Origin: Acidobacteriota bacterium
GTDB lineage: Bacteria > Acidobacteriota > Thermoanaerobaculia > UBA5066
DNA length: 37,098 nucleotides
Direction: 5' to 3'
Assembly (NCBI GenBank): GCA_029567505.1
Contig: JAKPXO010000030.1
Coordinates: 1-37,098 of the forward strand
Shown: positions 1 through 37,098 of the stretch, piece after piece
How positions within the stretch are numbered: the first letter of the stretch is position 1
How the letters are laid out: each line of letters begins with the position of its first letter
The notes under the pieces: model-generated
What the model was told of the DNA's origin: nothing
Database searches by the model: none
The model's input: only the letters and a program-made list of their open reading frames with translations
Made by a program: the position numbers and the translations under genes

Positions 1-109
1 CGCCCTCGCCGCGCGCGCCCTTCGCGACGACCCGTCGCTCGGCGCCGTCCTCGTCAACGCGCTCGGCGCCGGCGGCAACCAGATCGCCGCCCTCTTCACC
101 GCGCCGTGA
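1..109 (+). CDS. C-terminal fragment, probable beta-ketoacyl synthase
   Basis: The frame beginning at base 2 is open from the window edge to a TGA at 107-109, giving 35 residues. The end reads LVNALGAGGNQIAALF, which resembles the C-terminal strand of FabF-type ketosynthases (N-S-F-G-F-G-G-T-N in FabF), where the Gly-rich turn closes the thiolase fold. The stop overlaps the GTG start of the thioesterase that follows (GTGA at 106-109), so the two are probably co-translated. A ketosynthase followed by a hot-dog thioesterase is typical of fatty-acid-like or aryl-polyene-type clusters. Only the tail is visible, so the catalytic Cys-His-His cannot be checked and the family call is tentative. Confidence 0.5.
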   Translation, partial: ALAARALRDDPSLGAVLVNALGAGGNQIAALFTAP

Positions 110-576
110 CGGCGGCCGCGTGCCCCTTCCGCGTCGAGCTCGACGTCCGGTTCCCGGAGGTCGACTCCTATCGCGTCGTCTGGCACGGCAACTACGTCCT
201 CTACTGCGAGGTGGCGCGCAACGCCCTCTGCGCAGCGGCGGGCCTCACGCCGGCGGAGGCGCTCGCGTGCGGGTGGCGGGTGCCGATCACCCGCTTCGAC
301 GTGAAGGTCCGCCGCCCCGCACGCCTCGACGACCGCCTCGAGGTCTCCTGCACGCTCCGCCCGCCCGAGACGGCGAAGCTCGAGATGGACTACGAGGTCC
401 GCCGCATCCCCGACCGGCTCCTCCTCGCCACGGGCTTCACGCAGCAGGTCGTCCTCTCCCCGCAGGACGAGCTCCTCCTCACGTTCCCGAAGCTCCTGAA
501 GGAGCTCGTCGGGCGCATCCTCGCCTACCAGCGCGGGGAGAGGGAGCTGACGGGAGAGAAGATCCTGGCCGGATAG
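106..576 (+). CDS. Hot-dog fold acyl thioesterase (4HBT/YbgC type)
   Basis: This 156-residue protein has the length and N-terminal signature of 4-hydroxybenzoyl-CoA thioesterase/YbgC enzymes, which hydrolyse acyl-CoA or acyl-ACP thioesters in the cytoplasm. In these families the motif has a catalytic Asp followed by G-x-V-x-H-x-x-Y-x-x-x-x-E-x-A-R. Here Asp20, His27, Asn29, Tyr30, Glu35 and Arg38 occupy those positions, although the usual D-T-D is E-V-D. The GTG start at 106 overlaps the upstream stop by four bases, which supports both the start choice and co-translation with the probable ketosynthase. It probably releases or proofreads acyl chains made by that neighbour. The substrate cannot be told from sequence. 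Confidence 0.85.
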   Translation: MTAAACPFRVELDVRFPEVDSYRVVWHGNYVLYCEVARNALCAAAGLTPAEALACGWRVPITRFDVKVRRPARLDDRLEVSCTLRPPETAKLEMDYEVRRIPDRLLLATGFTQQVVLSPQDELLLTFPKLLKELVGRILAYQRGERELTGEKILAG

Positions 577-646
577 GCCCCGCGAGAGCGGATTCCGCGC
601 TTTCCCCTGAGTCCGGCGCCGGTAGCCCGTCGACGCCCCGTCGGCG

Positions 647-661
647 TAGAGTTCGCCCGAA
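647..661 (+). promoter_or_regulatory. Candidate -10 element for a leaderless or near-leaderless transcript
   Basis: A TAGAGT hexamer at 647-652 lies eight bases before the ATG at 661, and no Shine-Dalgarno sequence is visible between them. With a start site about seven bases after a -10 box, transcription would begin at or next to the ATG. No convincing -35 is seen. Confidence 0.35.
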
Positions 662-1191
662 TGGACGCGGCACGCGTTATTGCGCTCCTGAGGCCCCACC
701 TCGAGGCGACCGGGACGCGGTGGATGCTCGCGGGTGGCCTGGCCCTCGTGGCCTGGGGCTCCACACGCACGACGGCCGACACGGACCTCCTCGTCGACGA
801 CGCCTTCCGCTCCGCCCTCCTCGCGCGCCTCGGAGCAGCGGGATTCGAGGTCCTCCAGGACACCGACGGCTTCACGAACCTCCTGCACTTCGACCGCGAG
901 ATCGGCCGGCTCGACCTGATCTGGGTGGAAGGCGAGACGAGCCGCCGGTTGTTCGCCGCCGCCGTCGAGCGGACCGGCCCGGACGCGATTCCTCTCCTCG
1001 TCCCCGCCCCGGAGCACCTCGTCGCCATGAAGGTGAAGGCGATGAAGGAGCAGCCGACCCGCGTGTTTCGCGACGCCGAGGACCTTCGGCTCCTCCTCTC
1101 CCTTCCCGATCTGGACGAGGATTCCGTCCTCGCGACGTTCGAGCGGGCCGGTCTCGGTGAGCTTCATGAGCGGATCAAGGGCGCGTCCTGA
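661..1191 (+). CDS. Nucleotidyltransferase, AbiEii/DUF6036-like
   Basis: This is a 176-residue protein of the minimal nucleotidyltransferase superfamily. Gly25-Gly26 form the G-G start of the motif, followed by Arg36-Thr37-Thr38 and the Asp40-x-Asp42 pair. A third acidic residue, Asp85, sits in R-L-D-L-I-W. These match the metal-binding triad of AbiEii-like enzymes. A D-A-E-D-L-R-L-L segment near the C terminus is also common in that family, some of whose members act as type IV toxins or transfer nucleotides to tRNA. The next ORF begins inside the last 26 bases, so the two are probably a functional pair. Toxin activity is inference; a housekeeping or resistance-type nucleotidyltransferase is equally possible. 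Confidence 0.75.
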   Translation: MDAARVIALLRPHLEATGTRWMLAGGLALVAWGSTRTTADTDLLVDDAFRSALLARLGAAGFEVLQDTDGFTNLLHFDREIGRLDLIWVEGETSRRLFAAAVERTGPDAIPLLVPAPEHLVAMKVKAMKEQPTRVFRDAEDLRLLLSLPDLDEDSVLATFERAGLGELHERIKGAS

Positions 1192-1375
1192 GCCCCTCGA
1201 TCTCGACGCGCTTCCGTCGGCGTCTCCCGCCGTCGCCGAATCGCTCGAGAGACATCGCCCCGGGCCGATGTCGCTGCCGGAGTACGCCCGCTTCCTGAGG
1301 CAGTTCCGATGGACCGCGGAGCAGCTCCGGGCGATCCCCCTCGCCCGGGGCCCTCGGTTCACGCTCGACGCCTGA
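1166..1375 (+). CDS. Small hypothetical protein coupled to the nucleotidyltransferase
   Basis: A 69-residue ORF starts at ATG 1166, with an in-frame GTG at 1157 as an alternative, inside the 3' end of the nucleotidyltransferase gene. It is Pro- and Arg-rich at the N terminus, then has a helical stretch (S-L-P-E-Y-A-R-F-L-R-Q-F) and ends in F-T-L-D-A. I do not recognise a family. The 26-base overlap suggests translational coupling and perhaps a partner protein, as in antitoxins or specificity subunits. The ORF is short and high GC favours chance ORFs, so confidence is moderate. Confidence 0.5.
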   Translation: MSGSRARPEPLDLDALPSASPAVAESLERHRPGPMSLPEYARFLRQFRWTAEQLRAIPLARGPRFTLDA

Positions 1376-1465
1376 GCCGCGCCCCGCCCCCCCCTCGCAC
1401 GGGACCCTTCCCCTTCGCGCCCCCGGCCGCTTACTCTCCGCGTTCTTCATCCGGTAACCGTAAGC

Positions 1466-1499
1466 CCGCGGGGAGAGACCTCCCCCGCGGCACTGCCGC
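1466..1499 (+). promoter_or_regulatory. Two mutually exclusive 5'-UTR hairpins before the gene at 1511
   Basis: Bases 1466-1490 fold into a ten-base-pair stem (1466-1475 with 1480-1490, C1486 bulged) capped by the loop AGAC. Bases 1487-1491 (GCGGC) can instead pair with 1495-1499 (GCCGC) around the triloop ACT. The two share 1487-1490 and cannot form together. The second ends one base before the Shine-Dalgarno AGGAGG at 1501-1506. The pairing is read directly; a regulatory role is inference. Confidence 0.4.
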
Positions 1500-1510
1500 A
1501 AGGAGGCCGC

Positions 1511-3466
1511 ATGAGCCGACCCGCCGCCCCGAGAGCCGCGCAGAACCTCCGCGGAGCGATCCTCGTCGCTCTCTTGCTGTTCGCGAGCTTCGCGGCACAG
1601 GCCTCCGAGTGGAGCCCCGTCGGCCCGCCCGGCGGCGCGGCGTACGGCCTCGCGCTCGACCCGAAGGACGCGAACGTCCTCTACGCGGGGGCGTTCGGCG
1701 GCGGCGTCTGGAAGTCGACCGACGGCGGGGCGAGCTGGGGCCGCCTCTCGGGCATTCCCGCGCAGGAGACCGTGAACGCCGTCGCGGTCAGCCCCACGGA
1801 CTCCCGGACGGTCCTCGCGGCCGGTTTCACCGCCCTCTGGCGCTCGACCGACGGCGGGGCGACCTGGAAGAAGGTCCTCGACCAGAAGGTGCAGCAGCCC
1901 GCGATGACCGGCTTCGCGTTCGACCCGGCCGCACCGGCGACCGTCTACGCGAGCGCCGACAACGACGGCTTCCCGACGGGCGTCTTCAAGTCGACCGATT
2001 CCGGCGCCACGTGGAAGCCGGCGAACGTCGGGATCAACCCGAACTCGCGCGTCCGGGGCGTCGCCGTCGCGCGGGACGGGAAGGCCGTCTTCGCGGCCTC
2101 CGAGGACGGCGTCTACCTCTCCACGGACGGCGGGGCGTCCTGGACGGTCGCCCTTCCGAGGAAGGCCGCGCACTCCGTCGCGACAGGCGCGGGCGGTCTC
2201 GTCCTCGCGGGAACGAACGGCGACGGGGTGCTCCGCTCAACCGACGGCGGGAAGAGCTGGGAAGAGACGACGACCGACGCGAAGTGGATCGGGAACATCG
2301 TCTACGCGATCGTCGCCTCGACGGCGACGCCCGGCCTCTGCTACGCGAGCATCCCGAACCGCGTCCTCCGCTCGGCCGACGGCGGCGCCACGTGGAAGAC
2401 GTTCTCCCGCGGCTTCAACTGGGTGAACTTCCGCTCGCTCGCCCTCGACGAGAAGGGCGGCGCGGTCTGGGCCGGGAGCGGCCGCGACGGCGTCGTGAAG
2501 ACCGTGGACGGCGGGGCGACCTGGACGACCGGCGCCGGGTTCCTGGCACTCGAGGTGAAGGCGATCCTCCTCGATCCCGCCTCGCCGAACCGCCTCTTCG
2601 TCGGCACGACTCAGGGAGGCGTCCACCTCTCCGAGGACGGCGGCGCGACGTGGGCGCTCTCGAACGAGGGGCTCACGAACCGCGCGGTCCACTCGCTCGC
2701 CGCCGATCCCTCCGCTCCCGGGACGTTCCTCGCCGGGACCCGCAAGGGCGCCTTCCGGTCGACGGACGGCGGCCGGAGCTGGACGCACGTCCTCAAGGGC
2801 GGGTGCGAGCCGGAGGTGCAGCACCTCCGCTACGCCCCTTCCGACCCGAAGCGCGTCTACGCGCACAGCGGGCGCGACTTCTGCCAGGTCGCGCGGAGCG
2901 ACGACGGCGGCCTTACGTGGCGCGACCTGAAGGCGCCCCGCGATGCGAGCACGCTCCTCGGCCACTTCGCGTTCCACGTCGACGCGGCGAACGCCGACCG
3001 CGCCTTCTACAGCGACGACCGGCACCTCTACCTCTCCGCCGACGGCGGCGCGACGTTCACGACCGCGACCGGCATCCCGCCCACCTCCCGCATCCAGGCG
3101 ATCGTCGCTGGGGCCGGGGCCGGCGAGCTCCTCGCCGCGACGAACAAGGGGATCTACCGCTCGGCCGACGGCGGGAAGAGCTGGGCGGTGGCAGGGCCCG
3201 GCACCGAGAAGTGGAACGTGAGGCGGATCCTCCTCGACCCGGCCTCCGGCACGTTCTACGCCGGGGCGTGGAAGGAGGGAATCCTCCGCTCGAAGGACGG
3301 CGGCAAGAGCTGGACACGGATCGGCGGCGAGCCCCCGCACCCCGACGTCGTCGCCCTCGCACTCGAGCCGAACGGAACGCTGCTCGTCGGCTTCGAAGGC
3401 GGGGGCGTCTGGCGCCTCGACGGGGCGCGCTCCATCACCCCGTCGGCCGTCACGAAACCGAAGTAG
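1511..3466 (+). CDS. Secreted Asp-box (BNR/sortilin-like) beta-propeller protein
   Basis: The 651-residue product has an N-terminal signal peptide (Arg/Ala-rich n-region, hydrophobic core about residues 15-29, A-Q-A-S cleavage region). The rest is built from 13 Asp-box motifs of the form S-T-D-G-G-x-[ST]-W, the first near residues 69-76 and the last near 593-601, spaced about 40-50 residues apart. Such repeats form beta-propellers related to sialidases, photosystem assembly factor Ycf48 and Vps10/sortilin domains. No sialidase Arg triad or F/Y-R-I-P motif is evident, so a binding or structural role outside the cytoplasm is more likely than glycosidase activity. The start is supported by AGGAGG five bases before the ATG. 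There is no sorting tail; the protein ends in V-T-K-P-K. Confidence 0.85.
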   Translation: MSRPAAPRAAQNLRGAILVALLLFASFAAQASEWSPVGPPGGAAYGLALDPKDANVLYAGAFGGGVWKSTDGGASWGRLSGIPAQETVNAVAVSPTDSRTVLAAGFTALWRSTDGGATWKKVLDQKVQQPAMTGFAFDPAAPATVYASADNDGFPTGVFKSTDSGATWKPANVGINPNSRVRGVAVARDGKAVFAASEDGVYLSTDGGASWTVALPRKAAHSVATGAGGLVLAGTNGDGVLRSTDGGKSWEETTTDAKWIGNIVYAIVASTATPGLCYASIPNRVLRSADGGATWKTFSRGFNWVNFRSLALDEKGGAVWAGSGRDGVVKTVDGGATWTTGAGFLALEVKAILLDPASPNRLFVGTTQGGVHLSEDGGATWALSNEGLTNRAVHSLAADPSAPGTFLAGTRKGAFRSTDGGRSWTHVLKGGCEPEVQHLRYAPSDPKRVYAHSGRDFCQVARSDDGGLTWRDLKAPRDASTLLGHFAFHVDAANADRAFYSDDRHLYLSADGGATFTTATGIPPTSRIQAIVAGAGAGELLAATNKGIYRSADGGKSWAVAGPGTEKWNVRRILLDPASGTFYAGAWKEGILRSKDGGKSWTRIGGEPPHPDVVALALEPNGTLLVGFEGGGVWRLDGARSITPSAVTKPK

Positions 3467-3701
3467 ACCCCTCCGGATTCGCGGTTCCTTCCGACCGTCT
3501 CGACCCACCACCGGCCGAGGCCCGCGAAGCTCGAGCGCCGACGCGCGATTGCTGCGTCGCGGTATATCCTCGTGCACCGGAACGGGAGATCGCCAGGTCG
3601 GTCTGCGGGTCTTCCTCTCCCGAAGGGTCGGGCCGGCACGAGCGGCAGTCCGGCCGGCGGGCGAGCGACCTGGCGGACCCGTCCGGAAAGACGGTGCAGA
3701 G
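3467..3701 (+). other. Intergenic stretch between the two propeller genes
   Basis: I see no convincing gene in these 235 bases. The downstream frame stays open upstream of 3702, but that extension is Arg/Gly-rich and would bury the signal peptide. A six-base-pair stem at 3539-3544/3554-3559 and an AT-richer TATATCC at 3563 could belong to a promoter, but no correctly spaced -35 is present. Confidence 0.4.
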
Positions 3702-5444
3702 ATGATGCCTCGTCGAGTGTTCCTCGCCTTCTCGCTGCTGGCCGCGCATCTGGTCCTCGCCGACGCCGCGGCGGCGTCCGGGCACGTCTACAGCCGCCGC
3801 TTCGGCAGCGGCTCCGACCAGGCGATCACGGCCGTGGCCGTCGACGGCGGCGGGAACGCGATCGTCGCCGGACTGTTCGCGGGCTCCATCGATTTCGGCG
3901 GCGGCTCGCTGACGAGCGCGGGGGGCGACGACGCCTTCGTCGCGAAGCTCGGCCCGAACGGGAATCATCTCTGGAGCCGCCGGTTCGGGGACGCCAGCGC
4001 CCAGAGCGCGACCGGCGTCGCCGTCGACGCGATCGGAAACGTCCTGGTGACCGGGTACTTCAGCGGCACGATCGACATCGGAGGCGCGACGCTCACGAGC
4101 GCGGGCGGGCAGGACGTCTTCGTCGCGATGTTCGACTCGAACGGGAACCACGTCTGGAGCAAGTGTTTCGGGAACTCGAGCAACCAGGCGGGCGCGGGCG
4201 TCGCGGTCGACCCGTCGGGGAACGTCCTCCTGGTGGGGACGTTCTCCGGGTCGATCGATTTCGGGGGAGGGAACCTGACGAGCGCCGGCTCGACGGACGT
4301 CTTCATCGCGAGGCTCGATGCGAACGGGTTCCACTCCTGGAGCAAGCTCTTCGGTGACGCGAGCGCGCAGACGGGCGTCGCCGTCGCCGTCGACGGCGAC
4401 GGGAACGTCTTCGCGACGGGCGCCTTCTCCGGGACCGTGGATTTCGGCGGAGGGGGTCTGACGAGCGCCGGCTCGACGGACGCCTTCCTCGTAAAGCTCT
4501 CGGCGGAGGGAAACTACGTGTGGAGCAAGCGGTTCGGCGACGCCTCGGGCCAGACGGGACTCGCCCTGGCCGTCGACGCGTCCGGAGGCCCGATCCTCGC
4601 AGGTTCGTTCAGCGGGTCGGTGAACTTCGGGGGCGGGGCACTCGCGAGCGCGGGATCGACCGACGGGTTCGTCGCGAAGCTCGATTCCTCCGGGAGCCAT
4701 CTCTGGTCCCGCGCCCTCGGCGGCACCGGCACCGATTCCGCCAACGGCGTCGCCGTGCACGGGGCAGGAGACGTCGTCGTCGCCGGTGGGTTCCAGGCGA
4801 GCGCGGACCTCGGCGGGGGAACGCTCACGAGCGCGGGCGGTACGGATCTCTTCTTGGCCCGCTACACCGCAGGCGGGAGCTGGCTCACGAACGCGCAGGC
4901 CGGCGACGCCGCCGAGCAGGAGTGCCGGGCGGTCGCCGTCGACGCTTCGGGCTTCGCGATTCCCGCGGGCCGCTTCCAGGGCAGCATCGACCTCGGCGGC
5001 GGAACGCTCCTGAGCGAGGGCGGTCACGATGCCTTCGCCGCCAAGCTCGGCGTCGGGACGACGCTCCACACGCTGGCGCCCTGCCGCCTCGTCGACACGC
5101 GCAACGCCGCCGGGGCCCTGGGAGGGCCGGCTCTCGAGCCCGGCCCTTCGCGACGGGTCTTTCCCGTCGCCGGTGTCTGCGGCATCCCGGCGACCGCGCG
5201 CTCGATCTCCGTCAACGTCACCGTGACTCAGCCCGCGGCCGCGGGAACGCTTCGGGTCTTCCCCGGCGACACGGCGGAAGAGTGGACCCCCACCTCGACC
5301 TCGATCTCGTTCAGCGCCCAGAAGACCCGCGCGAACAACTCCATCTGCCTTCTCTCGAAGGACGGGGCCGGCAGCCTGGCGGTGAGGAACGACGCGCCGG
5401 GGACGGTCCACTTCATCCTCGACGTGAGCGGCTACTTCGACTGA
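3702..5444 (+). CDS. Secreted seven-bladed SBBP propeller protein with a C-terminal DTR/GYF domain
   Basis: I place the start at ATG 3702 (or the adjacent ATG 3705) because the signal peptide begins there (M-P-R-R-V-F-L-A-F-S-L-L-A-A-H, cleavage near A-A-A-A-S-G). This gives 580 residues. Seven consecutive repeats of about 59 residues follow, each with F-G-x-x-S-x-Q, V-A-V-D-x-x-G-N, G-x-F-x-G-[ST]-[IV]-D-[FI]-G-G, T-S-A-G-x-x-D-x-F and W-S-[RK]. This is the SBBP beta-propeller type and the right number for a closed seven-bladed disc. The last 120 or so residues are a separate domain opening with A-P-C-R-L-V-D-T-R and closing with D-V-S-G-Y-F-D. I recognise that pattern from C-terminal domains of secreted proteins in Acidobacteriota and Actinobacteria, but its function is unknown. 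Surface binding is likely. Confidence 0.85.
   Translation: MMPRRVFLAFSLLAAHLVLADAAAASGHVYSRRFGSGSDQAITAVAVDGGGNAIVAGLFAGSIDFGGGSLTSAGGDDAFVAKLGPNGNHLWSRRFGDASAQSATGVAVDAIGNVLVTGYFSGTIDIGGATLTSAGGQDVFVAMFDSNGNHVWSKCFGNSSNQAGAGVAVDPSGNVLLVGTFSGSIDFGGGNLTSAGSTDVFIARLDANGFHSWSKLFGDASAQTGVAVAVDGDGNVFATGAFSGTVDFGGGGLTSAGSTDAFLVKLSAEGNYVWSKRFGDASGQTGLALAVDASGGPILAGSFSGSVNFGGGALASAGSTDGFVAKLDSSGSHLWSRALGGTGTDSANGVAVHGAGDVVVAGGFQASADLGGGTLTSAGGTDLFLARYTAGGSWLTNAQAGDAAEQECRAVAVDASGFAIPAGRFQGSIDLGGGTLLSEGGHDAFAAKLGVGTTLHTLAPCRLVDTRNAAGALGGPALEPGPSRRVFPVAGVCGIPATARSISVNVTVTQPAAAGTLRVFPGDTAEEWTPTSTSISFSAQKTRANNSICLLSKDGAGSLAVRNDAPGTVHFILDVSGYFD
3795..5051 (+). repeat. Seven in-frame tandem repeats, about 177 bp each
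   Basis: The repeats are the blades of the propeller encoded at 3702-5444. Units 2 to 5 are the most alike (F-G-D-A-S-x-Q starts and T-S-A-G-S-T-D cores). Units 6 and 7 are more divergent (A-L-G-G-T-G and A-Q-A-G-D starts). The similarity suggests internal duplication at the blade level. Confidence 0.75.
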
Positions 5445-5613
5445 GGCCGAAGGCGGCGCCTGCGTCACACGCTCCGAGCAGGGAGTTCGTCACGCCCACC
5501 GGGAGCCAGCCGAGGCCCTCCGGCCCGGATCCGTGTCACGCCCAGCTGTCGACCCAGAGCTCCCAGACGACGGGGGCGCGGCAGGGGAGAGGAGGAGGTC
5601 GGGGGAGGGTTCC

Positions 5614-6771
5614 CTACTTCAGCTTCTCCGTCCCCGCGAACTCCCTCTCCGGCCGCAGCTCGTGGAGGATCGCGGCGTCGTCCTCCGTCGTCGTCTCCGT
5701 CACCATCCGCGCGACGAGGGCGCCGACGCCCGGGCCGAGCATGTAGCCCTGCCCGCACATCCCGACGGCGTCGACGTAGCCGCGGAGCGCGGCGCTCTTC
5801 CCGACGACGGGAGAGCCGTCGGGCGTCATCGGGTAGAGGCCGCGCCACGTGCGGCGGACCTTCAGGTTCGCGAGCTTCGGCATCAGGCCGACCATCCGCC
5901 GCGCGATGAGCGGCAGGAACTCCGACGTCTCGCGCCGGTCGGTCCCGATCAGCGGCGGGTCGGGCGTGACGCAGAAGATGACCTGCCCGGAGTGCGCCTG
6001 GTAGAAGTAGTAGTTCGCCGCGCCCGGCGTCCGCCGGATGTCGACGACCATCGGCTCGAGGAACCGCCGGGCCGGCTCGGTGATCCCCGCCTCGTGGCAG
6101 TCGGGGTTCACCGGGACGTCCTGCCCGCCGAGGTGCGCGAGGCTCCGCGCCCAGGCCCCGGCGGCGTTCACGACGCAGGAGGTGGCGTAGCCCCCCTTGT
6201 CGGTCCTCACGCCGACGACGGCGCCCTTCCTCCGCATGATCGCGGTCACCCGCTCGTTGAACCGGCACTCGACACCCAGCTCGACGGCGCGGCGGTGGAA
6301 CGCCGCGGAAGAGAGCATCGGCGAAGCCGAGCCGTCCTCCGGGGAGAAGGTCCCGCCGAGGAGCCCGTTCGCGTCGAGGCCCGGCGCGAGCTTCAGGAGG
6401 TCGTCCTTCGCGTACCAGTCGATGTTGAGGCCCGCCTTCTTCTGGACGACGAGGAGCTCCTTCAGGGTCTTCTCCTCCTCGGGGCGGTAGGCGACGAACA
6501 TGTAGCCGCCCTGCCGCCACTCGATGTCGAAGCCGCGCGTCTCCTTCCAGGTGGAGAACGTCTTCAGCGAGTCGAGACAGAGCCGGATCTTCGCGGGCGA
6601 GGAGTGCGTGGCGCGGACTCCCCCGATGGCGGCCTTGTTGCTCCCCTGCCCGGCGGAGGCGAACTGGTCGAGGCAGAGGACCTTCAGCCCCTTGCCGGCG
6701 AGCTCCATCGCGGTGGGCATGCCGACGCTCCCGGCGCCGACGACGACGACGTCGTACACGGACGAGGCCAT
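5614..6771 (-). CDS. FAD-dependent amino-acid/amine oxidoreductase, small catalytic subunit (DadA/SoxB/HcnC-like)
   Basis: The 385-residue product begins with a Rossmann FAD-binding motif (V-V-V-G-A-G-S-V-G near residues 8-16) and continues with a DAO-type fold. It contains an N-A-A-G-A-W-A segment and a C-terminal flavin motif around R-T-W-R-G-L-Y-P-M-T-P-D-G-S-P-V-V-G. This is the family of sarcosine oxidase beta, D-amino-acid dehydrogenase, HcnC and the beta subunit of dye-linked L-proline dehydrogenase. The ATG shares one base with the stop of the preceding gene (TGATG at 6769-6773), so both are made from one transcript. With its partner it probably oxidises an amino acid or secondary amine and passes electrons through the partner's iron-sulfur centres. 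The substrate (proline, hydroxyproline, sarcosine, glycine) cannot be read from sequence. Confidence 0.85.
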   Translation of the reverse strand: MASSVYDVVVVGAGSVGMPTAMELAGKGLKVLCLDQFASAGQGSNKAAIGGVRATHSSPAKIRLCLDSLKTFSTWKETRGFDIEWRQGGYMFVAYRPEEEKTLKELLVVQKKAGLNIDWYAKDDLLKLAPGLDANGLLGGTFSPEDGSASPMLSSAAFHRRAVELGVECRFNERVTAIMRRKGAVVGVRTDKGGYATSCVVNAAGAWARSLAHLGGQDVPVNPDCHEAGITEPARRFLEPMVVDIRRTPGAANYYFYQAHSGQVIFCVTPDPPLIGTDRRETSEFLPLIARRMVGLMPKLANLKVRRTWRGLYPMTPDGSPVVGKSAALRGYVDAVGMCGQGYMLGPGVGALVARMVTETTTEDDAAILHELRPEREFAGTEKLK

Positions 6772-8903
6772 CAGACGCCTCCCACGAGCGCGCCGACCGC
6801 CGTCGGCACCGCGTCCTTCGTCGGGCCCTCGCCCGTCACGACCCCCGCGAAGGCGCCGAGCGGCACCTCCATGAAGACGGGCCGCTGCGTCAGCGGCGTC
6901 ACCTGGGCGAGCGGCACCCCCTCCTCGCGGAAGATCCGCGCGATGAGCGTGGGGCAGGTCTTCCCGCCGCAGGCGCCCATCCCGGCGCGCGTGAGCGCCT
7001 TCAGGTGGTTGAGGTCCCGCACCCCCTCGCGGATGAGGCCCCGGATCTGGCCGGCGGTGACCCGCTCGCAGCGGCAGACGACGTCGTCGTCGCCGATCCG
7101 CTCGACGTTCTCCTCCATCGCCGCCGAGACCCACGGCTCCTGAACCTGGATCCCTGCAATTCGCTTTGCGATTTCGGAGGGGGCCTTTACCTTCACGAGG
7201 AGGGCGTGGTCCGCGAACTTCGGCGCGCGGACCTTCACGACCGGCACGTGACCGAGGACGGCTCCGAGCGTGTCGAGGACCGTCACCATGTCGCCTTCCT
7301 GGATCTTCGCCTTCGGGAACTCGTACGGGATCGAAACGAGGAGCCCCTCGGCGTCCTTCTTCCGGAAGTCGACGAGCGTGATCGCGAGGCCGGGGCAGAT
7401 CGCGACGCACTGCTCGCAGGCGATGCAGGCGCTCTCGTCGAACGTCGGGAGGCCCAGGATGTCGTCCCCCTCGATCTTGATCGCCCCCTTCGGGCAGATC
7501 GAGGTGCAGGGGTTGCACGGGATCTCCTGGGAGCAGTGGAAGATCGGGAAGACGCCCGTCTCGTCGGCGGGGATCTCCTCCGTGATGACGGCGCCGGGGC
7601 GGGCCTTCAAGACCTCGGCCGTCCGGAGCCACTCCGGCGGCACCTCGCCGACGTCGCGCCCGAGCGTCCGGGCGATCTCGGTGCCGCGGATCTTCCCGGT
7701 GAAGATCGCCGCGCTCGCCTCGGCGATCTCCTCCGCGTCGCCCGCCGCCACGACCGGCAGGCCGAACTCCCTCGCCTTCTTCAGGAACTCGTCCACCGGG
7801 TCGAGGCCGACGGCGACGAGGAGCGTGTCGCACCTGAAGGTCTTCTCGGTCCCCGGGATCACCTTCCAGGACGGGTCGAGCTTCGCGATCGTGACGCTCT
7901 CGACCTCCTCCGTCCCGTTCGCCGAGACGATCGTGTGGCGCGTGTGGATCGGGACCCCCATCCGCGCGAGCTTGTCCCTGTGGACCTTGTAGCCGCCGCA
8001 CTCCTCGAGCGCCTCGCAGAGGCCGACGACCTGGATCCCCGCCTGGAGGGCGTGGTAGGCGCCGATGAGGCCGACGTTCCCGCCGCCGACGACGAAGAGG
8101 CGCTCGGAGGGCCTCACGAGGTCGCGGTTCACGAGCGTCTGGAAGGCGCCGGCGCCGTAGACGCCGGGGAGCGTGTTCCCCTTGAAGACGAGCGACTTCT
8201 CGCGGGCGCCCGTCGCCACGAGAAGCATCTGCGGGCGGACGAGGACGTAGTGGTTGTCGCGCAGGACGCCGACCTTCCGGTCGGAGAAGACGGCGAGGGC
8301 CGTCGTCTCGGTCCAGATCCTCACGCTCGGGTAGGAGCGGACCTCGGCCTCGAGCTTCTTACCGATGTCGAGGCCGCGCGTCCCCGCGTGGCACGCCTCG
8401 ATCGAGCCGAAGAACTTGTGCGTCTGGAGGACGAGCTTGCCGCCGAGGGCGGCCTTGTCGTCGACGAGGACGACGTTCACGCCCGCCTTCCCGAGCTCGA
8501 TCGCGGCGGCGAGGCCGGCCGGGCCGCCGCCGAGGATCAGGCACTCCGTCTCCACCGTCTCGACGTCGTGGAAGCGGAGGTCGCCGTCCGCCTCGAGGAG
8601 GGCGGCCTTGCCGTCGAGCGGCTCGACGGCCATCCCCTCGGCGACGCGCACCATGCACGACTTGACGCTCAAGCCGTTCGCCACGACCGAGCACTGGGCG
8701 CACTGGCCGTTCGCGCAGAAGATCCCCTGCGGCGAGCCGTCCTTGTGGTGGTGCCCGAAGATGCGCACCCCGTTCGCGAAGAGAGCCGAGGCGATCGTCT
8801 CGCCCGGCCGCGCCTTCAGCGTTTCGCCCTTCCACGTGAAGGGCACGACCGCCTCGCCCGGGATCGCGAGGATCGGGTGTTCCTGGATCCTGTAGTCCGA
8901 CAT
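6771..8903 (-). CDS. Multi-module iron-sulfur/FAD oxidoreductase subunit (HcnA-HcnB-ferredoxin-BFD fusion)
   Basis: This 710-residue polypeptide carries four redox modules in order. Residues about 20-100 are an HcnA-type [2Fe-2S] domain with Cys63, Cys68, Cys71 and Cys83. A pyridine-nucleotide-disulfide-type FAD fold follows from G-G-G-P-A-G near 125, with G-G-G-N-V-G as a second dinucleotide motif. A ferredoxin segment has C-N-P-C-T-S-I-C-P and C-I-A-C-E-Q-C-V-A-I-C-P. The C-terminal BFD-like four-Cys domain has C-R-C and C-G-G-K-T-C. In HcnABC and archaeal dye-linked proline dehydrogenases the first modules are on separate or partly fused chains. GAGGAG lies about four bases before the ATG. 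It is the electron-transfer partner of the downstream gene, probably feeding quinone or ferredoxin. All cluster-binding cysteines appear intact. Confidence 0.88.
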   Translation of the reverse strand: MSDYRIQEHPILAIPGEAVVPFTWKGETLKARPGETIASALFANGVRIFGHHHKDGSPQGIFCANGQCAQCSVVANGLSVKSCMVRVAEGMAVEPLDGKAALLEADGDLRFHDVETVETECLILGGGPAGLAAAIELGKAGVNVVLVDDKAALGGKLVLQTHKFFGSIEACHAGTRGLDIGKKLEAEVRSYPSVRIWTETTALAVFSDRKVGVLRDNHYVLVRPQMLLVATGAREKSLVFKGNTLPGVYGAGAFQTLVNRDLVRPSERLFVVGGGNVGLIGAYHALQAGIQVVGLCEALEECGGYKVHRDKLARMGVPIHTRHTIVSANGTEEVESVTIAKLDPSWKVIPGTEKTFRCDTLLVAVGLDPVDEFLKKAREFGLPVVAAGDAEEIAEASAAIFTGKIRGTEIARTLGRDVGEVPPEWLRTAEVLKARPGAVITEEIPADETGVFPIFHCSQEIPCNPCTSICPKGAIKIEGDDILGLPTFDESACIACEQCVAICPGLAITLVDFRKKDAEGLLVSIPYEFPKAKIQEGDMVTVLDTLGAVLGHVPVVKVRAPKFADHALLVKVKAPSEIAKRIAGIQVQEPWVSAAMEENVERIGDDDVVCRCERVTAGQIRGLIREGVRDLNHLKALTRAGMGACGGKTCPTLIARIFREEGVPLAQVTPLTQRPVFMEVPLGAFAGVVTGEGPTKDAVPTAVGALVGGV

Positions 8904-8996
8904 GAGGCTCCTCGTCCCCGGCTCGCCGGCGCCGCGGGACCGCGGTCGCCGGGAGGGGGGGTCGGGCGCGCCCTCTCGGGGGCGGCCCAACAGGCG

Positions 8997-9025
8997 AGGA
9001 TAAGGACGACGGGGGTCGGCGTCCA
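8997..9025 (-). promoter_or_regulatory. Sigma-70-like promoter for the dehydrogenase operon
   Basis: On the minus strand TGGACG (9025-9020) is separated by 17 bases from TATCCT (9002-8997). The -35 matches consensus in four of six positions and the -10 in four of six. Transcription would begin near 8990, leaving a leader of about 85 bases before the ATG at 8903. Confidence 0.45.
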
Positions 9026-9080
9026 GAGAGGAGAAGCCCTTCTCGCGTCGTTTCCTCCCCGATCTCGTCCGTCCTCTCAC

Positions 9081-9093
9081 TATGATCCGCGAA
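9081..9093 (+). promoter_or_regulatory. TATGAT -10 element six bases before the start codon
   Basis: TATGAT at 9081-9086 is a five-of-six match to the -10 consensus and lies six bases before the ATG at 9093, the spacing expected for a leaderless mRNA. No Shine-Dalgarno sequence precedes the ATG and no -35 is visible at 16-19 bases. An internal ATG at 9108 is an alternative start. Confidence 0.5.
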
Positions 9094-10733
9094 TGAACAG
9101 GACTGGCATGGTCCCAGATGAGGCGGCCCGCGGCGCGTCCGCGGCCTCGGACTTCGACGTCGTCGTCATCGGCGGCGCGATCGCGGGGGCCTCCACCGCG
9201 ATCCTCCTTCGTCGCCGCAATCCGGCCCTCCGAGTCCTCGTCGTGGAGAGAAGCGAGGAGTTCGACTGGAAGGTGGGCGAGTCGACGGTCGAGATCTCCT
9301 CGTACTTCCTGATCCGCGTCCTGAAGCTCTACGACCACCTGAGCCGGGAGCAGCTGCCGAAGCAGGGCTTCCGATACTGGTTCCACAACGAGAGGGCCAC
9401 GCGGGTGCGTGACGCCTCGGAGGTCGGGCCGACGCAGCTCGCGCGCACGCCGAGCTTCCAGCTCGACCGCGCCGTCCTCGACGGCCACCTCCTCCGGACT
9501 GCGGAGGAGGAGGGGGCCGAGGTCTGGAGGCCGGCGAAGGTCGTCGACCTCTCTCTCGGAGGCGGGGACGGGAGCTCCGTCACCGTCGAGAAGCCCGACG
9601 GGACGAAGGCCGTCGTCCGGTCGAGATGGATCGTCGATGCCACCGGGCGCCAGGCGCTCCTCGCACGGCGGCGCGGCGGCGTCACGCCCGTCGAGAGCCA
9701 TCCGACCTCGGCCATCTGGGTCCGCTACCGGGGCGCGAAGGACCTCGACGGCACCGCGGTCGTCGGGACGGATCCGGCCGACGCGTTCGCCCGCGGCGTC
9801 ATCGCGGCCCGGCGCCTCGCGACGAACCACTTCACCGGCTGGGGCTACTGGATCTGGTTCATCCCGCTCCGCGGCGGAGAGACGAGCGTGGGCCTCGTCT
9901 GGGACAAGCGACTCGTCCAGCCCGAGGGTGCGACACCGCTCGAGAAGCTGAAGCGCTTCCTCGACGCGAACCCGCTCACGCGGGAGCTCGTCGAGCATGC
10001 CGAGCCCGTCGACGGGGACTGCCGCTACTACGGCCACCTCCCCTACTTCGTCGACCAGTTCATCGGGCCGGGGTGGACCTGTGTCGGCGACGCCGGCGGC
10101 TTCCTCGATCCGTTCTACTCGCCGGGGCTCGACCAGATGTCGTTCTCGGTCCACACGAGGGTCGACCTGATCCTCGAGGCGCTCGCGGGGACCCCGGCCG
10201 CCGAGATGGAGCGGAGGTACGAGGACCACAACCGGCGCTACGACCGCTTCTTTCGCTACTTCTACGAGTCGATCTACCGCGACAAGTACTACATCATGGG
10301 CGACTACGACACGATGACGATCGCCTTCCTGATGGACACGGCCCTCTACTACCTCGTCGCGGTCCACCCCGTCTACAACGAGTCGGCGGCCCGGCTCGGG
10401 ATGCCCCCGTTCTACGGCGACGGCGCGGAGCTCGGCCTCTGGCCGATGCGCTTCTACGCGCGCCGCCTCGTCGCGATCGCGAAGCGGAAGAAGGCGCTCG
10501 GGATCTACGGCAACCACAACGCCGGGCGACGCCCACGATTCGTCGGCTTCACGCTCCGCACCGGCGCGCACGTCATGCTGTGGCACGGCCTCCTCCGGTG
10601 GGCGAAGGCCGAGCTCGCGAACGCGCTGACGTACGTCGTGCGGCCGACGCCGCTCGAAGGACCGCGTCCGGACCTCCCGCCGCGCGCCGTGGCGACACCG
10701 GACGGGGGCGCCGAGGCCGCCGCGCATGGCTGA
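9093..10733 (+). CDS. Flavin-dependent halogenase-like oxidoreductase
   Basis: The 546-residue product has a Rossmann FAD motif G-G-A-I-A-G at residues 27-32, a G-E-S-T motif at 62-65, a K-x-G-F motif with Lys90, and W-I-W-F-I-P at 253-258. The last fits the W-x-W-x-I-P signature of flavin-dependent halogenases, and the Lys lies where the K-x-G lysine of phenol/pyrrole-type halogenases sits. G-D-A-G-G-F-L-D-P-F is the conserved second FAD contact. Related monooxygenases and geranylgeranyl reductases share the fold, so halogenation is not proven. A long C-terminal Tyr/Arg-rich region (from about 375) is additional. The end overlaps the next halogenase-like gene by eight bases. The enzyme would need reduced flavin from a separate reductase, which is not seen nearby. 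Confidence 0.78.
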   Translation: MNRTGMVPDEAARGASAASDFDVVVIGGAIAGASTAILLRRRNPALRVLVVERSEEFDWKVGESTVEISSYFLIRVLKLYDHLSREQLPKQGFRYWFHNERATRVRDASEVGPTQLARTPSFQLDRAVLDGHLLRTAEEEGAEVWRPAKVVDLSLGGGDGSSVTVEKPDGTKAVVRSRWIVDATGRQALLARRRGGVTPVESHPTSAIWVRYRGAKDLDGTAVVGTDPADAFARGVIAARRLATNHFTGWGYWIWFIPLRGGETSVGLVWDKRLVQPEGATPLEKLKRFLDANPLTRELVEHAEPVDGDCRYYGHLPYFVDQFIGPGWTCVGDAGGFLDPFYSPGLDQMSFSVHTRVDLILEALAGTPAAEMERRYEDHNRRYDRFFRYFYESIYRDKYYIMGDYDTMTIAFLMDTALYYLVAVHPVYNESAARLGMPPFYGDGAELGLWPMRFYARRLVAIAKRKKALGIYGNHNAGRRPRFVGFTLRTGAHVMLWHGLLRWAKAELANALTYVVRPTPLEGPRPDLPPRAVATPDGGAEAAAHG

Positions 10734-12027
10734 GGCGCCCGCCTCCTCTCGCTTCGACGTCGTCGTCTGCGGCGGGGGGCCGGGCGGCTCGACGACGGCG
10801 ACGCTGCTCGCACGCGCCGGCTTCTCCGTCGCGCTCTTCGAGCGGGAGAGATTCCCGCGCTTCCACATCGGCGAGTCGCTCCTGCCGTGGAACGTCCCGC
10901 TCTTCCGGAGGCTCGGCGTGCTCGAGAAGCTGGAGGCGACCGGGCCGCAGGTGAAGTACGGCGCCCGCTTCTACCACCAGGGGACGGACCATGCCCGCCT
11001 CGTGAGGTTCGCCGACGCCTTCGACGGCGCACCGGCCTCGGCCTTCCAGGTGAAGCGGGCGGAGCTCGACACGCTCCTCCTCGATCACGCCCGCGCCTCG
11101 GGCGTCGCGGTGAGCGAGCAGGCGCGAGTCGAGGAGGTCCTCTTCGAGGGCGAGAGGGCTGTCGGCGTCCGCGTGAAGGTCGAGGACGACGCGCCCCGCG
11201 AGGTGAGGGCGAAGGCGGTGGTCGACGCCACCGGGCGGGACGCCCTCCTCTCGCGCCGGCTCGGCGGGCGCCGGAAGGACCCGAAGCTCGACCGCTCGGC
11301 CGCGTTCGCCCACTTCTCCGGCTTCCGCCGGGCCGAGGGGCCGATAGGAGGCGACATCATCGTCGTCACGACGGCCGACGGCTGGTGGTGGCTCATCCCG
11401 TTCTCCGACGGGACCGTCTCCGTCGGCGTCGTGATGCCGTCGTCCCGCTTCGCGAATCGGCCGGGGACGGTCGAGGAGCTCTTCGAGGCGCGGATCGCCG
11501 CGACGCCCGAGGTCCGTGACCACCTCGAAGGGCACTCGCGCCTCGGCGAGGTGCGCGCGATCCCCGACTACTCCTACCGGACGCCGCGCACCTCGGGGGA
11601 CGGCTTCTGCCTCGTCGGAGACGCAGCCTGCTTCCTCGACCCGGTCTTCTCGAGCGGCGTCCTCCTCGCGATGTCCTCCGGGGAGATGGCCGCGGAGGCG
11701 ATCGGCCGGGCGCTCTCGCGCCGCGGGCGGGTCGATGCGGCGGACTTCCGCGCGATGGAGAGGCGGTACCAGCGTGCGATCGGCCGCTTCAGCAGCTTCG
11801 TCCACGGCTTCTACACGCCGCACGTCCTCGAGACGTTCTACACCGACTCGCCCTGGCCGCTGGTCACGGGCGCCGTTACGACCGTCCTCGCCGGCGCCGT
11901 CTTCCGCCCGAGCCTGAAGTCACGGCTCGGCACCGCGGCGTTCCGCTTCGCCTCGCTCCTGATCCGGGCGAAGCAGAAGGCTGCCGGGGCCGGCCCCTTC
12001 GAGAGAGCGACCGGACTCCTCGAGTAG
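10726..12027 (+). CDS. Second flavin-dependent halogenase-like oxidoreductase
   Basis: The 433-residue product has G-G-G-P-G-G at residues 16-21, F-P-R-F-H-I-G-E-S around 43-51, a K-Y-G-A motif with Lys77, and G-D-A-A-C-F-L-D-P-V-F-S-S-G as the second FAD contact. W220-x-W222-x-I224-P225 reproduces the halogenase W-x-W-x-I-P signature. It is a compact relative of the preceding gene, and its ATG lies inside that gene (8-base overlap), so the pair is co-translated. Family members act on aromatic or carrier-bound substrates as halogenases or hydroxylases. No carrier protein or adenylation enzyme is in the window except the probable ketosynthase and thioesterase at the left edge. Substrate and reaction remain open. 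Confidence 0.78.
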   Translation: MAEAPASSRFDVVVCGGGPGGSTTATLLARAGFSVALFERERFPRFHIGESLLPWNVPLFRRLGVLEKLEATGPQVKYGARFYHQGTDHARLVRFADAFDGAPASAFQVKRAELDTLLLDHARASGVAVSEQARVEEVLFEGERAVGVRVKVEDDAPREVRAKAVVDATGRDALLSRRLGGRRKDPKLDRSAAFAHFSGFRRAEGPIGGDIIVVTTADGWWWLIPFSDGTVSVGVVMPSSRFANRPGTVEELFEARIAATPEVRDHLEGHSRLGEVRAIPDYSYRTPRTSGDGFCLVGDAACFLDPVFSSGVLLAMSSGEMAAEAIGRALSRRGRVDAADFRAMERRYQRAIGRFSSFVHGFYTPHVLETFYTDSPWPLVTGAVTTVLAGAVFRPSLKSRLGTAAFRFASLLIRAKQKAAGAGPFERATGLLE

Positions 12028-12068
12028 CGCCGCAGGTTCGATCCTGCCAGATCGACAAGGAGGCCTCC

Positions 12069-12650
12069 ATGAAGTCGCCCGCGTCCCGCATTCGGAAGCT
12101 CCTCTTCGCCGTCGGCGTCGGCTCCCTCCTCGCCCTCCCCCTTCCCCTCCGCGCCGAGGAGCCGAAGAAGGCCGCGCCCCCCCCGCCACCCCCGTCCGCC
12201 CCGCCCACGTCCGGCGCCGCCGCCCTCGAGAAGCTGAAGGCGCTCGCCGGCGACTGGGTCGAGATCGAGCCGAAGGTCGGGGAGAAGGGGGCCGTCGCCG
12301 TGATGTACCGCGTCACGGGCGCCGGCTCGGCGGTCGTCTCGACGCTCGCTCCCGGCACCCCTCACGAGATGGTCTCGGTGTGGCACCGCGACGGGAACGA
12401 CCTCGTGATGACGCACTACTGTGCGGCGCAAAACCAGCCGCGGTTCCGGACGAAGACGGTGCCGGCGAACGTGATCGCGATGGAGTTCGACGGCGGCACG
12501 AACCTCGATTCCGCGAAGGACGTGCACATCCATGCCGTGAAGGTCGAGCTCCTCGGAGAGGACGAGATCCGCGAGACCTGGATCGGCTGGAAGGGCGGCA
12601 AGACCGAGGAGCCGCCGCTCGTCCTCCACCTGGCGCGGAAGAAGGGCTGA
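12069..12650 (+). CDS. Secreted lipocalin-like hypothetical protein
   Basis: A 193-residue protein starts at ATG 12069 with AAGGAGG nine to ten bases upstream. It has a signal peptide ending near P-L-R-A-E-E and then a Pro-rich linker (P-P-P-P-P-P-S-A-P-P). The mature domain opens with L-A-G-D-W-V-E and contains S-A-V-V-S-T-L, H-E-M-V-S-V-W-H-R-D-G and L-V-M-T-H-Y-C-A. That pattern resembles small calycin/DUF1579-type barrels that begin with L-x-G-x-W. It would be periplasmic or surface-anchored. It lies 41 bases after the second halogenase-like gene and may share its transcript, but the strong own ribosome site allows independent expression. Function unknown. Confidence 0.75.
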   Translation: MKSPASRIRKLLFAVGVGSLLALPLPLRAEEPKKAAPPPPPPSAPPTSGAAALEKLKALAGDWVEIEPKVGEKGAVAVMYRVTGAGSAVVSTLAPGTPHEMVSVWHRDGNDLVMTHYCAAQNQPRFRTKTVPANVIAMEFDGGTNLDSAKDVHIHAVKVELLGEDEIRETWIGWKGGKTEEPPLVLHLARKKG

Positions 12651-12660
12651 ACCTCCCGCC

Positions 12661-12693
12661 GGAGCGCCGCACCCTCCCGGGTCGCGGCGCTCC
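12661..12693. terminator. Bidirectional terminator-like hairpin between convergent genes
   Basis: GGAGCGCCGC at 12661-12670 pairs perfectly with 12684-12693. Past a bulged C12683 the stem extends by ACCC/GGGT (12671-12674 with 12679-12682) to a TCCC loop, 14 base pairs in total. It lies between the stops at 12650 and 12711. There is no T-tract on either side. Confidence 0.65.
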
Positions 12694-12710
12694 GCTCGGG
12701 CTCCCCGTCC

Positions 12711-15011
12711 TCAGGCCTCCGCGAGCATCCTCCTCCGGTCGCGGTACGCCACGCCGCAGACGGCGAGGAAGACGACCTCGACGAGCGCGACGAGAACCAT
12801 CCACTTCACGATCGGCGAGTCGCCCATGCCGTAGGAGTGCATGCCGACGTTCAGGACGTAGTTCACTCCGAGGTACGTCATCAGGATCGTCTGGAACGCG
12901 AGGATGCTGATGGCCGCGGCCCCGAACGTCCCGATCACCTTGTCGACCTTCAGGTGGAGGATCGCCATGTACGCGAGGAACGCGACGAGCGACCAGACCT
13001 CCTTCGGGTCCCAGCCCCAGTAGCGGCCCCACGACGAGGCGGCCCAGACGGAGCCCGTCAGGATCCCCGCGAGGAGGAGGATCGACCCGACGTGCATGTA
13101 CCAGTAGAGGAGCTCGTAGAGCCTCTCGACGAGCGCCCCCTTCCCCTTCCCGAACGCCGCGAACGCGAGCTGCATGTGCGCGACGACGACGCCGAGCGCG
13201 AGGACCGCGTAGCCGACCATGATGATCGGGACGTGGATCGCGAGCCACGGCGTCCCGGCCAGGACGGGCGCGATCGGGTGGATGAAGCGGTCCATCGGGA
13301 GGAGGTCGGTGAGCGCCATCGTCAGCGCCGACATCGCCGCGGCGTTCAGGACGACGGTCCGGTTACGCATCACCAGGTAGGCGATCACCGCGAAGAGGCC
13401 GACGCCCCACGCGAGGAAGAGGAGCGACTCGTACATGTTCGCCGCCGGGATCCGCTCCCCCGCGGCCCACCGCATCCCGATGCCCCACGTCATCACGCCG
13501 AAGCCGACCGCGAGGAGGGCGAACGAGGTCCAGTCGAGGGCCTTGCTCGCCTTCGACCAGGCGACGATCGAGACGACGAGCGAGGCGAGGAGGACGATCC
13601 AGGAGAGCTTCGCGGGGTTGACGCGGTTGTAGAGGATCTCGCCGTCGATCTTCTTCGCCGTCGGCCAGCCCGGAAGGCGCGGGCCGTTCGCGAGGGCGAG
13701 GAGCGCCTCTTTCGTCAAGCCCTCGGGGCGGTTCCAGCGCGCCTTCGGTCCCTCCGCCGCCGGGATCGGCCGGACGGTCTCCCGCTGGAGGAGCCCGTAG
13801 AGGACGTTCAGCCGGTTCTCGAGCTTCTCGGCGTCCTTCAGGACGCCCCGGCGCGGCTCCTCCCGCTGCGCGGCCATCCCCGCCTGGCGGATCAGCCCCA
13901 TGAGGCGCTGGTTCGAGACCAGCTGCTCGAACGAGACGTGCTTCGTCCCCGCCGGGAGCCCCGCCGCCGCCGCCAGCGCCTTGCTGCCCACCTTCACGAC
14001 CGGCGTCGTCGCGGCCGAGCGCGGGTCGAAGAGCCAGCCGGTGAACGTCGCCGCCGGGTCCTCCCCGCGGAAGGCGTGCGACCCCGTCACGTTCCAGACC
14101 GTCTCTCGCGCGAGCGTGTCGAGCGGCATCGTCCGGCCGTCGTGCTGCACCGGGAGCCGGCGGAGCGCCTCGAGCTCCGGCGTCGCCGCCGGCGCCGCGA
14201 GCGGCAGGAGCGCGAGGGCGAGGAGGAGCGCCTTCCCCATCGTCGGGAGCGACATGCCGCCCTCTGCGACCTTCGCCTCGAGCGCGGCCCTCTCGCGGTC
14301 CCGCTCCCGCGCCTGCGAGACGCGCGTCACGAGGACGAGGATCATCCCGAGGACGACCGCGACGTACCCGGCGAAGACGACGAGCTGGCCCGGGTCCTTC
14401 GAGACCGAGAGCACCGTCGCCTCGCGCCCCCCCTGCTGCTGGTAGCTCGACTGGAAGAGCGTGTACCCGCGGTGGTGGAGCGGGTGGTTCATCCAGATCC
14501 GCGCCGGGAACGACTTCCCGGTGTCGGTGTCGGTGATGACGACCTCGCTCGCGAATCCGGCCGGCCGCATCGTCCCCGGGTAGGTGTCGAGGACGAAGTC
14601 GACGAGCTTCACGGAGAACGGCAGGTCGTGCCGGGAGACGACGTTCCCCTGCGCGTCGTGGTTCTCGATCGTCGCGCCGTTCTCCCCCTCCCAGAGGCCG
14701 AGCTGTCCCTCCACCTTCCAGAAATAGGTGAGCGTCGCCCCCGCCAGGATGAGAAGGAGCGCCGCGTGCGTCGTGACGAACCCGGCCCGCTTCTTCCCCC
14801 ACGGGAAGAGGTTCGCGAGCGAGCAGGCGACGTTCAGCGCGAAGAGCCCCTGCAGGCCGAGGAACCACCACGAGTAGTAGACGACCCGCTGCGCCGTCGC
14901 CGCGTCGGTCCGCGACTCGAGGATCGTCCCGATCGACAGCCCGATGAGCAGCACGACGAGGAGGCCGACGGCGAGCTTCAGCGAGGAGAGCGTTTCCACG
15001 AGCTTCTTCAA
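12711..15011 (-). CDS. ResB-CcsA (CcsBA) fused cytochrome c synthetase
   Basis: The product is a fusion of the System II cytochrome c biogenesis proteins, which export heme and ligate it to c-type apocytochromes outside the membrane. The N-terminal third is ResB-like (L-x-S-L-K-L-A-V-G-L-L start, several membrane helices, then an exported domain with H-P-L-H-H-R-G-Y-T-L-F-Q). A long periplasmic linker follows. The C-terminal third is CcsA with the heme-handling WWD motif W-G-R-Y-W-G-W-D-P-K-E-V-W and conserved H-x-P and G-M-H-S segments. I choose TTG at 15011 (GGAG about ten bases upstream, 766 residues) because ResB proteins begin at this helix. Upstream in-frame sequence is Arg/Pro-rich and includes a 20-bp palindrome. 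It is convergent with 12069-12650. Confidence 0.9.
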   Translation of the reverse strand: MKKLVETLSSLKLAVGLLVVLLIGLSIGTILESRTDAATAQRVVYYSWWFLGLQGLFALNVACSLANLFPWGKKRAGFVTTHAALLLILAGATLTYFWKVEGQLGLWEGENGATIENHDAQGNVVSRHDLPFSVKLVDFVLDTYPGTMRPAGFASEVVITDTDTGKSFPARIWMNHPLHHRGYTLFQSSYQQQGGREATVLSVSKDPGQLVVFAGYVAVVLGMILVLVTRVSQARERDRERAALEAKVAEGGMSLPTMGKALLLALALLPLAAPAATPELEALRRLPVQHDGRTMPLDTLARETVWNVTGSHAFRGEDPAATFTGWLFDPRSAATTPVVKVGSKALAAAAGLPAGTKHVSFEQLVSNQRLMGLIRQAGMAAQREEPRRGVLKDAEKLENRLNVLYGLLQRETVRPIPAAEGPKARWNRPEGLTKEALLALANGPRLPGWPTAKKIDGEILYNRVNPAKLSWIVLLASLVVSIVAWSKASKALDWTSFALLAVGFGVMTWGIGMRWAAGERIPAANMYESLLFLAWGVGLFAVIAYLVMRNRTVVLNAAAMSALTMALTDLLPMDRFIHPIAPVLAGTPWLAIHVPIIMVGYAVLALGVVVAHMQLAFAAFGKGKGALVERLYELLYWYMHVGSILLLAGILTGSVWAASSWGRYWGWDPKEVWSLVAFLAYMAILHLKVDKVIGTFGAAAISILAFQTILMTYLGVNYVLNVGMHSYGMGDSPIVKWMVLVALVEVVFLAVCGVAYRDRRRMLAEA

Positions 15012-15030
15012 GAGGGGCTCCGTCCTGGGG

Positions 15031-15050
15031 CCCGCCGCTCGAGCGGCGGG
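15031..15050. promoter_or_regulatory. Perfect 20-bp palindrome in the leader of the cytochrome synthetase gene
   Basis: The ten bases CCCGCCGCTC at 15031-15040 are followed directly by their reverse complement at 15041-15050. The centre is CTCGAG. The site lies 19 bases upstream of the TTG at 15011 on the minus strand. It could be an operator for a dimeric regulator or an RNA hairpin in the leader. Confidence 0.45.
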
Positions 15051-15268
15051 CCTGAAATCCCGGGATGATCCCACCCGCGGGGGGGCCTGTCGAGGAGACG
15101 ACGGGGGACCTTGCGGGCTCCTTCGCGTCCGTCGTCGACCCATCAGGCGTACGTCTCCCTCGATCCGGCGTTCCGTGACTCCCCTCACCTCCCCGCCACC
15201 CGCCGCCAACCCGCCGCGCACGGTCGGCGTCCATTCCCTCGAGACGCAGCTCGAAGGAGGACTCGACG
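15051..15268. other. Divergent intergenic region
   Basis: Between the palindrome and the gene at 15269 I see no further gene. Short self-complementary stretches occur (for example GGGAT/ATCCC at 15063-15073). AAGGAGG just before 15269 serves the plus-strand gene. No clear promoter hexamers stand out. Confidence 0.4.
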
Positions 15269-15577
15269 ATGAATACGAAGCGCATCCGCACTGCCCTGGC
15301 CGGCGCCCTTCTCTCCCTCGCCCTCTTCGCCCCCGCCGCGGAGGCGGCTCGAGTCGTGGTCAAGGTCGGCCCGCCGGCCGCGCGGGTCGAGGTACGGGCA
15401 GGCGCCCCTTCGCCGCGCCACGTCTGGGTCGGCGGCTACTGGCGCTGGGACGGCCGAGCGCACGTCTGGGTCGCGGGCGGCTGGCAGCTTCCGCCACGGC
15501 ACCGGGCTGTCTGGGTCGACGGCCACTGGAAGAAGGTCCGCGGCGGCTGGACCTGGGTGCCTGGCCATTGGAGGTGA
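15269..15577 (+). CDS. Small secreted WXXGXW-repeat protein
   Basis: The 102-residue product starts at ATG 15269 with AAGGAGG about ten bases upstream. It has a signal peptide (hydrophobic core residues 8-22, cleavage near A-E-A-A-R). The mature part contains successive V-W-V-G-G-Y-W, V-W-V-A-G-G-W, V-W-V-D-G-H-W and T-W-V-P-G-H-W units. These are the WXXGXW/YXWGXW repeats found in short exported proteins of many Gram-negative bacteria. The repeats form Trp-rich hairpins of unknown role, probably envelope-associated. A convergent histidine kinase gene follows, separated by two terminator-like stems. Confidence 0.82.
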   Translation: MNTKRIRTALAGALLSLALFAPAAEAARVVVKVGPPAARVEVRAGAPSPRHVWVGGYWRWDGRAHVWVAGGWQLPPRHRAVWVDGHWKKVRGGWTWVPGHWR

Positions 15578-15653
15578 GCCCTCCCGGCCGAAAAGGAGGA
15601 GAATCGAGGCGAGGCGGCCTTCCCCGGCAGCTTCCCCGGGCGGCCCCCCCGGA

Positions 15654-15687
15654 ACGCCCGCCGATCTCGAACCGAGCCGGCGGGCGT
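15654..15687 (+). terminator. Terminator-like hairpin after the WXXGXW gene
   Basis: A ten-base-pair perfect stem (15654-15663 with 15678-15687) is extended, after a small internal loop, by CTCG/CGAG (15666-15669 with 15673-15676) and an AAC triloop. CGTTGCGT follows, a weak T-containing tail. Confidence 0.6.
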
Positions 15688-15723
15688 CGTTGCGTCCGGG
15701 AGATGGCGGCCGCGCGAGTCGCG

Positions 15724-15749
15724 CTCGTCTCGCCGCGTGAGGCGACGAG
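15724..15749 (-). terminator. Terminator-like hairpin at the end of the histidine kinase gene
   Basis: CTCGTC plus GCC on the left arm pairs with GGCGACGAG on the right arm, with a two-base bulge on the left, nine base pairs in total. It lies directly after the stop of the minus-strand kinase gene (stop at 15752-15754). Confidence 0.45.
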
Positions 15750-15751
15750 CC

Positions 15752-17110
15752 TCAGCCGGGAGCGTCGTGCTTCGGGAAGGTCGCCACGGCGCGGGTCGGC
15801 CCGCCAGACGGGGAGGCGAGGGTCAGCTCGCCGCCGTGCGCGTGGACGATTCGCTCCGCGATCGGGAGCCCCATGCCGGTTCCGGCCGGCTTCGTCGAGA
15901 CGAAGACGCGGAAGACGTCGCCGCTCCCCCCACCGTCGATGCCGGGGCCGTGGTCCGCGACCGTGAGACGCCAGAAGCGTCCGCCGTCCTCGACCGCCAC
16001 GTCGACCTCGCGCGCCCTCGCCCCGACGGCCTCCACGGCGTCGAGCGCGTTCCCGACGAGGTTCAGGACGACCTGCTTGACCCGCGCCGTGTCGAGGAGC
16101 GCGGGGGCGCCGCCCGGCCACGGCCGGAACGTGAGGGCGATGCGCCGCGTCCGAGCCTCGGGCCCCAGGAACGCGACCGCTTCCGCCGCCGGCTCGTTCA
16201 GGTCGGACGGCACCGTGACGAGCGGCGAGGGGCGGGCATAAGAGAGGAAGTCGGAGAGGAGTCGCGCGAGGCGCCCGGTCTCCACCCGCGTGGCGGACGC
16301 GAGCTCGGCGGTGGAGAGGCCCGAGGAGCCCTTCTCGAGCTGCTCCTCGAGGAGCTCGAGGTTGAGGCTCATGGCGTTCAGGGGGTTGCGGATCTCGTGG
16401 GCCAGGCCGGTCGCCATCTCCCCCAGCTCGGCCCGCCGCTCCGCCTCGATGCGCGCCGCCTCGACGAGGCGCGTCCGACGGACGAGGAGCATCAGCGCCC
16501 AGGCGGCGGCGAGGATGCCGAGGAAGGAGACGAGCGCCGCGGCGAAGATCCGCTTGTAGAGCTTCACCCGGAGGACCTCGACGCGCGCCTCGAGCTCCCG
16601 CTGCGAGACGCCGACCTTCAGCGTGCCGAAGTCGCCGATAGGGACCTCGATGCCGTAGGGGTCGGCGATCTGGGCGGTCGTCTCGGTGGAGCGCGAGGCG
16701 GGCTCGAGCGGGCTCGTCGAGATCGTCTGGCCCGCCTCCGGGTGCGCGCCGGCGCGCTCGGGCCGCGAGAGGACGCCGGAGTAGGCGTAGACGAGCTGGT
16801 TTCTCGAGTCGTAGACGCGGACCTCGGAGAGGATGCGGCGCTCCGCGAGGGCCGAGCCGACGAAGACGTCGAGGTCCTCCTGGTTGACCTTCAGCGTGTA
16901 GAGATCGCCGGAAGCCCGCTCGGCGAGGCCGCGGGCGATCCGCTGGGCGTCCTGTCGCGAGTAGAGGAGCGCCTCGTCGACGACGTCCTTCGAGAGCGTC
17001 TTGAAGAGGAGGTGCCCGAAGAGGAAGACCGACCCGGCGGTCAGGAGGCCGACGAGCGACAGGACGGCGGTGAGGTTCCGGCGGAAGCGGCGCGCCTCGG
17101 GATCGGACAC
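15752..17110 (-). CDS. Membrane sensor histidine kinase
   Basis: I start at GTG 17110, giving 452 residues. Transmembrane helix 1 is about residues 13-36, an extracytoplasmic sensor domain about 37-185 (no recognised fold), and helix 2 about 187-210. The HisKA box has H238 in G-L-A-H-E-I-R-N-P-L. The ATPase part shows the N box (V-V-L-N-L-V-G-N-A-L-D-A-V), G1 (D-H-G-P-G-I-D) and G2 (G-T-G-M-G-L-P-I-A). All residues for autophosphorylation look intact. No receiver-domain response regulator is encoded next to it. It is divergent from exosortase H with only 43 bases between starts. A link to the AAA+ regulator at 18325-20253 would echo the PrsK/PrsR pair of other exosortase systems, but that regulator has no receiver domain. 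Confidence 0.9.
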   Translation of the reverse strand: MSDPEARRFRRNLTAVLSLVGLLTAGSVFLFGHLLFKTLSKDVVDEALLYSRQDAQRIARGLAERASGDLYTLKVNQEDLDVFVGSALAERRILSEVRVYDSRNQLVYAYSGVLSRPERAGAHPEAGQTISTSPLEPASRSTETTAQIADPYGIEVPIGDFGTLKVGVSQRELEARVEVLRVKLYKRIFAAALVSFLGILAAAWALMLLVRRTRLVEAARIEAERRAELGEMATGLAHEIRNPLNAMSLNLELLEEQLEKGSSGLSTAELASATRVETGRLARLLSDFLSYARPSPLVTVPSDLNEPAAEAVAFLGPEARTRRIALTFRPWPGGAPALLDTARVKQVVLNLVGNALDAVEAVGARAREVDVAVEDGGRFWRLTVADHGPGIDGGGSGDVFRVFVSTKPAGTGMGLPIAERIVHAHGGELTLASPSGGPTRAVATFPKHDAPG

Positions 17111-17153
17111 GGTCCCGAGTTTACGTGCGCGTACGCTATCCTCCCGCCTCGCC
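17111..17153. promoter_or_regulatory. 43-bp divergent promoter region, kinase/exosortase H
   Basis: Both start codons are GTG. The interval holds TATCCT at 17137-17142, eleven bases before the exosortase start, and a perfect 8-bp palindrome GCGTACGC at 17130-17137. Any promoter elements for the two genes must overlap here or lie in the neighbouring coding sequence. Confidence 0.35.
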
Positions 17154-17702
17154 GTGAAGAGCCCCGAACCGACAGAGCCCCCCCCGGCCGGACGGAAGCG
17201 CCTTCGGCCCGAGCTGGCCTTCCTCCTGAAGTTCGTCCTCCTCCTCGTCCTCTTCTTCGCCGTTACCGCGCCGAAGCCGATGAACGACGCGTTCGTGGAG
17301 CCGTTCACGGCGGGCGTCGCGAAGGTGGGAGGTTTCGCGGCCGGCCTCTTCGGCGAGAAGACGACGATGGTCGGAACGGCCATCATCTCTCCGCGATTCG
17401 CCGTGAACGTCCGGACGGGGTGCAACGGCCTCGAGACGATCTACATCTTCTTCGCCGGCGTCCTCGCGTTCCCCGCCCCGTGGGGCCGCAAGCTCCTGGG
17501 CCTCGTCGGCGGCTTCCTCGCCATTCAGCTGCTGAACGTCGTGAGGATCGTCAGCCTCTTCTACATCGGGGTCTACTTCCCGAAGCACTTCGAGGACTCC
17601 CACATCGTCGTCTGGCAGGCGATCGTGATCCTCTTCGGGGTCGCGCTCTTCCTCCTCTGGGCGGACCGGTATGCACGACCGAATCGACCCGCGGCTCCGT
17701 AG
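17154..17702 (+). CDS. xrtH: Exosortase H (XrtH-type)
   Basis: The 182-residue membrane protein has the exosortase catalytic triad: Cys90 in T-G-C-N-G-L-E, Arg131 in N-V-V-R-I-V-S-L-F-Y and His150 in F-E-D-S-H-I-V-V-W-Q. Hydrophobic helices lie about residues 22-40, 93-108, 115-140 and 153-172. Length and motif spacing fit the short exosortase H family, which processes proteins with an IPTLxxWG-CTERM sorting tail at the membrane. The GTG start at 17154 is chosen because the upstream in-frame sequence is Arg-rich and overlaps the kinase gene. The next gene begins inside this one and is the usual XrtH partner. None of the secreted proteins in this window has such a tail, so substrates must lie elsewhere. 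Confidence 0.88.
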   Translation: MKSPEPTEPPPAGRKRLRPELAFLLKFVLLLVLFFAVTAPKPMNDAFVEPFTAGVAKVGGFAAGLFGEKTTMVGTAIISPRFAVNVRTGCNGLETIYIFFAGVLAFPAPWGRKLLGLVGGFLAIQLLNVVRIVSLFYIGVYFPKHFEDSHIVVWQAIVILFGVALFLLWADRYARPNRPAAP

Positions 17703-18288
17703 GCTGCTCACCAGGCTCCCGCTCGCTGCGGGGCTCGCGATCCTCCTCTGGTTCGCGCTCGTCGGCCGCCCCTGGGGCGCGCTCGTCACGCGGGCGTCCG
17801 AGGGGTGGATCCGCGCCGCGGAGAGGACGAAGGTGACCCGCCTCGCGTTCGAGGACGGCATGGTCGTCGTGCAGAGGGCCGACCTCTCCTCCCGGTCCGA
17901 GACGCCGGCCTTCTCGGCCGCGCCGATGACGGCGAACCTCGTCCTCCTGCTCGCGCTCGTCTTCGCCACACCGCGCGACCTGCGCGCGAGCGCGTACGCG
18001 GCCCGGGTCGCCGCCGCCTTCGCCGCGCTCCTCCTGACCCAGGTGCTGCACCTCTCCTTCGCCGTCCAGACGCTCTACGCGACGCAGCTCGGCGCCTGGA
18101 GCGTCGCGACGTGGCCGCGCTGGCAGAGGGAGGTGGTCGCGACGGGACGCTACTTCTTCGACATCGTCGGGAAGTTCGCGGTGCCGTTCGTCTTCTGGGC
18201 GCTGACGCTCCGGATCGGCGAGGACGCGGAGGCCGGAAAGGGAAACGCCGCCTCCGGGAAGAGGCGGCGTTCGAAGGGGAAGGGCTGA
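17671..18288 (+). CDS. Exosortase H-associated membrane protein
   Basis: The 205-residue product starts at ATG 17671, 32 bases inside the exosortase gene. It has a membrane helix about residues 17-33, an exported stretch with R-A-A-E-R-T-K-V-T-R, then three more helices (about 86-97, 107-128 and 165-182). The tail is highly basic (G-K-R-R-R-S-K-G-K-G). Position, size and topology match the membrane protein that regularly follows xrtH in IPTL-CTERM systems; its role is unknown. The last codons are written over a strong hairpin that probably ends transcription of the convergent regulator gene, which may explain the low-complexity basic tail. Confidence 0.78.
   Translation: MHDRIDPRLRRLLTRLPLAAGLAILLWFALVGRPWGALVTRASEGWIRAAERTKVTRLAFEDGMVVVQRADLSSRSETPAFSAAPMTANLVLLLALVFATPRDLRASAYAARVAAAFAALLLTQVLHLSFAVQTLYATQLGAWSVATWPRWQREVVATGRYFFDIVGKFAVPFVFWALTLRIGEDAEAGKGNAASGKRRRSKGKG
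18244..18271 (-). terminator. Intrinsic terminator inside the 3' end of the XrtH-associated gene
   Basis: An 11-base-pair perfect stem (18244-18254 with 18261-18271) has a six-base loop. On the minus strand it is followed by TCCCTTTCC, a T-rich tail, and it lies 54 bases past the stop of the regulator gene at 18325. On the plus strand no T-tract follows. It therefore fits a terminator for the minus-strand gene located within plus-strand coding sequence. Confidence 0.6.
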
Positions 18289-18324
18289 ACCGTTCGGCCC
18301 CCCAGCCACGATCCAGGACCGCTG

Positions 18325-20253
18325 TTAGTCCTGCCGCTTGAGGTACCGGAAGTCCTTGATGTCGTACTCCTTCATCTTGGCGATGAGGGAGCCGCGGGAG
18401 ATGTTGAGGAGCCGGGCTCCGAGCGACTGGTTGCCGCGCACCTTGCGCATGACGCGCTCGATGACCTGGCGCTCGACCTTCTCGACGATCTCCTTGAGGT
18501 CGTCGCTCTCGGCGAGCGTCAGCTCGACGTGCTCGTCGCCGAACTTGGCGTCGAGGTCGGAGAGGCGGACGGGGCCCGTGCCGAGCTGGGCCGCGAGGCG
18601 CCGGACCTCGTTCTCGACCTCGCGGACGTTCCCCGCGTAGTTGAAGTCGAGGAGAGCGTTCATCGCCTCGACGTCGTAGGCCGCCGCGGGCGGTCCACCG
18701 TGTCGCGCGGCGAAGGCGTCGAGGAGCGCCGGGATGTCCTCCTTGCGATCGCGGAGCGTCGGGAGGCGGAGCGTGAGGGCGGAGAGACGGTAGTAGAGGT
18801 CGTCCCGGAAGGTCCCCTCCTCGACCGCCCGCGTGAGGGGCCGCGAGGAGGTGCCGATGACGCGGACGTCGACGGGGACGGACCGGCCGCCGGGCGCGAC
18901 GACCTCGCGCGCCTCGAGGAGACGGTAGAGGAGCGCCTGGGTCGGCGCGGGGAGCTCGCTCACCTCCTCGATGAGGAGGGTCCCGCCGTCGGCCTCGAAG
19001 AGGCGCCCCGGACGGCGGCGGCGGTCGGGCGGACCCGCGGTGCCGAGGAGGTCTTCCTCGAGAGCCGCCGCGGTGGAGGCGGTCGCGGAGATCCTCACGA
19101 GCGGGCGGGGACGCCGCGGCGAGAGCGCGTGGAGCGTCTCGGCGACGAGCGTCTTGCCGGTGCCGACGTCGCCGATCACGAGGACCGGCGCGCGGGCCGA
19201 GGCGATCCGCTGGAGGGAGACGCGCAGGTTCTGGATCGCCAGGGAGGAGCCGACCACGGCGGTGACGGGGTCCTCGAGCGGCGCGGTCACCATCGCCGCG
19301 GGGGCGTGGGCGCTGGTGCGCTCCCCGAACGGCGCATCGGCGCGCTCGGCGTGGACGAACCCGATCGCCGCGGCGAGAGCGACGCCGAGGTCGTTCAGAA
19401 GCGGGTCGGCGGCGAGCTCCATCGGCAGGACGAGGAGGCCCACCGCCTCGGCGCCCGGCCGCGTCACCGGGTAGACCCGGAGGCGCATGCCCGCTTCGAA
19501 GATGTCGGTCGGTCCGCCGGAGGCGAAGACCTCGTCGACCGAGCGGCGGCCTAGCCGCGGGAGCGTCCCCTTCCAGATCGCGGCGATCGCCTCTCCCGTC
19601 GAGCTGTCGGCCACGGAGAGGAACGCGACGCTGTGGACGGGCGTGGAGGAGGAGAGGTACGACGCGACTTCCTGGAGCCTCTCCTCCAGTGTGGCCGAGG
19701 CGCGGAGCCGACCGAACAGCTCCCCCCAGACGTCGGCCAGCCGGAAGCCTTGCGCCGCCGAGAGCGAGCTCGGACGGCTCTCCGCCGGCCGGGCCGCGTG
19801 GACCGGCTCGTACGTCCTCGGCCGCGGCTCGGGCACCCGCGGGGCCTGGGCCGCGGGCGGGGCCGGCGGGGGCGGCGGCGGCGCGAGCGCGGCCGCGGCG
19901 ACCGAGAAGGCGTCCCTCCCGCGCGGCGGCGGCGCCGCGAGACGGTTCGGGTTCGGGGCAGGACCGTTCAGCAGAGTGATCGTCGCCTCGCCAATCTGGA
20001 TACGGTCGCCCGCCGCGAGTGCAGCGGACTTGACGATCGCTCCGTTCAGGTACACGTCCGAGCCGGGCGCCGTCCCGAGGACGTCCAGGCGGAGCTCCTC
20101 TCCCGCGACGGAGATGCGGGCGTGCCGGCCGAGGACACCTCGTGCCCTCACGACCAGATCGTTCCCGGACGAAGCGCCGAGATGGATCACGTCGCGGTGA
20201 ACCTTGCGGATCTCCGACTCGCCACCCGGCTTGCGGACCTCGAAGCTGAGCAT
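18325..20253 (-). CDS. FHA-GAF-like-AAA+-Fis HTH regulator lacking GAFTGA
   Basis: The start is ATG 20253 with GGAGG ten bases upstream, giving 642 residues. Domains: FHA about 20-95 (G-R-H-A-R-I-S, phosphothreonine recognition), a Pro/Ala linker 100-165, a GAF-like segment about 180-300, a sigma-54-activator-type AAA+ domain about 330-560, and a Fis-type HTH from about 590 (N-Q-S-L-G-A-R-L-L-N-I-S-R-G-S-L). Walker A is G-D-V-G-T-G-K-T at 361-368 and Walker B L-L-I-E-E at 426-430. Where activators carry GAFTGA, this protein reads G-T-A-G-P-P-D (404-410). That loop contacts sigma-54, so classic activation is doubtful. A Ser/Thr kinase probably provides the FHA input. It is convergent with the XrtH pair and divergent from a LuxR regulator. 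Confidence 0.88.
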   Translation of the reverse strand: MLSFEVRKPGGESEIRKVHRDVIHLGASSGNDLVVRARGVLGRHARISVAGEELRLDVLGTAPGSDVYLNGAIVKSAALAAGDRIQIGEATITLLNGPAPNPNRLAAPPPRGRDAFSVAAAALAPPPPPPAPPAAQAPRVPEPRPRTYEPVHAARPAESRPSSLSAAQGFRLADVWGELFGRLRASATLEERLQEVASYLSSSTPVHSVAFLSVADSSTGEAIAAIWKGTLPRLGRRSVDEVFASGGPTDIFEAGMRLRVYPVTRPGAEAVGLLVLPMELAADPLLNDLGVALAAAIGFVHAERADAPFGERTSAHAPAAMVTAPLEDPVTAVVGSSLAIQNLRVSLQRIASARAPVLVIGDVGTGKTLVAETLHALSPRRPRPLVRISATASTAAALEEDLLGTAGPPDRRRRPGRLFEADGGTLLIEEVSELPAPTQALLYRLLEAREVVAPGGRSVPVDVRVIGTSSRPLTRAVEEGTFRDDLYYRLSALTLRLPTLRDRKEDIPALLDAFAARHGGPPAAAYDVEAMNALLDFNYAGNVREVENEVRRLAAQLGTGPVRLSDLDAKFGDEHVELTLAESDDLKEIVEKVERQVIERVMRKVRGNQSLGARLLNISRGSLIAKMKEYDIKDFRYLKRQD

Positions 20254-20300
20254 GTTTTCGGGCCTCCGATTCGGGAGGGGGTGCCTCGCGAACGGACGGA

Positions 20301-20330
20301 AGGCTACCACGGAGACAGGACGATTGTCCT
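20301..20330 (-). promoter_or_regulatory. Candidate promoter and operator for the FHA regulator gene
   Basis: On the minus strand AGGACA (20330-20325) is 18 bases from TAGCCT (20306-20301), each four of six to consensus. The -35 overlaps an inverted repeat, AGGAC at 20317-20321 and GTCCT at 20326-20330 around a four-base centre. That is a plausible operator in the divergent region shared with the LuxR gene. Confidence 0.35.
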
Positions 20331-20366
20331 CGAAGCGTCGACAAAATCTGAACGGGCCCGACCCTC

Positions 20367-20372
20367 TAGAAT
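20367..20372 (+). promoter_or_regulatory. TAGAAT -10 element before the LuxR-type gene
   Basis: TAGAAT is a five-of-six match to the -10 consensus, 17 bases before the ATG at 20390. A start site near 20379 would give a leader of about ten bases. No good -35 is seen. Confidence 0.4.
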
Positions 20373-20389
20373 CCCTCCCCGGTGAGACG

Positions 20390-21358
20390 ATGCCCCGCCC
20401 GCTGACCGACGCCGTTCCCTTCAGCGCCCCGCGCGACGGCGACCTCGAGGCGCTCGTGGCGACGCTCGGCGCCGCGCTCGCTCCCGACGCGTTCGAGCTC
20501 GTCCTCCTCTGCCCCGTCACCGGCCGCAGATTCCGGAGGCGGCTCGCGGGGGGGCGCGATTCGGGCCTCCGACCCGCCCCGGCCTCGCGCAACGGCGGGC
20601 TCCCGAACGGCAACGTCCTCACGGTCCCGTTCGGCGAGGAGGAAGGCTGGCGCGGACGCCTCTACCTCGTGAGGCGGCGCTTCCGCCCCTGGACCGGAGC
20701 CGAGTCGATGCGCTTCTCGCTCCTCGCCCCGCTCGCCTGCCAGCTCCTGACGCGCCTCGCGGAGGCGCCCGCGGCGCGCTGCGCGCGAGAACGCCTCCTC
20801 GCCCTCGCCGAGGCGACCGAGGCGCCGGCGATGATCGTCGACCGCGGCGGGACGGTCCTCTACGCGAACGGCGCGGCCGAGGAGCTGCTCTCCCGCGACT
20901 CCGACGACGGCCCGGCCGTCCTCTCCGGCGACCGGCGGACGATCCCGCTCGCGTCCCGGCTCCTGCAGCTCGCGGCGCGGGAGAACCCGACAACGGAGCG
21001 GATGGCGCTCACCGACGGCCGATGCCTCGAGGCGCGGATCGTCGACTGCCCCGGCGACGGCACGTCCGCGGCCCCGCCGGCGCGCATCGTCCTCCTGAAG
21101 GAGCGGGCCGCCCCGACGATCGACGACGTGAGGCCCCACCTTCACGCCCGCGGCGTCTCCGACCGGGAGGCCGAGGTCGTCTCGGGGGTGCTGCGCGGCC
21201 TGCGCAACTCCGAGATCGCCGGCGAGCTCTTCATCAGCGAATACACCGTGAAGGACCACCTCAAGCACGCGTTCCGCAAGCTGTCGGTCGCGTCCCGCGG
21301 GGAGCTCCTCCGCGCCCTCCACGCCGTCCCCGGCCGCCCCCCGGCGCGTGTCGCCTGA
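20390..21358 (+). CDS. PAS-LuxR transcriptional regulator
   Basis: ATG 20390 gives 322 residues. The C-terminal segment (about 245-312) is a LuxR/NarL HTH: V-S-D-R-E-A-E-V-V-S-G-V-L-R-G-L-R-N-S-E-I-A followed by F-I-S-E-Y-T-V-K-D-H-L-K-H-A-F-R-K-L-S-V. The middle (about 145-230) has a PAS-like start, A-P-A-M-I-V-D-R-G-G-T-V-L-Y-A-N-G-A-A-E-E-L-L. The first 140 residues have no recognised domain. There is no receiver domain, so it probably senses a ligand or partner rather than a phosphoryl group. It is divergent from the FHA regulator and may control or respond to it through the shared 136-base interval. SMC follows on the same strand 74 bases later. Confidence 0.85.
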   Translation: MPRPLTDAVPFSAPRDGDLEALVATLGAALAPDAFELVLLCPVTGRRFRRRLAGGRDSGLRPAPASRNGGLPNGNVLTVPFGEEEGWRGRLYLVRRRFRPWTGAESMRFSLLAPLACQLLTRLAEAPAARCARERLLALAEATEAPAMIVDRGGTVLYANGAAEELLSRDSDDGPAVLSGDRRTIPLASRLLQLAARENPTTERMALTDGRCLEARIVDCPGDGTSAAPPARIVLLKERAAPTIDDVRPHLHARGVSDREAEVVSGVLRGLRNSEIAGELFISEYTVKDHLKHAFRKLSVASRGELLRALHAVPGRPPARVA

Positions 21359-21432
21359 ACGGCGGCCCTTCCGACGGCCCTTCCCGGCACGACCCCCCTC
21401 CGTCGTGGTAGGGTCGCCCGCCTGACGCTGCC

Positions 21433-24400
21433 ATGTTCCGACTGAAAAAGCTCGAGATCCACGGTTTCAAGTCGTTCGTCGACCGAACGTCCCTCACCCT
21501 TCCGTCCCGCCTCACCGCCATCGTCGGGCCGAACGGCTCCGGCAAGTCGAACATCTGCGACGCCGTGATGTGGGTCCTGGGCGAGCAGTCGGCCCGTGCC
21601 CTGCGCGGGACGACGATGGAAGACGTCATCTTCAACGGCTCCGCCCGGCGCAGGCCTCTCGGGATGGCCGAGGTCTCGCTCACGCTCGAGTCGCGCGGCG
21701 GGCAGTGGGCGGACACCGGCGGCGAGGTCGTCCTCACCCGCCGCGTCACCCGCGACGGGACGAGCGACTACATCCTCAACGGCCGCAAGGCGCGCCTGAA
21801 GGACATCCAGGACCTCCTCCTCGGCACCGGCCTCGGCGTCCGCGCCTACGCGATCATCGAGCAGCAGAAGATCGACCTGATCCTCTCGGCCAAGCCGCAG
21901 GACCGGCGGCGCCTCATCGAGGAGGCCGCGGGGATCTCGAAGTACAAGATCCGGAAGCAGCAGGCCGAGGTGAAGCTGGAGGAGACCCGCGCGAACCTCC
22001 TCCGCCTCACCGACATCGTCTCGGAGATCGAGCGCGCCTGCACGTCGCTCAAGCGGCAGGCGTCCCGGGCGGCCCGCTGGAAGGAGCAGGCCGACGTCCT
22101 CTCGGGCCTGAAGAAGCGCCTCCTGCGCCTGAAGTCCGAGCGGCTCGTCGCCGCGACCGAGGCCGCCGAGGCGGCGCTGAAGTCGACGACCGACGCGGAA
22201 GGGGCCGCCCTCGCCGAGTCGGGCCGCCTCGACGCCGCCTTCGAGGAGGCGCGTCACGCCGCCGAGGAGGCCGAGCGCCTCCGGCGCGAGAAGGCCGACG
22301 CGTTCGCCGCCGCCCGCGAGGCGCTCCTCGCGGCCGAGGCCGCGGTCACGGCGGCTGCCCGCGAGGCCGAGGAGACCGAGGCCCGCAGGGAGCTGGTCGG
22401 CTCGCAGCGCACCGAGGCGGAGGAGGACCACCTTTCCTCCGTCGAGGAGGCGACGAAGGCCGAGCAGCTCCTGGCCGAGGCCGCCGAGGAGCTCGCCGCC
22501 GCCGAGGCGAAGGCGAAGGAGACGGGCGAGGCGCTCGCCGCCGCGACCCGTGACGAGAGCGACGCCACCACGCGGAGGGAGGGCTCCCGGCGGGAGCTCC
22601 TCGCCGCCGCCGCCCGCGCCACGGAGGCGACGAACCGGGAGCGCGAGGCCGCGCTTCTCGTCGACCGCCTCGGCTTCGCCCTGACGAAGGTCGAGGAGCG
22701 GAAGGGGCGCGCCGAACTCCAGCTCCAGGAGCGCCGCGCCGCGATGGAGGCGGCGCGCGACCTCGAGGCCGAGACGAACGAGCGCCTCGCCGAGGCGCGC
22801 CGGCGGCTCGAAGAGGCGGGCGTCTCACGGAGGTCCGCCGAGGAGCGGCTCGCCTCCCTCAAGGAGGAGCGCGAGCGCGCGACGCGCGCCTTCCACGCCC
22901 TCGACAAGCGCCTCGGCGCCCTCGAGACCCTTCTCGCGGCGCGCGAGGCGGGCGGCGAAGCGGCCCGGCGGGCCCTCGAGACTTCCGGCGCGAAGGCCGA
23001 CGGCGTCCTCGCCGACCACTTCGACGCCGAGGAGGGGTTCGAGCACGCGCTCGACGCCGCGCTCGGCGGCGCCCTCGAAGCCCCGGTCGTCCGCGACCGC
23101 GCGGCGCTCGCCTCGCTCATTGAGACGGTCCGCGCCTCGCACCTCGGCACGGCGCGCTTCGTCCACCCGATCCCCGAGACGCCGTTCCCCCTCAAGCCCG
23201 CGGACCCGCGGGTCCTCGGCCTCGCCCGCGACCTGCTGACGGCGCGGCCCGGCGACGAGGCGCTCTCGGCCGCCCTCCCCGACGCCCTCGTCGTCGCTTC
23301 CGTCGACGACGCCCTCGCCCTCGCCGAGCTCCTGCCGGAGCGGACGTTCGTCACGAAGGACGGCGTCGTCGTCCGCGGCTCGATCGTCGAGGCGGCCGGC
23401 ACCGAGGTGCCGGGCGAGGGGCTCTTCACCGTCCGGCGCGACCTGAAGAACGTCGGCGCCGAGAAGGACACCCTCTCCGAGCGGCTCGCCGCCCTCGAGG
23501 AGGAGATCTCCGGGACGGGCGCGCAGGCGGGCGAGGCGGCGCAGGCCGTCGAGCGCGAGATCGCCGCGTCGCGCCGCGCCGAGCGGGAGCACTCCGAGGC
23601 GCTCGCGCGCCTCTCCGCCGCCCGCGACGAGGCGACCCGCGCCGAGCGCGAGGTCGCGACGATCCTGGAGGAGGAGAAGCAGCTCCGCGCCGACCTCCTG
23701 CGCGTCGGCGAGGAGCGTGCGAAGGCGCTCGAGCTCTCCGCGCAGAAGACCGGCGAGATGACCGCCATGGAGGCCGCAATCGCCGGCCTCGAGAGCGGCC
23801 TCGAGTCGGCCCGCGCGGTCCGCCTCTCGGCCCAGCAGGCCGACGGCGAGGCGCGCGCCGCGCGCGACGTCCTCCGCGAGCGGCGGCGGGCCGCACAGGA
23901 GGCGTTCCAGACCCACCGGAACCGGGCCGACGCCGCCGCCCGCCGCCTCGCCGAGCTCTCCCAGCAGATCACCGCTCTCGGCGAGCGGAAGGAGCGCGCC
24001 CTCGCCGCCGGCGAGGAGGCGCGCGAGCGGCGCGAGGAGGCGGTCGTCGCCGCATCCGAGGCCGAGGCCGCCTTGAAGCAGTCCGACGCGGCCGCGGTGC
24101 AGCGCCGCGGCGGTCTCGAGGAGCTCGACCGCGGCGCCCATGCGGCCCGCGAGGCGCTCGACGCCGCGCGCCGCGCCCGCTTCGAGGCCGAGCTCGTCGT
24201 CGAGCGGCGCCGCGGCGACCGCGAGCACCTTTCGGAGACCTGCCGCGCCGAGTTCGGCGTCCCGCCCGAGGAGCTCCCGCCGGTGGAGCGGGCGGAAGGC
24301 GAGCCCGAGCCCGACGACGAGGCCCTCGCCGCGATGCAGGAGGAGGTCGTCCAGAAGACGGTCGCCCTCGAGCGGCTCGGCCCCGTCAACCACGCCGCGC

Positions 24401-24969
24401 TCGAGGAGTTCGACGTCGAGAGCAAGCGGCTCCAGGAGATGTCGACGCAGAAGCTCGACCTCGAGAAGTCGCTCGATCAGATCCTCGAGACGATCCGGAC
24501 GATCAACCTCACGTCCTCCGAGCGGTTCACCCAGGCGTTCGTCGCGATCAACGCGAACTTCGCGCAGGTCTTCCAGAAGCTCTTCGGCGGCGGCACCGCC
24601 TCGATGCAGCTCCTCGACGAGAGCGACCCGCTCGACTCGGGGATCGAGATCATGGCCCAGCCCCCCGGCAAGCGGAACCAGACGATCGGGCTCCTCTCGG
24701 GCGGCGAGAAGGCGCTCACCGCCGTCTCGCTCCTCGTCTCGATCTTCCGCTACAAGCCCTCCCCCTTCTGCATCCTCGACGAGGTCGACGCCCCGCTCGA
24801 CGAGGCGAACATCGACCGCTTCACGACGCTCCTCAACGAGCTCTCCGAGGAGACGCAGTTCGTCCTCATCACGCACAGCAAGAGGACGATGGAGACCGCC
24901 CAGGCGCTCTACGGCGTCACGCAGGAGGAGCCGGGCGTCAGCAAGATCGTGTCGGTGCGATTCGACTGA
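21433..24969 (+). CDS. smc: Chromosome segregation protein SMC
   Basis: This 1178-residue protein has the usual length and architecture of bacterial SMC, the ATPase that with ScpA and ScpB organises and separates chromosomes. The N-terminal head has F-K-S-F-V-D and Walker A G-P-N-G-S-G-K-S near residues 33-40. Two long Ala/Glu/Arg-rich coiled coils (about 170-500 and 680-940) flank a hinge at about 510-670. The C-terminal head has the signature L-L-S-G-G-E-K-A-L-T and Walker B F-C-I-L-D-E-V-D-A-P-L-D-E-A-N. ATG 21433 begins the conserved M-x-x-L-K-K-L-E-I-x-G-F-K-S-F start, although only a weak ribosome site precedes it. ScpA and ScpB are not in the window. It is an ordinary chromosomal core gene. 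Confidence 0.97.
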   Translation: MFRLKKLEIHGFKSFVDRTSLTLPSRLTAIVGPNGSGKSNICDAVMWVLGEQSARALRGTTMEDVIFNGSARRRPLGMAEVSLTLESRGGQWADTGGEVVLTRRVTRDGTSDYILNGRKARLKDIQDLLLGTGLGVRAYAIIEQQKIDLILSAKPQDRRRLIEEAAGISKYKIRKQQAEVKLEETRANLLRLTDIVSEIERACTSLKRQASRAARWKEQADVLSGLKKRLLRLKSERLVAATEAAEAALKSTTDAEGAALAESGRLDAAFEEARHAAEEAERLRREKADAFAAAREALLAAEAAVTAAAREAEETEARRELVGSQRTEAEEDHLSSVEEATKAEQLLAEAAEELAAAEAKAKETGEALAAATRDESDATTRREGSRRELLAAAARATEATNREREAALLVDRLGFALTKVEERKGRAELQLQERRAAMEAARDLEAETNERLAEARRRLEEAGVSRRSAEERLASLKEERERATRAFHALDKRLGALETLLAAREAGGEAARRALETSGAKADGVLADHFDAEEGFEHALDAALGGALEAPVVRDRAALASLIETVRASHLGTARFVHPIPETPFPLKPADPRVLGLARDLLTARPGDEALSAALPDALVVASVDDALALAELLPERTFVTKDGVVVRGSIVEAAGTEVPGEGLFTVRRDLKNVGAEKDTLSERLAALEEEISGTGAQAGEAAQAVEREIAASRRAEREHSEALARLSAARDEATRAEREVATILEEEKQLRADLLRVGEERAKALELSAQKTGEMTAMEAAIAGLESGLESARAVRLSAQQADGEARAARDVLRERRRAAQEAFQTHRNRADAAARRLAELSQQITALGERKERALAAGEEARERREEAVVAASEAEAALKQSDAAAVQRRGGLEELDRGAHAAREALDAARRARFEAELVVERRRGDREHLSETCRAEFGVPPEELPPVERAEGEPEPDDEALAAMQEEVVQKTVALERLGPVNHAALEEFDVESKRLQEMSTQKLDLEKSLDQILETIRTINLTSSERFTQAFVAINANFAQVFQKLFGGGTASMQLLDESDPLDSGIEIMAQPPGKRNQTIGLLSGGEKALTAVSLLVSIFRYKPSPFCILDEVDAPLDEANIDRFTTLLNELSEETQFVLITHSKRTMETAQALYGVTQEEPGVSKIVSVRFD

Positions 24970-24985
24970 CGCGGATCAGCCGGGG

Positions 24986-25026
24986 GTCCGGGGGGCGCGC
25001 TCGGACGCCACGGCGGGCGACCGTGG
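24986..25026 (+). terminator. Tandem small stems after smc
   Basis: GTCCG (24986-24990) pairs with CGGAC (25002-25006). CCACGG (25008-25013) pairs with CCGTGG (25021-25026). They follow the smc stop at 24969 without a T-tract and could end that transcript before the ten-gene operon. Confidence 0.35.
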
Positions 25027-25076
25027 AAATGTACGAGGCCGGCCCATCTGTCGCAGAATCCGGACGGGGAGGCAGA

Positions 25077-25829
25077 GTGGAGATCTCCTGGTTCGTCTCT
25101 CGCGACGGTCAGCCGGCAGGTCCGTTCTCCGAGGCAGAGCTCGTCACGGCGGCCCTGGCGGGCGAGATCGGACCCGACACGCTCGTCTGGCACGAGGGGA
25201 TGCCCGCCTGGACGCGGCTCATCGACGAGCCGTCGGCCCCCTCGCTCCCCGGCATCTCGAGACGGATGACGGACTGCTCGGAGTGCCGGCGAAGCGTCCC
25301 TCTCGACGAGACGGTCCCCTTCCGGGGCCACACCTTCTGCGCCGCCTGCAAGCCCGTCGTCCTCATGCGGATCGAAGAGGGGCTTCCGCCCTGCCAGGGG
25401 CCGGCGTTCGCGCGGTTCGGGACCCGTCTTTCGGCGAGGTTCGTCGACATGCTCGGTCTCTGGATCGTCACCACGGCGATCCAGATCCCGATCGTCGGGA
25501 TTCCGCTCATCACGCAGATCACGCCGGACTCGCCGGGATTCTGGGTTCGGCAGATCGCCGCCATGCTCGTCGGCGTCGCCGGGAACGCCGCCTACTACAT
25601 CGTCCTGCACGGCCGCTCCGGGCAGACGCTCGGCAAGCGGCTCATGCGGATCCGGGTCGTTCGGGCCGACGGCTCGCCGCTCGGGTTCGGAAAGGCCACG
25701 AGCCGGTTCTTCGCCGACATGCTCTCGTCGATGACGCTCTTCATCGGCTACCTGATGGCCGCGTTCGACGAGGAGCATCGGGCCCTCCACGATCGCCTTT
25801 GTGACACGAGGGTCGTCGAGCTCCGATGA
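25077..25829 (+). CDS. GYF_2-zinc ribbon-RDD membrane protein, first gene of the operon
   Basis: I choose GTG 25077, preceded by GGGGAGG at 25066-25072, giving 250 residues; GTG 25023 and ATG 25029 are in-frame alternatives. Residues about 4-52 form a GYF_2 domain (W-F-V-S-R-D-G-Q-P-A-G-P-F-S, L-V-W-H-E-G-M-P-A-W), a peptide-binding fold. A four-Cys ribbon follows (C-S-E-C and C-A-A-C). The rest is an RDD membrane domain with helices about 125-155 and 165-185 and the conserved G-Q-T-L-G-K-R-L. RDD proteins sit in the inner membrane and are often coded with MoxR systems; a second RDD protein closes this operon. Its stop overlaps the next start (ATGA at 25826-25829). It would place protein-binding and zinc modules on the cytoplasmic face. 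Confidence 0.85.
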   Translation: MEISWFVSRDGQPAGPFSEAELVTAALAGEIGPDTLVWHEGMPAWTRLIDEPSAPSLPGISRRMTDCSECRRSVPLDETVPFRGHTFCAACKPVVLMRIEEGLPPCQGPAFARFGTRLSARFVDMLGLWIVTTAIQIPIVGIPLITQITPDSPGFWVRQIAAMLVGVAGNAAYYIVLHGRSGQTLGKRLMRIRVVRADGSPLGFGKATSRFFADMLSSMTLFIGYLMAAFDEEHRALHDRLCDTRVVELR

Positions 25830-26419
25830 CCGCATCGCTCACCTGCGGCAGTTGCCGATCCCCGATCGCCCCCGAGCGCCTCGGCATGGACGCGACTCTC
25901 GCCTGCGAGGCCTGCGGGGCCCTTCACCTCGGCGAGGTCTTCCCGGCGTTCCACCGCGAGCGTCCCGCCGGCGCGACCGGCGAGGACGTCGAGGCGGCGG
26001 GGGAGGCGACCTGCTTCACCCACTCGAGGAAGCGCGCCGTCGGCGCGTGCGGGCGCTGCGGAGCCTTCGTCTGCCGGCTCTGCGAGCTGTCGATCGCCGG
26101 AGAGAGGCTCTGCCCCCGTTGCCTCGACACGGGCGTGGCGAAGGGGACGATCCCGAGGCTCGAGACCGGGCGGCTCCTGCACGGCCGGATCGCGCTCTCG
26201 CTCGCGACGCTTCCGCTCCTCGTCTTCTACTTCACGCTCCTGACCGCGCCCGCCGCCATCTTCGTCGCGATCCGGTTCTGGAAGGCGCCGAGGAGCCTCG
26301 TCCGTCCTTCGCGCGCGGGGCACGTCGTCGCGGTCGTCCTCGGTCTCGCCCAGCTCGTGGGCTGGGCGTTCCTGGTCTCGATGCTCTTCCGGATGCTGAC
26401 CGAAGGGAGGGGCGCGTGA
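25826..26419 (+). CDS. Zinc-finger membrane protein (zinc ribbon plus B-box-like)
   Basis: The 197-residue product begins with a zinc ribbon, C-G-S-C near residue 7 and C-E-A-C near 27. A B-box-like cluster follows at about 63-98 (C-F-T-H-S, C-G-R-C, C-R-L-C, L-C-P-R-C). Two membrane helices lie about 130-150 and 165-187, with a short conserved F-W-K-A-P-R-S-L loop between them. The B-box-like pattern (C-x-x-H, then paired Cys) is also present in the small gene two places downstream. The ATG overlaps the previous stop. The Cys/His groups would face the cytoplasm next to the membrane. I know of no function; a scaffold or sensor for the operon's ATPase is inference. Confidence 0.78.
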   Translation: MTASLTCGSCRSPIAPERLGMDATLACEACGALHLGEVFPAFHRERPAGATGEDVEAAGEATCFTHSRKRAVGACGRCGAFVCRLCELSIAGERLCPRCLDTGVAKGTIPRLETGRLLHGRIALSLATLPLLVFYFTLLTAPAAIFVAIRFWKAPRSLVRPSRAGHVVAVVLGLAQLVGWAFLVSMLFRMLTEGRGA

Positions 26420-26916
26420 TGGTCGAGTACCGGAAGCTCCCGGGCCGCGGCCGTCGATTCACGAGCCCGCGCTGGCTCGACGTCATGGCGCCTCGCACGA
26501 CCGTCTGGCTCGGAAGCGACCACCTCCTCGTCGTCGACGACACCGGCTACTCCGAGCGCTACAGGCGATTCCCATACGCGGACATCCAGGCGATCGTCGT
26601 TCGCCCGACGAAGACCTACGGGACCGCCGCCGCCGTCCTCGCCCTGCTCGCGGCCGTTCCGCTGGCCGGGAGCTTCCTGACGGGCGAGGTCGGCGCGTGG
26701 ATCCTCCGCTCGCTGGGCGGGGTCTTCCTGCTCATCCTCGCCGTCCACGCCCTTCGGGGACCGACCTGCCGGACGACGCTTCAGACGGCCGTCCACGTCG
26801 AGGAGGTCCCCTCCTGGAAGCGTCTGCGCGTCGCACGCCGCGGGATCGCGCGTCTCCGGCCGCTCCTGCAGGCCGCCCAGAAAGAGACGGTTCCCGCGAC
26901 GCCCCCTCCGACGTGA
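26419..26916 (+). CDS. PH-like domain membrane protein
   Basis: The 165-residue product shares one base with the preceding stop (TGATG at 26417-26421). Residues about 25-58 (T-V-W-L-G-S-D-H-L-L-V-V-D, F-P-Y-A-D-I-Q-A-I-V-V-R-P-T) look like the first strands of a bacterial PH-like domain. Two membrane helices follow (about 68-86 and 93-113). A C-terminal segment (T-L-Q-T-A-V-H-V-E-E-V-P-S) probably completes the small barrel after the helices, and a basic tail ends the protein. The family is not certain. Its position inside an unbroken chain of overlapping genes argues that it belongs to the same membrane complex. Confidence 0.7.
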   Translation: MVEYRKLPGRGRRFTSPRWLDVMAPRTTVWLGSDHLLVVDDTGYSERYRRFPYADIQAIVVRPTKTYGTAAAVLALLAAVPLAGSFLTGEVGAWILRSLGGVFLLILAVHALRGPTCRTTLQTAVHVEEVPSWKRLRVARRGIARLRPLLQAAQKETVPATPPPT

Positions 26917-27236
26917 GCGCCCCGCTCGTCCTCCCGTGCTTCCGCCACCCCGAGCGCGAGGCAGCGGCCCGTTGCCCCGCCTGCCGGCGGGCATTCTGCC
27001 GCGAGTGCGTGACGGAGCACGACGGGAGGGTCCTCTGTGCGTCGTGCCTGAGGGCGGCGGCCTCTCCGGCGGCCCCGCCGCGCCGGCGGATCGCCGAGCG
27101 GTTCGCAGCCGCGGCCGGCTTCCTCGCCGCGTGGCTCTTCTTCTTTCTCCTCGGGCGGCTCCTCGTCGCGCTGCCGAGCTCGGCCGGGGAGGGGGCAGGC
27201 TTCGGTGACCCGCCGACCAGATCGGAGCCTCGGTGA
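26913..27236 (+). CDS. Small B-box-type zinc-finger membrane protein
   Basis: GTG 26913 overlaps the previous stop (GTGA), giving 107 residues. Residues about 9-46 hold a B-box-like zinc finger: C-F-R-H-P-E-R-E-A, C-P-A-C-R-R-A-F-C-R-E-C, then H-D-G-R-V-L-C-A-S-C. One membrane helix follows at about 65-86 (A-G-F-L-A-A-W-L-F-F-F-L-L). It looks like a reduced version of the gene at 25826. Proteins with this N-terminal finger and one or two helices occur in several bacterial phyla, usually without known function. Its stop overlaps the next start in the same GTGA arrangement. Confidence 0.75.
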   Translation: MSAPLVLPCFRHPEREAAARCPACRRAFCRECVTEHDGRVLCASCLRAAASPAAPPRRRIAERFAAAAGFLAAWLFFFLLGRLLVALPSSAGEGAGFGDPPTRSEPR

Positions 27237-28828
27237 GACCGAAGGCCTCCGGAGACGACGCGCCCCGGGCCCTCGATCTGCTGGAGGACGGGGCGTTCCT
27301 CCTCGCCAGCGCCTCGCCCCGCGCGCTCCTCCTCTACGCCGGCGGGACAATTCCGTTCCTCGGGGCCGCGCTCCTCCTGGGGTTCGACCTCGCCCGCGCC
27401 GGCGGTGCCTCGGCCTCTCTGCCGGCCGCATCGTTCGGTCTCGCGCTCCTCTTCGTCGTGATGAAGACCGCGCAGGCGCTCTTCTGCGAACGCCTTCGGG
27501 TCGAGGGGCTCTCGAGCGCGGCCCTCGACACGCCGCCCGGCACGCTCGCGATCGCCGCCCGCCAGGCGGCCCTCCAGCCCTGGAGCCTCGTCCTCCTGCC
27601 GCTCGCGCTCCTCGCGACGGTCCCCTACGGACTGACGGCGGCCTTCTTCCAGAGCGCCGTCGCCGAGGGCCTTCGGGGCTCGAGCCTCGCCGATCTCGCG
27701 GCTCGAGCGCGGCGGCACGCGGGCGTCTGGCAGGGCCAGAACCACGTGCTCCTCCTGGTCCTTCTCGCGTTCCGCATCTTCGCCTTCCTGAACGTCTTCG
27801 TCCTCCTCGTCGTCCTCCCGCTCCTCCTTCGGACGCTCGCCGGCGTCGAAACGGACCTCTCGCGCGCGGCCGGACACCTCCTCTCGCTCCCGCTGCTGGC
27901 CGTCTCCGCGGCAGTCACCCACCTCCTCGTCGACCCGCTCGTGAAGGCGGTCTACGTCGTCCGCAGCTTCCACGTGGAATCCCGGCGGACGGGCGAAGAC
28001 CTCCTCGCGGCGCTCCGGCGCCGGGGCACGGCGATGGTCGTCTTCCTGCTCGCCGCGCTCCCCGCGCGGGCCGCGGCTCCCTCGGTCGACCCCGCGAGCC
28101 TCGACCGCGCTCTCGACGAGGTCCTCTCCCGACGCCGCTTCGCCTGGCACCTGCCGAAGGAGCCCGCCGCCGGCGGCTCAGGGGTGTTCGAGGACGTCGT
28201 TCGGGGGCTCTGGGAGATGGTGTCCGGCGCGGCAACGGCCGTTCTCCGTCTGCTCGATCGGCTCGCCCGGGCGATCGCCGAGAGGCTGCGCTGGGGGCGC
28301 GCCGAGGGCTCGGACAGAGCGTGGGCCTTCGGGCTGGCCGGCGAGCAGCTCCTTCTCCTCACCGCTCTGGCCGTCGTCGCCGGAGCGCTCGCTCTCCTCA
28401 TCGTCCGGATCGTGCGAAAGAGGCAGCTCCGCGCGCCGGAGCCCGCCGCGCCCACGCCCACGCCCGAGATCGACCTCCTCGCCGACACGGTCGCCGCCGA
28501 TGCGAAGGAGCCGGAGGAGTGGCTCGCCCTGGGCGACGAGTGGATCGCGAAAGGGGACGGACGGCGCGCGGTGCGGGCCCTGTACCTGGCCGGGCTCGGC
28601 GCGCTCGCCCGCGGCGAGCTCGTGAGGCTCGCCCCGCACAAGTCGAACGGCGACTACTCCCGGGAGCTGGAGCGGCACCCGGGCGCGTCACCGAGCCTGT
28701 CGCCCCTCTTCGGCTCTCTCGCCACCGAGTTCGATCGCGTCTTCTACGGGACCCACCGGGTGAGCGCCGGTTCGCTCGCCGCTTTCAAGGAGGACGTCCG
28801 TGCACTCCGGGCCCTCGCGATACCGTAG
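27233..28828 (+). CDS. Multi-pass membrane protein with C-terminal DUF4129-like domain
   Basis: The 531-residue product starts at GTG 27233, overlapping the previous stop. The first half has about five or six membrane helices (residues 27-75, 115-140, 180-205, 220-240) and a basic loop. An A-L-P-A-R-A-A-A segment near 280 looks like the end of an internal signal-like helix leading to an exported part. A helix at about 364-388 returns to a cytoplasmic C-terminal domain with A-L-Y-L-A-G-L-G-A-L, L-A-P-H-K-S-N-G-D-Y-S-R-E-L and F-D-R-V-F-Y-G-T. These are the hallmarks of DUF4129, which accompanies MoxR/DUF58/transglutaminase-like clusters. The downstream gene starts inside its 3' end, behind an AAGGAGG. 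Confidence 0.82.
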   Translation: MRPKASGDDAPRALDLLEDGAFLLASASPRALLLYAGGTIPFLGAALLLGFDLARAGGASASLPAASFGLALLFVVMKTAQALFCERLRVEGLSSAALDTPPGTLAIAARQAALQPWSLVLLPLALLATVPYGLTAAFFQSAVAEGLRGSSLADLAARARRHAGVWQGQNHVLLLVLLAFRIFAFLNVFVLLVVLPLLLRTLAGVETDLSRAAGHLLSLPLLAVSAAVTHLLVDPLVKAVYVVRSFHVESRRTGEDLLAALRRRGTAMVVFLLAALPARAAAPSVDPASLDRALDEVLSRRRFAWHLPKEPAAGGSGVFEDVVRGLWEMVSGAATAVLRLLDRLARAIAERLRWGRAEGSDRAWAFGLAGEQLLLLTALAVVAGALALLIVRIVRKRQLRAPEPAAPTPTPEIDLLADTVAADAKEPEEWLALGDEWIAKGDGRRAVRALYLAGLGALARGELVRLAPHKSNGDYSRELERHPGASPSLSPLFGSLATEFDRVFYGTHRVSAGSLAAFKEDVRALRALAIP

Positions 28829-29981
28829 GAGCTCGGGCATCCTCGCGGCGCTCCTCTGCGCGACGGTCGCGGCGGGAGCGTACTTCTTCCTGGACCTCGC
28901 TCTCGCCCGCGGCGACGTCTACCCTCCCTATTCCTCGTTCCGAAGCGACCCCCTCGGGACCCGCGCCCTCCTCGAGGCGCTCGCGGAGCAGCCCGGCCTC
29001 GATGTGAGGAGGCTCCTTTCTCCTCTTCCAGCCGAGCCGGACGCCGGCGCGGCCGTCGTCTTCGTCATCGGGCCGACGGTCGAGGCCTTCGCGGAAGCGA
29101 CGACGAAGGAGCTCGAAGAGGCGGAAGCCTTCCTTCGGGCCGGGGGACGGCTCGTCCTCGCTCTCCGCCCCGTCGGCTCCACGGACATCCCGGGGACGGC
29201 TCCCGGCGTCGGGAAGGAGCCGGCCCGGCGGCCGCGTCCGGCCGTGGGACTCGCGAGTCGCTGGGGGGTCGCGATCCGGCGGGCCGGGAGCGCTCCGGTC
29301 GCCGCGGCCCGGCGGGCGCCGGGCCCCGACGATCCTCATGGCTCGCTTCCCGAAGCCCTCACGTGGCGTTCCGCCGCCCGGCTCGAGCTCGGCTCGGACC
29401 GCTGGACGACGCTGTACGCCATCGACGACGCACCCGTCGTCGCGTCGCGGCGCTTCGGGCGGGGGACGCTCGTCCTCCTGACCGACGCCTCCCGTCTCAC
29501 GAACGCGTCGATGCGCAAGGAGCGCGCGAGCGTTCTCCTCGCTCACCTCGTCGGCGAGAAGACGACGGTCCTCTTCGCCGAGACGCACCTCGGGGTCGAG
29601 GAGCGAGAGGGCGTGATGGTCCTCCTCCGCCGGTACCGTCTCGGCGGCCTCCTCCTGGCCGCTCTCCTCGTCGCGGGCCTCTGGGCGTGGCGGAACGCGA
29701 CGGGGCTCCTGGCGCCGCAGGAGGCCCCCGGAGCGATCCCCGGCGCGGGCGGGCGAGATTCCTTCGAAGGGCTCGTCCGTCTCCTCACGCGGGGGATCCC
29801 GCCCTCGCGTCTCCTCGACGCCGCTCTCGCGGAGTGGAGCCGAACGTCGGGGACGCCGACCGGCGAGATGCGCCGTCTCGCCGACGAGGCCCGCCGCACC
29901 ACCGAGATCCCGGCTGCGTACGCCGCGCTCTGCCGCGCAGCCCATCCCGAAGCCCGTGCCCGAAAGGAGCCCCATGCCTGA
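28800..29981 (+). CDS. DUF4350-like membrane protein
   Basis: GTG 28800 has AAGGAGG six to seven bases upstream and overlaps the previous gene by 29 bases, giving 393 residues. A signal-anchor helix lies at about 12-34. The exported part begins with P-P-Y-S-S-F-R-S-D-P-L-G-T-R-A-L-L-E-A-L, the typical DUF4350 opening. It continues as a flavodoxin/GATase-like alpha-beta domain with E-A-F-L-R-A-G-G-R-L-V-L-A and F-G-R-G-T-L-V-L-L-T-D. A second helix lies at about 280-297, followed by a cytoplasmic C-terminal helical region. DUF4350 proteins are standard partners of MoxR and DUF4129 genes, and the fold suggests binding of a small ligand or sugar outside the cytoplasm. The activity is not known. 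Confidence 0.82.
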   Translation: MHSGPSRYRRSSGILAALLCATVAAGAYFFLDLALARGDVYPPYSSFRSDPLGTRALLEALAEQPGLDVRRLLSPLPAEPDAGAAVVFVIGPTVEAFAEATTKELEEAEAFLRAGGRLVLALRPVGSTDIPGTAPGVGKEPARRPRPAVGLASRWGVAIRRAGSAPVAAARRAPGPDDPHGSLPEALTWRSAARLELGSDRWTTLYAIDDAPVVASRRFGRGTLVLLTDASRLTNASMRKERASVLLAHLVGEKTTVLFAETHLGVEEREGVMVLLRRYRLGGLLLAALLVAGLWAWRNATGLLAPQEAPGAIPGAGGRDSFEGLVRLLTRGIPPSRLLDAALAEWSRTSGTPTGEMRRLADEARRTTEIPAAYAALCRAAHPEARARKEPHA

Positions 29982-30930
29982 ACCCGTCCAGGACGTCCTC
30001 GCCCGCGCCCGAACGGAGATCGGAAGGGTCGTCATCGGCCAGGAGCGGGCCGTCGACTTCGCCCTCGTCGCCGTGCTGGCGCGTCAGCACGCCCTCGTCG
30101 AAGGCGTGCCGGGGGTCGCCAAGACCCTCCTCGTGCGGACGCTCGCGCAGGTGCTCGGATGCGACTTCGCGCGGATCCAGTTCACGCCCGACCTGATGCC
30201 CGCCGACGTGACCGGCTCGAGCGTCTTCGATCTGGAGCGCCGGCAGTTCACTCTGGTGAGGGGGCCGATCTTCACGACGTTCCTCCTCGCCGACGAGGTG
30301 AACCGCGCCCCGGCGAAGACGCAATCCGCCCTCCTGCAGGCGATGCAGGAGCGGCAGGTGACGATCGACCGGGAGACCCACCCGCTCTCGCCGAGCTTCA
30401 CCGTCTTCGCGACCCAGAACCCGGTCGAGTTCGAAGGGACCTACCCGCTTCCCGAGGCGCAGAAGGACCGCTTCCTCCTGAAGATCCCGATGTCCGTTCC
30501 GCCGCGCGGTGACGAGCTGGCGCTCGCGCGCCGCACGCTCGGTCCCGACGCGCCCGAGGAGGTCCTCGCGCGAGGGGAGGTCCGGCCCGTCCTCGGGACC
30601 GGAGAGCTCGAGTCCGTCCGGCCCGAGATCGCCGCGGTCGTCGTTCGCGACGAGCTCGTCGGCTACGCCGTCGACCTCGCGCGCGCCACGAGAGAGGAGG
30701 AGTCGGTCCTCCTCGGCGCCGGACCGCGCGCCACACAGGGGCTCCTCCTCGCCGCTCGCGCTCTCGCGGCGATCTCGGGACGCGACTTCGTCACCCCGGA
30801 CGACGTCAAAGCGCTGGCGGTCCCCGTCCTCGAGCACCGCCTCGTCCTCCGTCCCGAGTTCGAGATCGAGGGGCTCGCTCCGGCCGAGGTCGTCGAGCGG
30901 GTCCTGCAGAGGGTCCCCGTCCCGAGATGA
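29974..30930 (+). CDS. MoxR-family AAA+ ATPase
   Basis: ATG 29974 with AAAGGAG a few bases upstream gives 318 residues; it overlaps the previous stop by eight bases. Walker A is G-V-P-G-V-A-K-T at 44-51 and Walker B F-L-L-A-D-E-V-N at 103-110. Q-F-T-P-D-L-M-P-A-D and T-Q-N-P-V-E-F-E-G-T-Y-P-L-P-E-A-Q are MoxR signatures, and sensor 2 lies in the C-terminal lid. MoxR ATPases act as chaperone-like remodellers, classically in metal insertion for methanol dehydrogenase. They usually work with VWA or DUF58 proteins, one of which follows directly. All motifs needed for ATP hydrolysis are intact, so this is the motor of the operon. Confidence 0.95.
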   Translation: MPEPVQDVLARARTEIGRVVIGQERAVDFALVAVLARQHALVEGVPGVAKTLLVRTLAQVLGCDFARIQFTPDLMPADVTGSSVFDLERRQFTLVRGPIFTTFLLADEVNRAPAKTQSALLQAMQERQVTIDRETHPLSPSFTVFATQNPVEFEGTYPLPEAQKDRFLLKIPMSVPPRGDELALARRTLGPDAPEEVLARGEVRPVLGTGELESVRPEIAAVVVRDELVGYAVDLARATREEESVLLGAGPRATQGLLLAARALAAISGRDFVTPDDVKALAVPVLEHRLVLRPEFEIEGLAPAEVVERVLQRVPVPR

Positions 30931-32273
30931 TCGTCCCTTCCCAGCGGCTCCTCGCGTTCACGGGCGCGACGCTCCTCCCGCTCGCGCTGGCCTTCGCCGC
31001 GTCGCCGGAGGCCGCGCCGGCTCTCGGAGGGCTGGCGCTGGTCGGAGCCGCCGTCGCCGTCGCCGACGCCCTCGCCGGCCCGCGCCGCCTGCGGGCCCTG
31101 CGCGCCGCCTTGCCGCCCGTCGTGAGGCTCACGCGGGCGAAGCCGGGCCGCGTGGAGGTGACCGTGGGCGGAGCTCCGATCGGGGGCCTCCGAATCGGCC
31201 TGCCGCTCCCATCGGAGATCGAGTGCGAGAGCCCGGAACGACGCGTCGCGGAGAGGACCGCGGATTCGAGCGCGGAAGATACGACCGTCCCGTTCGAGGT
31301 GGTCCCCCGAAGAACGGGCCGCTGGGCCGTCGCCGGCCTGCGCGCCGAGGTCGCCTCTCCGCTCGGCTTCTGGGACCTCCGCACGAGCCTCCCCGCCTCG
31401 ACCGAGCTGCGGGTCTACCCGAACCTCCTCGCGGAGAAGAAGGCCGCGGCGACGCTCTTCCTGAACCGGGGCCGCGCCGGCCTTCACGTCCGTCGGCAGG
31501 TCGGAAAGGGACGTGAGTTCGAGAAGCTGCGCGACTGGGTCGCCGGCGATGCCCGTGAGGACGTCCACTGGAAGGCGACGGCACGACGCGCGCGGCTCGT
31601 CACGAAAGAGTACCGGACCGAAACGACCCAGGAGGTCTACGTCGTCGTCGACGCCTCGCGGCTCTCCGGGCGTCCGGCGCTCGATGCCGCGGGACAGCCC
31701 GGCTCGACGACTCTCGACCGGTTCGTCGCCGCCGCTCTCCTCCTCGGCGCCGCGACGGAGCAGCAGGGGGATCGGTTCGGCCTCGTCACGTTCGCCGATC
31801 GCGTCGAGGGCTTCGTGAGGGCAGGGAGCGGCCGCGCCCACTTCCGCGCCTGCCGCGACGTCCTGGCACTCCTCGCGCCCCGTCCGGTCGTCCCCGCCTT
31901 CGACGAGCTCCTCCCGTTCCTCGCCGGTCGCCTGTCACGGCGGAGCCTCGTCGTCCTCCTCTCCGAGCTCGACGACGCCGCCATCGCCGAGACCTTCCTC
32001 GCCGGGGCGCGCGTCCTCGCGCGACGACACCTCGTCCTGGCCGTCAGCCTCCTTCCCGCGACGGCGAGGCCCCTCTTCGGCGGGGAGGATCGCGCCGCGA
32101 CGGTGGACGACGTCTACGCGCGGCTCGCGGGCCATCTCCAGTGGCGGACGCTCCGGCAGCTCGAGAGGAGCCTCGCGAGGCTCGGCGTCACGTTCGCCCT
32201 CCTCCCGCACGAATCCGTGGCCGCCGACCTCATCGCCCGCTACCTCGCCGTGAAGGGACGACAGGCCCTGTGA
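30927..32273 (+). CDS. DUF58 protein (VWA-like MoxR partner)
   Basis: The 448-residue product starts at ATG 30927, overlapping the MoxR stop (ATGA). Two membrane helices occupy about residues 8-50. A beta-rich domain follows, then the DUF58 signature at about 193-225 (G-K-G-R-E-F-E-K-L-R-D-W, D-V-H-W-K-A-T-A-R). A VWA-like Rossmann domain begins at V-Y-V-V-V-D-A-S-R. The metal site is reduced: the D-x-S-x-S of true VWA domains is D-A-S-R-L here, as is common in DUF58. These proteins are the usual adaptor or substrate-side partner of MoxR and here anchor the ATPase at the membrane. Confidence 0.92.
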   Translation: MIVPSQRLLAFTGATLLPLALAFAASPEAAPALGGLALVGAAVAVADALAGPRRLRALRAALPPVVRLTRAKPGRVEVTVGGAPIGGLRIGLPLPSEIECESPERRVAERTADSSAEDTTVPFEVVPRRTGRWAVAGLRAEVASPLGFWDLRTSLPASTELRVYPNLLAEKKAAATLFLNRGRAGLHVRRQVGKGREFEKLRDWVAGDAREDVHWKATARRARLVTKEYRTETTQEVYVVVDASRLSGRPALDAAGQPGSTTLDRFVAAALLLGAATEQQGDRFGLVTFADRVEGFVRAGSGRAHFRACRDVLALLAPRPVVPAFDELLPFLAGRLSRRSLVVLLSELDDAAIAETFLAGARVLARRHLVLAVSLLPATARPLFGGEDRAATVDDVYARLAGHLQWRTLRQLERSLARLGVTFALLPHESVAADLIARYLAVKGRQAL

Positions 32274-33277
32274 TCCTCGACCTGCCCCGCTTCGTCGCGT
32301 CCGCCCGACCGCGCTGGACCGAGCTCGAGAGGCTCCTCTCCGCGCTCGAGGCCGAGCCCGACGCCGAGCGCGACCTCGCGTTCCTCACGCGGCTCCACTT
32401 CCTCTACGAGCGGGCCGCAGCCGACCTCGGAAAGGTCCGGACGTTCGCGTCCGAGCCCGAGCTCGTCCGCCACCTCGAGGCGCTCGTCGCGCGCGCCTAC
32501 GCCGAGGTGCACGAGACGCGCGACCGGAGGAGCCGCCTCTCCCTCCGGAGCCTCGCCGGCATCGTCCTCCGGGACGCGCCACGGGCCGTGAGGCGCCATC
32601 CGGGCGCGCTCCTGCTGGCGACCCTCCTCACCGTCGCAGGGATGGCGTTCGGCGCCCTCGCGCTCGGCGTCGACCCCGCCACGAAGCGGGTCCTCGTCCC
32701 CTTCGAGCACCTCTCGGGCGACCCGGCCGAGAGGGTCCGCCTCGAAGAAGGCGGCGAGACGCGGCACGCGGACGGGCATCGCGCCGCCTTCTCCTCGACC
32801 CTCGTCACGCACAACGTCCGCGTCGCCGTTCTCGCCTTCGCCCTCGGCGGCACGGCGGGCGCGGGGACGGCCGTCCTCCTCTTCCACAACGGCGTCGTCC
32901 TCGGAGCGGTCGCGCTCGACTACGTGCGCGCCGGGCAGACGCGCTTCCTGCTCGGCTGGCTCCTCCCGCACGGGACCGTCGAGATCCCCGCCTTCCTCCT
33001 CGCGGGACAAGCGGGCCTCATCCTGGGAGCGTCGCTCTTCCGCCGGAGCTCGCGGTCGCCGCTCTCCGCCCGCCTGCGCAGCGTCCTGCCGGACCTCGTT
33101 GCGATCCTCGCGCTCGTCGTCGCGCTCCTGGCGTGGGCTGCGATCGTCGAGTCGTACCTCTCGCAGCACCACGAGCCGACGCTTCCCTACGGCCTGAAGG
33201 CCGCCTTCGGGCTCCTCGAGGGGAGTCTCCTCGCGGCCTTCCTCCTCCGGGCGGGGCGGGAGCGGGAGGAGCCGTGA
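32270..33277 (+). CDS. SpoIIM (stage II sporulation M) family membrane protein
   Basis: GTG 32270 overlaps the DUF58 stop (GTGA), giving 335 residues. The first 110 residues are a helical cytoplasmic domain. The membrane part has helices at about 120-140, 185-210, 215-235, 240-265, 275-300 and 305-325. The family signature is present: V-T-H-N-V-R-V-A-V-L-A-F, G-G-T-A-G-A-G-T, F-H-N-G-V-V-L-G and L-P-H-G-T-V-E-I-P-A-F. Bacillus SpoIIM works in septal peptidoglycan remodelling with SpoIID and SpoIIP. In non-spore-formers the homologue sits beside MoxR/DUF58/RDD genes, as in mycobacterial moxR2 loci. A role in envelope remodelling or transport is the reasonable guess; no sporulation genes are seen here. 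Confidence 0.9.
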   Translation: MILDLPRFVASARPRWTELERLLSALEAEPDAERDLAFLTRLHFLYERAAADLGKVRTFASEPELVRHLEALVARAYAEVHETRDRRSRLSLRSLAGIVLRDAPRAVRRHPGALLLATLLTVAGMAFGALALGVDPATKRVLVPFEHLSGDPAERVRLEEGGETRHADGHRAAFSSTLVTHNVRVAVLAFALGGTAGAGTAVLLFHNGVVLGAVALDYVRAGQTRFLLGWLLPHGTVEIPAFLLAGQAGLILGASLFRRSSRSPLSARLRSVLPDLVAILALVVALLAWAAIVESYLSQHHEPTLPYGLKAAFGLLEGSLLAAFLLRAGREREEP

Positions 33278-34035
33278 GCGGGCGCTCGCTCTCGATCGTC
33301 ACCCCCGAGGGGATCACGTTCTCCCTCCCCCTCGCCGGTCCCCTCACGCGATTCCTCGCCTGGCTCGTCGACCTCGCGGCGATCGCGGCGCTGACCGTCC
33401 TGTCGCGGCAGGCCGTGCTCCTCCTCGGCGCGGCGGGAGAAGACGTCCTGCGCGCGCTCACGATCCTCCTCGGCTTCGCGGTGACGATCGGGTACGGCAT
33501 GGCGACCGAATGGTGGCTTCGTGGCCAGACCCTCGGCAAGCGCCTGCTCGGCCTGCGCGTCGTCGACGCTTCGGGGCTGAGGCTCAACCCGTCGCAGGTC
33601 GTCGTCCGGAACCTCCTGCGCGCGCTCGACGCCCTACCGGTCTTCTACGCCGTCGGGGGGGCGGCCTGCTTCCTCTCACGCCGGAGCCAGCGCATCGGAG
33701 ACCTCCTGGCGGGGACCGTCGTCATCCGAACGAGGCATCCCGCGCTCCCGGACCTGGAGGGCCTCTTTCCCGCGGAGGCCAACGCCCTCGCCGCCCACGC
33801 TCTCGTCTCGTCGCGGCTGAAGCAGCGGATATCGCCCGGAGAAGCCGCGATCGGACTCTCCGCGCTCGCGAGACGTGACCAGCTCGACGCCGACGCGCGG
33901 GTCGCGCTCTTCGCCGCGCTCGCCGAGCGCTACCGTTCGCTCGTGAGGCTCCCGGAGGAGGCGGTGGACGGACTCTCGGACGAGCAGCTCGTGCGGCAGG
34001 TCGTCGACGTCCTCTACCGCGGCGCGAAGCCGTAG
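33274..34035 (+). CDS. RDD family membrane protein, last gene of the operon
   Basis: GTG 33274 overlaps the SpoIIM stop (GTGA), giving 253 residues. Residues about 25-155 form the RDD domain: R-F-L-A-W-L-V-D-L, a helix at 60-78, G-Q-T-L-G-K-R-L-L-G-L-R-V-V-D, and R-S-Q-R-I-G-D-L-L-A-G-T. A cytoplasmic helical tail of about 90 residues follows, with R-L-K-Q-R-I-S-P-G-E and D-V-L-Y-R-G-A-K-P at the end. This tail is a regular feature of RDD proteins next to SpoIIM genes and may bind the ATPase complex. It is related to, but clearly distinct from, the RDD domain of the first gene in the operon. Confidence 0.9.
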   Translation: MSGRSLSIVTPEGITFSLPLAGPLTRFLAWLVDLAAIAALTVLSRQAVLLLGAAGEDVLRALTILLGFAVTIGYGMATEWWLRGQTLGKRLLGLRVVDASGLRLNPSQVVVRNLLRALDALPVFYAVGGAACFLSRRSQRIGDLLAGTVVIRTRHPALPDLEGLFPAEANALAAHALVSSRLKQRISPGEAAIGLSALARRDQLDADARVALFAALAERYRSLVRLPEEAVDGLSDEQLVRQVVDVLYRGAKP

Positions 34036-34092
34036 GCCTTCGCCCGGATCCGAGACGCCGCCTCCGATCGCCAGGACCCGTTCCGACGTCCG

Positions 34093-34167
34093 CCGACGAT
34101 CGCGACCTGCGTCCGGAGGGACGCCGGCCCTGGCCCTCCGCTCGTCGCTCGGCTTCGCGATCGTCGG
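34093..34167 (+). promoter_or_regulatory. Long-range 13-bp perfect inverted repeat with a nested stem
   Basis: CCGACGATCGCGA at 34093-34105 is the exact reverse complement of 34155-34167. Inside the 49-base interval, CGGAGGG (34114-34120) pairs with CCCTCCG (34134-34140). The structure lies 57 bases after the operon's last stop and ends five bases before a -10-like TAGACT. It could be a terminator, a structured leader or a two-site operator. Confidence 0.45.
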
Positions 34168-34171
34168 ATCG

Positions 34172-34177
34172 TAGACT
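34172..34177 (+). promoter_or_regulatory. Candidate -10 TAGACT for the gene at 34207
   Basis: TAGACT is a four-of-six -10 match 29 bases before the ATG at 34207, directly after the inverted repeat. No convincing -35 is present; the right arm of the repeat occupies that region. Confidence 0.3.
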
Positions 34178-34206
34178 GCGGGGGACGGGACATGATCCAA
34201 TGAGAC

Positions 34207-34644
34207 ATGCGCCGTTCGCTGCTCGTTCGAGCCGCTCTCCTCGCCGCTCTCCTCTCCTTCCCCGCCTTCGCGTCCGATGACGTCGACGTCCGGAAGGGCG
34301 GAAGCCTCTGGGCGCGAATCGAGAAAAGTGGGTCGGTCCGGATCGACGGCGTGATCGTCGGCGAGATCGAGGACGACGGGACGATCCGCGTCGAGGGCCG
34401 GATCGCCGGCCGCATCGAGGAGGACGGGGAGATCCGCGAGGACGGGACCGTGCGGACACGCGTCGAGAAGGACGGGACGCTCCGCCGGAACGGGACGGTG
34501 ATCGGGCGGATCGAGGAGGGCGGCGCCATCCGCCGCCACGGCACGATCTGGGGAGAAGCCGTGCCGTGCTGCTCCTCGTTCGACGACCTGCGCCGCCTGA
34601 CGGCGCTCCTCCTCTTCTTCGACCGCAGCTTCTTCGTCCGCTGA
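34207..34644 (+). CDS. Secreted beta-repeat protein
   Basis: The 145-residue product has a signal peptide (core L-L-V-R-A-A-L-L-A-A-L-L, cleavage near F-A-S-D). It continues with six or so imperfect repeats of the type G-x-I-x-x-D-G-[ST]-[IV]-R-x-x-G, such as V-G-E-I-E-D-D-G-T-I-R-V-E-G and A-G-R-I-E-E-D-G-E-I-R-E-D-G. Repeats of this kind recur in small exported proteins described as five-fold beta-flower or similar. The units here are unusually rich in Asp, Glu and Arg. A C-terminal segment has adjacent Cys residues (V-P-C-C-S-S-F-D-D) and a hydrophobic helix. Function unknown. It stands alone, convergent with the VWFA-related gene. Confidence 0.7.
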   Translation: MRRSLLVRAALLAALLSFPAFASDDVDVRKGGSLWARIEKSGSVRIDGVIVGEIEDDGTIRVEGRIAGRIEEDGEIREDGTVRTRVEKDGTLRRNGTVIGRIEEGGAIRRHGTIWGEAVPCCSSFDDLRRLTALLLFFDRSFFVR

Positions 34645-34652
34645 GGGAGGCC

Positions 34653-34666
34653 CCGGGCCGGCCCGG
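34653..34666. terminator. GC palindrome between convergent genes
   Basis: A perfect 14-bp palindrome (CCGGGCC followed by GGCCCGG) lies between the stops at 34644 and 34673. It can form a five-base-pair stem with a CCGG loop on either strand. No T-tract follows. Confidence 0.4.
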
Positions 34667-34672
34667 CGCGCG

Positions 34673-35815
34673 TCAGTCGATCCGGAACGACTTCCGCGCG
34701 CGAATGGTCAGCCCCGGCTTCCTCGTCTTCACCTCGACCCGGTGCCACGTCCGCGGCCGCTGGTCGGCCGGCGTGAACGTGAGGAAGTACTGGTTCTCGA
34801 GCTCGGTCACGACCTCGCGGAAGACGTCGGGGAGAGACTTGATCGAGGAGATGAACCAGGCCCGCCCGCCCGTCTCCCGCGCGAGGCGGTCGAGCCCCCG
34901 GAGGAGCGCGCGGACCTCCGCGCTTCCCTGGGCCACGGTGAAGACGCTCGCCTCCGTGGCACGCGCGAGGTCGACGACCTGGTCGACCGACATCCGGCTC
35001 CGGTTGTCCTCGCCGTCGGTGAAGAGGACGACCGCACGCCGTCCGCTCGACTCCCGGAGCTTCCGGAGCGCCACGGCGGCGGCGTCGTAGAGCGCGGTCT
35101 CCCCGCTCACCCGTGCGGCCTCGAGCGCCTTTCGCGCCGCGGTGCGGTCCGTCGAGAAGGGAGTGAAGCCGACGACGTTCGACGCGAACGTGAGGACGGC
35201 GGCCCGGTCGTCCGGCTTGAGAGCGGCGAGGAACTCGAGCGCCGCCGCGCGCGCGCTCCGGAGCTTGAGAGCCATGGAGCTCGACTGGTCGAGGACGAGG
35301 ACGACCGAGAGCGCGGAGTTCACTGACTCGAACGTCTCGATCTCCTGCGGCTGGCCGTCGACGAAGACGGAGAAGTCCTCACGCGCGAGGCCCCTCACGT
35401 AGGCCCCGCCGGAGTCGGTGACGATCGGCGAGAGCGAGACGACCCGGGCGTCGGCGGTCGCCGAGAAGCCGAGGCCGCGCGTCCTCACCCGGGAAACCGC
35501 GGCCTCGCCGCCGTCGCGGCGGAGGACGGCCTCGATGCGATGCGGACGCGGGGCGGTCCCCGCGCTCCACGTGAGCGTCCATGGCTCGCCGTGGATCGTC
35601 CCGGCGGGCCGGCCGTCGACGAAGACCTCGACGACGTCGCCGGCCCGGTGCCCCGTGAGCCGGACCTCGACCGTCGACTCGCCGAGCGGAATGTCGTCGG
35701 GCCCCGGCCTCACGATCCGGAGGGAGGGTTCCTCCTGGGCCCGCGCCGGGCCCGGCGCGAACGCGACGAGGAGAGCGGCGAGCGAAAGCAGAAGGCGGCG
35801 AACGATCGTCGTCAC
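34673..35815 (-). CDS. VWFA-related Acidobacterial-family secreted protein
   Basis: GTG 35815 overlaps the upstream stop by four bases, giving 380 residues. A signal peptide ends near A-R-A-Q-E-E. Residues about 28-115 are an Ig-like beta domain. The next segment, R-V-V-S-L-S-P-I-V-T-D-S-x-G-x-x-V-R-G-L-x-x-E-D-F-S-V, is the hallmark opening of the VWFA-related Acidobacterial family. The VWA domain has a complete metal-ion site: Asp176-x-Ser178-x-Ser180, Thr240 and Asp267. The C terminus (Y-F-L-T-F-T-P-A, W-H-R-V-E-V-K-T-R-K-P-G) is also typical. Members are exported and thought to bind protein partners through the metal site. It is the best taxonomic marker in the window. Confidence 0.9.
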   Translation of the reverse strand: MTTIVRRLLLSLAALLVAFAPGPARAQEEPSLRIVRPGPDDIPLGESTVEVRLTGHRAGDVVEVFVDGRPAGTIHGEPWTLTWSAGTAPRPHRIEAVLRRDGGEAAVSRVRTRGLGFSATADARVVSLSPIVTDSGGAYVRGLAREDFSVFVDGQPQEIETFESVNSALSVVLVLDQSSSMALKLRSARAAALEFLAALKPDDRAAVLTFASNVVGFTPFSTDRTAARKALEAARVSGETALYDAAAVALRKLRESSGRRAVVLFTDGEDNRSRMSVDQVVDLARATEASVFTVAQGSAEVRALLRGLDRLARETGGRAWFISSIKSLPDVFREVVTELENQYFLTFTPADQRPRTWHRVEVKTRKPGLTIRARKSFRID

Positions 35816-37098
35816 GGTCCCGGGACCTCCATTCGGCGGACGCGGCCCTCCGAGAGCGCGGCGCCGACGACAGCGTCCCTCTGCGCGGGCCAGAAGGAAC
35901 CGGACGTCGCCGCGAGGGGCCGCCAGTCGAACGCATAAGCCATGCGCGCACGCCTCATCAGGTCCTCGAGCGCGGAACGGAGGACGAGAGGGACGAGCGC
36001 GGCCGGATCGCCCGCATCGGAGACCGACCTCGCCACGGCGATCGGAAGGTCGTGGAGGCGGTCCCCGAAGACCTGCGGCACGCGGTACTCGGAAAGGCGC
36101 TCGTAGGACGGCAGCGTGACGTCGCCCAGGCGGCTCCGGCCCTCCCAGTGGAAGGCCCTCGGCCCGAGCTCGGCGAGGAGCGCCCCCGCCCTCGCTTCGC
36201 CGAGGCGCTCGACGCGACGGGCCCAGACCTCGCGCGCTTCCCGCGCCGCCGGCACGTCGGGCAGCGCGCCGTCGGCCCGGAGCGCGAGGCGCCGACCGAT
36301 CCGCAAGAGGTCCGACGGCGAGAGGTCGTCGGCCGCCACGGCGGCCCCTTCCCGGGCGAGACGGTTCCGCCGGGAGGCCGGGAGGAGGTCGCGGGCGAGC
36401 CGGCTCCAGGCGTCGTGCCGCTCCGTCTCGGGAAGGCCGGCGAGGGCGACCGGAAGCTGCTCGGCGGACCGGCAGGCGAGCGCCACGAACCGCAGCCCCT
36501 CGTCGTCGAGCCGCGCCGGCGTGAAGAGGACGGAGGGGAGGACGAGCCCGGAGCGGACGGCGTCGTTCGAGAGGAAGCCCCCCGCGTCGTAGACGAGACC
36601 CTCCGCGTGAAGGAGGCCCAGGGGGGCTCCGATTCCCGCCCAGCCCCCCGCGAGCCTCAGGGGCGCCCCTTCACCGGGCGTGTCGATCCGAGCCGGCTGG
36701 AACGGCGAGGGGAGCACGATGCCCTTGCGGGGGCCCCACGACAGTGAGTGCCTCTTCACCAGGAGCGAATCGGCGAACAGAAGGTCGCTCGAGTCGAGGA
36801 CGTGCCCTGCGTAGACGTGGACGGCGAGCGCCTCGAGCGTCCGCTCGGCCCGGAGCGCGTCGAGGCGCGGGAGGCCGGCCTCGAGGAGGGCGAGGACGTT
36901 CTCGCGCGTCGCGGCCTGGAGCGTGCCGAGGACGTGGCGCGCGCCCGAAGCCGTCGCCGCGACTCTCTCGTCGGCCTCCCGGGCCGGAGGGATCGCGCCG
37001 AGGCTCTCGAGGAGCGCGCTCACCGCGGCACGAGTCGCCTCCGCGTCCCCCGCGCGCGCGGAGGCGGACGCGCTCTCGCGCTCGGCGGCGGCGCGGGC
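35812..37098 (-). CDS. Unrecognised protein, 5' end beyond the window
   Basis: The frame is open from the TGA at 35812-35814 to the right edge, 428 codons. GTG 37023 is a possible internal start, but the sequence upstream of it (Ala/Glu/Arg-rich, coil-like) is in frame without a stop, so the gene probably begins outside. I recognise no domain. The visible part is mainly soluble: a helical region, then a Gly/Pro-rich stretch (G-P-R-K-G-I-V-L-P-S-P-F, R-L-A-G-G-W-A-G-I-G-A-P-L-G) and a C-terminal W-R-P-L-A-A-T-S-G-S-F-W. No signal peptide or membrane helix is evident in what is visible. Its stop overlaps the start of the VWFA-related gene, so the two are co-translated and may act together. Confidence 0.6.
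   Translation of the reverse strand, partial: ARAAAERESASASARAGDAEATRAAVSALLESLGAIPPAREADERVAATASGARHVLGTLQAATRENVLALLEAGLPRLDALRAERTLEALAVHVYAGHVLDSSDLLFADSLLVKRHSLSWGPRKGIVLPSPFQPARIDTPGEGAPLRLAGGWAGIGAPLGLLHAEGLVYDAGGFLSNDAVRSGLVLPSVLFTPARLDDEGLRFVALACRSAEQLPVALAGLPETERHDAWSRLARDLLPASRRNRLAREGAAVAADDLSPSDLLRIGRRLALRADGALPDVPAAREAREVWARRVERLGEARAGALLAELGPRAFHWEGRSRLGDVTLPSYERLSEYRVPQVFGDRLHDLPIAVARSVSDAGDPAALVPLVLRSALEDLMRRARMAYAFDWRPLAATSGSFWPAQRDAVVGAALSEGRVRRMEVPGP

Follow-up and report, generated by a model that had tools for sequence, protein, structure and literature searches.

A probable former sigma-54 activator with a degenerate AAA+ domain in one class of Acidobacteriota

The gene at positions 18325 to 20253 of the 37,098-nucleotide stretch of DNA analysed here (the window) probably encodes a class-restricted, single-copy DNA-binding regulator of the Fis type, which descended from a sigma-54 activator and no longer activates sigma-54. 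GAFTGA, the loop motif, is intact in no orthologue, and one family of orthologues has no AAA+ domain. The suggestion in the initial annotation that the protein no longer works through sigma-54 is, therefore, well supported. GAFTGA-less paralogues of activators have been known singly. Here, near-intact, pseudo-enzymatic and AAA+-deleted forms occur within one orthologous single-copy lineage, and this family-level decay series is the new part. The family lets one test what the AAA+ domain contributes to transcription control after a regulator has left sigma-54. It also carries a warning for annotation, as the protein scores far above the Sigma54_activat (PF00158) cut-off, with 118.8 bits against 20.2, and would be annotated both as a sigma-54 activator and as a reader of Ser/Thr kinase signals, while its residues support neither.

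The regulator gene and its motifs

The gene is read on the minus strand, and a plus-strand reading of 18325-20253 runs into an internal stop. The open reading frame extends in frame upstream to 20622, and the orthologue alignments begin at the ATG at 20253. Its features are as follows.

18325 to 20253, minus strand: FHA / GAF-like / degenerate AAA+ / Fis-HTH regulator, 642 amino acids, ATG at 20253, stop codon 18325-18327 included
19960 to 20253, minus strand: FHA domain, residues 1-98; Ala (GASS) in place of the phosphothreonine Arg, Leu in place of the SxxH Ser
19342 to 19740, minus strand: GAF-like middle domain, approximately residues 172-304, assigned from AlphaFold2 secondary structure only
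18754 to 19257, minus strand: alpha/beta core of the AAA+ domain (Sigma54_activat), residues 333-500
19150 to 19173, minus strand: Walker A GDVGTGKT, intact, residues 361-368
19087 to 19089, minus strand: position of the E-switch Asn, here Ser389 (TLNCAA in ZraR, RISATA here)
19000 to 19050, minus strand: L1 loop LLGTAGPPDRRRRPGRL, residues 402-418, no GAFTGA, 3 residues shorter than in ZraR
18955 to 18987, minus strand: Walker B GGTLLIEEVSE, residues 423-433; E429 in place of Asp, with catalytic E430 retained
18838 to 18861, minus strand: sensor I VIGTSSRP, residues 465-472; Ser470 in place of Asn (canonical AATN, GTSS here)
18784 to 18810, minus strand: arginine fingers FRDDLYYRL, intact, residues 482-490, with R483 and R489
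18610 to 18633, minus strand: sensor II GNVREVEN, intact; GNVRE is 541-545, with R544
18328 to 18507, minus strand: Fis-type HTH, residues 583-642, the most conserved part of the family

Pfam found FHA (25-88), Sigma54_activat (334-495), AAA_lid_14 (501-575) and HTH_8 (590-630) in the protein, all above their gathering cut-offs. It gave no match to the middle region (about 172-304), where the predicted helices and strands resemble those of a GAF domain. None of the NCBIfam equivalogs, the TyrR model included, was reached at cut-off; with the PEP-CTERM/exosortase response regulator model TIGR02915, the protein scored 191 bits, below the cut-off of 502.6.

The motif readings in the initial annotation held. 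Walker A, the arginine region and the Fis HTH are kept, with GDVGTGKT and FRDDLYYRL intact and HTH_8 above cut-off. Walker B has E-E (E429 and E430 in LLIEE) instead of D-E. GTAGPPD stands in place of GAFTGA at residues 404-410, which are exactly bases 19024-19044. In an alignment that includes ZraR and activators from the host genome, LLGTAGPPDRRRRPGRL of the window protein lies against LFGHEKGAFTGADKRREGRF, and LLIEE lies against LFLDE. Two further losses had not been listed before, the E-switch Asn (S389) and the sensor-I Asn (S470).

A structural model was made with AlphaFold2, superposed on FleQ and used in a Foldseek search. The pLDDT is near 90 over most of the AAA+ core but drops under 50 at L1 residues 409-412. 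The core superposes on FleQ with a TM score of 0.90 and an rmsd of 1.6 Å. No GAFTGA-like string occurs anywhere in the 642 residues, and neither the sequence alignment nor the confident core superposed on FleQ revealed a displaced one. L1 is, therefore, shortened rather than displaced.

The host is a metagenome-assembled genome of a Thermoanaerobaculia-type member of the Acidobacteriota, which encodes sigma-54 together with about 30 further sigma-54 activators. L1 matches G[AS][FY][TS]GA in 25 of the 27 other activators with a readable loop, the exceptions being L019 (GVATGV) and L020 (GAFTDA). The host and nearly the whole class still have sigma-54, with rpoN found in 115 of the 120 genomes of the class. 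We, therefore, rejected the explanation that the loop was lost because sigma-54 itself had been lost. The retention of sigma-54 also makes an indirect role at sigma-54 promoters conceivable. No -24/-12 sites were found in the window, in a scan of little power for which the chance expectation is also near zero.

Some other activators have unusual motifs as well. L019 (G000:C214:38043-38540) and L052 (G015:C34) form another activator lineage with a GVATGV loop and intact Walker A and Walker B. The activator L060 (G021:C58) has LFGYGPAQGGAAEPAGPGLF, with GAFTGA lost and Walker B intact, and joins L017 in the AAA+ tree. L020 (G000:C28) has the GAFTDA loop, and L025 (G000:C208) has a normal loop and LDR instead of LDE in Walker B.

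Distribution and decay of the AAA+ domain

The regulator is a single-copy gene restricted to one class of Acidobacteriota. An HTH profile was searched against 120 genomes of the class and 247 genomes across the phylum Acidobacteriota (E at most 1e-14). Exactly one copy per genome was found in 51 of the 120 class genomes, which belong to only five families, namely f1 (the family of the window), f2, f3, f6 and f11. The phylum-wide sample gave 8 positive genomes out of 247, all from these five families, and no regulator outside them. Some f11 genomes had no match to the profile (e.g., G045). When contigs were scanned with the window protein, all full-length relatives obtained were from Acidobacteriota. 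Orthologues were present in 13 of 13 other f1 genomes drawn (some split across contigs), whereas f2 orthologues are about 40% identical to the window protein. The orthologue L103 (G011:C118) in G011 gave matches in two reading frames, and an ambiguous base lies close to the break between them, which is probably an assembly gap.

The f1 orthologues, at 59-97% identity, all lack GAFTGA, so the loss is shared by relatives. L1 has a dN of 0 and a pS of about 0.5 between congeners. A sequencing error or chance was, therefore, rejected as the source of the altered loop, and a frameshift or pseudogene was ruled out by the orthologues and by dN/dS.

Orthologous proteins were taken from 47 loci, three of which are truncated at the N-terminus. 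An intact GAFTGA is absent from every orthologue that has an AAA+ domain. The f1 proteins have a near-intact P-loop, keep the Walker A Lys and sensor II, and read E-E in Walker B; their arginine fingers are kept, except in one member with Glu at the second finger. In f2, Walker B is LNE (Asp to Asn), and Walker A, the catalytic Glu, the arginine fingers and sensor II are kept. The Walker A Lys is replaced by Arg in 30 of the 31 f6 and f11 proteins, and all 31 lack the Walker B Asp, both arginine-finger Arg and the sensor II Arg. The f3 proteins (three genera, 350-373 amino acids) keep FHA, the middle region and HTH_8, and the AAA+ and lid domains are absent by Pfam. Three f11 proteins of genus g25 (L097, L139 and L140) have PTFTG[AST] at the loop position with their other AAA+ catalytic residues gone. 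This remnant shows descent from a GAFTGA loop, and it suggests that the loop was perhaps lost more than once. All five families have a degraded GAFTGA, which goes back either to a single event in their common ancestor or to several separate ones.

It is highly improbable, and already largely refuted, that the protein still works as a sigma-54 activator, its L1 loop being displaced or unusual. It is close to ZraR and FleQ in both sequence and fold, and the host has sigma-54, as such a reading would have it. However, the whole protein is free of a GAFTGA-like string, L1 is shortened and varies between genera, and the AAA+ domain is deleted in f3.

The midpoint-rooted protein tree mirrors the host families, with (f1,(f2,f3)) against (f6,f11) and support of 99 for f2 with f3 and 100 for the two halves. 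The lack of AAA+ in f3 is, therefore, most readily interpreted as a loss inside a clade whose relatives have the domain. Trees of the AAA+ domain only (support 0.89) and of the HTH only (1.0) both placed all sampled members together and apart from the sampled activators.

Selection, input and mechanism

Mean identity between the window protein and the f6 and f11 proteins is 58-63% in the HTH, 25-31% in AAA+, 31% in FHA and 17-19% in the middle domain. Four pairs of ordinary activators showed the reverse order, with AAA+ (58-75%) above HTH (44-62%). All domains are under purifying selection, including the pseudo-AAA+ (dN/dS mostly below 0.2). In f6 and f11, the pseudo-AAA+ has a dN/dS of about 0.07-0.15, and this dead domain is, thus, maintained, though not for ATPase work. 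Because the HTH is the most conserved domain and AAA+ decays by clade, the conserved function appears to be sigma-54-independent DNA binding, for which AAA+ chemistry is dispensable. DNA binding by the Fis HTH, coupled to an FHA/GAF-like input module, is conserved and, thus, presumably selected.

On our preferred reading, the Fis HTH would be the working part, bound to DNA at promoters that depend on sigma factors other than sigma-54. It may act as a repressor or an activator there, possibly at sigma-70-type promoters in parallel with GAFTGA-less proteins reported to act with sigma-70, and the FHA/GAF-like part would serve as an input or assembly module. In f1 and f2, AAA+ would be at most a nucleotide-binding aid to assembly, and in the sister families it would be a dead scaffold or is missing. 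Since the P-loop, arginine fingers and sensor II are kept, the AAA+ of the window protein probably binds nucleotide and helps form oligomers, and the Walker B Glu may coordinate magnesium. An efficient power stroke driven by hydrolysis is unlikely in this protein.

The initial annotation had also proposed an ATP-dependent regulator. This may stand for f1 and f2 only, as the other families have a pseudo-ATPase or no AAA+ domain. In the strongest form of this proposal, the window protein binds and hydrolyses ATP to control sigma-70 promoters, as has been proposed for Caulobacter NtrC. Walker A, catalytic Glu430, R483, R489 and R544 are all kept in f1 and f2, apart from the f1 member with the altered second finger. 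In the window AAA+, Walker A, the catalytic Glu, both arginine fingers and sensor II are kept under strong purifying selection, which one would not expect if nucleotide were wholly irrelevant in f1. Also, Caulobacter NtrC lacks GAFTGA, and the study describing it concludes that ATP must be bound and hydrolysed (PMC10274813). Still, the Walker B Asp has become Glu or Asn, the E-switch and sensor-I Asn are lost, and hydrolysis is impossible or very unlikely in f3, f6 and f11, where the HTH is nonetheless kept. We consider ATP-driven control possible but rather unlikely.

A dominant-negative subunit could enter ordinary sigma-54 activator hexamers through its arginine fingers, poison them and so repress sigma-54 output. 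The arginine fingers and AAA+ fold are kept in f1, and about 30 activators in the same cell would offer it partners. However, the interface residues or the whole domain are missing in f3, f6 and f11, and such a role cannot, therefore, be the conserved function. We regard it as very unlikely.

Returning to a Fis-type regulator that has left sigma-54, the families may form a series from a sigma-54 activator to an AAA+-free Fis-like regulator. The loop would have been degraded, the catalytic residues then lost, and the domain deleted in one family. The pseudo-ATPase kept by other families would have taken on a new role as a scaffold, for ligand binding or oligomerisation, that serves a conserved regulon specific to the class. 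We put this scenario forward tentatively, as a reasonable possibility that falls somewhat short of probable.

An FHA input had been taken to imply control by a Ser/Thr kinase. The phosphothreonine pocket of FHA domains is defined by the Arg of GR and the Ser of SxxH. Aligned with GarA, the window FHA has GA for the phosphothreonine-binding GR and Leu for the SxxH Ser. The phosphothreonine Arg is present in none of 44 FHA domains of the family (Ala or Ser is found there) and the SxxH Ser in only 2 of 44. Since the Arg is missing across the family and the Ser from nearly all members, Ser/Thr-kinase control is possible but unsupported. Myxococcus has FHA-type enhancer-binding proteins that combine FHA, a sigma-54 activator core and a Fis HTH, and they are sigma-54 activators with kinase input. 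Compared with these, the window protein has lost both the FHA Arg and the GAFTGA loop. We found no literature on FHA in combination with GAFTGA.

The top Foldseek match of the model was NtrX. NtrX and the GAFTGA-less NtrC of Caulobacter and Rhodobacter likewise have a sigma-54-activator fold without an intact GAFTGA. R. capsulatus NtrC acts with sigma-70, and so does Caulobacter NtrC by its authors' data (PMC10274813). These proteins carry a receiver domain and work with a partner kinase, whereas the window protein has FHA and GAF-like domains and no receiver. We found no literature report of AAA+ loss in the NtrX or GAFTGA-less NtrC families. TyrR, DhaR and HupR are GAFTGA-less and act with sigma-70 (PMC3162934), and VpsR is likewise sigma-70 dependent (PMC10274813). 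All four resemble the window protein as paralogues that were once sigma-54 activators and now have a broken GAFTGA, but they have other input domains and keep a full AAA+. HTH_8 is shared with Fis and other Fis-HTH proteins, and in f3 the regulator is itself a Fis-HTH protein with no ATPase. The family differs from Fis in carrying FHA and GAF-like domains and in deriving from an activator, not from Fis.

The exosortase H neighbourhood

Two convergent neighbours lie tail-to-tail with the regulator in the window, and they overlap each other.

17001 to 17702, plus strand: exosortase H (XrtH), TIGR04177 above cut-off
17671 to 18288, plus strand: exosortase H-associated membrane protein, NF041730

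This tail-to-tail arrangement is found in many f1, all f3 and most f6 genomes, and the regulator is only 28-31% identical between the window and f6. In f11, f2 and some f1 and f6 genomes, XrtH is elsewhere or was not found; G006, G016 and G051 have the regulator and gave no XrtH match. Of the genomes sampled, 47 of the 51 with the regulator and 40 of the 69 without it have XrtH, a contrast that is confounded by phylogeny. The idea of a regulator homologue beside every XrtH was rejected, as none was seen at 20 further XrtH loci, including those of families without the regulator. A histidine kinase (ZraS/AtoS-like) lies beyond the exosortase genes at 15752 to about 17040, on the minus strand like the regulator, and no response regulator was seen beside it. 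In f2 (L098), a histidine kinase is directly downstream of the regulator on the same strand, and the regulator is without a receiver domain.

The regulator might be dedicated to the adjoining exosortase H system, comparable to the PEP-CTERM/exosortase response regulator. This would be compatible with the preferred reading of a Fis-type regulator that has left sigma-54. The convergent gene pair adjoining the regulator across three families and the two placements of a histidine kinase point in this direction. However, the regulator is kept in genomes where XrtH is elsewhere (f11 and some f1 and f6) or was not found, many genomes have XrtH without the regulator, and convergent neighbours have no common promoter. 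A dedicated role is, thus, unlikely. We found no literature on exosortases in this class of Acidobacteriota.

Upstream of the regulator, an SMC gene is divergently oriented in f1, f2 and f3, with a LuxR-type gene in between in f1. Several f6 upstream regions contain candidate TTGACA-like boxes, as judged by eye only, and inspection of the upstream regions yielded no shared operator. Elsewhere in the window, positions 3549-5444 on the plus strand encode a beta-propeller (SBBP) repeat protein, which is possibly a surface protein.
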